From the NCBI GenBank assembly GCA_027315165.1, contig DAHUYN010000017.1:1-38467 (forward strand): a stretch of DNA of 38,467 bases, in the 5' to 3' direction. The notes under the pieces were generated by a model, which saw only the letters and a list, made by a program, of their open reading frames with translations, was not told the origin of the DNA and searched no databases. Origin of the DNA: Thermoplasmata archaeon. Its GTDB lineage: Archaea; Thermoplasmatota; Thermoplasmata; Lutacidiplasmatales; UBA184. The position numbers and the translations under genes were made by a program. Positions 1-38,467 of this stretch are shown here, one piece after another (the first letter of the stretch is position 1; the number at the start of each line of letters is the position of its first letter).

Positions 1-308
1 TCGTAGCGCATGACGTCGGGGATCGCGTCGAAGACCCACACGCGGTCGAGCTCCGGTCCGAGGGCGAGGTGGTTGAACCGCATCTCGTTCGGCGGTTCCT
101 CGAGGGTCACGAGCAGCGCCTCCTCGCCCCGCCGCACTCCTTCGCAGAGATACCGCAGGGCGAGCGTCGTCTTCCCCGTCCCCGACGGCCCGATGATCAG
201 GTACGGCCGGTGGGGCAGGAGCCCGCCGTGGAGCATCTCATCGAGTTCGGGGTTCCCGGTCGGGACCCGGGGGGCCTCGTCGTTCGCCACGGGCTTGGCC
301 AGACTCAT
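1..308 (-). CDS. KaiC/GvpD-like RecA-family ATPase, N-terminal part (cut by window edge)
   Basis: The minus strand from an ATG at 306-308 encodes about 102 residues and runs off the left edge. It starts MSLAKPVANDEAPRV and holds a P-loop GPSGTGKTT near residue 40 and a TLEEPPNEMR segment near residue 70, the positions of Walker A and the catalytic Glu pair of KaiC-like ATPases. The fragment is very similar, residue by residue, to the start of the ATPase at 3508, including DAIPDVMRY at the edge. It is divergent from the isomerase at 780, as its paralogue is from the isomerase at 3365. The role of this family in archaea is mostly unknown; it couples ATP hydrolysis to signalling or assembly. Whether this copy also carries a long tail cannot be seen. 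A weak TATA-like GGATTATG lies on the minus strand near 365-374. Confidence 0.85.
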   Translation of the reverse strand, partial: MSLAKPVANDEAPRVPTGNPELDEMLHGGLLPHRPYLIIGPSGTGKTTLALRYLCEGVRRGEEALLVTLEEPPNEMRFNHLALGPELDRVWVFDAIPDVMRY

Positions 309-779
309 CGAGGGGACTCCCGACCGGACGGGACGATCGTGATGGAGAATGGTTCCCTCCTCCCACATAATCCTTCGGCCGCCGGGTGGGCCGGTGGGCG
401 GGGAGCGGAACGGAGTCCCACGAGGATGGGAGACCGACCTCCCCGCGGTCCCGCCGCCGGGTCGGGGGCAGGGGTTCATCCCCGGCCGGTGCCGGAACGG
501 AGCCCTTCGGGCCCATCCGGGGGGACCCTCCTGAAGCGTCGGACCACGGACGACCTCCATCCGCGGGAGCGGCCGGAGCCGGAGCGTTCGAGGGGGATCG
601 CTAGACGCGCTCTCCGCCGTTCCCTGCCACCGGCCGGTCGGGGTCCCGTGGCTCGACGCGGACGGGGCCGGCCCGTCGGGCCGGAAGGCCGGGGCTCCTG
701 CGTTCGGCGGGGGAGGCGCCGGGACATATGCCGCCGCACCGGCCGAAAGCTCCATCCCCGCGGGCGAGGTGGCCTGGGG
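309..779. other. Divergent intergenic region, no gene seen
   Basis: This 471-base gap separates the ATPase fragment from the isomerase at 780. Open frames here are uninterrupted only because the DNA is GC-rich; none resembles a known protein. It contains AT-richer spots at 365-374 (possible minus-strand promoter) and 724-730 (acatatg, possible plus-strand promoter about 50 nt before the isomerase start), plus GC-rich inverted sequence around 665-705. No tRNA, rRNA or repeat array was recognised. Confidence 0.5.
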
Positions 780-1853
780 ATGCCGCCCGATCCGGACTCG
801 GGGTACCAGCGTCTGACCGAACTCGCTCGGGCCCTGCCCGGGCAATTCCGGAGCGGGTTCCGGGCCGGCCGGTCGGTCCGACCGGTCCCGACGCTTCCCT
901 CCCGGGTCGTGCTCCTCGGTATGGGCGGATCGGCGATTGCGGGGGACCTCGCGTGTGTCCTCACCGATCCGGAAACCAGGGTGGCCCTGAGCGTCGTGCG
1001 GGGACCGGATCTCCCCCGATCGGTCGACCGGACGGTCCTCGCCCTGGCCGCGAGCTACTCCGGGAACACCGAGGAAACCCTCGACGCGTTCGAAGAGGCC
1101 GGTACGCGGGGAGTTCCCCGGATCGCGCTGACCTCCGGTGGCCAGCTGGCCGACCGCGCGCGGCGGGAAGGGGTCCCGGTGATCATGATCCCCGAAGGAG
1201 GGCCCCCCCGGGCGTGGGTGGGTTTCACCCTGGGGGCGGTGCTCGGGATCCTGGACCCTGCATTCCCGCGCAGCAACGGGGCGCGCGTGGACCGGGTTTC
1301 CCGGGAGCTGGAGGGGAAGATCGACGCCTACGCCTCCCGGCGGGGCGCTCCCGAGCGATGGGCCCGCCGGATCGGAACCCGGCGCGTCGTCCTCTATGCC
1401 GAGTCCGCGTACCAGGGCCTCGCCCTCCGGTGGAAATGCCAGGTCGAAGAGAATGCCAAACGGCCCGCCGAGTCGGGTACCTTGCCCGAGATCTTCCACA
1501 ATACCCTTGTGGCCTGGGATGCGGCCGGAGCCTCCGAGGGCCGGTACCGGGCCGTCCTCCAGTTCACCTCGGCAGCGGCCACCACCGCCGAGGAACGCCG
1601 TCTCCGCTACCTGGCGGGTCTCCTCCGGGCCCGGGGCGTGCCCATGGTGACGGTCCGTCTCCCCGCGGAGGAGCGGCTCGCCGCCCTCCTCCACGGGATC
1701 GCGCTCGGCGATTTCTTCACCCTCGCCCTGGCCCGCCGCGCCGGAATCGATCCGCTCCCCATCGATGCCATCGATCGGATGAAAGCGCGGTTGTCCCGCG
1801 GCGCCCGAACCCCTTCCGGCCCCCGACGGGCCCCCACGCCACCGGTCCGATGA
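780..1853 (+). CDS. Bifunctional phosphoglucose/phosphomannose isomerase (SIS family), copy 1
   Basis: A 357-residue SIS-domain protein of the archaeal bifunctional PGI/PMI family, which interconverts fructose-6-phosphate with glucose-6- or mannose-6-phosphate in the cytoplasm. Visible motifs are GMGGSAIAGDL (about 47-57), the phosphosugar loop SYSGNTEETL (92-101), TSGGQL (118-123), then EENAKR...LPEIFHN (223-241) with the Glu and His expected in the active site, and a C-terminal IDRMK with the conserved Lys. The open frame runs back to base 69, but the leader is arginine/proline-rich noise; I chose the ATG at 780 because the alignable protein begins there and GAGGTG lies just upstream. It is a diverged paralogue of the isomerase at 2337-3365. 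Codon use (many CGG, GGG, GAA) looks different from genes to the right. The C-terminal 15-20 residues are Pro/Arg-rich. Confidence 0.88.
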   Translation: MPPDPDSGYQRLTELARALPGQFRSGFRAGRSVRPVPTLPSRVVLLGMGGSAIAGDLACVLTDPETRVALSVVRGPDLPRSVDRTVLALAASYSGNTEETLDAFEEAGTRGVPRIALTSGGQLADRARREGVPVIMIPEGGPPRAWVGFTLGAVLGILDPAFPRSNGARVDRVSRELEGKIDAYASRRGAPERWARRIGTRRVVLYAESAYQGLALRWKCQVEENAKRPAESGTLPEIFHNTLVAWDAAGASEGRYRAVLQFTSAAATTAEERRLRYLAGLLRARGVPMVTVRLPAEERLAALLHGIALGDFFTLALARRAGIDPLPIDAIDRMKARLSRGARTPSGPRRAPTPPVR

Positions 1854-1914
1854 CCCGGTGGAACGGGTAGGGGCGAGGGGCGGCCCCGGCGGCCGACGGA
1901 CGGTGCGGAACGCA

Positions 1915-2214
1915 CTATCCGCCGGAGAACGTCGAGATCACCACCAATCGGGCCGATCGGTGGAGCGGGGTGTCGAGCGGTACGGGGGTCTCGCCGAGAA
2001 GGACGAGGGACCCCTCCGCCGAGCCTCCAAGACGCCGGAGGAGCTCCCGAAGCAGGGTGCCGGGCATCACGTCCACCTCCCGGATCTCCCGGCGGTCGGC
2101 TCGGGTGAACTCGAGCGTTACCCGGAAGGGAACGGAAGCGCTGAGGGGGAGATTTTCCGACGCCGAGGGTGCCCCCTCGGCCTCCTTTGAACTCCCGCGA
2201 TGCATACGCACCAC
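1915..2214 (-). CDS. Ubiquitin-like small archaeal modifier / MoaD-ThiS-type protein
   Basis: The minus-strand frame encodes a beta-grasp protein whose core begins about residue 28 (VPFRVTLEFTRADRREIREV), continues with a helix rich in Leu/Arg, and ends in ARLVVISTFSGG. The terminal Gly-Gly directly before the TAG at 1915-1917 is the hallmark of SAMP, MoaD, ThiS and Urm1 proteins, which are adenylated by an E1-like enzyme and then serve as sulfur carriers or protein modifiers. The core is about 72 residues. The start is a puzzle: no ATG, GTG or TTG in frame lies between the end of tRNA-Ser at 2139 and the core; the only ATGs (2214, 2205) fall inside the tRNA gene. The next in-frame GTG, at 2076, would remove the first beta strands. 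It may use an unusual start, or be a gene whose 5' end was replaced by the tRNA. No E1 gene is in the window. Confidence 0.6.
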   Translation of the reverse strand: MVRMHRGSSKEAEGAPSASENLPLSASVPFRVTLEFTRADRREIREVDVMPGTLLRELLRRLGGSAEGSLVLLGETPVPLDTPLHRSARLVVISTFSGG

Positions 2215-2258
2215 CAGATCTCGAATCTGGCGCCTTGGCCGAGCTAGGCTACCTCAGC
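2139..2258 (-). tRNA. tRNA-Ser(CGA) with a T-loop intron
   Basis: Read on the minus strand: acceptor GCTGAGG (2258-2252), T8 A9, D-arm with GCC/GGC stem, anticodon stem CCAGA/TCTGG around loop TTCGAGA (anticodon CGA), a class II variable arm with GTGC/GCAT pairing, T-stem GGGAG (2196-2192) and TTCAAA (2191-2186). The sequence then departs from a tRNA for 33 bases and resumes at 2152 with T, the T-stem partner CTCCC (2151-2147), acceptor partner CCTCAGC (2146-2140) and discriminator G73 (2139). All stems pair completely after removal of the insert. CCA is not encoded. The class II variable arm, G73 and anticodon all point to serine. A TATA-like AAATAC sits 25-30 nt upstream. Confidence 0.88.
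2153..2185 (-). other. 33-nt intron in tRNA-Ser(CGA), T-loop position 59/60
   Basis: The insert begins GGAGGCCGAGGG, has a hairpin CCGAGGG/CCCTCGG with loop GGCA, and ends CGGCGTCGGAAAA. It lies between A59 and T60 of the T-loop; the exact cut can slide by a base or more because A residues lie on both sides. Its ends closely match those of the insert in tRNA-Ser(GCT) at 22041-22071. The exon triplet TTC (54-56) can pair with GAA near the 3' end of the insert, which could contribute to a relaxed bulge-helix-bulge for the archaeal splicing endonuclease; this folding is inference. Confidence 0.78.
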
Positions 2259-2281
2259 ACCCGCCCCGCCTGAGCGTCGCC

Positions 2282-2289
2282 CGTATTTG
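2282..2289 (-). promoter_or_regulatory. TATA-like box of tRNA-Ser(CGA)
   Basis: The minus strand reads CCAAATACG, an AT-rich patch in GC-rich surroundings, 24-31 nt before the tRNA 5' end at 2258. Spacing fits an archaeal promoter. Confidence 0.4.
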
Positions 2290-2336
2290 GTGGTTGTCCG
2301 CGCAAGAGCCGGACAGGCCCCCCTGCGGGCCTTCGC

Positions 2337-3365
2337 TCAGCCGGTGTCGAGCGAGCGCTTCATCCGGGCGATCGCCTCGACCGGGTACGGGTCGACGCCG
2401 GCCGCCTCGGCGAGGCGAAGGCTCGTGTGGTCTCCGAGGGAGACGCCGAGGAGGAGCGCCTCGATCCGGTCCTCGGCCGCGAGGTGGGCGCGCACGACGG
2501 GAACGCGCCGTCGCTTGAGCAGCCGCTCGAAGTAGGTGACCGCGGGCGCGATCGCCGGGTTCTGGCCGGGCCAGTCGATCAGGACGACCGCCCAGCGCCG
2601 CGTCTCGGCGCGGTCGAGCGCGTCCCAGCCGACGATGGCGTTGTGCAGGAGCTCGGGGAAGAGGTCCCAGTGCGCGAGGCGCTTGGCGTTCTCCTCGATC
2701 TGCGTCTTCCAGCGGCGGGCGAGCGAGGCGATCGAGACGTCGGCGTAGATCTCCGGCGTGCGGTCGCCGATCGCCGCGGCGAGGCGCGCCGGCGTGCCGG
2801 TCGGCCGGGAGAGGGCGGCCTGCTGGTCGGCGACGCGCTCCGCGGCCCGCTTGAGCCGCGCCTCGTTCGACTCGGGAAAGAACGGGTCCAAGAGACCGAA
2901 GAGGCCGCCCAGGAGATAGCCGACGGCGGCCCGCGGGGGAAGGCCGGGCGGCAGCTGGAGGTGCGGGACGCCGTCCCGGTCGGCCCGTCGTGCGAGCTCG
3001 CCGCCGGAGGAGACGACGACGCGCGTGGCGCCGCGGCGGCCCCCCTCGTCGTAGGCGCTGAGGGTCTCCCAGGTGTTGCCGGAGTAGCTCGTGAAGATCG
3101 CGAGGGAGCGCTTGTCGACGCTCCGGGGCAGCATCGGCCCCCGCACGACCTCGAGGGCGAGCTCGAGCTCGGCGTCGGTGACGGCGCGGGCCAGGTCGGC
3201 CGCGATCGCGCTGCCGCCCATCCCGACGACGACGGCGGAGCGGGTGCTCCGAGGGATCGCGGCGCCGATCTCGCGGGCGGAGGCGAACCCGGAGCGAAGG
3301 TGCTCCGGCACCTGAGTGGCGAGGGCGCGCATCCGGGCGAGCCCCTCGGTTCCTGTCGCGGACAT
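2337..3365 (-). CDS. Bifunctional phosphoglucose/phosphomannose isomerase (SIS family), copy 2
   Basis: A 342-residue paralogue of the isomerase at 780. Motifs: VVGMGGSAIAADL (about 47-58), SYSGNTWETL (93-102), SSGGEL, EENAKR...LFPELLHNAIVGWD with the catalytic Glu and His, and AIARMKRSLD at the C-terminus with the conserved Lys. Length is normal for the archaeal family. The ATG at 3363-3365 has an AT-rich patch GGAAAAGA 23-31 nt upstream, fitting a leaderless transcript. It is divergent from the KaiC-like ATPase at 3508, across 142 bases. Gene content and orientation mirror the left-hand pair, but this copy uses the GAG/CTC/GCG-rich codons typical of the rest of the window. Two isomerases side by side may have split the glucose-6-P and mannose-6-P activities; that is inference. 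Confidence 0.88.
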   Translation of the reverse strand: MSATGTEGLARMRALATQVPEHLRSGFASAREIGAAIPRSTRSAVVVGMGGSAIAADLARAVTDAELELALEVVRGPMLPRSVDKRSLAIFTSYSGNTWETLSAYDEGGRRGATRVVVSSGGELARRADRDGVPHLQLPPGLPPRAAVGYLLGGLFGLLDPFFPESNEARLKRAAERVADQQAALSRPTGTPARLAAAIGDRTPEIYADVSIASLARRWKTQIEENAKRLAHWDLFPELLHNAIVGWDALDRAETRRWAVVLIDWPGQNPAIAPAVTYFERLLKRRRVPVVRAHLAAEDRIEALLLGVSLGDHTSLRLAEAAGVDPYPVEAIARMKRSLDTG

Positions 3366-3507
3366 GCTCTCCGGGTGAGCGGAACCTCTCTTTTCCCTTG
3401 CGGGAGTCGCGCAGGAGCGCTCCGCGACAAAAGACTAAGGACCGGACCCCCCATCGTGACGTGGCGGAGGGGCCGTCGGCGCCCGCGCCGCCGCGGAAGG
3501 CGCACGG

Positions 3508-5691
3508 ATGAGCGATGCGGGACCGGGGCCGCCGGTCGGCGACCCGCGCGTCTCCACCGGCTGCGCCCCTCTCGACACGATGCTCCACGGCGGCCTCGTC
3601 GCGCGACGGCCGTACCTCGTCGTCGGACCCTCGGGCACGGGGAAGACGACGCTCGCGCTGCAGTTCCTCTGCGAGGGGGTCCGGCGGGGCGAGAAGGTCC
3701 TGCTCGTCACGTTGGAGGAGCCGCCCAACGAGATGCGCCGCAACCACCGTACCCTCGTCGAGGAGCTCGACCGCGTGCAGGTCTTCGACGCGATCCCCGA
3801 CGTGATGCGCTACGAGCGGGCCCCGTTCAAGGACATCTCCGCGGTCCGCCAGTCGGTGCCGTTCTCCCAGGTCCCGATGGCGATCCGCAAGACCGCCGAG
3901 CTCTCGAGCGTCGAGGTGACGTTCACCGCGCTCGAGCAGATGCTCAAGATGGAGATGGCCCGACAGGGCTACCAGCGCCTCGTGATCGACTCGCTCACCG
4001 CGCTCCAGTACTTCTGCATGAAGGGGTTTGACGAGACGCTCGGAGCCCAGACGTTCCTCCGGTTCCTCTCCGACCTGCGCGTGACGACGCTCCTCACCGT
4101 CGAGGCGCCGCTCGAGGACGTCGAGACCCCGGAGCGGCTCCTCGCCCGCGGAGAGGTCCGCCTGTTCCGCTGGGAGCGAGAGGGGCTCACCGTCCGCGCC
4201 ATCGGCGTCGAGAAGTTCCGCGGGAGCGAGCACGACGTCCGGCTGCACCCGTACCGCATCACCCCGCGCGGCATCGACATCAACCTCTCGGTCACGATCT
4301 CCCGCGACACCCAAGAGGAGATCCACGCGGGCCCGGCGGAGGTGGAGCCGGCCCCCGCCCCTCCGACGGAAGCCTACGCGACCGACCTCGGGTCCCTCGA
4401 GCAGGACTGCCGCGACCTCGTCGGGCTCGGCGCCGACCTCGCGGGGCTCCGTGCCACGGTCCAGGAGGCGCTCGCCGCCTCGGAGCACTCGAGCGCCGAG
4501 GAGATCGGACGGATCGTCGCGCGCGCTCGCGGCCGGGTCTTCGACGCCGTCTCCCGGCTGGCGGTCGGCGCCGAGGGGGAGGCGGTGCCGGAGGCCGTCC
4601 GCCGCCTGCGGACCCGCGCGACCGCCGCACGGGCCGGGATCCCTCCCCACGCGGCCCCGGCTCTCGAGGCGTCGGTCGCCTCGCTCCGCCGGCTCCTCAC
4701 GACGATCGACGACGGTCCCGTGACCGTCGTGGCGACACCGGCCTCGACCGCCCCGGCAGCGCCGCGGCCGGTCGCCCCCACTGTCCTCGCACCCCCGGCC
4801 GCGTCGGGTCCCGCCACGGCCCCCGAGGGTGTCAGCCCCGAGACCGCTCCCGAGGTCGCCGCCGCGCCCGGCCCGACGCCGTCGCCGCCAGCGGCCGAGC
4901 CGCCGACCCCGGTCGCCGTCCCCAGAGAGAGCGTGCCCGAGACGCCCGCGGTCCCGGAGCTGCCTCGATCCGGCCCGGGCCACGAGCCCCCCGGGGCCGG
5001 TCCCGCCCGCGAGCCCGCGCCGCCGACCGCACCGGTGCGCGCCGGGTCGACGCTCGAAGAGCCGGCGCGCCGCGGCGAGACCCCCGAGGCCGAGCCCCGC
5101 GTCGCCGTGAGCCGGAGCCCTCCGGCGGTACGCGCGCCCCGACCCGAGCCGCCCCCGCTCCCGAACGTCGCCGTCCCGCGTCCTCCTCCGACCGCGATGC
5201 CGGCTTCCGGTGCGGCGGCTCCGACGGTGCCCGGTCCCGCCGGCGCCGCCTCCGGGCCCGCCGCGACGCCGGACGGCGAGGCGGCCGGTCCGAGCCCGTC
5301 TGGGGGCGCCGAGACGGCGCCGAAGCGGCGGAGGCGGGCCGCAGCCACGGGTGCGCCTCGCAAGCGGACCCCCCGCAAGCCGGCCGCCGCCGCCCTCGAG
5401 GTCGCGGACGCGTCGCCCGCTCCTCTGGACTCCGGGGCTGCGGCCGCGGCGCCGACCCCCTCGGGGACCTCCGAGGCACTCTCCGCTCCCCCGAAGCGGC
5501 GCGCCGCTCGGAAGAAGGCTCCCTCACCGACCGGCGGGGGCACCGCGACCCCGACCGCGCCGTCCGGCGGGGCCGCCCCTGGCGGGGCGAGCCCCGGTTC
5601 CGACGCGCCGAGCGCCGCGCCGGGCTCGGCGGGGCACGAGGCGCCGCCGGCCGGTACCGATGCAACGTCGACCGCCCGCGAGGAGGGGTAG
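3508..5691 (+). CDS. KaiC/GvpD-like ATPase with long Pro/Ala tail and basic patches
   Basis: 727 residues. Residues 1-262 form a single RecA/KaiC-type ATPase domain: Walker A GPSGTGKTT (40-48), acidic TLEEPP (68-73), Walker B RLVID ending at Asp161, and ARGEVRLFRW near 213-222 as in archaeal KaiC-like proteins. Residues about 285-405 are predicted helical, with regular Ala/Arg/Leu. From about 410 to the end the protein is low-complexity Pro/Ala/Gly/Thr, almost certainly disordered, with two Lys/Arg clusters near 605-632 (PKRRRRAAA, PRKRTPRKPA) and 661-673 (PKRRAARKK), reminiscent of histone H1 or AT-hook tails. Such tails could bind nucleic acid or an acidic surface (inference). The ATG at 3508 follows GGAAGG. 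The next ATPase gene starts 4 nt after the stop, so the two are co-translated. Function of the family here is not known. Confidence 0.85.
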   Translation: MSDAGPGPPVGDPRVSTGCAPLDTMLHGGLVARRPYLVVGPSGTGKTTLALQFLCEGVRRGEKVLLVTLEEPPNEMRRNHRTLVEELDRVQVFDAIPDVMRYERAPFKDISAVRQSVPFSQVPMAIRKTAELSSVEVTFTALEQMLKMEMARQGYQRLVIDSLTALQYFCMKGFDETLGAQTFLRFLSDLRVTTLLTVEAPLEDVETPERLLARGEVRLFRWEREGLTVRAIGVEKFRGSEHDVRLHPYRITPRGIDINLSVTISRDTQEEIHAGPAEVEPAPAPPTEAYATDLGSLEQDCRDLVGLGADLAGLRATVQEALAASEHSSAEEIGRIVARARGRVFDAVSRLAVGAEGEAVPEAVRRLRTRATAARAGIPPHAAPALEASVASLRRLLTTIDDGPVTVVATPASTAPAAPRPVAPTVLAPPAASGPATAPEGVSPETAPEVAAAPGPTPSPPAAEPPTPVAVPRESVPETPAVPELPRSGPGHEPPGAGPAREPAPPTAPVRAGSTLEEPARRGETPEAEPRVAVSRSPPAVRAPRPEPPPLPNVAVPRPPPTAMPASGAAAPTVPGPAGAASGPAATPDGEAAGPSPSGGAETAPKRRRRAAATGAPRKRTPRKPAAAALEVADASPAPLDSGAAAAAPTPSGTSEALSAPPKRRAARKKAPSPTGGGTATPTAPSGGAAPGGASPGSDAPSAAPGSAGHEAPPAGTDATSTAREEG

Positions 5692-5694
5692 GCG

Positions 5695-6462
5695 GTGCTC
5701 GAGCCGACCTCTCGCATCTCCGTCGGCGTCCCGGGTCTCGACCGGATGCTCGGCGGAGGCCTTCTGCCGGGACGGCCGTACCTCGTCACGGGCGGCGTCG
5801 GGAGCGGCAAGACGCTGTTGGCGCTGAGCTTCCTCCTCGAGGGGATCCGGCGGGGCGAGCAGGTCCTCCTCGTCGCCGTCGACGAACCGCCGACGGAGAT
5901 CATGGAGAACGTCCGGGCGTTCGGCTGGGACCTCTCGGCCGTGCGGACGCTCGACGCGAACCCGGGCGTGAAGGCGATCCGTCGTCTCGCCGACGTGCAG
6001 GAGATCAAGGCGCTCGGGGAGGTCCGCACGATGAAGGACCTCACCTCGGAGACGCGCCGCTCGCCGGACTCGGAGGACATCTCGATCCAGTCGATCCATC
6101 TCAAGCTGCGGCAGCAGATGGTCGGCCACCCGGTGACGCGCGTCGTCGTCGACTCGATCACCTCGATCCGACGGTTCGCCGTGAAGGCGTCGACGGACCC
6201 TCAGGCCGAGCGGACCGAGATCCAGTCGCTCCTTCGGTTCCTGAGCGAGGCCGAGGCGACGACGCTCATCACCGCGACGCCCGGCCATCCCGGCGTCCTC
6301 ACGCCCGAGGAGGTCCTCACGCGCGGCGAGATCCTCCTCACGCGCAAATGGGTCGCCGACCGGTCGGTGCGCCAGGTGAAGATCGTACGGATGCGGGGCA
6401 GCGCTCACGACCCGGAGCGCCGACCGTTCGTGATCACGCCGAAGGGGTTCGTCATCGCCTAG
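5695..6462 (+). CDS. KaiC/GvpD-like ATPase, short form
   Basis: 255 residues: a single KaiC-type ATPase domain without a tail. Walker A GGVGSGKT is at 33-40, the acidic VDEPPTE at 62-68, and Walker B RVVVDS has its Asp at 153; TRGEILLTRKW near 220 matches the family. It begins with GTG at 5695, with GAGGAGGGG at 5680-5687 just before it inside the end of the previous gene. Together the two genes look like partners, perhaps forming a mixed ring as KaiC-family ATPases are hexameric (inference). The first helix region and the RMRGSAHDPERRPFVITPKG end are typical of archaeal RecA-superfamily proteins linked to signal transduction. The 3' end overlaps the convergent glycosyltransferase by 11 nt. 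Confidence 0.85.
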   Translation: MLEPTSRISVGVPGLDRMLGGGLLPGRPYLVTGGVGSGKTLLALSFLLEGIRRGEQVLLVAVDEPPTEIMENVRAFGWDLSAVRTLDANPGVKAIRRLADVQEIKALGEVRTMKDLTSETRRSPDSEDISIQSIHLKLRQQMVGHPVTRVVVDSITSIRRFAVKASTDPQAERTEIQSLLRFLSEAEATTLITATPGHPGVLTPEEVLTRGEILLTRKWVADRSVRQVKIVRMRGSAHDPERRPFVITPKGFVIA

Positions 6463-7495
6463 GCGCGGCCGCGGCGCGGAGCCGCTCGTAGACGGACAGG
6501 TGCGCGGCGACGACCGCGGGCCAGGCGAATCGGGCGATCGCGCTCGCGCGCGCGGCCTCGCCGTCGTGACGAAGCCGCGCCGGCTCGCGGTCGTAGTCGA
6601 GCACCCTTTGTCGGAGGAACGCCTCGATCGCCGCGTCATCCGCCGTGACGTCGACGGCTCCCCCGCACCCCTCGCCGATCAGGGAGGCGACCGGCGCCGC
6701 GCCGAGCACGGGGAGTCCCGCGGCGAGACCCTGGACGACCGCGCCGGCGAGGAGTTCCACGCGGCTCGGGTGAAGGAGCAGGTCGCTCTCGGCGTAGGCG
6801 TCGCGGAGGCCCGCGTCCGGGAGTTCGCCCGAGAGCGTCACGTGCGGGCCGAGGCGGCGGAGCGCGTCGGCGTAGGCCCGGTCGGGGGTCGGGCCGACGA
6901 TCCGGAGCCGCCAGCCCGTGCCGGAGAGCGCCCGCGCGGCAAGCTCCCAGCGCTTGAACGGCGCCACGACGCCGACGCCGAGCGCCCGGCGGCCGCCCCG
7001 TCGCGGCCAGTCGGGCTGGAACCTGTCGGCATCGACCCCGAGCGGGATCACGGAGAGCCTCGGCGCCAGCGACGCTCCGGCCCGCTCGAGGAGCCGGTCC
7101 CGGAGCCGGTCCGTGAGGGCGACGACGTGCGCCGCGCGCCGGACCGCGCGGACCTCGAGAAACCGCCCCCAGCGGCCCCCGAGGCCGGTCGCCTCGAACC
7201 AGTGACGCGAGTGCGTCGTGTAGACGAACGGCACGCGAGCGAGGGCGAGCCGGTTCGCGACGACCGGCGTGCTCGCGTGGACGACGTCGCCCGCGAGCGC
7301 GCGCACGCGCTCCGGGAGCCGGAGGGCGAACCGGTACTCGTCGGAGGAGCGCGCGTGCCGGACCTCGTTGAGGACGAGCGCCTCGTGCCCGGCGCGGCGG
7401 AGCGCGTCGGCGAACTCCGCGATCGTGCGTTCGACGCCGCCGTAGCCCGTCGGGGGGATCGGCTGGACCCCCGTGCCGACGAGCACGACGCGCAC
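6452..7495 (-). CDS. GT4-family glycosyltransferase
   Basis: 347 residues from a GTG at 7493-7495, giving MRVVLVGTGVQPIPP, the usual start of a GT-B glycosyltransferase; a longer frame to 7543 adds a basic leader not typical of the family. TATA-like CGTTTAGC lies 23-30 nt before this GTG. The N-terminal domain has GGVERTIAEFADALRRAGHE, binding the acceptor side. The C-terminal domain shows RLSVIPLGVDADRFQ and the donor-binding region ESDLLLHPSRVELLAG-AVVQGLAAGLPVLGA. In most GT4 enzymes this region has Glu-x7-Glu; here the second Glu is Gln, which may alter donor binding. It probably transfers a sugar from a nucleotide-sugar to a lipid or glycan at the inner membrane; the substrate cannot be told. 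Confidence 0.82.
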   Translation of the reverse strand: MRVVLVGTGVQPIPPTGYGGVERTIAEFADALRRAGHEALVLNEVRHARSSDEYRFALRLPERVRALAGDVVHASTPVVANRLALARVPFVYTTHSRHWFEATGLGGRWGRFLEVRAVRRAAHVVALTDRLRDRLLERAGASLAPRLSVIPLGVDADRFQPDWPRRGGRRALGVGVVAPFKRWELAARALSGTGWRLRIVGPTPDRAYADALRRLGPHVTLSGELPDAGLRDAYAESDLLLHPSRVELLAGAVVQGLAAGLPVLGAAPVASLIGEGCGGAVDVTADDAAIEAFLRQRVLDYDREPARLRHDGEAARASAIARFAWPAVVAAHLSVYERLRAAAAPRR

Positions 7496-7517
7496 GAGGG
7501 CCCCACGAAGGCCGCTC

Positions 7518-7525
7518 GCTAAACG
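7518..7525 (-). promoter_or_regulatory. TATA-like box of the glycosyltransferase
   Basis: The minus strand reads CGTTTAGC, 23-30 nt before the GTG at 7495. This supports that start and a leaderless mRNA. The divergent EVE gene has its own patch (cgctatgg) at 7547-7554. Confidence 0.4.
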
Positions 7526-7575
7526 GTTGCGTCGGGCCGGCAAGCCGCTATGGGGCGCGACGTCTCGGGCGAAGG

Positions 7576-8127
7576 ATGGCCACGTGGCTGATCAAGGAGG
7601 AGCCGTCCCACTACGCGTTCGCCGACCTCCTCCGAGACCGGCGGTCCGAGTGGAGCGGTGTGCGGAACGCGCTCGCGCAGCGCCACCTCCGGGCGATGCA
7701 GGCGGGGGACGAGCTGTTCTACTACCATACGGGAGGAGAGCGCGCGGTCGTCGGCCGGGCGCGCGTGCGTCGTGGACCCCGGCCCGAGCCGGACGGGCCC
7801 CCCGGCGCCGTCTCCGTCGAGGTCGAGGCCGTGGCTCCGCTCCCGCGTGCCGTGACGCTGGACGAGCTCAGGGCCGACCCGGCGCTCGTCGGCCTCCTCC
7901 TCCTCCGCCTCAGCCGCCTGTCGGTCGTCCCCGTCTCGGAGGCGCACGCGGCGCGGATCTGGGCGCTCGCGAGGGCCGAGGCTAGCCGAGGTCGACCGCA
8001 CCCCACTCGACCCGCCGTCGCGCGCTCGCCTCGACCGACGGCTCGACGTAGAGCGACACGAGCGAGCGCGTCGGCGGGCGCACCGCGACGGTCTGCCAGA
8101 CGCTCGGGGCGCGGAACGGGAAGCTGA
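7576..8127 (+). CDS. EVE-domain protein (THYN1-like, PUA-related)
   Basis: The N-terminal ~135 residues are an EVE domain: MATWLIKEEPSHYAF, WSGVRNALAQRHLRAMQAGDELFYYHTGGE and IVG-like VVGRARV are the conserved blocks of the THYN1/EVE family, which reads modified bases in RNA or DNA. The normal protein would end near ALARAEA at about residue 135. Here no stop follows, and the frame continues some 48 residues of Arg/Pro/Ala-rich sequence to 8127, entirely antisense to the HD phosphohydrolase that ends at 7982. The tail is therefore probably an accident of stop loss, or of a sequencing error near 7980. ATG at 7576; a TATA-like cgctatgg lies 22-29 nt upstream. Confidence 0.8.
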   Translation: MATWLIKEEPSHYAFADLLRDRRSEWSGVRNALAQRHLRAMQAGDELFYYHTGGERAVVGRARVRRGPRPEPDGPPGAVSVEVEAVAPLPRAVTLDELRADPALVGLLLLRLSRLSVVPVSEAHAARIWALARAEASRGRPHPTRPAVARSPRPTARRRATRASASAGAPRRSARRSGRGTGS

Positions 8128-9256
8128 GCTCGGCCTCGTCGACGAGCCCGACCTCGGCCCAGTCGGACTCCGGCGCGTTGCCGGCATCGAGACCGGCGAG
8201 GTCGAAGAGGACGCTCCCCGACGGCGCACCGAGCCGGGCGGCGAGGCGGTCCTCCGTCGCCCGGCGTTCCTCCGGATCGCGCCGGAGCGCCTCGAACCGG
8301 CGCTTGAGGCCGTCCTCGATCGTGCTCCAGCCGTGGGCCCGCTTGAGCAGGCGGCGCTCGAGCAGGCCGCGGAGCAGGCGACCGGAGGGTCCCTCCGCGT
8401 CCTTGAGCGCGACGATCACGTCCGCGTCGGACCCCTCGAGGAGCGGTCGCGCGGTTTCGGGGAACCCGGGCATCCGCTCGACGGCCGCCTGGGCCATCAC
8501 CTCCGCCGCGCGGACGGTCTTGTGGTAGTAGACGGAGGCGTACATCAGCGCGCGACCGATCAGGAACCCCTCGACGGCCGCGCGCCCCTTCTCGGCGAAC
8601 GCGAGCCGTCCGTCGACGGCGCGGGCCGTCCCGAGGAGCCGGACGGCGTCGATGGCGCCGTGGGCCACGCCCGTGTAGTGCGCGTCCCGTTGCAGGTAGT
8701 CGATGCGGTCCGCGTCGATCGGCCCGTGCAGGAGCCCTCGCAGCAGCGGCCGGTCGTCGTGCCCGACCGGCGGGTCGACGAGGTCGGCGACGGCCTTCGG
8801 GTCGAGGCCGTGGCGCTCCAAGAGCGTCGGGAGCGCCTCGCTCCCGCCGACGCCGGTGCGCTCGGGCCACGACCGCTCCCCCGAGATCCACGCGCGGGAG
8901 ACCCGCTCGTGACCGTGGCCGAGGACCTCGCGCATCGTGGGTTCGAGCGTGTGCGAGAACGGGGCGTGGCCGAGGTCGTGGAGGAGGCCGCCGGCCCCGA
9001 CGGTGCGCGCGTCGGTCTCGCCGAGCTCGAGGGCGTCCGCGAGCGAGGTCGCGACGGCGTAGACGCCGAGCGAGTGCTCGAGCCGCGTGTGGTTGGCGCC
9101 CGGGAACACGAGGTGGGCGAATCCCGTCTGGCGGACCCCCCAGAGCCGCTGGAAGACCGGCTGCTGGATCAGGTCGAGGGCGACGCCCCGCACGGAGATG
9201 ACGCCGTGGATCGGGTCGAAGATCGACTTGCGGGGCCTCGGGGCGCTCGCCGCCAC
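7982..9256 (-). CDS. HD-superfamily phosphohydrolase (COG1078 type)
   Basis: 424 residues from a GTG at 9254-9256. Near the N-terminus comes FDPIHGVISV, then ANHTRLEHSLGVYAVA and GLLHDLGHAPFSHTLE, which supply the metal-binding His and His-Asp of the HD family, and later IDADRIDYLQRDAHYTG, characteristic of the COG1078 (dGTPase-like) branch. These proteins hydrolyse nucleotides or related phosphoesters; the substrate of archaeal members is largely untested. The frame upstream of 9256 runs for thousands of bases, but it is antisense to the TPR gene and is not coding. A TATA-like GTTATT on the minus strand lies 24-29 nt before the GTG. The gene is divergent from the TPR gene at 9362 and overlaps the tail of the EVE frame by 146 nt. 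Confidence 0.85.
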   Translation of the reverse strand: MAASAPRPRKSIFDPIHGVISVRGVALDLIQQPVFQRLWGVRQTGFAHLVFPGANHTRLEHSLGVYAVATSLADALELGETDARTVGAGGLLHDLGHAPFSHTLEPTMREVLGHGHERVSRAWISGERSWPERTGVGGSEALPTLLERHGLDPKAVADLVDPPVGHDDRPLLRGLLHGPIDADRIDYLQRDAHYTGVAHGAIDAVRLLGTARAVDGRLAFAEKGRAAVEGFLIGRALMYASVYYHKTVRAAEVMAQAAVERMPGFPETARPLLEGSDADVIVALKDAEGPSGRLLRGLLERRLLKRAHGWSTIEDGLKRRFEALRRDPEERRATEDRLAARLGAPSGSVLFDLAGLDAGNAPESDWAEVGLVDEAELSFPFRAPSVWQTVAVRPPTRSLVSLYVEPSVEASARRRVEWGAVDLG

Positions 9257-9279
9257 GCCCCCGGGACCGCCCGGAGAGG

Positions 9280-9285
9280 AATAAC
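9280..9285 (-). promoter_or_regulatory. TATA-like box of the HD phosphohydrolase
   Basis: The minus strand reads CCGTTATTCC, 24-29 nt before the GTG at 9256, supporting that start codon over the much longer open frame. Confidence 0.4.
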
Positions 9286-9318
9286 GGGGCGGGTGCTCGG
9301 CGCTGCGCGGAGCGCGCA

Positions 9319-9328
9319 ACCTACATAA
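9319..9328 (+). promoter_or_regulatory. TATA-like box of the TPR protein
   Basis: acctacataa is the only AT-rich patch in the divergent spacer on this side, 34-43 nt before the ATG at 9362, allowing a short leader that contains GAGGTCG. Confidence 0.4.
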
Positions 9329-9361
9329 CGGCCGGACCCGCTCTTGAACCGAGGTCGTGCG

Positions 9362-12300
9362 ATGTCGAGCGAAGCGGCTGGGCCGGCGTCGGGGGCCTCG
9401 CCCGTCGAGGAGGTCCGTCGGCTCGCCCGCGCCGCCGCCGAGCTCAAGGCGCACCCGGACCGGGCCCGTCAGGTCGAGTCGCTCCGTGCGTTCGTCGCCT
9501 ACGCGGACCAGCACCGTCGGGGCCTGCTCAACGCCGCGGCCGAGGTCGCCGCGGACCTCGACGAGGCGGCGCTCGCCCTCTACCGGCTCAGCGAGCTCGA
9601 GCTCGCCGCACGGGCGGTCGATGTCGGGCTCCAGCTGACGCCGGGGGCCTCCTCGCTGCAGCACCGCAAGGCCCTCGTCCTGCTCGCGCAGAACCGGGAC
9701 CTCGACGAGGCGCTCGCCCTCCTCGAGAGCGCCCTCTCGGCGAACCCACACGACAAGCAGGTCTGGGCGTCGAAGGGCGACGCGCTCAAGCTCCTGGGCC
9801 GGCCCTCCGAGGCCGCCGAGGCCTATGTCCGCGCCCAGCAGCTGGACGCGACGTCCATGCAGTACGTCGAGCGCGCGCTCCGCGCCGTCCCCAACCACGC
9901 GGTCGCGCTCCGCATGAAGCTCAACCTCGCCCGGGCCCACGGCGGCGACGTCCAGGCGCTCGAGGCGTGCAACGCGCTCCTGCTGACGAACCCGACCGAC
10001 CCCGGCCTCCTCTTTGCGCGCGCAGAGCTCCTGAGCGCTCTCGGCCAGGTCGACGCCGCCTTCGAGGCGCTCGCCAAGGCCGAGGAGGCGAACCCGTCCG
10101 AGCCGAAGGTCCCGCTGCTCCGGGGCCGCCTGCTCCTCGCGACCGGCAAGGGACCCGAGGCCGTCGCGGAGTTCGCCAAACTGCTGGACGGCGGCACCCC
10201 GCTCGATGCGGTGGCGCTCGGCGAGGTCGCCGAGGCGCTCGAGCGCGCCGGCGAGCCTGCGCGGGCCATCGACGCGCGCCAGAAGCTCCGCCAGCTCGAG
10301 CCGAGGAACCTCGGGAACCTCACGGCGCTCCGCGTCCTCGCGAGCGCCGAAGGGAAGGTCGACGTGGCCCTCGAGGCGTGCGCCGCGATCTTGGAGGCCT
10401 CCCCGAAGAACCTCGAGGCGATGCGCGCGCGCGCGGACCTGCTCGCCGGCGCGCGCCGGACCGACGAGGCGATCGACGCCTACCGGGCGCTCCTCGAGAC
10501 GCACCCCCGCGAGACCTCCGAGGCACGTCGGGCCGCGGAGTTCGCGCGGCAGGTGGGCGCGCCGCCGCTCGTCATCGAGTTCACTCGCCACCTCCTCAAC
10601 GAGGAGCCCGAGGACCTTCCCGCGCTCCGCGAGCTCGCGCGAGCCCAGGCCGAGCTCGGGGACCGCGAGGGCGCGCTCACCACCTACGACGCGCTCCTCC
10701 AGGCGCGACCGTCCGAGCCGGAGTTCCTGGCCGAGAAGAAGCGGCTGCTCACCGAGCTCGGCCGTCCCGAGGAGCTCGCGGGCGTCTACGACGAGATGTT
10801 CCGGATCGACCCCACCCGATGCGACGTCGCCCTCGAGCGCGGCCACCTCTACCTCGCGAAGGCGTTCGACTCCCCGGAGGGGGCGCCCGAGCGCGAGCAG
10901 GCGGCGCGCGAGGCCCTCGTCTCCTACGAGCGGGCCTCGCGGGACGCCGCGACGGCCACGAAGAGCCTGCTCGGCGTCGCGCGCGCCTCCCGCCTCGTCG
11001 GCGACCACGAGCGGGCCGTGCGGGCCTACCGCGAGTTCCTCGCCGACCCGGCGCACGCCGGACGCGCCGACGTCCTCAAGGAGCTCGGCCACACGCTGCG
11101 CGAGATGGGCCGGCTGACCGAGGCGGACGCCGTCTACGAGCAGGCGATCCAGCTCGGGCTCGAGGAGCCGGACCTGTTCTGGGCGGAGAGCGAGGTCCTC
11201 TCGCTCCTGAACCAGGAGGCCAAGGCGCTCCGGTTCGTCGACCTTCTGCTGCAGCGCGAGCCGGAGAACCCGCTGTTCCTGCGGCGGAAGGGCCAGCTCC
11301 TGCTCAAGTCGGGTCGTCGGAGCGAGGGCCTGCAGGTCCTCAAGCAGGCGGTCGCCGGCGCGTCGAACGACCCCCACGTCCACTTCGAGGTCGCCGAGGC
11401 GCTCCGCGCGACCGGCGCCTACACCGACGCCATCCAGTACTATCGGAACGGCCTCACGGCCGACCCGAAGCATCGGCCGGGCCGCCTCGCGCTCGCCGAG
11501 ACGCTCGCCCTCGCCGGCCAGTACAACGAGTCGATCCCCGTCCTCGACGCGCTCCTTCGGGAGGACCCGAACGATCTGGGCGCCTGGCGCGCGCGCGCCG
11601 ACGCCTACCGCCGGCTCCAGCGCCCGACGGACCTCCTCTACTCGCTCCGGGCGATCCTGCTCCTCGATCCGCACAACGGCCCCGCGCTGCTCGAGAAGTA
11701 CCGCCTCCACCTCGCGGCCGGCGAGAAGACCGACGCCTACGAGGCGCTCACGATGCTCCTCGACAGCGGCGGGCCCGAGGCGAACGACCCCCCGCTCTTC
11801 CTCGAGCACGGCGACCTCTCCGCCGACCTCGGCCACACCGAGGAGGCGAACCGCTCCTACGAGCGCGCCGCCCAGCTCGATCCGGCGCAGCGCTCCGAGA
11901 TCGCGACGCGGCGCGCCCGGCTCCGCCTCGCCGCGGGCCGGCCGGACCTCGCCCTCGAGGCCCTCGACGCGGTCCTCTCGACGGTCGAGCCCGGCGCCGC
12001 CGGCACCTCGACCGCGCTCCTGCTCCGCGCGGAGATCCTCACCGCCCTCGAGCGGCCCGCCGAGGCCGAGAAGGTCTATCGCGACGTCCTCGCGCGCGAG
12101 CCGAAGTCCCCCGTCGCGCTCGCGGGCGTCGGGCGCGCGCTCCTCGACCAGGGCAAGCACGCCGAGGGGAAGGAGTTCCTCCGCGGCGCGATCCCGCAGG
12201 TCGCCCCGACCTCCGAGCTGTTCCTGCTCCTCGCCGAGGCCGAGGCCGGGACGAGCGCGCTCCCGGATGCGGTGCGAACGGTCCAGCGGGCCGTCGAGGT

Positions 12301-13915
12301 CCTCCCGAAGGCCGCGTCCCTGTGGGTCCGTCTCGGCGAGCTCCAGATCGCCCGGGAGTCGTGGCCCGAGGCGGCCGACGCCTACGCGCACGCGATCGCC
12401 CTCGCCGGAGCGGAGCCGTCCCTCCATCTCCGCGCCGGCTTTGTGGCCGAGCGGCTCGGGCACCCCAACGAGGCCCTCGCGCTCTACGACCGGGCGACCC
12501 AGGTCGCGCCGTCGAACAAGGCGGCGTGGACGAGCCGCGGGCTCGCGCTCCTCGCGATCGGCCGTCCCGAGGAGGCGCAGCAGAGCTTCGACCGGGCCCT
12601 CGGGCTCGACAGCGACTACGAGCCCGCGAAGGAAGGGAAGAAGGCCGCCGTCCAGAAGACGCGAGAGGGGCAGGTCGAGCGGTACGGTCGCGAGGCGCTC
12701 CTCCTCGAGGCGCGCCTGCGACGCACGGTCACGAAGAACGACCTCTTCGTCACCCTGCACGTCCCGTTCGAGCTCCTCGAGCCGGTCCTCACCGCGATCG
12801 GCCGGCCCGTGAAGATCGACCTCGCGAGGCTCTCCGAGGCGGAGCTCCGCGACCTCGAGACCGCTTCGTACCATCTCATCACGACGGCGCTCGAGCGCCG
12901 TCCGGAGGGGATCGAGCGCCGCGGCTTCACGCTCGCCGACGTCGCGGTCCTGAGCCCCGCGACGGCCTCGCTCGACCACGTCCAGCGGCTCTTCGGCTAC
13001 CTCCGCGGGGTCCTCGAGGCCGACCTGCGACCCGAGAACCTGCGGCTGACCCCCGACGTCGAGGAGCTCGCCCGACGCGCGCTGCTGCTCCCCGAAGGCC
13101 AGCGGACCCTCTTCCAGCTGGTCCGCACGCTCAAGGTCGGCCTCTTCAAGGCCCGCCTGATCAAGGTCGTCGAGAGCGCGGGCGCCGCCGTCCACGCCCC
13201 GCTCCCGACGCTCGACCTCGGACAGTACTCGCCCGAGTTCCGGTCGGCCGGGGATGCCCCTACGTCGAGAGCGAGCGGCTCGGAGTACTTCGCGCCGGAC
13301 CTCGTCGGCGGCCCCGGCCCGGAGGAGACCGAGCTCGAGGAGGGCGACGCCCCCGCCCCGATGGCGACGTCGACCGAGCCCGGCGCGCTCCGCTGCGTCG
13401 GGTGCGGCGGCCTCGCGTCGATCACGCACGCCTGCGGCGCGGCGGTCTGCCAGCACTGCATCGCCCAGTTCCACACGTGCCCCAAGTGCGGCGAGGGGAT
13501 CGGTCCGTCGACCGCGAGGGCCCTGGCGGGGCACGCGTCGGGCGCTGCGTCGCCCGCGTCGGGCCCGCGCGCGACGCCGCCGAGGACCCGGAGCGCGCCC
13601 GACGAGCCCGGGGCCTCGGTCACGGCGGCCGCGCGTGCGGCCGGTCGTATGAGGGCCCCGCCCCCCAGGTCCGCGCCCGAGACGGTCCATCCCGGGCGGT
13701 CGCCGCCCCACGCGCCGCCGAGAGCCGCCCCGGGGCACGCGAGCCCCGCGCACGCGCCCGCGCCGGGACATGTGGCCCCGCCCCATCTGCCGGCGAAGCC
13801 CCCCCTCGAGGGCGAGCCCCGCTCGGGAGCGCCGCCCTCGGAGGAGCCGTCGGCGCCCGAGCCGCCGCGCCCGCCGCGCCCGCGCGAAAAGCCGGACGAC
13901 GAACCTCGCCTGTAG
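9362..13915 (+). CDS. Giant TPR protein with C-terminal RING-like zinc cluster
   Basis: 1517 residues. From about residue 15 to 1120 the protein is a nearly continuous array of 34-residue tetratricopeptide repeats (A-x3-Y/L-x-A...P pattern, for example TEADAVYEQAIQLG, EAQQSFDRALGL), which form a superhelical scaffold for protein binding. Residues about 1120-1330 form a mixed alpha/beta region with no family I recognise. Residues about 1345-1382 hold CVGCGG...THACGAAVCQHCIAQFHTCPKCGEG: eight or more Cys/His ligands spaced as in RING or B-box cross-brace zinc folds. The last ~130 residues are Pro/Ala/His-rich. I used the ATG at 9362 (GAGGTCG about 7 nt upstream) rather than the frame start at 9344. 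No signal peptide or membrane segment is seen, so it is probably cytoplasmic. It precedes the zinc-ribbon operon on the same strand by 93 bases. Confidence 0.85.
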   Translation: MSSEAAGPASGASPVEEVRRLARAAAELKAHPDRARQVESLRAFVAYADQHRRGLLNAAAEVAADLDEAALALYRLSELELAARAVDVGLQLTPGASSLQHRKALVLLAQNRDLDEALALLESALSANPHDKQVWASKGDALKLLGRPSEAAEAYVRAQQLDATSMQYVERALRAVPNHAVALRMKLNLARAHGGDVQALEACNALLLTNPTDPGLLFARAELLSALGQVDAAFEALAKAEEANPSEPKVPLLRGRLLLATGKGPEAVAEFAKLLDGGTPLDAVALGEVAEALERAGEPARAIDARQKLRQLEPRNLGNLTALRVLASAEGKVDVALEACAAILEASPKNLEAMRARADLLAGARRTDEAIDAYRALLETHPRETSEARRAAEFARQVGAPPLVIEFTRHLLNEEPEDLPALRELARAQAELGDREGALTTYDALLQARPSEPEFLAEKKRLLTELGRPEELAGVYDEMFRIDPTRCDVALERGHLYLAKAFDSPEGAPEREQAAREALVSYERASRDAATATKSLLGVARASRLVGDHERAVRAYREFLADPAHAGRADVLKELGHTLREMGRLTEADAVYEQAIQLGLEEPDLFWAESEVLSLLNQEAKALRFVDLLLQREPENPLFLRRKGQLLLKSGRRSEGLQVLKQAVAGASNDPHVHFEVAEALRATGAYTDAIQYYRNGLTADPKHRPGRLALAETLALAGQYNESIPVLDALLREDPNDLGAWRARADAYRRLQRPTDLLYSLRAILLLDPHNGPALLEKYRLHLAAGEKTDAYEALTMLLDSGGPEANDPPLFLEHGDLSADLGHTEEANRSYERAAQLDPAQRSEIATRRARLRLAAGRPDLALEALDAVLSTVEPGAAGTSTALLLRAEILTALERPAEAEKVYRDVLAREPKSPVALAGVGRALLDQGKHAEGKEFLRGAIPQVAPTSELFLLLAEAEAGTSALPDAVRTVQRAVEVLPKAASLWVRLGELQIARESWPEAADAYAHAIALAGAEPSLHLRAGFVAERLGHPNEALALYDRATQVAPSNKAAWTSRGLALLAIGRPEEAQQSFDRALGLDSDYEPAKEGKKAAVQKTREGQVERYGREALLLEARLRRTVTKNDLFVTLHVPFELLEPVLTAIGRPVKIDLARLSEAELRDLETASYHLITTALERRPEGIERRGFTLADVAVLSPATASLDHVQRLFGYLRGVLEADLRPENLRLTPDVEELARRALLLPEGQRTLFQLVRTLKVGLFKARLIKVVESAGAAVHAPLPTLDLGQYSPEFRSAGDAPTSRASGSEYFAPDLVGGPGPEETELEEGDAPAPMATSTEPGALRCVGCGGLASITHACGAAVCQHCIAQFHTCPKCGEGIGPSTARALAGHASGAASPASGPRATPPRTRSAPDEPGASVTAAARAAGRMRAPPPRSAPETVHPGRSPPHAPPRAAPGHASPAHAPAPGHVAPPHLPAKPPLEGEPRSGAPPSEEPSAPEPPRPPRPREKPDDEPRL

Positions 13916-13968
13916 GGGGCCCGGAGCCCCCGGGTCGGGCCGACCGCGGTCGGGTCGGCTGACGTAAC

Positions 13969-13976
13969 ATGATATA
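13969..13976 (+). promoter_or_regulatory. TATA-like box of the zinc-ribbon/SPFH operon
   Basis: The patch aacatgatatagg is distinctly AT-rich and ends 33 nt before the ATG at 14009. An AAGGAG ribosome-binding site lies at 13998-14003. The GC-rich inverted sequence at 13933-13945 (ggtcgggccgacc) just before it could end transcription of the TPR gene. Confidence 0.5.
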
Positions 13977-14008
13977 GGAGGGTTCGCCATTCTCTCGAAG
14001 GAGTTCCT

Positions 14009-14539
14009 ATGGCGACCCCGAGCCCGCCGTCCTCGATGCCCGGCCGCTTCGCCGGCTTCGTCCTCCTGGCGATCTTCGTCGCGATCGCCGCCCTCGTCTT
14101 CGTCGGCCTGTACCTGACCATCCAGACGGCCCATCAGTACTGGGCGCTGTTCGCGATCGGCCTCGTCGCGCTCCTCTTCGCCGTCGTCAGCTACTTTTCC
14201 CAGGCGCTCTCGCGAGAGCCGCTCTACGAGAAGGCGCTGGCCTACGGATTCGCGGCGTTCGGCTTCGGGATCCTGTTCCTCTCGACGCTCTTGTTCCCGT
14301 TCCTCTACGCGGGCCTCCTCTCGACGACGGTCGAGGTCGAGCTCCTCATCCTGCTCTTGGTCCTCGTCGCGGTCCCCGTCGCCGGCGCGATGATGGGCTC
14401 TCGCCACCGCGCCTCGGACGTCTCGCGCGCCGAGGCTCGGGCCACCTGGCGGTCGTCGACGCCGCCGTCCGCGCTCGACTACCCGGCGGCCCAGACCCCG
14501 GCGTCAAAGGATCCGCCGACGCCGCCTCGGGGGTCGTGA
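14009..14539 (+). CDS. Four-helix membrane protein of the zinc-ribbon/SPFH operon
   Basis: 176 residues with four hydrophobic segments at about 14-36, 46-64, 79-100 and 112-131, short loops, and a polar Pro/Ser/Ala tail of about 40 residues. No family motif was recognised. The start is well supported by AAGGAG 5 nt before the ATG and a TATA-like box upstream. Its stop codon overlaps the ATG of the next gene (TGATG), so it is translationally coupled to a zinc-ribbon protein. As first gene of a four-gene operon it is a likely membrane anchor for the SPFH protein encoded two genes later (inference). Confidence 0.75.
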   Translation: MATPSPPSSMPGRFAGFVLLAIFVAIAALVFVGLYLTIQTAHQYWALFAIGLVALLFAVVSYFSQALSREPLYEKALAYGFAAFGFGILFLSTLLFPFLYAGLLSTTVEVELLILLLVLVAVPVAGAMMGSRHRASDVSRAEARATWRSSTPPSALDYPAAQTPASKDPPTPPRGS

Positions 14540-15309
14540 TGTCGGCCCCGCCCTCCCCCTCCATGTCGAACTGTCCCAGCTGCGGCCAAGCGGTCCCCGC
14601 CGGAAGCCGATTCTGCAACAGTTGCGGCGCGACGCTCGCGCCGCTCCCCCCTCCCCCCGCGCCGGCGGCCGCGAGCCCGACGACGAGCGCACCCGCGTCT
14701 CCGACGGCCGCGATGGCCCCGGCGGCGCCCTCGGCGATCGCCCCGACCTCCTCGGCTCCGGCGCCCGCCGGCGCGCCGGTGGACATCCGAGAGCGGGTCG
14801 AGCAGGACCGGGGCGTCCTCAAGCGGCTCCAGCTGCTCGTTCCGGGCTTCCGCGGCTACCGGCAGGGCGAGGATGCCCGCGCCGCCGACAGCTTCCTCCG
14901 TCTCCAGGTCGCCGACAAGCTCCACCGGGCCGTCTCCGTCGTGCAGGACTGCCGGGCCTCGCTGACGCAGGCGAGCCAGTTCCAGGGGCTGATGGACCTG
15001 GCGCCGGTGCTCGCCGAGCTCCAGCAGCTCGAGGGGGAGGTCCGGCACGCCGAGCAGGGCTACACCGGGATCTCGCCCGCGCTTCGGGTCAACCCGAGCC
15101 AGATCGACCGGCTCTACGAGTACGATTACGGCTTCGCGCAGGCGGCCGATCAGGTGACGGCCACGCTCGATCCGCTCCGGTCGGCGTCGACCGGAAGCGA
15201 TGGGGCCGCGGTCCAGGCCGCGATCGCGACCGTGCGCGGACAGGTGCGCCAGCTCGACGCCGCCTTCCGGGCCCGGGTCCGGGCGATCGAGGGCATCCTG
15301 GTCGCGTAG
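14539..15309 (+). CDS. Zinc-ribbon protein with helical domain
   Basis: 256 residues. Residues about 10-33 are a double-Cys zinc ribbon, NCPSCGQAVPAGSRFCNSCGA. A 45-residue Pro/Ala linker follows, then a helical region (about 85-256) rich in Leu, Gln, Arg and Ala with few charged clusters, possibly a coiled coil that makes contacts inside the operon's complex. No enzymatic motif is visible. I took the ATG at 14539, which overlaps the preceding stop; a GTG at 14536 is also open. It ends 13 nt before the SPFH gene, with GGAGGG between them. Confidence 0.72.
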   Translation: MSAPPSPSMSNCPSCGQAVPAGSRFCNSCGATLAPLPPPPAPAAASPTTSAPASPTAAMAPAAPSAIAPTSSAPAPAGAPVDIRERVEQDRGVLKRLQLLVPGFRGYRQGEDARAADSFLRLQVADKLHRAVSVVQDCRASLTQASQFQGLMDLAPVLAELQQLEGEVRHAEQGYTGISPALRVNPSQIDRLYEYDYGFAQAADQVTATLDPLRSASTGSDGAAVQAAIATVRGQVRQLDAAFRARVRAIEGILVA

Positions 15310-15322
15310 GAGGGAACGTCCG

Positions 15323-16477
15323 ATGGTAACGAACAATCCGATCCCGGCGAAGGGTGGCAGTCTGATCGGCGCGACGACGATCGTCTGGGAGGACGTCTAC
15401 AAGGGCGGGAACGTCATGTGGCGCGTCCCCCGGAACATCCGCTGGAACGACAACGTCGTCGTCCGGCAGGACGAGACCGCGGTGTTCTACCGGGACGGAA
15501 AGGTCCTCGCCTACCTCGACCGTCCGGACCGGTACGCGCTCACGAGCCTCAACGCCCCGCTCCTGGGCAACCTCGTCAAGGCGCTCAGCGGCGTCCAGCA
15601 GGAGGCGGAGGTCTACTACCTCCAGCGCCGGATCTTCGACGGCAAGTTCGGAAGCTCCGAGCCGTACGTCTTCCGGGACCCCGACTTCGGGCTCGTCAAC
15701 GTCCGCGTCTTCGGCGACTACCGTTGGAAGGTCGCCGCGCCGGACCTGTTCATCAACCAGTTCGTCGGCACCTTCGGAGCGGCGACGACGGCGGACGTCG
15801 AGGCCCGTCTTCGGGACCAGATGGTCCTCCTCGTCTACAACAGCCTCGGCAAGATGAAGGACCAGGGCATGCGCGTCACCGACCTCGCCGCGCAGCTCCA
15901 GACGATCGAGCAGGCCGTCCTCGGCTTCTCGCCCCAGCACTTCGGTCCCCTCGGGGTCGAGGTCCAGCAGCTCCAGGGCCTCTCGGTGAACCTCCCCGAG
16001 GAGGTCCAGAAGGCCGTCGACACGCGCTCGACGATGAGCGTCCTGGGCGTCAACTACCTCCAGTACCAGGCCGGTCAGGCGATGACGACGGCGGCCGCGA
16101 ACACGTCCGGCGGCGCCGGCGCGCTCGCGAGCGCGGGGGTCGGCCTCGGCGCCGGTCTCGGCATCGGCTACGGCATGGCCGGTTCGATGCAGGGCGCCTA
16201 CGGCGGCGGCGGTACCCCGTGCCCGAAGTGCTCGGCGATGGTCCCGGCCGGCACCCGGTTCTGCCCCTCGTGCGGGAACTCGATGGCGCCGCAGGCCGCG
16301 GCGCCCGCGGGAGCTCCGTGCCCGAAGTGCGGGGCCGCGACGACCGCCGGGGCGAAGTTCTGCCCGAGCTGCGGGGCCTCGCTCGCGCCGCCGCCGCCGC
16401 GCAAGTGCCCCAAGTGCCAGGCCGACGTCGTCGGGCCGAGCAAGTTCTGCCCCAACTGCGGGCAGGCGCTCTCGTAG
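15323..16477 (+). CDS. SPFH/Band-7 virion-core-like protein with three zinc ribbons
   Basis: 384 residues. Residues 1-250 match the COG4260 type of SPFH domain (bacterial YdfI/YdjI 'virion core' relatives): GATTIVWED, VVVRQDETAVFYRDGKVLAYL, RYALTSLNAPLLGNL, PYVFRDPDFGLVNVRVFGDYRWKV are the usual blocks in order. Such proteins assemble at membranes into ring or cage scaffolds. A Gly/Ala-rich stretch (265-298) leads into three zinc ribbons at about 300-382: CPKCSAMVPAGTRFCPSCG, CPKCGAATTAGAKFCPSCG and CPKCQADVVGPSKFCPNCG. GGAGGG sits 6-12 nt before the ATG. The frame upstream of 15323 is noise. Bacterial relatives are often near stress or phage-response genes; nothing here proves that role. Confidence 0.85.
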   Translation: MVTNNPIPAKGGSLIGATTIVWEDVYKGGNVMWRVPRNIRWNDNVVVRQDETAVFYRDGKVLAYLDRPDRYALTSLNAPLLGNLVKALSGVQQEAEVYYLQRRIFDGKFGSSEPYVFRDPDFGLVNVRVFGDYRWKVAAPDLFINQFVGTFGAATTADVEARLRDQMVLLVYNSLGKMKDQGMRVTDLAAQLQTIEQAVLGFSPQHFGPLGVEVQQLQGLSVNLPEEVQKAVDTRSTMSVLGVNYLQYQAGQAMTTAAANTSGGAGALASAGVGLGAGLGIGYGMAGSMQGAYGGGGTPCPKCSAMVPAGTRFCPSCGNSMAPQAAAPAGAPCPKCGAATTAGAKFCPSCGASLAPPPPRKCPKCQADVVGPSKFCPNCGQALS

Positions 16478-16503
16478 CGACGGATCGAGGGGGCGAGGGC
16501 CGG

Positions 16504-17526
16504 ATGAACTGCACCCAGTGCGGGGCGGCGCTGCCGCCGAACGCGAAGTTCTGCTACGCCTGCGGCGCGGGCGTCTTCGCCCCGGGCGGCGCGCCGCCGC
16601 CCCCCGGCGCGGGGGTTCCGCCACCGCCGCCGCCGCCCGGCGCGACCTCGACGAGGTCCGGGGCTCCGACGATCGCCCCGGCGGGCGTCGAGTCGCTCAA
16701 GTGCCCCAACTGCGGCGCCCCGATCAAGCCGTCGTTCGGGGACGCCGTCGTCACCTGCGACTACTGCGGCAGCTCGGTCTCGCTCGGCGGCCAGGGCTGG
16801 CGCCAGATCAACAAGCACACGCTCCTCCTCGCGAAGGTCACGAACCGGGACGAGGCGCTGGTCCCCGTCCATCGGTTCCTCGATGCGGGGTTCTTCCACC
16901 GCAAGGAGTTCGAGGAGTCCAAGATCGTCGAGGAGCGGCTCGCCTTCGTGCCGTTCTGGGTCGTCCCGGTGACCGCGACGACGAACTACCAGTACCAGGA
17001 CGTCGCCGTGAGCGTCGGCTCGACGGTCGCGACCGTCGCCGCCGCCGAGCTCCTGGGCAGCGCGCTCGGAGGCGGAGGCAACCGGGGCGGGTTCCTCCCC
17101 ATCCCGATCGTCACCGGGCCGACCGTGAACCCGACGCGCGCCGACTCGTTCTCGAAGACCTACGAGTTCCCCGTCATCGCCGTGAAGGGGATGTCGTCGT
17201 ACCAACCGAAGAACTACTCCTTCAGCCTCGACGACCGTCTCGTCTTCGACAAGAAGTCGATCCCGGGCGGCGCCGTCGTCCTCAACGGGGACCTCACCGA
17301 GGACCTCGCCGGCAACTCGGCCCGCTCGCTCGTGACCCAGCTGCAGGCCGAGGAGGCGCACAAGCGCCACCACATGGTGAGCAACCTGTCGACGAGCGCG
17401 GAGGTCTCCGACGCGGAGCTCCTCCACGTGCCGATCTACTCGTTCCAGCTCGACCACAAGGGCGCGCGACGGACGATCCTCGTCGACGCGCACGCCGGGC
17501 TCGTCATGCCGACGATCCAGGGCTAG
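16504..17526 (+). CDS. Two-zinc-ribbon protein with a large C-terminal domain
   Basis: 340 residues. It begins MNCTQCGAALPPNAKFCYACG, a zinc ribbon like those of its two upstream neighbours, followed by a Pro/Gly linker, then LKCPNCGAPIKPSFGDAVVTCDYCG (about 62-88), a second ribbon. The remaining ~245 residues form a compact alpha/beta domain with a glycine-rich turn (AAELLGSALGGGGNRGG) and PFWVVPVTATTNYQYQDV; I do not recognise it. The ATG at 16504 comes 26 nt after the SPFH stop. It closes the operon and is followed by a convergent VOC gene. The shared ribbon design suggests that the products of this operon act together. Confidence 0.75.
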   Translation: MNCTQCGAALPPNAKFCYACGAGVFAPGGAPPPPGAGVPPPPPPPGATSTRSGAPTIAPAGVESLKCPNCGAPIKPSFGDAVVTCDYCGSSVSLGGQGWRQINKHTLLLAKVTNRDEALVPVHRFLDAGFFHRKEFEESKIVEERLAFVPFWVVPVTATTNYQYQDVAVSVGSTVATVAAAELLGSALGGGGNRGGFLPIPIVTGPTVNPTRADSFSKTYEFPVIAVKGMSSYQPKNYSFSLDDRLVFDKKSIPGGAVVLNGDLTEDLAGNSARSLVTQLQAEEAHKRHHMVSNLSTSAEVSDAELLHVPIYSFQLDHKGARRTILVDAHAGLVMPTIQG

Positions 17527-17559
17527 CGCGGCCGCGGCTCGCGGCCTCGAGACGTCGCG

Positions 17560-17964
17560 CTAGGCCTCGACGGGCCCGAAGAACTCGACCCAGTTCCCGT
17601 CAGGGTCCTTCGTGTAGAGGAGGTTCTCCGAGCCCTCGCGGACCCTGGCGACGGTCGGCAGGCCCAGACGCGCGAGGCGAGCCTCCCACGCGGAGACGCT
17701 CGCGACGCGGAAGCCGAGATGGTCGAACTCGGTCCCGCGCGCGGGCGGCGTGTAGAACCGGCTCCCTCGAGGATAATAGTTGAGCTCGAGACGCTGGGCC
17801 GCCCCGGGGAAGCTCAGGTGGACCCAGGTGCCGCCGTGCTCCATCGTGCCCCGCTTGTGCACGCGGAACCCGAGCTTCCGGTAGAACGCGAGCGAGCGCT
17901 CAAGGTCGCGGACGCGAAGACCGGCGTAGACGAACTCGATCCCTCGGGCGGGCACGGCCGCCAA
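17560..17964 (-). CDS. VOC-family protein (glyoxalase/extradiol dioxygenase fold)
   Basis: 134 residues with two beta-alpha-beta-beta-beta modules: FVYAGLRVRDLERSLAFYRKLGF (11-33) and FDHLGFRVASVSAWEARLARLG (80-101), ending KDPDGNWVEFFGP. The first-module Glu, in RLELNYYP, and the last-strand Glu, in WVEFF, sit where glyoxalase I metal ligands occur, and a His is present in FDHLGF. Members detoxify methylglyoxal or process small metabolites; the substrate is not shown by the sequence. It is convergent with the zinc-ribbon operon, 33 bases after its end. Confidence 0.82.
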   Translation of the reverse strand: MAAVPARGIEFVYAGLRVRDLERSLAFYRKLGFRVHKRGTMEHGGTWVHLSFPGAAQRLELNYYPRGSRFYTPPARGTEFDHLGFRVASVSAWEARLARLGLPTVARVREGSENLLYTKDPDGNWVEFFGPVEA

Positions 17965-17977
17965 GGGCGGCGGCCCC

Positions 17978-18508
17978 TCATGAAGCTGAGGGGGCGGAGG
18001 CCTCCGACGGTCCGGGGGGCCGGGGCCGCTCGCGAGGGCTCGCCGCGGGCGGCGTCGGGCGCGTCCCGGCCGCCCGGTAGGTATAGCGCACGGGGCTCCG
18101 GCGGCGTCGGTGCGTCCAGTACGAGCAGGCCGGGCACCGCTGGCCGAGGACGACGGGTCCTCTATCGAGCGAGCGGTTCAGGATCGGTCGGAGCGGTCCC
18201 GCGCAGACCGGACAGACCGTGGGCGCGGGGAGGTCCGGCCGCTCGGCGAACTCGATGTCGACGCGGACGCCCGGCGTGCCGAGGAGGAGCCGTCGAAGCC
18301 GGGCCGGCGTGAGGCCGGCGGCCGGCTCTTCGAGTCGAAGGCGCTCGCGCACGGCCCGCCAGAGCGCTCCCTGGCTCGTGAGCCGACCCCGCGCCGCCCT
18401 CACGACGGCGAGGGCCGCCTCGCGGACCTCGTCGGGCCCGACGCGCCGGAAGCGGGCGAGCGGCCGTTTCCCGCTACGACGCGCCCGAGCGCCGACCCTC
18501 GCGGGCAC
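17978..18508 (-). CDS. Winged-helix-like protein with zinc ribbon, partner of the AAA+ ATPase
   Basis: 176 residues from a GTG at 18506-18508, inside the last 35 bases of the ATPase gene. Residues about 23-90 are helical with a DNA-binding-like pattern (EVREAALAVVRAARGRLTSQGALWRAVRERL), perhaps a winged helix; residues about 98-128 hold CPVCAGPL...GQRCPACSYWTH, a four-Cys zinc ribbon. The ends are basic. I recognise no named family. The overlap with the upstream ATPase gene shows translational coupling, so the two probably work together, possibly with this one bringing the ATPase to nucleic acid (inference). Confidence 0.65.
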   Translation of the reverse strand: MPARVGARARRSGKRPLARFRRVGPDEVREAALAVVRAARGRLTSQGALWRAVRERLRLEEPAAGLTPARLRRLLLGTPGVRVDIEFAERPDLPAPTVCPVCAGPLRPILNRSLDRGPVVLGQRCPACSYWTHRRRRSPVRYTYRAAGTRPTPPAASPRERPRPPGPSEASAPSAS

Positions 18509-19925
18509 GGACCTCCTCCTCGTAGAAGCGTCGCGCGAACTCCGACTCCGACGTCCCGATCGGGAGCGCCGGCGCGGCGACGTCGCGGAAGTAGGTGAGG
18601 AGCGACGCCGCGGCGGCGAGCTTCACGGCCCTCGACTTGAGCCTCGGGGAGAACTTGGGGTTCGCGGTCTTCGCGAGCGCGGCCTCCGAGACCTCCCGCA
18701 ATCGCGCGTAGAGCTTCGGGTCGAGGCGCACGGGCTTCGAGGGGAACTTCGCGGCGACGAGGGGGTGACGCGTCATGATCGCGTGGACGAGCACGAGGTG
18801 GTCGCGAAGGCGGCCGGCGAGCTTGAAGTCGATGAGGCCGAGCTCGAGCCGTTCCGCGGCCCCCTCGACGGCCCGGAACCGCTCCCGCGTCATCGGGTGG
18901 AACCGGAGCAGCATCCGGTCCTCGAGCGCGCTGAAGTTCGGGTCGGCGATCGTGGTCCAGTAGTCCTCGGCGCCCGCGGTCCGGACGTTGTAGTTCACCG
19001 AGAAGAACGAGCGGAAGGTGTACGGCCCGACGGTGCCGAGGGTCGTCTCCCACTTCACCTCGCGCTGCTCCATCACGAGCTTGAGCGGCTCGACCATCCC
19101 CTTGTAGCGGAACCAGTCGTTGAACTCGGGGACGATGAAGTTGAAGGTGCGGCCCGTGTAGGCGGCCCCGACGCGAAGGAACTGGACGGGCGTGATCCCG
19201 CCACAGTAGCGGTTGCGGCCGGGAAGCCCGTGCGCGGGGACGCCGGTCCTCGGGTTCCCGCGGACGAGGTCGTCGATCGCGAACGTCTTGCCCGTACCGG
19301 GCGGCCCGAACAGGGCGAGGTGGAACCCCGTCGTCCCGGTCGCGCGCCCGGTCGGGGCCAAGAGCGGCACGTCGGCGAGCGCGTACTGCTGGAGGAGGGC
19401 GATCAGCGAGTCCTGGTAGAGCGCCTCCCCGAACAGCTCTTTGAGGTAGGCGGCGAGCGAGCGCACGGAGAGCGTCGCACCGAACGCGACGGTCTCCTCG
19501 AGCCGGTTCCGAAGGACGTCGCGCAGCGCGTCGAGGAACTCGCCGTCCATGCCGCGGATCTCGGCGTGCTCGTCGGGGACGGGCTGCAGCGCCGTCGTCT
19601 CGAGCACGTCGGCGCGCGCGAGCTCGCCGAGCAGGAGCTGGCGTAGCTCGCTCGGGTAGGGCACGTGGTAGGCGCGGTCGCCGCGTCCCTCCGGCAGCTC
19701 GAGGAGCAGGCCGCGCCGCTTGAGGCGCGCGAGGAGTCGAGTCGGGTCCTCGAAGACGCGCTCCTTGAGGAGCCGGCCCCGAAGCTCGGAGAGCCGGAAG
19801 CGGGCCGCCCCGGTCGCGACCCCCCGGACCGTGCGGCGCCGGTCCGCATCGGCGACGACCTCGGCCAAGAGGCGGGCGAGCCCGAACTCGTCGTCACCGA
19901 TCTCGAGGGCGCCGGCTGTGGCCAC
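18474..19925 (-). CDS. AAA+ ATPase, uncharacterised archaeal type, with altered Walker B
   Basis: 483 residues from a GTG at 19923-19925. Residues 1-190 are an N-terminal helical/winged region (RLSELRGRLLKERVFEDPTRLLARLKRRGLLLEL). The ATPase core has Walker A GPPGTGKT (207-214), a Walker B position FIVPEF (263-268) with Pro where the metal-binding Asp usually lies but the catalytic Glu kept, sensor-1 SVNYN (309-313) and EDRMLLRF (335-342) as possible arginine-finger region. The last ~110 residues are helical, like an MCM/MoxR-type lid. This order suggests a MoxR/MCM-like remodelling ATPase rather than a replicative helicase. It overlaps the downstream zinc-ribbon gene. Substrate unknown. Confidence 0.75.
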   Translation of the reverse strand: MATAGALEIGDDEFGLARLLAEVVADADRRRTVRGVATGAARFRLSELRGRLLKERVFEDPTRLLARLKRRGLLLELPEGRGDRAYHVPYPSELRQLLLGELARADVLETTALQPVPDEHAEIRGMDGEFLDALRDVLRNRLEETVAFGATLSVRSLAAYLKELFGEALYQDSLIALLQQYALADVPLLAPTGRATGTTGFHLALFGPPGTGKTFAIDDLVRGNPRTGVPAHGLPGRNRYCGGITPVQFLRVGAAYTGRTFNFIVPEFNDWFRYKGMVEPLKLVMEQREVKWETTLGTVGPYTFRSFFSVNYNVRTAGAEDYWTTIADPNFSALEDRMLLRFHPMTRERFRAVEGAAERLELGLIDFKLAGRLRDHLVLVHAIMTRHPLVAAKFPSKPVRLDPKLYARLREVSEAALAKTANPKFSPRLKSRAVKLAAAASLLTYFRDVAAPALPIGTSESEFARRFYEEEVRAREGRRSGAS

Positions 19926-19996
19926 GATCGGGCTCGGCTAGCGTCGGTCGGCCTATACGGCTTTCCCACCGACGGGGTGCGGGCGCGAGCCAAGCC

Positions 19997-20004
19997 CTAT
20001 CTAC
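19997..20004 (+). promoter_or_regulatory. TATA-like box of the Hjc gene
   Basis: cctatcta lies 21-28 nt before the GTG at 20025 and is the only AT-rich patch between the divergent ATPase gene and Hjc. Confidence 0.4.
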
Positions 20005-20024
20005 TCGGCGGCGGAGTCCCGGCC

Positions 20025-20576
20025 GTGAGCCGAACCTCCTCGGCCTACGAGCGGGAGCTCAAGGAGATCCTGCAGGGCGTCCCGGAGGCGGTGACCCGCT
20101 ACGGGCGCACCCTCGCCCCCACCGAACGGGCCCACGTCGGCCGGATCGTCGACCACCCGTTCCTCGTCGTCCGCGCCGCCGGCTCCCTCGGCTTCGACCT
20201 CGTCGCGCTCCGCAGCGAGTTCTCCTTCCCCCTCGAGGTGAAGGCCTCGGCCTCCGACACGATCCGCTTCTCCGCCGCGAGCGGGCGCGCCGCCGAGCAG
20301 CTCGCCGCGCACCAGCGGGCCGTCGACCGGGTCGGCCTGATCGTCCTCTACGCCTACCGCCGCGTGGGGGTCCGCGGCGAGGACCCGTGGCGGCTGTACG
20401 CCGCGCCGGGGGAGTCACGACCGGGGAGCCTGAGCCTCCTTCGAAGGCGGCTGCCCCCGGTCGATCGCACGCGGGAGGGGAACGGGGTCCTTCGGTGGGC
20501 GAACGGCCTCCCCCTCAGCGAGTTCCTCGAGCTCGTCTTCTTCTTGACCGAGCGGCCGACGGGCGGTCCCGCATGA
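20025..20576 (+). CDS. hjc: Holliday junction resolvase (Hjc type)
   Basis: 183 residues from a GTG at 20025. After MSRTSSAYERELKEILQG, where the family has its first conserved Glu, comes an insert of about 25 residues, then FLVVRAAGSLGFDLVAL and FPLEVKAS, which give the Asp and the Glu-x-Lys of the nuclease active site. SAASGRAAEQLAAHQRAVDRVGLIVLYAYRR follows as in Hjc. It cuts four-way DNA junctions symmetrically during recombination. The protein is longer than a typical ~130-residue Hjc because of the insert and a 50-residue C-terminal extension (VLRWANGLPLSEFLELVFFL). The long open frame upstream is noise. Its stop overlaps the thiolase start (ATGA). Confidence 0.78.
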   Translation: MSRTSSAYERELKEILQGVPEAVTRYGRTLAPTERAHVGRIVDHPFLVVRAAGSLGFDLVALRSEFSFPLEVKASASDTIRFSAASGRAAEQLAAHQRAVDRVGLIVLYAYRRVGVRGEDPWRLYAAPGESRPGSLSLLRRRLPPVDRTREGNGVLRWANGLPLSEFLELVFFLTERPTGGPA

Positions 20577-21709
20577 GCGCGACCGTCGTCGCGTGGGGGA
20601 TCGCCCGCTTCGGGCGTCGGAGCGAGCCCCTCGTCGAGCTCCTCGCGGAGGCGGGGGACCGGGCGCTCGAGGGGATCGGCCGCAAGACGATCGACCACCT
20701 CCTCGTCGGGAACATGGCCGCGGGCGCGCTCACCGGCGAGGAGAACCTCGCCCCGCGCGTCGCCGAGCGGCTCGGTCTCGAGGGGGCCCGCGGGATGCGC
20801 ATCGAGGCGGCGAGCGCGACCGGCGCCGCCGCGTTCCACGCGGGGGTCGCCGCGCTCCTCTCGGGGGGGGCGGAGCGGGTCCTCGTCGTCGCCGGCGAGA
20901 AGATGACGGACCGGCCGACGAGCGAGGTCGCTCGCGTGCTCGCCCATTCGCTCTCGACGAGCGAGCAGGCGGTCGGCGCCACGATGCCGGCGCTCGCCGC
21001 GGTCGTCGCCCAGCGCTACCTCGAGCGCTTCCACCTCGACGAGGCGTCGTTCGACGCCGTGAGCGTGCAGGCGCGCCGCCAGGGGACGTTGAACGAGTTC
21101 GCGCACTTCCGGGCCGCCGTCAGCCCCGAGGAGGTCCGGAAGAGCCGTCCGGTCGCGCTGCCCCTGCGTCTCCTCCACTGCGCGCCCGTGAGCGACGGCG
21201 CCGCCGCGGTCGTCCTCGAGCGGGGCGCGGGCCCCGCGACGGTGCTCGGCCTCGGGCAGGGGTTCGACGCCGTCTCCGTCGTCGACCGGTCGAGCCTCAC
21301 GTCCTTCCGGGCCACGCGCGTCGCCGCCCAGCGGGCCTACGAGACGGCCCGCCTCACGCGCAAGGAGGTCGACTTCGCCGAGCTCCACGACGCCTTCGCG
21401 CCGTTCGCCCTGATCGACCTCGAGGACATCGGCGTCGTCGGCGCTGGCGAGGCGGCGGGCTGGTTCGCCTCGGGGGCGACCCGGCCCGAGGGGCGGTTCC
21501 CGGTCAACGCGTCCGGCGGCCTGCTCGCGCGCGGGCACCCGATCGCCGCGTCGGGGCTCGTCGAGATCGCGGAGGTCGCGCGTCAGCTCCGGGGGGAGGG
21601 TGGGGCCACCCAACTGCCTCGAAGGCCCTCGAGGGGGCTCGCGCTCTCGATCGGCGGGCTCGCCTCGCACAACTTCGTGACGATCCTCGGCGAGAAGGGG
21701 GCGCGGTGA
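20573..21709 (+). CDS. Archaeal thiolase-like acetyl-CoA acyltransferase lacking the usual Cys
   Basis: 378 residues of the archaeal thiolase family that works with a DUF35 protein in acetoacetyl-CoA formation for mevalonate or in acyl-CoA turnover. Conserved features: ARFGRRSEPLVELLAEAG, LLVGNMAAG, VVAGEKMTD, the catalytic-His loops ELHDAFAPF and NASGGLLARGHPIAASG. At the nucleophile position, however, the sequence is IEAASATGAAAF with Ser81, where relatives such as the Pyrococcus enzyme have EAACASG. The codon is AGC, so a single base change would separate it from a Cys codon. Either this is a different acyltransferase, a regulatory paralogue, or Ser does the chemistry. It overlaps the Hjc stop and the DUF35 start by 4 nt each. 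Confidence 0.8.
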   Translation: MSATVVAWGIARFGRRSEPLVELLAEAGDRALEGIGRKTIDHLLVGNMAAGALTGEENLAPRVAERLGLEGARGMRIEAASATGAAAFHAGVAALLSGGAERVLVVAGEKMTDRPTSEVARVLAHSLSTSEQAVGATMPALAAVVAQRYLERFHLDEASFDAVSVQARRQGTLNEFAHFRAAVSPEEVRKSRPVALPLRLLHCAPVSDGAAAVVLERGAGPATVLGLGQGFDAVSVVDRSSLTSFRATRVAAQRAYETARLTRKEVDFAELHDAFAPFALIDLEDIGVVGAGEAAGWFASGATRPEGRFPVNASGGLLARGHPIAASGLVEIAEVARQLRGEGGATQLPRRPSRGLALSIGGLASHNFVTILGEKGAR

Positions 21710-22089
21710 GCGCGACCCCGACGCTCCCGGTCTCGCAGTGCCGGGGCTGTCACTCGCGCTTCCTCCCACGGCCCGGGCCCTGCCCGCGCTGCGGCGGGAC
21801 CGACCTCTTGGCGACGGAGCTGTCCGGCGTCGGAACCGTTCTCGCGGCCGTCGAGCTCCACAACCCCGCCGAGGGGTGGAGCGCCCCCCACCGTCTCGCG
21901 CTCGTCGAGGTGTCGGAGGAGGTCCGGGTGCTCGCGATCGCGAGCGAGGCGCTCCCCCGGATCGGAAGCCGCGTGCTCGTCCTCGTCGACGGTCCGCGCT
22001 ACCGGCTCTCGTCCGGGTCGGGGGAACGCGGGGAGGGGGATCTTCCGGCCGCCGGTCGGTCCCGGCCGCCCTTTGAACCCCCGAGGTGA
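21706..22089 (+). CDS. DUF35 (rubredoxin-like zinc ribbon plus OB-fold) thiolase partner
   Basis: 127 residues from a GTG at 21706 overlapping the thiolase stop. Residues 12-32 form a zinc ribbon, CRGCHSRF...GPCPRCGG, followed by an OB-fold with LSGVGTVLAAVELHNP, HRLALVEVSEEVRVLAIA and GSRVLVLVDGPRYRL. In archaea, DUF35 proteins sit in a complex between thiolase and HMG-CoA synthase and help pass acetoacetyl-CoA; no HMG-CoA synthase gene is adjacent here. The domain is complete by about residue 107. The last ~21 residues are polar and are encoded by DNA that is antisense to the 3' part and intron of tRNA-Ser(GCT). Confidence 0.8.
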   Translation: MSATPTLPVSQCRGCHSRFLPRPGPCPRCGGTDLLATELSGVGTVLAAVELHNPAEGWSAPHRLALVEVSEEVRVLAIASEALPRIGSRVLVLVDGPRYRLSSGSGERGEGDLPAAGRSRPPFEPPR

Positions 22090-22141
22090 AATCACCACAG
22101 GATTAGCAATCCTGCGCCTTACCAGGCTGGGCCATCCCCGC
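22027..22141 (-). tRNA. tRNA-Ser(GCT) with a T-loop intron
   Basis: On the minus strand: acceptor GCGGGGA (22141-22135), TG, D-stem GCC/GGC, anticodon stem CAGGA/TCCTG with loop TTGCTAA (anticodon GCT), variable arm GGTGA/TCACC, T-stem GGGGG (22082-22078), then TTCAAA (22077-22072). A 31-base insert follows. The tRNA resumes at 22040 with T, CCCCC (22039-22035), TCCCCGC (22034-22028), which pairs with the acceptor, and G73 at 22027. CCA is not encoded. Class II arm, G73 and anticodon agree with serine (AGY codons). The 3' part lies antisense to the end of the DUF35 gene. A TATA-like GCTTATGC is 46-53 nt upstream. Confidence 0.9.
22041..22071 (-). other. 31-nt intron in tRNA-Ser(GCT), T-loop position 59/60
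   Basis: The insert begins GGGCGGCCGGG and ends CGGCGGCCGGAAGA; GCCGG and CCGGC can form a hairpin with loop GACCGA. It follows TTCAAA and precedes T60, exactly the position used in tRNA-Ser(CGA). Both introns share the pattern GG-x-GGCCG at the 5' end and CGGCG...CGGAA-R-A at the 3' end, so they are probably related by descent. Confidence 0.8.
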
Positions 22142-22186
22142 ATTCCGACGTCGGCGAAGTTCACCTCTGGCCGGCACCGGTAAGGA

Positions 22187-22194
22187 GCATAAGC
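22187..22194 (-). promoter_or_regulatory. TATA-like box of tRNA-Ser(GCT)
   Basis: The minus strand reads GCTTATGC, 46-53 nt before the mature tRNA 5' end, which would leave a pre-tRNA leader of about 20 nt. A second, stronger TATA-like element at 22258-22265 is farther away. Confidence 0.35.
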
Positions 22195-22338
22195 GCCGAG
22201 GCGACGGTAAGGGTCGGGATCTCGGGCACGAGCGTCGGCCACGAGTCGGAATCCTCGTATAAAAGCGAAACGCCGCGCCGGTCGGTGCCCGCGGCCCCGG
22301 GGCCCGGGCCCAGGAGAGGCCGCCGGCGCGCTCGGGGG

Positions 22339-22346
22339 TTAAGTAG
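22339..22346 (+). promoter_or_regulatory. TATA-like box of the 3-hydroxyacyl-CoA dehydrogenase
   Basis: ggggttaagtag is AT-rich in a GC-rich spacer, 30-37 nt before the ATG at 22376. GCGAGGG lies between the box and the start. Confidence 0.4.
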
Positions 22347-22375
22347 CCACGAGGCCGTCCTCGCGAGGGCGCGCG

Positions 22376-23341
22376 ATGCGGGTCACGAAGGCGGGCGTCG
22401 TCGGGGCCGGGACGATGGGCGCGGCGATCGCCGAGTTGCTCGCCTTCAACGGGATCGAGGTCGTCCTCAAGGACGTCGACGCCGAGCTCGTCGCGAAGGG
22501 ACTCGCGCGGGTCCGGGCGCTCGTCGACGAGCTCGTCGCCTTCCACGACGGTCGGGCCGACAAGGAGCTCGGCCGCCTCGCCGAGCTCGGGCTCTCGCTC
22601 ACGGAGGCGCAGGCGGCGACGGTCCGGGAGCGGCTCCGCCCGAAGGTGGGCCGGGCGCGCGGCGACGAGATCGTCGCGCGCGTGACGGGGACGACGAGCT
22701 ACGACGACTTTTCCGACTGCGATCTGGCCATCGAGGCGGTCTTCGAGCGGGTCGACGTCAAGCGCGAGGTCCTCACGAGCCTCGACAAGGTCCTTCCCGC
22801 GCACGCCGTCCTCGCGACGAACACCTCGTCGCTCCCCGTGAGCCGGCTCGCCCGCGGCCTCGTGCACGCGCGGACGACCGTCGTCACGCACTTCTTCAAC
22901 CCGCCGGGCACGCTCCCGCTGGTCGAGGTCGCCGGCGGCGTCGACACGCGCGAGGACGCGATCACCGATACCGTCGACTTCCTCCAGGGTCTGCGCAACC
23001 ACCGCTACCCTCTCGTGCCGATCCGCGTGAAGGAGTCGCCCGGCTACCTCGTCAATCGCTTGTTGCTCCCCGTCCTCAACGAGGCCTGCTTCGCGCTCGA
23101 CGAGGGCCTCGCCAACGCTCGCGACATCGACACGGCGATGAAGACCGGCGCCGGGCTCCCGATGGGGCCGTTCGAGCTCGCCGACCTGATCGGCCTCGAC
23201 GTCACGCTCGAGGTCGCCGAGACGCTGCAGCGCGAAACGGGCGACCCGAAGTACCGGGCCGCGGGCACGCTCCGCCGGCTCGTCGAGGCGGGTCACTACG
23301 GCCGCAAGAACGGCCGCGGGTTCTACGACTACTCGGGCTGA
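22376..23341 (+). CDS. 3-hydroxyacyl-CoA dehydrogenase
   Basis: 321 residues, the usual length of a stand-alone enzyme, which oxidises 3-hydroxyacyl-CoA to 3-ketoacyl-CoA with NAD+ in fatty-acid or related acyl-CoA degradation. GVVGAGTMGAAIAELLA (7-23) is the Rossmann dinucleotide loop and the Asp of LKDVDAE (31-37) at the end of the second strand favours NAD. EAVFERVDVK, NTSSLPVS and THFFNPP supply the catalytic Glu/His and Ser region. The C-terminal domain has SPGYLVNRLLLPVLNEA and GLPMGPFELADLIGLD, the dimer and substrate part, ending GRGFYDYSG. It overlaps the convergent membrane-protein gene by 13 nt. With the thiolase and acyl-CoA ligase nearby it suggests beta-oxidation-like metabolism. 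Confidence 0.92.
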   Translation: MRVTKAGVVGAGTMGAAIAELLAFNGIEVVLKDVDAELVAKGLARVRALVDELVAFHDGRADKELGRLAELGLSLTEAQAATVRERLRPKVGRARGDEIVARVTGTTSYDDFSDCDLAIEAVFERVDVKREVLTSLDKVLPAHAVLATNTSSLPVSRLARGLVHARTTVVTHFFNPPGTLPLVEVAGGVDTREDAITDTVDFLQGLRNHRYPLVPIRVKESPGYLVNRLLLPVLNEACFALDEGLANARDIDTAMKTGAGLPMGPFELADLIGLDVTLEVAETLQRETGDPKYRAAGTLRRLVEAGHYGRKNGRGFYDYSG

Positions 23342-23853
23342 CCCGGCCCCGGGGGCGGGCGCCGCGGCGCGCCGCCCTGTGGCTCCGGCGCCGGCGGGAC
23401 CAGCGGGTGCACCGGGCTCTCGGGCCAGTCGCGCTCGCCGGGCGAGGAGAGGTCGTCGAGGAACCGGAAGACCCGGTACTGGCCCGAGCGGAGCGCCTGG
23501 CGCTCCTCCGCGGTGATCGGGCGCTCGCCGAGGCCGAGGTAGGCCAGGAGGAACAGCGAGAGGGAGCCGACCAGGTAGAGCACGTCGACGCTCGCCTCGG
23601 AGACCGCGGCGGGGATCCCGAGCAGGTCGTCGACGGTCCCGAGGAGGGACGCGGCGGCGAAGGCGACGATCAGCGCGAGGAGCCCCGCGAGCGCGATCCG
23701 ACGGCGGGAGCGCAGGAAGAGGAGGATCGACAGGACGTCCCGGAGCCGCTCCTCCCGCCGCCACAGCGGCAACGTGAGGAGTCCCGCCGCGACGGTGAAC
23801 GCGAGCGAGACGACGAGCGTCACGACGTCGAGCGCGAGGAGGCTCGAGGCCAC
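23329..23853 (-). CDS. Small membrane protein, unknown
   Basis: 174 residues from a GTG at 23851-23853. Hydrophobic segments at about 6-30, 52-73 and 89-110 suggest three membrane helices, with a basic loop (RSRRRIAL) between the first two. The last ~60 residues are soluble and Pro-rich. No family was recognised. A TATA-like GGATTAAG lies 25-32 nt before the GTG. The gene is convergent with the dehydrogenase and overlaps its last codons. Confidence 0.68.
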   Translation of the reverse strand: MASSLLALDVVTLVVSLAFTVAAGLLTLPLWRREERLRDVLSILLFLRSRRRIALAGLLALIVAFAAASLLGTVDDLLGIPAAVSEASVDVLYLVGSLSLFLLAYLGLGERPITAEERQALRSGQYRVFRFLDDLSSPGERDWPESPVHPLVPPAPEPQGGAPRRPPPGPGQPE

Positions 23854-23877
23854 GAGAGCCCCGCGGGCCGCCGTCCT

Positions 23878-23885
23878 CTTAATCC
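23878..23885 (-). promoter_or_regulatory. TATA-like box of the small membrane protein
   Basis: The minus strand reads GGATTAAG, 25-32 nt before the GTG start at 23853, indicating a leaderless transcript. The rest of the 277-base spacer up to 24130 shows no gene. Confidence 0.4.
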
Positions 23886-24100
23886 TTTACCCGGGCGCCG
23901 TGCGGCCCTTCGCGGGCGGCCCGCCACGGAGGAACGGGCCGCGAGCTCCCCAAGGGCGCCTCTCGGTCGGGACGCGAGGAGGGCGTGTAGCGCACCCGAC
24001 ACCCCGCCGGCGCGCCCCACGCGAGGGGCGGCCGAGGTCTCCGCGCGAGCCCTCGGCCCCGACCGCCGCGTTCGCCGCCCGCGGGTTGGGGCTCCCAACG

Positions 24101-24106
24101 GTTATG
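24101..24106 (+). promoter_or_regulatory. TATA-like box of the SCP2 gene
   Basis: gttatg in caacggttatgcgcc lies 25-30 nt before the ATG at 24131, so the mRNA is probably leaderless. Confidence 0.4.
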
Positions 24107-24130
24107 CGCCGGTCGGGGCGTGACGCGTCG

Positions 24131-24535
24131 ATGGCGCTGAAGTTCCCCTCCGAGGCCTGGGCGCAGGCGTTGGCGACGGCGCTGAACGCGAACCCGGCCT
24201 ACGCCGAGGCGGCGAAGGCGTGGGAGGGAGACCTCCTCCTGCTCGTGCTCCCGGACGAGCAAGACCCGAACGGCGCGGGCGTCCACCTCGACCTGGCGCA
24301 TGGGACCTGCCGCGCCGCGCGGTACGTCGCGGACCCGCGGGGGGTCTCGAGCGAGTTCGTCTACGAGGGGCGCCGGGCCGACTGGGCGCGCCTCGTCCGC
24401 CACGAGCTCGACCCGATCAAGGCGATCCTGGACGGCACGTTCAAGGTCCGCGGGAACCTCGCCAAGCTGCTCCGGTTCACGCGCGCGGCGAAGGAGCTCG
24501 TCGAGACGGCGGCGAACGTCCCGACGGACCTGTAG
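24131..24535 (+). CDS. SCP-2 sterol-transfer-fold protein
   Basis: 134 residues with the SCP-2 pattern: FPSEAWAQALATALNANPAYAEAAKAWEGDLLLLV at the start, a strand with GVHLDLAHGTC, EFVYEGRRADWARLVRHELDPIKAILDGTFKVRGNLAKLLRFTRAAKELVETA at the end. The fold binds hydrophobic ligands such as acyl-CoA or lipids in a tunnel. Small stand-alone members are common in archaea and bacteria with acyl-CoA metabolism, in line with the dehydrogenase, thiolase and ligase nearby. The start is fixed by a TATA-like box at leaderless distance; the longer open frame upstream is noise. It is convergent with the hydrolase gene, with 2 bases between stops. Confidence 0.85.
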   Translation: MALKFPSEAWAQALATALNANPAYAEAAKAWEGDLLLLVLPDEQDPNGAGVHLDLAHGTCRAARYVADPRGVSSEFVYEGRRADWARLVRHELDPIKAILDGTFKVRGNLAKLLRFTRAAKELVETAANVPTDL

Positions 24536-24537
24536 CG

Positions 24538-25554
24538 CTACGCCGGTCGCGCGGCCGGCAGCGGCGCCGGCGGCGGTGCCTTCGGCGCGACGGCCGTCGC
24601 GGCCGGGACCGTCGGGGGTGTCGGCGGCTTCGGCGGGGCCGGGAAGACGTTCGCCCGAACGAACGCCGAGACCTCCGACCAGGCCGCCTCCGCGGCCCCG
24701 AGGTCGTAGGCCGAGAGGTCCCGCGAGAGGAAGTGGTGGCGTGCCGACGGGTGGTCGGAGAAGAGGAGCTTCGCCTCGCCGCTCGCCCGGAGCGGCTCCC
24801 ACTGGGCCCGCGCCTTGCGCGAGATCGCGTCGGCGCCGGCGTCGACGAAGAGGACGGGCGCCGTGATCAGCTTGAGGTACTCGACCGGTCGGACGGGCAC
24901 CGGGTAGGCGAGCACGAGCGCGGAGACGGTCGGTTCCTCGACGGCGATCGCCTCGGCGAGGGCCGCCCCGTACGAGACGCCCGCGACGACCGTCTTGTCC
25001 GGGTCGACCATCTCGCGGGCCCGCAGGAACGTGAGCCCGTCGCGGTACAGCCGGCGGAGGTGGAGCAGCCGCGGATGGTCGAGCGGGACCCCGCCCCGGA
25101 CGCGCGCTCCGACGCGGAGCATCGCAAGGTCCCCCGTGCCGATCGACGAGGTCCTCGCGAGGTCCGGCAGGAGCACCTCGCACCCCTCGCGCGCGAGGCG
25201 GATCCCGAGGTCGAGGACGGTCGTCGTGAGGCCGTAGAGGTCGGGCGTGACGAGCGCGACGGGGTGCTTGACGAGCTTGGTCGGCGTGAGGACGATCGCG
25301 GGGGCCTTCCGCGTCTTGGTCGCGTCGGTCGGGAACCAGACCCTCTCGCTGCGGTAGGGGGGCAGCGGGGCGCCCGGGCTGAGACCGGGCTTCGTCCAGG
25401 TCTTGTTGAGGAAGTCGAGGACGCAGAGCTTGAACCGCTCCTTCTGGAGGACGATGACGGCCTGACGCGTGCCGCAGACGTCGCAGACCCCGATGACGCC
25501 GCTCCCGAACTCGTGCTCGAGTCCGGGCACCATCTGGTCGTTATCGCCCGGCAT
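24538..25554 (-). CDS. Alpha/beta hydrolase (dienelactone-hydrolase-like) with N-terminal Cys motif
   Basis: 338 residues. The N-terminus has GVCDVCGTRQAVIVL and a further Cys (FKLCVLDF), which may bind zinc; this is unusual for the fold. The hydrolase domain runs from about 85 to 305: PVALVTPDLYGL, RLAREGCEVLLPDLAR, nucleophile elbow VAGVSYGAALAEAIA with Ser, APVLFVDAGADAIS with the Asp region and SARHHFLSRD with the His. The last 35 residues are Pro/Ala-rich. The ATG at 25552-25554 lies inside the end of the PIN gene, so ligase, PIN protein and hydrolase form one overlapping minus-strand operon. It may cleave thioesters or lactones made in acyl-CoA degradation (inference). Confidence 0.8.
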   Translation of the reverse strand: MPGDNDQMVPGLEHEFGSGVIGVCDVCGTRQAVIVLQKERFKLCVLDFLNKTWTKPGLSPGAPLPPYRSERVWFPTDATKTRKAPAIVLTPTKLVKHPVALVTPDLYGLTTTVLDLGIRLAREGCEVLLPDLARTSSIGTGDLAMLRVGARVRGGVPLDHPRLLHLRRLYRDGLTFLRAREMVDPDKTVVAGVSYGAALAEAIAVEEPTVSALVLAYPVPVRPVEYLKLITAPVLFVDAGADAISRKARAQWEPLRASGEAKLLFSDHPSARHHFLSRDLSAYDLGAAEAAWSEVSAFVRANVFPAPPKPPTPPTVPAATAVAPKAPPPAPLPAARPA

Positions 25555-26074
25555 CCGGTCCCCTCTGACGGCGCCGAGCCTCGACCCGGGGAGCGTTCTT
25601 AACCGTTGCCGCGCGCCGGCGGGCGCCGCGTTCCTCGGGGTCCGTGGGAGCCCGGCGCAGGTCGAAGCCCCGGTGCTCCCGCGGCACCAGGACGGAGACG
25701 CCCCGAGCGAGAAGGCGGGCCTGGAGGGCCCGGTCCCCCGTGAGAACCCAGCACGACCTCCGCGCGGCGAGCTCGAGGAGGCCGGTGTCCCCGCGCCCCC
25801 GGTCGCGCACCGTCGGGAGTCGGGCCGCGAGCGCGCGCGCGGCCGGGGCGCCGGCGACGCCGCGCACGACGAGCCGGTCGAGCTCCGCGAGGGTCCCGGA
25901 CGAGACCGCGAGCGGCGCCGGCGCGGCGAGCCGCGCGACCTCGGCGACGAGGTCGACGGGCTCGCGGAGCGGCACGAAGAAGGCGTTCGCGTCGGCGAGG
26001 ACGGCCGACGGGCCCTCGGGGGCGGGCCTACGCGCGCTTGAGGACGATCCCGAGCGACTCCCGGTCGAACTCAC
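25541..26074 (-). CDS. PIN-domain protein (Fcf1/VapC-like nuclease fold)
   Basis: 177 residues. The core (about 23-135) starts SAVLADANAFFVP with the first metal-binding Asp, has SSGTLAELDRLV with the Glu, and RGDTGLLELAARRSCWVLTGDRALQARLLARGVSVLVPRE with the later Asp residues, in the order seen in PIN nucleases. Archaeal stand-alone members are implicated in rRNA processing; toxin activity is also possible, but no antitoxin gene is adjacent. The C-terminus is Arg-rich. The only usable start is a GTG at 26072-26074, 47 nt inside the end of the acyl-CoA ligase gene; the region from 26031 to 26074 is Ser-rich and may not all be translated. Confidence 0.72.
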   Translation of the reverse strand: MSSTGSRSGSSSSARRPAPEGPSAVLADANAFFVPLREPVDLVAEVARLAAPAPLAVSSGTLAELDRLVVRGVAGAPAARALAARLPTVRDRGRGDTGLLELAARRSCWVLTGDRALQARLLARGVSVLVPREHRGFDLRRAPTDPEERGARRRAATVKNAPRVEARRRQRGPDAGR

Positions 26075-27620
26075 GCTCGCCTCGACGCCCCTTGAGCAGG
26101 TAGCGCTGCGCCTTCTGGTTGGCGGTCTTCGGGATCTCCTCGAGGAACTCGAGGTACCTCGGGACCATGAAGAACGGGAGCCGCTCGGCCAAGAACTCGA
26201 ACAGCGTCCGGGGCTCGGCCTCGGCGCCGGGCCGGAGCTGGACGAACGCCTTCACGTCCTCCTCGCCCAGCGGCGACGGGACCCCGACGACGACGCTCTC
26301 GAAGACCGCCGGGTGCTGGTTGAGGACGCTCTCGACGTCGTAGGGGGCGAGGTTCTCGCCGCGACGGCGGATGACGTCCTTCTTCCGGTCGACGAAGTAG
26401 TAGTAGCCGTCGCCGTCGGCGACGACGTAGTCGCCCGTGTGGAACCAGAGGTTGCGCCAGGCCTCGACGGTCTTCTCGGGCTTGTTGTGATAGCCCAGGA
26501 ACATCGTGAACGGCCGACGCGGCCGCACGACGAGCTCGCCGCGGGTCCCCGCGGCCACCGGCGCGTCGGCGTCGTCGACGACCGCGGCCTCGACGAACCC
26601 GAGCGGTGTGCCGACCGAGCCGACCCGGATCCCCTCGGGCGGGTTCATCAAGGTCGTGCAGCCGCACTCGGTCATCCCGTAGAGCTCGACGATCGTCACG
26701 CCGAACCGTCGCTCGAACTCCGGCCAGACCTCCCGGGTCGTGCCCGCCGTCAGCGCGACGCGGACCTTGTGGGAGCGGTCGGTGGGGCGGGCGGGCTGCT
26801 TGAACAGGACGTTCACCATCGAGATCAGGAGCGAGACGTGCGTCGCGCCCAGACGCGCCGCGACCTCCCAGTAGGTCGAGGCGTGGAACCGCTCCTCGAA
26901 GGCGGCCGTGAGGTCGTAGGAGAGCGCCGTCAGCGTCGTCATCTCCTGGGCGTTGCAGTGGAACAGCGGCAGGCCGGTGAAGAGGACGTCGCCGTCCTCG
27001 AGATGGCTGCGAGCGCCGATCTCCCGCGGCGTCGTGAGGTACTTCTCGTGCGGGATGATCGCGCCCTTCGGCGGGCCCGTGGTCCCGCTCGTGTAGAGGA
27101 TCGCCGCGGGCTCCCACGGCGCCGGGTCCCGGTCGGGCGTGAACGGGGCGGACCCGAGGAGGTCGGACCACGGGCGGAGCCCCTCGGAGCGGTCGAGGGC
27201 CGCCCCGTCCGAGGGGACGACCGCCAGCCAGTCCAGCGGGAGCTTTGCGCGGAGCGGGAGGACGATCTCGAGGAGCCTCTCGTCGACGACGAGGGCGCGG
27301 GCGCCGCTGTCCGCGAGCTCGTAGCGGAGGATCTCGCCCTTGAGCGCCGTGTTGAGCGGCACGAGGACGACGCCGGCCTTGGCGGCGCCGAACCAGAGGA
27401 GCGGGAACTCGGGCGTGTTGTAGAGGAGCGCCGCGACGGCGTCGCCGCGAGCGAGGCCGACCGCTCGTAGCCCGCTCGCCACCCGGTCCGACTCGCGGTC
27501 GAGGGCGGCGTAGCTCAGCTCCGCGTTCGCGAACCTGAGGGCGGGCCGCTCCCCGTTCTTCCTCGCCTTGGCCCGGATCAGGGCCGCGAGGTCGTGGTAC
27601 TCCTCGGTCGGGAGCCGCAT
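26028..27620 (-). CDS. Acyl-CoA synthetase (AMP-forming, ANL superfamily)
   Basis: 530 residues. The adenylation domain has AAILYTSGTTGPPKGAIIPH (P-loop-like AMP motif), the aromatic YGMTECGCTTL, and YHTGD-like LWFHTGDYVVADGDGYYYFVDRKKDVIRRRGENLAPYDVESVL, with the hinge and the final Lys in IPKTANQKAQRYLL for the adenylation half-reaction. It activates a carboxylic acid with ATP and then CoA; the specificity, perhaps medium- or long-chain fatty acid or carnitine-like acid, cannot be fixed by eye. ATG at 27618-27620. A TATA-like CCCTTATGG is 23-31 nt upstream. It heads the operon with the PIN protein and hydrolase and is divergent from the Nudix gene. Confidence 0.9.
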   Translation of the reverse strand: MRLPTEEYHDLAALIRAKARKNGERPALRFANAELSYAALDRESDRVASGLRAVGLARGDAVAALLYNTPEFPLLWFGAAKAGVVLVPLNTALKGEILRYELADSGARALVVDERLLEIVLPLRAKLPLDWLAVVPSDGAALDRSEGLRPWSDLLGSAPFTPDRDPAPWEPAAILYTSGTTGPPKGAIIPHEKYLTTPREIGARSHLEDGDVLFTGLPLFHCNAQEMTTLTALSYDLTAAFEERFHASTYWEVAARLGATHVSLLISMVNVLFKQPARPTDRSHKVRVALTAGTTREVWPEFERRFGVTIVELYGMTECGCTTLMNPPEGIRVGSVGTPLGFVEAAVVDDADAPVAAGTRGELVVRPRRPFTMFLGYHNKPEKTVEAWRNLWFHTGDYVVADGDGYYYFVDRKKDVIRRRGENLAPYDVESVLNQHPAVFESVVVGVPSPLGEEDVKAFVQLRPGAEAEPRTLFEFLAERLPFFMVPRYLEFLEEIPKTANQKAQRYLLKGRRGEREFDRESLGIVLKRA

Positions 27621-27642
27621 GCCCGCCCGGAGGGGGACGGCT

Positions 27643-27651
27643 CCATAAGGG
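27643..27651 (-). promoter_or_regulatory. TATA-like box of the acyl-CoA synthetase operon
   Basis: The minus strand reads CCCTTATGG, 23-31 nt before the ATG at 27620. The divergent Nudix gene has its own patch gttatct at 27674-27680, 22-28 nt before its GTG. Confidence 0.42.
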
Positions 27652-27701
27652 TTGGGGCGCGCCCGAGGGCAGCGTTATCTCCGCCCGGGTTTCCCGAGGC
27701 C

Positions 27702-28145
27702 GTGCGGCGCTCGACGACGAGCTTTCGGGCGGACCGTCCGACGGTCGCCGAGCTCGCTGCCGGCGCGCTCGTCCAGCCGCTCGGGGCGCCCGAGGTCCTG
27801 CTCCTCCACCACGCGGCCGAGGAGCGCTGGTGCTTCCCCAAGGGCCACGTCGACGCCGGCGAGTCGGCCTCGCAGGCGGCCGTGCGCGAGGTCCTCGAGG
27901 AGTCCGGTCTCTCGATCGACCTCGGACGGGAGCTGACCTCCGTCACCTACCGGTTCTACGACCCCGCGCGCGACCTCAGCGTCGTCAAGACGACGATCTA
28001 CTTCCTCGCGACGGCGCCGGCCCGCGAGCTCGTCCTCGAGCCGACGTTCGACGCCGGTCGGTGGGCGAACCTCAACGAGGCTAAGCACCTCGTCGGCTTC
28101 GATTCCGAGCGGGCGGTCCTCGACCACCTTCGGGTCAAGCACTGA
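27702..28145 (+). CDS. Nudix hydrolase
   Basis: 147 residues from a GTG at 27702. The complete Nudix box reads GHVDAGESASQAAVREVLEE followed by SGL, with the Arg-Glu and Glu-Glu pair that bind magnesium. KGH before it and the LLHHAAEERWCFPKG strand are typical of Ap4A hydrolase/MutT-like proteins. It hydrolyses a nucleoside diphosphate linked to another group; the substrate is unknown. A TATA-like gttatct 22-28 nt upstream supports this GTG and a leaderless mRNA rather than the longer open frame from 27594. The C-terminus is SERAVLDHLRVKH. Confidence 0.87.
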   Translation: MRRSTTSFRADRPTVAELAAGALVQPLGAPEVLLLHHAAEERWCFPKGHVDAGESASQAAVREVLEESGLSIDLGRELTSVTYRFYDPARDLSVVKTTIYFLATAPARELVLEPTFDAGRWANLNEAKHLVGFDSERAVLDHLRVKH

Positions 28146-28585
28146 GACTCGTCATCCCGCGCCGACCGGCGAAGGTCCCTCGGCGAACGCGCGGGACTCG
28201 AATCGTCCCTCGCGAGAGCCAGGGGTCCGAGCCCGGGCGGCCGAAGATCCTCTCGGGTCGAGATCGCGACGGACCGCGGGGCGGCTCGCGCGAACGGTGC
28301 CGGGGCGCACCCACGTGCTTCTCCGAGCGGCGCGCGCGGGACGTTGGGGAGACCCGGCGCCGGATCCGCCCCTGGGCGGAGGGCGGACCTCGAGTCCCTG
28401 CTCGGAGCGTGAGGTCCACGCGTCGACCCCTCGGCCACGCGGTGGGTCCGAACCGACCGCCAGCGGCGCGGTCGGACGGGTAGGCTCCTCGACCTCGAGG
28501 CCGCGGTAGGGTCGCTCCACCGAGAGCTCCCCCGATATCGAGGAGAAAAGGGAAGGAAGGGGTTGGCCTCGAGGTCGCCTGCGCC
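28146..28585. other. Intergenic region between convergent genes, no gene seen
   Basis: This 440-base gap lies after the Nudix stop and after the stop of the anchored exoprotein on the other strand. All open frames in it are Arg/Pro/Ser-rich and resemble no protein. A short palindrome around 28191-28212 (gcgggactcgaatcgtccct) looks like a tRNA T-arm but has no tRNA around it. A purine run with AT bases at 28540-28565 (gaggagaaaagggaaggaa) is the least GC-rich spot. No known RNA was recognised. Confidence 0.5.
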
Positions 28586-30013
28586 CTAGCCCTGTCGCGG
28601 CGGCTCCCGGGGGAGTCCCGACGCGGGCGGCGACGGCGGGGCGGCCCCGAACGCACCGGCGGGTGGCACGGCGGCCCGGATCGGGCTCGGCGTGCTCGAG
28701 AGCCCGCTCTCGGCGCGGCGGCGCGCCCACTGCTTGTACTCGACGACGCTGACCGCACCGACGACGACGGCGGCGATGAGGCCGACGAGGACCGCGACGC
28801 CGACGAGGGCCGAGAGGCCGGCCGACCCGACGCCCGTGCAGCTGCCCGTGTAGCAGCTCGAGGTCGACTGGGCCTGCGCGACGCTCTCGGGCTGACCCTG
28901 GAGCACCGTCGTCCCGGTCGTGGCCGTCGCGGGCGCGGGAGCGCCCCTCGGGACCGCCTGGGTCGTCGCGAGGCTCGTGTCGGCCTCGTTGAAGGAGGTC
29001 GCCGCGGCGACGACGTGCAGGTGGTGGTGGTCGTCGAGCGCGATGTCGAGGTTCTGCGTCGCCGCGAACTGGGTCGTCAGGGCCTCGCTCGCCCACGACT
29101 GCTCTCCGTCACCGAAGAGGTCGAAGTCGTGGGGGACGAGGATGACCCCGTCGACGTTGTCGAACGGACCGTTCCAGGCGAGGACGATCGCGGGCGTCGT
29201 CTGGCCGTTCTTCAGCGTGACGGGCCCGAGGTCCTCGCCGTAGACGGCGACGGTGCCGTTCCCCGAGACGGTCCCGGACGGCTGTAGCGTCCCCGAGCTA
29301 TGGGCGCCGGTGACGGAGGTGTGCGACCAGTTGACGAGGATCGACCAGCCCCCGTGGGCGTCGAAGGTCGCCGAGCTGTTCCAGGTCTGCCCGGCCGAGA
29401 CGTTCTGCGGGACGAGGCCGAGGGCCGGCGAGAAGGAGACCTCGTGATGCGCCGCGCCGGCGACGTAGAGGGCGGCGGAGGTCGAGCCCGAGAAGCCCTT
29501 CAACGACGCGGTCGCGGTGAGGGTCTCGCTGATGTTCCCCGCGATCCGGGCGCTCGCGTTGACGAGGCCGACCGCCGGGACGTTGCTGCCGTTCGAGGTG
29601 ACGGTCGCCGTCGTGGTGAGGTTGGCGAACCCGGCGTCCTTCTCCCAGCCGACGACCGTCAGGTTGCCGTAGGCGACCGACGGCGTGACGCAGTTGGGGT
29701 CGCAGAGCTCGGCGTAGTAGCTCCCCAGGATCGTGCGCTGGGCTTCGACGGCGACGGTCGTCGACGACGTGTTCGTCGCCGTGTAGACGACCTGCCAGCC
29801 GAAGAAGGCGTGCGCGGTGTACGACGCATTGCCGAAGGTCTCGCTCACGTTGACCCACTTCTGCGCCCCGTAGGCCCACTGCTGGGTGTTCGACCCGGAC
29901 ATTGGGACGGGGGACGCCGAGGCGGGCGAGGCCATCGCCGGGACGACGAGGAGCGCCAGAAGCGCCACCCCGATCGTCGCCCACGCGGCCGTCGTTCGTC
30001 CGATCGCATTCAT
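28586..30013 (-). CDS. Secreted, C-terminally anchored surface protein
   Basis: 475 residues from an ATG at 30011-30013. A signal peptide spans residues 1 to about 33 (basic start, then VALLALLVVPAMASPASA). The long ectodomain is rich in Thr, Ser, Asn, Ala and Val with many N-x-S/T glycosylation sites (NVS, NAS, NTSS, NLT, NGS); it has CDPNC and a His run (DDHHHLH). A hydrophobic stretch near 400-425 (LVGVAVLVGLIAAVVVGAVSVV) is followed by KQWARRR, giving a cytoplasmic stop-transfer end and a 45-residue Pro/Ala tail. No enzyme motif is visible. The frame continues upstream to 30418, but that part is antisense to hutU. A TATA-like GAGTTTATCC is 58-67 nt upstream. Confidence 0.8.
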   Translation of the reverse strand: MNAIGRTTAAWATIGVALLALLVVPAMASPASASPVPMSGSNTQQWAYGAQKWVNVSETFGNASYTAHAFFGWQVVYTATNTSSTTVAVEAQRTILGSYYAELCDPNCVTPSVAYGNLTVVGWEKDAGFANLTTTATVTSNGSNVPAVGLVNASARIAGNISETLTATASLKGFSGSTSAALYVAGAAHHEVSFSPALGLVPQNVSAGQTWNSSATFDAHGGWSILVNWSHTSVTGAHSSGTLQPSGTVSGNGTVAVYGEDLGPVTLKNGQTTPAIVLAWNGPFDNVDGVILVPHDFDLFGDGEQSWASEALTTQFAATQNLDIALDDHHHLHVVAAATSFNEADTSLATTQAVPRGAPAPATATTGTTVLQGQPESVAQAQSTSSCYTGSCTGVGSAGLSALVGVAVLVGLIAAVVVGAVSVVEYKQWARRRAESGLSSTPSPIRAAVPPAGAFGAAPPSPPASGLPREPPRQG

Positions 30014-30070
30014 CGCTGTGTTTCCCCGCGGAGTGCCTCCGCGTCTGTCCCTCACCAGCCCGGAACGGTG

Positions 30071-30080
30071 GGATAAACTC
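30071..30080 (-). promoter_or_regulatory. TATA-like box of the anchored surface protein
   Basis: The minus strand reads GAGTTTATCC, 58-67 nt before the ATG at 30013. A transcript from here would have a leader of about 30-35 nt containing GCGGGGAAA. It lies only 37 bases after the stop of hutU. Confidence 0.4.
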
Positions 30081-30116
30081 CCGTTCCTCCGAGCCCCGAG
30101 GGCGTTGGACCGCGTG

Positions 30117-31811
30117 CTACGGGTTGACATGCCCACCCGGACCCGAGAGGCCGGGGACCCAGAAGCGGGCCTTCGGGACGAGCGCGAGGGATTCGGCGTA
30201 GCCGGCGTCGGCGTGGCGGGCGACGCCGAGCCCGCTGTCGCTGTTGAGCGTCCGCCCGAGGCGGCGGTCCGCCTCCTCCGAGCCGTCGGCGACGACGACG
30301 AGCCCGGCGTGGATCGAGTTGCCGATCCCGACCCCGCCACCGTGGTGCACCGAGACCCAGGAGGCGCCGCTCGCCACGTTGAGGAGCGCGTTGAGGATCG
30401 GCCAGTCGGCGATCGCATCGCTCCCGTCGCGCATCGCCTCGGTCTCCCGGAAGGGGCTCGCGACGCTGCCGGTGTCGTGGTGGTCGCGACCGATCGCGAT
30501 GGGCGCGGAGACGGCGCCGTCGTGCACGAGCCGGTTCACGAGATGGCCGAACCGCTCGCGGGCCCCGTAGCCGAGATAGCAGATGCGGGCGGGCAGGCCC
30601 TGGAAGCGGACCCGCTCGCCGGCGAGGCGGATCCACCGCAGGAGCGCGGGGTCCGTCGAGAACTCCCGCAGGACCATCGCGTCGATCGCGCGGATGTCCT
30701 CGGGGTCGCCGCTCAGCGCCACCCAGCGGAACGGGCCGCTGCCGACCGCGAAGAGGGGACGGATGTACTTCGGCACGTACCCCGGGATGTCGAACGCCTC
30801 GGCGACGCCGGCCTCGCGGGCTTGGGCGCGGAAGTTGTTCCCGTAGTCGAACGCCATCGCCCCGCGCCGACGGAGGTCGAGGATCGCCCGCGCCTCGCGC
30901 GCGATCGAGGCGAGGACCTCCACGCGGTACTGGGCCGGGTCCCGGGCGCGGAGCTCCGCGGCCTCGGCGAGCGTGTGGCCCCGGGGGAGGTAGCCGACGG
31001 AGAGGTCGTGGGCGGCGGTCTGGTCCGAGACGATGTCGGGCGTGACCCCGCGCGAGACGAGCTCGGGATAGACGTCCGCCGCGTTCGCCTCGAGGCCGAC
31101 GGAGAGCGGGCGACGTTCCCGAGCGGCGTCGGCGACGAGCCCGAGGGCCTCGTCGAGCGACGAGGCCGCGACGTCGAGATACTGCTTTCCGAGACGCCGG
31201 TCGATCGCGCGCCGGTCGACGTCGACGACGAGCGCGACGCCGTGGAGCATCGTGACCGCGAGCGGCTGCGCGCCGCCCATCTCGCCGAGCCCCGAGCTGA
31301 GCATCCAGCGGCCCGCGAGGTCGGGGGCCCCGAACTCGAGCCGGCCGAGCGAGGCGAGGGTCTCGTAGGTCCCCTGCAGGATCCCCTGGGTCCCGATGTA
31401 GATCCAGCTGCCGGCGGTCATCTGCCCGTACATCGTGAGGCCCCGGGCCTCGAGGGCCCAGAACTCGGTGTCGGTGGCCCAGCGGGGAACGACCATCGCG
31501 TTCGAGATCAGGACCCGGGGCGCCTCGGCGTGCGTCGGAAAGACGCCGACCGGCTTGCCCGACTGCACGAGCAGCGTCTCCTCGGGGCCGAGGACCTCGA
31601 GCGCGGCGACGATCCGGTCGAACGATTCCCAGTCCCGGGCCGCCTTCCCGCGCCCTCCGTAGACGATGAGGCGGGCCGGGTCTCTCGCGACCTCGGGGTC
31701 GAGGTTGTTCATCAGCAGGCGGAGCGCCGCCTCCTGGGCCCAGCCTCGGCATCGGCGCTGGGTCCCTCGAGGCGCCCGGATCACCCGCTCGGGGTCGTAG
31801 GTCGTCGGCAC
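30117..31811 (-). CDS. hutU: Urocanate hydratase
   Basis: 564 residues. The enzyme adds water to urocanate to give imidazolonepropionate in histidine degradation, using tightly bound NAD+. Seen: [30 protein letters not shown] at the start, [14 protein letters not shown] (NAD binding), [24 protein letters not shown], then [19 protein letters not shown] with the catalytic Cys, [21 protein letters not shown], and [18 protein letters not shown]. All blocks are in the order of known HutU. I use the GTG at 31811, close to where HutU homology starts; an ATG at 31871 is possible. AT-rich GGAAAACC is 29-36 nt before the GTG. No hutH, hutI or hutG is in the window. The gene stops just before a region of IS110 remnants. 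Confidence 0.95.
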
Positions 31812-31839
31812 GCGGGTTCGAGGTCCCGGGGGCGCAAGA

Positions 31840-31847
31840 GGTTTTCC
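31840..31847 (-). promoter_or_regulatory. AT-rich box upstream of hutU
   Basis: The minus strand reads GGAAAACC, 29-36 nt before the GTG at 31811. It is the only AT-rich patch here and supports this start over the ATG at 31871. Confidence 0.32.
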
Positions 31848-31951
31848 GCGCTCCCGCGAGATGCATCTCATCAGTAGTATGTGCGGCTGCGCACCGATCG
31901 CTTGGAAGTCTCCGTCGGGCCCATTCGTGAGGACATCTTACGTTCCGCCCG

Positions 31952-32817
31952 ATGGCGCGAAGGAGGAAAGTCGATCGCCCGCTGTCCTGCCCTCGAGGGC
32001 GACCGATGGAGAGTACCACCTACGTGGGCTTGGACGTGCACAAGAGCGTGGTCGTGGCGACCGCCGTGGATCCGATGGGGAACCGAATCGACCAGCGCAA
32101 GCTGGGACCGACGGATGGCGAGCTGACCGAGTATCTCCGAGGTCTGCCGGGCCAGAAGCAGGTCGCCCTCGAGGCGACCACTGTCTGGGAACACTTCTAT
32201 GATGCGGCGCTACGAGCCGGGGCTTCCCCCGTCCTCTCCAACCCGTTGAAGACCCGGCTCATCGCCGAGACCAGCCTCAAGTCCGACCGAGTGGACTCCG
32301 AGGCGCTGGCCACCCTCCTCCGTCTCAATGCCCTCCCGACGGCGTTCGCCCCGCCTCCCGAGATACGGGTCTTACGCCGTCTGGTTCGGGATTGGGTCTT
32401 CTTCGAACGGAAGCTCACGGCGGTGCGCAACCACACCTACTCAATCCTCCTCGCCAAGGGGATCCCGTACTCGTCGGGCCTGCTGAGCCGCAAGCGCCGG
32501 AGGGAGGAACTGCGCGGGCGTCTGCCCGAGGTCGATCGGAGTCTCGACGCGATCCACGCGCTCGAGGAGCTCGTCGCCCCCATCGAGAAGGAGTTGACGA
32601 GCGCATACACGAAGTCCCCTGAGGCGCAACTGGTGGGATCGATTCCCGGCATCGGTCCGTTTACCGCCGTGACGCTGGCGGCGTTCCGCACGCCGATCGG
32701 GCGGTTCCGCAACGTGCGCCAGGTGATCGCCTACTGCGGACTCTGCCCGACGAACCACCCGACGGCGGACACCTCCTACCAGGGGCACCTGCGACCGGAC
32801 TGTAACTTGGACATGCA
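31952..32817 (+). pseudogene. IS110-family transposase, copy 1, 3'-truncated
   Basis: The frame gives the RuvC-like DEDD domain, YVGLDVHKSVVVATAVD with the first Asp, the Glu in VALEATTVWEHFYDAA, and KSDRVDSEALATLLR, followed by a coiled region and the Transposase_20 part SIPGIGPFTAVTLAAFRTPIGRFRNVRQVIAYCGLCPT. It stops resembling IS110 after GHLRPDCN, before the segment that normally holds the catalytic Ser of the C-terminal domain, and then reads on in another frame through copy 2 up to a stop at 33004. A shorter start at 32006 (ATG of ESTTYVGL) is also possible. Inactive as it stands, though the DEDD part is intact. Confidence 0.8.
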
Positions 32818-32826
32818 TGACTCCGC

Positions 32827-33507
32827 ATGGCCGAGCGGAAGTCTCAGGGGCGGCGTCGCTCCTCTCCCTCGAGGAGACGCCCCATGGAGACCAACACGTA
32901 CGTCGGGCTGGGCATCCACCGCAAGTCGATTGTCGCCACCGCACTGGACGAGGAAGGGACCGCGCTCGACCAGCGGAAGATGGGTCCCACCGCCGCCGAG
33001 TTGATCGAGTACCTTCGGACCCTTCCCGGCACCACGCGAGTTGTGATGGAACCGTGTACGATCTGGGAGCCACTCTACGACGCGCTCGAGGAGGAGGGCG
33101 TTGAGACCGTCCTCACGAACCCCTTGCGCACTCGCCTCATCGCCGACGCCACGATCAAGACCGACCGAGTGGACGCCGAGGCGCTGGCCACCCTCCTTCG
33201 ACTGAGAGCGATCCCGCGCATCTACGTGCCCGAGGAAGAGACCCGGACGCTACGCCACCTCGTGCGAGAGCGGTACTTCTACGGGCGCGAGGCGAGTTCG
33301 GTGCTCAACCGAACCTACGCCCAGCTCATCCGTCGCGGGATAGAGTATCCGGACCGAGTGCTGAGGACGGTCGCCGGCCGTCGGAAGATTCGGGCACTGG
33401 GCCTGCCCGATGTCTCTCGGGCGATCCCCTTCGTGTGGACCAAGGATGCCGAGTCAATCCTGCGAAAGGTCCGCAAAATACAACGTCTGTCAGTTACGGC
33501 CCACTAG
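32827..33507 (+). pseudogene. IS110-family transposase, copy 2, 3'-truncated and catalytically altered
   Basis: 226 residues related to copy 1 at roughly half of positions by eye. The DEDD domain reads YVGLGIHRKSIVATALD: the first catalytic Asp is Gly. Later VVMEPCTIWEPLYDAL and KTDRVDAEALATLLR are kept. After RALGLPDVSRAI the protein departs from the family, ends at 33507 and lacks the whole Transposase_20 domain. The kelch frame starts 10 nt after the stop. Loss of Asp and of the C-terminal half make it a dead remnant; it may still mark the edge of an insertion or deletion that removed the 5' end of the kelch gene. Confidence 0.8.
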
Positions 33508-33517
33508 CTGAACCCCC

Positions 33518-35650
33518 ATGGCATGCTCCGCCTCAGGTTCCTGCTCGCCCGTCTCGGCCGCGCCCTCTCCCTCATACCTGGCCACCTCGCCGGCCCCGAT
33601 CTCCTCCGCGTCGATGGCGTGGGATGGCCGAGACGGTTACGTCGTCCTCTTCGGGGGTTGCACGGCCTCGGGCCCCTACTGTGCAGGGGCGTCAAGTGTC
33701 ACATGGGCATTTTCGGCTGGGAGCTGGTCGAAGGTCACAGTCACAGGAGTGTCTCCATCCGCGAGGTACGGGGCAGGGATGGCCAGCTATGACTCGGGGC
33801 CGACGACAGGATGGAATGTTCTCCTCTTCGGAGGCTGCACTGGCCTTTCCGCGGGAGGCTGCCTCGGGGTTGCGAGTGATACCTGGGAGTATGCCGCCGG
33901 GACCTGGACTCAGATGATCGGCAGTCCGACACCCCCCGCGCGGTACCTCGCCAGCATGTCGTGGGACTCGAGAGACAACGAGATCGTGATGGCGGCAGGA
34001 TGTGGGGGCACCGGCCCCCTTTGCCCCACTGGAGCAGTGCTTCCGGATACATGGGCGTGGACCGGGACCTCCTGGAGGATTGTGATCGCTCCAGCCTTGA
34101 CCGCGCGTTACGGTGCGGCAATGGCGGACAACCCCATTGGGGACAACGTGATTCTCTATGGGGGTTGCAAGACAGGAGGCGCCAGCTGTACCGGCCCTTC
34201 CGCCGGGACGTGGTCCTTTGCGGCAGGGACTTGGACTCATGTCTCCGCGAACAGCGCGCCCGGCACCCTCATTGGGGCCTCGATGTCCGCGCCCGTCGCC
34301 GGGGGCCCCTTGATGATGTTCGGTGGCTGTAATGCCCCGGGATCCAGCGCCCCCTGGACGTGCGCGACCTTCGCGCCCCAGGCGACATGGACATGGGCAG
34401 GCCCGGTCTGGCACTGGGCTCGCGTGTTCCCAACCTACCAGCCCGTACCGGGGATGTTTGCTGCGATGGCTATCGACCCCGGGGATGGTTACTCAGTCTA
34501 TCTAGACGGCTGCCTGACGCCCCTGCTTTGTCAGTCGGCCGGCCCTTGGACTTGGACGTATGCGCTAACCGTGTGGAATGATATCGGTGGATTCATCCCC
34601 GCAGGCGTTGCCCGTTTCGGTGTCTCGATCGCTTACGATGCCCAGCTTTACACCGGGAGTTCGACGCTCGGCGCAGTCCTCGCGTTCGGCGGCTGCCTTC
34701 CCGCCGGAGGATCTTGCCCCCTCGGTCAGACATGGCAGTACATAGGCGACGTCTGGACTTTGCTAAGCCCCGCACGTTCCCCACCAGCCCGATTCGATGC
34801 GGCGATGGCGTACGATGCGGCCGACGGATACGTGCTGCTGTTTGGTGGCTGTTCCATAGCACCGACTGCCGGGGGGTGTCCCACCGTCAACCTGCTCGGA
34901 GACTACTGGGAGTTCGTCGCCGCGCCTGCTGGCGGCGGTAGCTGGACGAATCTGTGTACGGGGACCTGCGTAAGTCCGGTTGCTCGTTTCGCCATGTCGA
35001 TGGTCTACGCGCCCACGGGCACGACCGGCTACGTCCTCCTGTTTGGGGGATACGGATGTACGAACCCCCCGGCTTGCACGACCGCTGGAGTTCTTGGAGA
35101 CACGTGGCAGTACTTTGCAGGAACGTGGACCCCGACTTCGGTCACAGGCGCACCCTCGGCTAGGTCCGGTTATGGGGCGACATACGACGGTGCAATCTTC
35201 AGCCCAGTGGTCTTTGGAGGGTATGACGGAGCGACGGTGCTCAACGACGCTTACTACTACACTCCCGGAAAGACTGGGAGTGGGACTTGGACGAGCTTGA
35301 CACCAACTGGCGCGACTCCGCCGGCTCGTTTCCAGCCCGGTCTCGCATACGACCCCAGTACCGGTGACCTGGTTCTCTTCGGTGGGTGTACCTCAGGATC
35401 TGTCCCATGTCCAGGCGGTCTTCCCGCCTCCGTTCTCGCTGACACATGGGAAGCAACCGTCTCTACGACGGTCGGTTCAATCACTTGGACCCAGGTTTCC
35501 ACCAGTTTCTCTCCGCCTGCACGCTCGGACCCTGCGATGACGTACGACAGCATCGACGGGTACACGCTACTCTTCGGAGGAAGCACGATCGTGGGTCCTG
35601 CTGAGGACACATGGACATACTCCGGAGGCACATGGGCCTTGGTGGCTTGA
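33518..35650 (+). CDS. Kelch-repeat protein with Cys pairs, probably 5'-truncated
   Basis: 710 residues with twelve kelch-like repeats (YVVLFGGC, NVLLFGGC, NVILYGGC, YVLLFGGC and similar), each ending in a DTW-like strand. Ten of the twelve carry two Cys, usually one right after the Gly-Gly and one 5-12 residues on. No signal peptide is present: the frame starts in the middle of a repeat (SYLATSPAPISSASMAWDG) only 10 nt after an IS110 remnant, and an in-frame TGA at 33509 closes the frame upstream. Relatives are extracellular, and the downstream gene encodes such a protein with a signal peptide, so this gene has probably lost its export signal. There is no C-terminal anchor. GC is visibly lower than in the central genes. 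Confidence 0.72.
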   Translation: MACSASGSCSPVSAAPSPSYLATSPAPISSASMAWDGRDGYVVLFGGCTASGPYCAGASSVTWAFSAGSWSKVTVTGVSPSARYGAGMASYDSGPTTGWNVLLFGGCTGLSAGGCLGVASDTWEYAAGTWTQMIGSPTPPARYLASMSWDSRDNEIVMAAGCGGTGPLCPTGAVLPDTWAWTGTSWRIVIAPALTARYGAAMADNPIGDNVILYGGCKTGGASCTGPSAGTWSFAAGTWTHVSANSAPGTLIGASMSAPVAGGPLMMFGGCNAPGSSAPWTCATFAPQATWTWAGPVWHWARVFPTYQPVPGMFAAMAIDPGDGYSVYLDGCLTPLLCQSAGPWTWTYALTVWNDIGGFIPAGVARFGVSIAYDAQLYTGSSTLGAVLAFGGCLPAGGSCPLGQTWQYIGDVWTLLSPARSPPARFDAAMAYDAADGYVLLFGGCSIAPTAGGCPTVNLLGDYWEFVAAPAGGGSWTNLCTGTCVSPVARFAMSMVYAPTGTTGYVLLFGGYGCTNPPACTTAGVLGDTWQYFAGTWTPTSVTGAPSARSGYGATYDGAIFSPVVFGGYDGATVLNDAYYYTPGKTGSGTWTSLTPTGATPPARFQPGLAYDPSTGDLVLFGGCTSGSVPCPGGLPASVLADTWEATVSTTVGSITWTQVSTSFSPPARSDPAMTYDSIDGYTLLFGGSTIVGPAEDTWTYSGGTWALVA

Positions 35651-35657
35651 TTTACAC
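35649..35657 (+). promoter_or_regulatory. TATA-like box of the kelch-PKD protein
   Basis: gatttacac overlaps the stop of the upstream kelch gene and is 35-43 nt before the ATG at 35692, so the gene has its own promoter. Confidence 0.42.
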
Positions 35658-35691
35658 TCCACGTCCTGCCGGGATGCAGAGGCCTACGACC

Positions 35692-38394
35692 ATGAGCCTC
35701 ATCCACCCGTCGTGCCGCCGAGACCAATGGACGCAACTGGCGAGCGTGGCACTGGTGGTCTTGATCCTACCGGCGGGTCCCGCCCTACACGACCCGACCC
35801 GCACCGGGCAGCCGGGACCCGGTGGCATCATCGGGGCGGCATCCACCGCGTCTACTGTTCCGCGAGCCGTGTGCCCCGTCTCGGATGGGTGTGACGGCCA
35901 CACCGTGCCAGTCGACTCCGTTCTGGAGGCGCCATCGACGGCAAGCCTCTCACCCGTCTGGACCAATCTCACGCCGAACCTGGGGCGATCTCCGTTGGGT
36001 CGCGATGGAGCTGCGATGACCTATGATGTGGCCGACCGCTACATGCTGCTCTTTGGAGGCTTCAATGGGTCCGGCCCGTACACTTCGCTGAACGACACGT
36101 GGACCTTTCAGGACGGTCGATGGACCGAGCTTCACCCGACCCTCTCGCCTCCGTGGCTCTACTCCGCCGGCATGGCGTACGACTACTCCGATGGCAGCGT
36201 GATACTCTTCGGAGGGATAGAGATCATATCCGTCCTGACCGAATATCTCTCGGCGCAGACCTGGTCCTTCCACGCAGGAGTTTGGACCAATCTCACGCCG
36301 AGGGAGGCGAAGTCTCCGAGCCCTCGCGTGTACCCTGACCTGGCTTCGGACCCAACCAGCCAGAGCGTCTACCTCTTCGGAGGAACCGCGCCAAACAGCA
36401 CCAACTTGAACGACACGTGGGTCTTTCGTGCGGATGCCTGGAATCGGCTGAACGAGTCTCTCTCGCCCCCGGCTGTCAGCGGGGCCGGGTTCGCCTACAG
36501 CGCGTCCTCAGCGGGTTGTGTCCTGTTTGGAGGCGCCCCGACCAACGTCAACCTTCTGATGTCCAACCAGACCTGGCTCCTCGCGAATGGGTCGTGGAAA
36601 AACCTGACCGGCTCCGCCGGTGCCCCCGAGGCACGCGGATGGGGCGTTATGGCGGCGTACGACGCGACCGGTGATCTTGTCCTTTTCGGCGGCGCTTCTG
36701 GGACCTCTCGTTCCTACGTCCTGCTGAACTCCACGTGGGAGTATCGAAACGGGACTTGGAGCAATGCGTCCGAGAACTTCCACCCCATCCAAGGAGAGGG
36801 AGGGTCGTTCGCCATCGACCCTCAAGACGGGTACGCACTGATGTTCGGCGGGGCGGATCGGCCCCCCACCGTCAACTCATCTAACGCCTTCTTCAACAAC
36901 GCGACGTGGACCTTCGGGCCAGCCCTCCTCGCCAAGCCGGTCGCGAGCCCGAACCCCGTTGACCTGGGCACGGCCGTCTCCTTCGTGGACCCGTACAACA
37001 ACGCCAGCCGTTCGTACTCCTGCTCGTGGCAGTTGGGGGACGGGAACACGTCTACCCTCCAATCGTTCTCGCACAGCTACTCCCGCGTCGGGACCTACGC
37101 TGTGAATCTCTCGGTCCACGACGCCTTCGGCCACTACAACAACAGTAGTGTCGCGGTGGTCGTCGACCCCGTCCCCTCGATCGCTCTGCAAGTCGTTCCC
37201 AGCGCGACGGACGTAGGAGTCCCCGTGAACCTATCAGCGCTGGTTTCGAACGGGTCCGGGCCTTTCCGGTTCGCGTGGGACCTCGGAGACGGCAACTCCT
37301 CGAGCACCGCCTCGGTCCTGCACGCCTACGCGCAGCCGGGGCGATACACGGTCTCCGCAAATGTCACTGACTCCGACGGGCTCTTCCGACTCGCGACGGC
37401 GACCGTCACTGTCTCCGCGCTCCCGACCGTCTCTCTCGCGGTCTCCTCCACGCTCCTCGACGTCGGTGAGACTCTCGGAGTGCTTGCCACGACGTCGAAC
37501 GGGACGGGACCCTTCTCCTACGTCTACTCGGGCCTGCCGACGGGATGCTCTGGCCGGAACGCCTCCTCCGACAGCTGCCAACCCTCGTCGACGGGGAACT
37601 TCACGATCACCGTTGCCATCGTCGACGCAGTCGGCGCTCCTGCGACCTCGGTGCCCTCGCTCGTGACGGTCGATCCGCAGCCTCAGGTCGACCTCACGGC
37701 CAGCCGAGCGATCCTCGACCTCGGGCAGTCCGTGAGCTTCGGTCTCTCCGTTCGGTCGACCGGCGCCGGTGGGCTCACGTTTGCCTACCTCGGCCTGCCC
37801 CCGGGATGCACGGCCTTACCGAGCGCGACCTACCTGACCTGTACCCCTACCCAGGTGGGCGTGTTCGAGGTGGCGGTGAACGCGACAGACCGGACCGGGG
37901 CGGTCGCGTCCACCACGCCCATCGCGATCACGGTCAACGGCCGTCTCGGCGCGACCTGGAACGGGTCGGCCGCCGTCGTACAAGTTGGTGCCCGTCTGAG
38001 CCTGGATGTGACCGTTCTCGGCGGAACGCTACCGTTCACGGTGAGCTACTACGGGCTCCCTCCCGGGTGTTCGAGCGAGAACGCGACCACGCTAAGCTGT
38101 GTTCCGGACACCACAGGCAACTACACGACGTATGTCCGGGTAATCGACGGGACCGGGACCTCGGTACAGTCCTCGTGGAACGTGACCGTGCTCGCGGCGC
38201 CCGCGTCCACGACGCACTCGCGGATGTCGCTCCTACCGTACGAGGTCGGAGGCGTCGCAATAGTGGCGATGGCAGTGGCTCTCCTCATCCTCGTCCGCCG
38301 GCGAAAGGCCCGACGACCGCCGGACCCAGCTACGGGGGCGGAGGGGAGCGACGGGACGGCCACCGGCGAGAGGGCGCAGGCTGAGCGAGTCTGA
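35692..38394 (+). CDS. Large secreted kelch-PKD-Ig surface protein with C-terminal anchor
   Basis: 900 residues from the ATG at 35692. A signal sequence comes first (basic CRRDQ, then ASVALVVLILPAGPA). Residues about 85-405 hold six kelch blades (YMLLFGGF, SVILFGGI, SVYLFGGT, GCVLFGGA, DLVLFGGA, YALMFGGA), with many N-x-T/S sites as in NDTW. About 410-585 are two PKD domains (CSWQLGDGNTST, FAWDLGDGNSSS). About 586-845 are Ig-like modules, three with a GLP-x-GC...SC or TC pattern. A membrane helix (VGGVAIVAMAVALLILV, near 853-870) and RRRKARR form the anchor. It is likely displayed at the cell surface for adhesion or polysaccharide binding (inference). ATGs at 35611 and 35674 are also in frame. 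Confidence 0.85.
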   Translation: MSLIHPSCRRDQWTQLASVALVVLILPAGPALHDPTRTGQPGPGGIIGAASTASTVPRAVCPVSDGCDGHTVPVDSVLEAPSTASLSPVWTNLTPNLGRSPLGRDGAAMTYDVADRYMLLFGGFNGSGPYTSLNDTWTFQDGRWTELHPTLSPPWLYSAGMAYDYSDGSVILFGGIEIISVLTEYLSAQTWSFHAGVWTNLTPREAKSPSPRVYPDLASDPTSQSVYLFGGTAPNSTNLNDTWVFRADAWNRLNESLSPPAVSGAGFAYSASSAGCVLFGGAPTNVNLLMSNQTWLLANGSWKNLTGSAGAPEARGWGVMAAYDATGDLVLFGGASGTSRSYVLLNSTWEYRNGTWSNASENFHPIQGEGGSFAIDPQDGYALMFGGADRPPTVNSSNAFFNNATWTFGPALLAKPVASPNPVDLGTAVSFVDPYNNASRSYSCSWQLGDGNTSTLQSFSHSYSRVGTYAVNLSVHDAFGHYNNSSVAVVVDPVPSIALQVVPSATDVGVPVNLSALVSNGSGPFRFAWDLGDGNSSSTASVLHAYAQPGRYTVSANVTDSDGLFRLATATVTVSALPTVSLAVSSTLLDVGETLGVLATTSNGTGPFSYVYSGLPTGCSGRNASSDSCQPSSTGNFTITVAIVDAVGAPATSVPSLVTVDPQPQVDLTASRAILDLGQSVSFGLSVRSTGAGGLTFAYLGLPPGCTALPSATYLTCTPTQVGVFEVAVNATDRTGAVASTTPIAITVNGRLGATWNGSAAVVQVGARLSLDVTVLGGTLPFTVSYYGLPPGCSSENATTLSCVPDTTGNYTTYVRVIDGTGTSVQSSWNVTVLAAPASTTHSRMSLLPYEVGGVAIVAMAVALLILVRRRKARRPPDPATGAEGSDGTATGERAQAERV

Positions 38395-38411
38395 CCTGCC
38401 GTCGCGCGAGT

Positions 38412-38467
38412 TTAGGTAGCAGGTAGGATCGACAGCGCATCGACGGCGGCGAGCAGTTCCTTCTGCT
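38412..38467 (-). CDS. C-terminal end of a gene that continues beyond the window
   Basis: On the minus strand one frame reads QKELLAAVDALSILPAT and then TAA at 38414-38412. The hydrophobic/charged pattern looks like a real helix end. Only about 17 residues are visible and no family can be assigned. It is convergent with the kelch-PKD gene, 17 bases after its stop. Confidence 0.4.
   Translation of the reverse strand, partial: QKELLAAVDALSILPAT

Follow-up and report, generated by a model that had tools for sequence, protein, structure and literature searches.

A tRNA-Ser(CGA) gene of a soil archaeon of the Thermoplasmata, probably of the order Lutacidiplasmatales, breaks off inside its T loop and resumes 33 nt further on. 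This raises the question whether the gene has been disrupted or carries an intron, and in the latter case how an endonuclease of a type regarded as restricted to canonical sites could remove it. The gene lies on the minus strand of the 38,467 nt stretch of contig DAHUYN010000017.1 that was analysed, here called the window.

The interrupted gene

The gene and its surroundings are laid out as follows:

2284..2288, minus strand: TATA-like AAATA, -30 to -26 of tRNA-Ser(CGA)
2186..2258, minus strand: 5' exon, positions 1-59, ending TTCAAA in the T loop
2153..2185, minus strand: predicted intron of 33 nt at 59/60; hairpin GCCGAGGG-GGCA-CCCTCGGC and ends that would form the bulge-helix-bulge (BHB)
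2139..2152, minus strand: 3' exon with T60, CTCCC (3' strand of the T stem), acceptor CCTCAGC and discriminator G

The stretch from 2258 to 2139 gives a full-model match to RF00005 (model positions 1-71) at 43.9 bits, against a gathering score of 29. The extra bases fall within the T loop, and TTCGAGA in the anticodon loop specifies CGA. A first-pass annotation of this DNA had placed a 33-nt T-loop intron within the tRNA gene at 2139-2258 and located the missing T, CTCCC and CCTCAGC after these 33 bases. Both statements were borne out by the Rfam match, by perfect pairing of the T stem (GGGAG:CTCCC) and the acceptor (GCTGAGG:CCTCAGC), by an empty site in a paralog and by conservation among congeners. 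The paralog is the uninterrupted tRNA-Ser(UGA) of the same genome, which reads GGGAGTTCAAATCTCCCCCTCAGCG across the site and is a natural empty site; with the intron taken out, tRNA-Ser(CGA) has the paralog's sequence at the junction and is called by ARAGORN. As it stands the locus, like the rest of the window, receives no ARAGORN call, as had been anticipated for standard tRNA searches, and the host is indeed a high-GC Thermoplasmatota genome (72% GC in the window). The fold of the pre-tRNA is 5.2 standard deviations below that of dinucleotide shuffles. Runs of A at the junction leave the exon-intron border ambiguous by up to 3 nt if only the sequence is considered; the BHB geometry sets it at 59/60.

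A complete tRNA-Ser(CGA) elsewhere in the genome, which the annotation had named as evidence against an intron, was not read among the 40 RF00005 matches of this 94% complete genome, and the two genes found only with our model R1 are Leu(UAG) and His(GUG), neither of them Ser(CGA). It should be noted that the assembly is fragmented (61 contigs), as are those of many relatives. Over 48 Ser(CGA) upstream regions, AT content peaks at -31 to -27 and at -38 to -36. These peaks and the AAATA we take to be a putative promoter; the upstream region is kept in a promoter-like way and its promoter function is predicted. UCG is the commonest serine codon in the EndA and RtcB frames of the genome (27 of 49, the RtcB frame being taken from stop to stop). 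A self-splicing group I or group II intron was rejected, as the insert measures 33 nt and Rfam at gathering scores matches nothing in the window but the tRNA.

Conservation of the insert

The 120-base query was compared with 101 genomes, of which 61, our own included, belong to the genus. Among the matches listed, 47 of the 61 carry the insert, 44 as whole copies and three (G034, G038 and G056) as partial copies that still contain the intron. Exact empty sites were found in three genus genomes (G033, G023 and G042), in G010 the contig stops within the gene and ahead of the T arm, and ten further genomes, with incomplete assemblies, showed no such gene among the matches listed. The congeners have the insert at the same base, with diverged sequence and a covarying helix, and intron length and hairpin are kept over the genus. 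Empty Ser(CGA) genes are also present in G061, G062 and G063, from other families of the order. In a tree of EndA the three congeneric empty sites lie at separate points within the genus, suggesting a loss or replacement at each of the three; the tree is of a single protein with 36 rows, long outgroup branches and some weak forks. A single gain without loss in the genus was rejected because the tree separates the empty sites, and replacement by an intron-less gene is as possible as loss.

Among Ser(CGA) genes (for instance 2186-2258, L064, L065 and L066) the variable arm is nearly frozen in the interrupted ones, 55 of 59 with distinct introns showing one of just two forms, whereas the three intron-less congeners have three different variable arms. 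Similar inserts were seen further afield. In another family of the class, L070 (genome G070) is a Ser(CGA) gene with a 58-nt T-loop intron. The Ser(UGA) genes L165, L169 and L175, from two Methanomassiliicoccales MAGs and one Thermoplasmata MAG, read by eye as having two introns, one in the anticodon loop and one of 24 nt in the T loop, the latter with a four-pair central helix. TRNA-like genes of Woesearchaeota (L138, L152 and L200) and Heimdallarchaeota (L171) have inserts at the same site and perhaps a further intron each, and they get no ARAGORN call even with the T-loop insert taken out.

Structure at the junctions

To compare the introns we cut them out by an expression that uses exon bases only. 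Some loci came from the BLAST query that includes the intron of the window, and the rest from an exon-only pattern (serine T stem, T loop and acceptor with a gap of 11-41 nt) scanned over named GTDB genomes. The scan gave at least 119 stretches, 80 of which (L134-L213) were analysed; these are mostly Thermoplasmata archaeon MAGs and include one Candidatus Lutacidiplasma silvani AcS3-62, a name that the Lutacidiplasmatales paper (PMC9287336) mentions in relation to type material. Rows L072 and L102 were rejected as pattern artefacts, and alignment A2 was set aside for spurious matches.

Pairing in register i+j=29 amounts to 74% over the 55 distinct 33-nt Ser(CGA) introns, against 35-49% in eight other registers, and to 73% over 26 Ser(GGA) introns, with 67% in the neighbouring register and 29-54% in the other seven. 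The covariation score of 50 aligned T arms was 0.298, compared with a shuffled mean of 0.147 and 0.066-0.195 with the partners slid, and none of 500 shuffles scored as high. Pairs changed on both sides numbered ten, a weak measure since 60 of the 500 shuffles reach it. Intron base -5 is G in all 81 introns (55 of 55 and 26 of 26), base -4 is a purine in all 81 and base -3 in 80, as expected if these bases pair with C56, U55 and U54. Opposite A57, base -6 is G in 51 of 55 Ser(CGA) and 25 of 26 Ser(GGA) introns, giving an A.G contact. Examples from other lineages have a standard fourth pair here, G57-C in Methanomassiliicoccales and in the 'Euryarchaeota archaeon' locus L160, and A57-U in three Woesearchaeota and one Heimdallarchaeote.

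An endonuclease-compatible fold, whose absence the first-pass annotation would have counted against the intron, is present though weak. The Ser(CGA) bulges AA|G and AA|U fit two 3-nt bulges cut after the second base and the partner bases are conserved, giving a BHB-like structure, but the strict 3-4-3 form is only partly realised, the central helix having three standard pairs plus A57.G against the 4-bp helix of a strict BHB. Thermodynamics does not predict this helix: it is absent from the minimum-energy fold, lies 2.9 kcal/mol above it by nearest-neighbour energies, and the mean probability of the C56-G pair is 0.04-0.05; the support for the helix is comparative.

The insert is a real and conserved T-loop intron, almost certainly spliced. 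We put at about 0.93 the probability that the tRNA-Ser(CGA) gene is functional and that a protein-spliced intron of the archaeal BHB type interrupts it at 59/60.

Introns in other tRNA genes

The annotation had presented tRNA-Ser(CGA) as one odd gene and left its minus-strand orientation unmentioned. The interruption stands, but the gene is one of 13 in its genome with such an intron and part of a genus-wide pattern. RF00005 at E <= 10 gave 40 matches and model R1, built from 50 T arms, added Leu(UAG) and His(GUG), making 42 genes; the count, obtained by covariance-model searches, may have gaps. Altogether 21 introns were found in 19 of the 42 genes, 17 of them non-canonical:

T loop (13 of 42 genes): Ser(CGA), Ser(GGA), Ser(GCU), Leu(UAG), Arg(UCU), Arg(UCG), Glu(CUC), Gly(UCC), Asn(GUU), Asp(GUC), Gln(CUG), Lys(UUU) and His(GUG)
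D arm (read by eye): Met(CAU) at C1:82151, Arg(GCG), Lys(UUU) and Leu(UAG)
Anticodon loop: Met, Tyr, Leu(UAA) and Trp(CCA), the last two read by eye

A 3-4-3 BHB can be drawn for each of the four D-arm introns, with Arg and Lys allowing more than one register. The Leu(UAG) gene had to be read by eye, since ARAGORN does not call it even when its T-loop intron is taken out, and Leu(UAA) is mislabelled Ser(UGA) by ARAGORN. Contact 57/-6 in the 13 T-loop introns is a standard pair in five, among them A57-U of His(GUG) and G57-C of Gln(CUG), A.G in five, and A.A, A.C and G.G in one each, so the fourth pair of the central helix is missing in eight of 13. One of the 13 is a second tRNA gene of the window, Ser(GCU) at 22027-22141 on the minus strand, likewise without an ARAGORN call:

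22072..22141, minus strand: tRNA-Ser(GCU) 5' exon (Rfam 25.1 bits, below the cut-off)
22041..22071, minus strand: T-loop intron of 31 nt
22027..22040, minus strand: 3' exon

ARAGORN left ten of the 13 genes uncalled and misplaced the 3' ends of the other three, Arg(UCU), Glu(CUC) and Gly(UCC). The Rfam cut-off was reached by six of them, with full boundaries for Ser(CGA) only. A common finder thus misses or mis-ends 13 of 42 tRNA genes, which can distort tRNA counts.

Twelve T-loop introns were found in the stretches examined of the congener G029. Short ones (13-26 nt) number at least six in G062 and at least three in G061, counted over weak-scoring or long loci, the shortest being the least certain. 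The 13-15 nt T-loop introns of L069, L316, L317, L320 and L335 in G062 are barely above the number of bases that the motif requires. Among the matches listed, model R1 at E <= 0.01 matched 60 of the 61 genus genomes, with one to seven matches each, and only G062 among the 40 other genomes of the class; the R1 counts are too low, since the model favours serine T stems and was run with stricter filters. The census scan requires pairing of U54, U55 and C56 and misses T-loop introns without it. Run on 1.0 Mb of Markov-shuffled strand-bases as a null, it produced 14 hits, one of them with at least five helix pairs and a length of at least 20. Two census hits, L288 (minus strand) and L302, were judged false and removed, together with five non-tRNA hits (L013, L023, two in L025, and L028 on the minus strand). 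No significant sign of intron transposition between tRNAs was seen, the longest shared run being 13 nt (Asp of G000 and Gly of G029), a length that 10 of 100 shuffles reach.

Splicing endonuclease and ligase

The genome encodes both a splicing endonuclease (EndA) and a ligase (RtcB, 570 bits). The EndA frame is 353 aa long; its alignment with A. fulgidus EndA spans residues 25-334, and it matches the endA model TIGR00324 in two segments. For PF01974 our genome has two matches, and the 353-aa gene at the first of them carries both halves. Among the matches listed this family is found in 91 of 101 genomes, mostly twice, and in 52 of the 61 of the genus. From these matches we infer a two-domain, alpha-prime type enzyme. 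Its catalytic-half loop is one residue longer than that of M. jannaschii and six longer than that of A. fulgidus; the crenarchaeal loop is given as 15-18 residues (PMC12397907). A CSL-like insertion was rejected, as none is seen in the alignments and loop length is similar in 27 of 28 EndA. The EndA of G075 (L130) is the only one of the 28 aligned without a loop in the first part of the catalytic half.

According to two reviews, alpha-prime EndA has narrow specificity (PMC6379350, PMC4033280), and the A. fulgidus and T. acidophilum enzymes are listed as narrow (PMC6379350). Two reviews link the position and number of introns to the type of endonuclease: the alpha4 and alpha-prime2 enzymes of Euryarchaeota are associated with canonical BHB introns only (PMC4033280, PMC4090602). 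The tRNA genes of Euryarchaeota, mostly with alpha4 or alpha2 enzymes, are described as having a single intron, at the canonical position (PMC4090602), and multiple-intron tRNAs are given for two Euryarchaeota, M. kandleri and M. thermautotrophicus (PMC4033280). A further source differs, holding that homodimers can cut BHL-like motifs (PMC8707768). The A. fulgidus enzyme needs a strict 3-nt bulge (PMC12397907), and this the geometry proposed for Ser(CGA) satisfies.

Proposed mechanism and alternative explanations

In the precursor the T stem would serve as outer helix, U54 U55 C56 (and A57) would pair with intron bases -3 to -6 as a short central helix, and the intron would form the inner hairpin. 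The alpha-prime EndA homodimer would then cleave both 3-nt bulges behind their second base, at AA|G and at AA|U. RtcB, going by known pathways, would join the exons and restore the T loop UUCAAAU. Most tRNAs have UUCRA in the T loop, so that half of the BHB is already present, and any insert that closes with a G-purine-purine tract and two further bases could be spliced out. Such a ready half-motif would explain why 13 isoacceptors are interrupted at the same position. At somewhat better than even odds, we propose that the Lutacidiplasmatales alpha-prime EndA, which has no CSL- or ASL-like insertion, routinely removes T-loop introns, often with a three-pair helix (in serine tRNAs with the conserved A57.G), and that UUCRA as a ready half-motif makes the T loop a preferred entry site in about one third of the tRNA genes.

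Could the gene instead be a disrupted pseudogene, with UCG decoded by wobble on tRNA-Ser(UGA)? The genome does have a Ser(UGA) gene, and Ser(CGA) was not seen in ten of the 61 genus genomes among the matches listed, from incomplete assemblies. Against this, the exons are nearly invariant over the congeners while the introns diverge, the helices covary and the upstream AT peaks are conserved. Moreover, among the 13 isoacceptors interrupted at the same position are the sole genes found for Asn, Asp and His, so the 13 cannot all be dead, and we regard a pseudogene as most improbable. Cleavage by a different or additional endonuclease of broad specificity seems nearly as improbable. It would accord with the restriction of alpha-prime enzymes to canonical BHB motifs described in PMC4033280 and PMC12397907, and a further gene may be missing from a genome that is 94% complete, but PF01974 matches this genome twice, and the gene at the first match has both halves in one 353-aa frame. 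Homodimeric enzymes are also stated to cut BHL-like motifs (PMC8707768), and A. fulgidus EndA to remove a 37/38 BHL intron from a full-length pre-tRNA (PMC6379350).

A further idea concerns why the intron is kept and is compatible with a BHB-type intron at 59/60: rather than a neutral passenger, it may be a shield that breaks the 3' tRNA sequence used by integrases for attachment, as proposed by Randau and Soll according to the summary in PMC3293823. Site 59/60 does lie in the 3' part of the gene, the typical attachment region (PMC3293823), and intron length and hairpin are conserved over the genus. Searched for in viral contigs, however, the serine 3' end was found in no stretch, intact or interrupted, and the empty sites at three places of the EndA tree suggest a dispensable intron. 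We consider a shield unlikely, if less so than either a pseudogene or a second endonuclease.

Comparison with known systems

Going by two sources (PMC8450103, PMC4033280, citing Sugahara 2008 and Fujishima 2010), Thermoproteales likewise have short protein-spliced introns at many tRNA positions, in many isoacceptors per genome, with some two-intron genes. Those introns are tied to an (alpha-beta)2 EndA with a specific loop (PMC8450103, PMC4033280), whereas here the enzyme appears to be alpha-prime without an insertion of such length, and they are reported to transpose (title of Fujishima 2010), of which we see no significant sign. The Asgard Atabeyarchaeia and Freyarchaeia also have many introns at non-canonical positions outside Thermoproteota, but belong to another phylum and have 92-95% of their tRNA genes interrupted, against 19 of 42 here (PMC11291895). 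Korarchaeum cryptofilum likewise combines a homodimer-type EndA with non-canonical tRNA introns, and in 2014 no other archaeon was said to have both an alpha2 enzyme and such introns (PMC4033280). Its enzyme is said to share the specific loop of the (alpha-beta)2 type (PMC4033280), however, while the loop here exceeds that of M. jannaschii by one residue. For the anticodon-loop introns of Euryarchaeota, of which our genome has four, the same enzymes EndA and RtcB are expected. Canonical introns differ in lying in the anticodon loop with a four-pair central helix, whereas the introns described here lie in the T loop and have three pairs in eight of 13.

Among the matches listed, in titles and beginnings of abstracts outside subscription journals and GtRNAdb, we found no description of T-loop introns in Thermoplasmatota, and the available part of the Lutacidiplasmatales paper (PMC9287336) holds no word beginning with 'intron'. 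The class of intron is known; what is new is the combination of an alpha-prime EndA, 13 T-loop introns in one genome and a weak central helix with A.G. If the proposed role of this enzyme is true, the limit on intron diversity would not be set by the subunit type of the endonuclease. With R1 matches in 60 of the 61 genus genomes and EndA in 52 of them, the lineage offers a direct test of the enzyme-type rule, with A57.G, A57-U and G57-C as natural variants together with empty sites.
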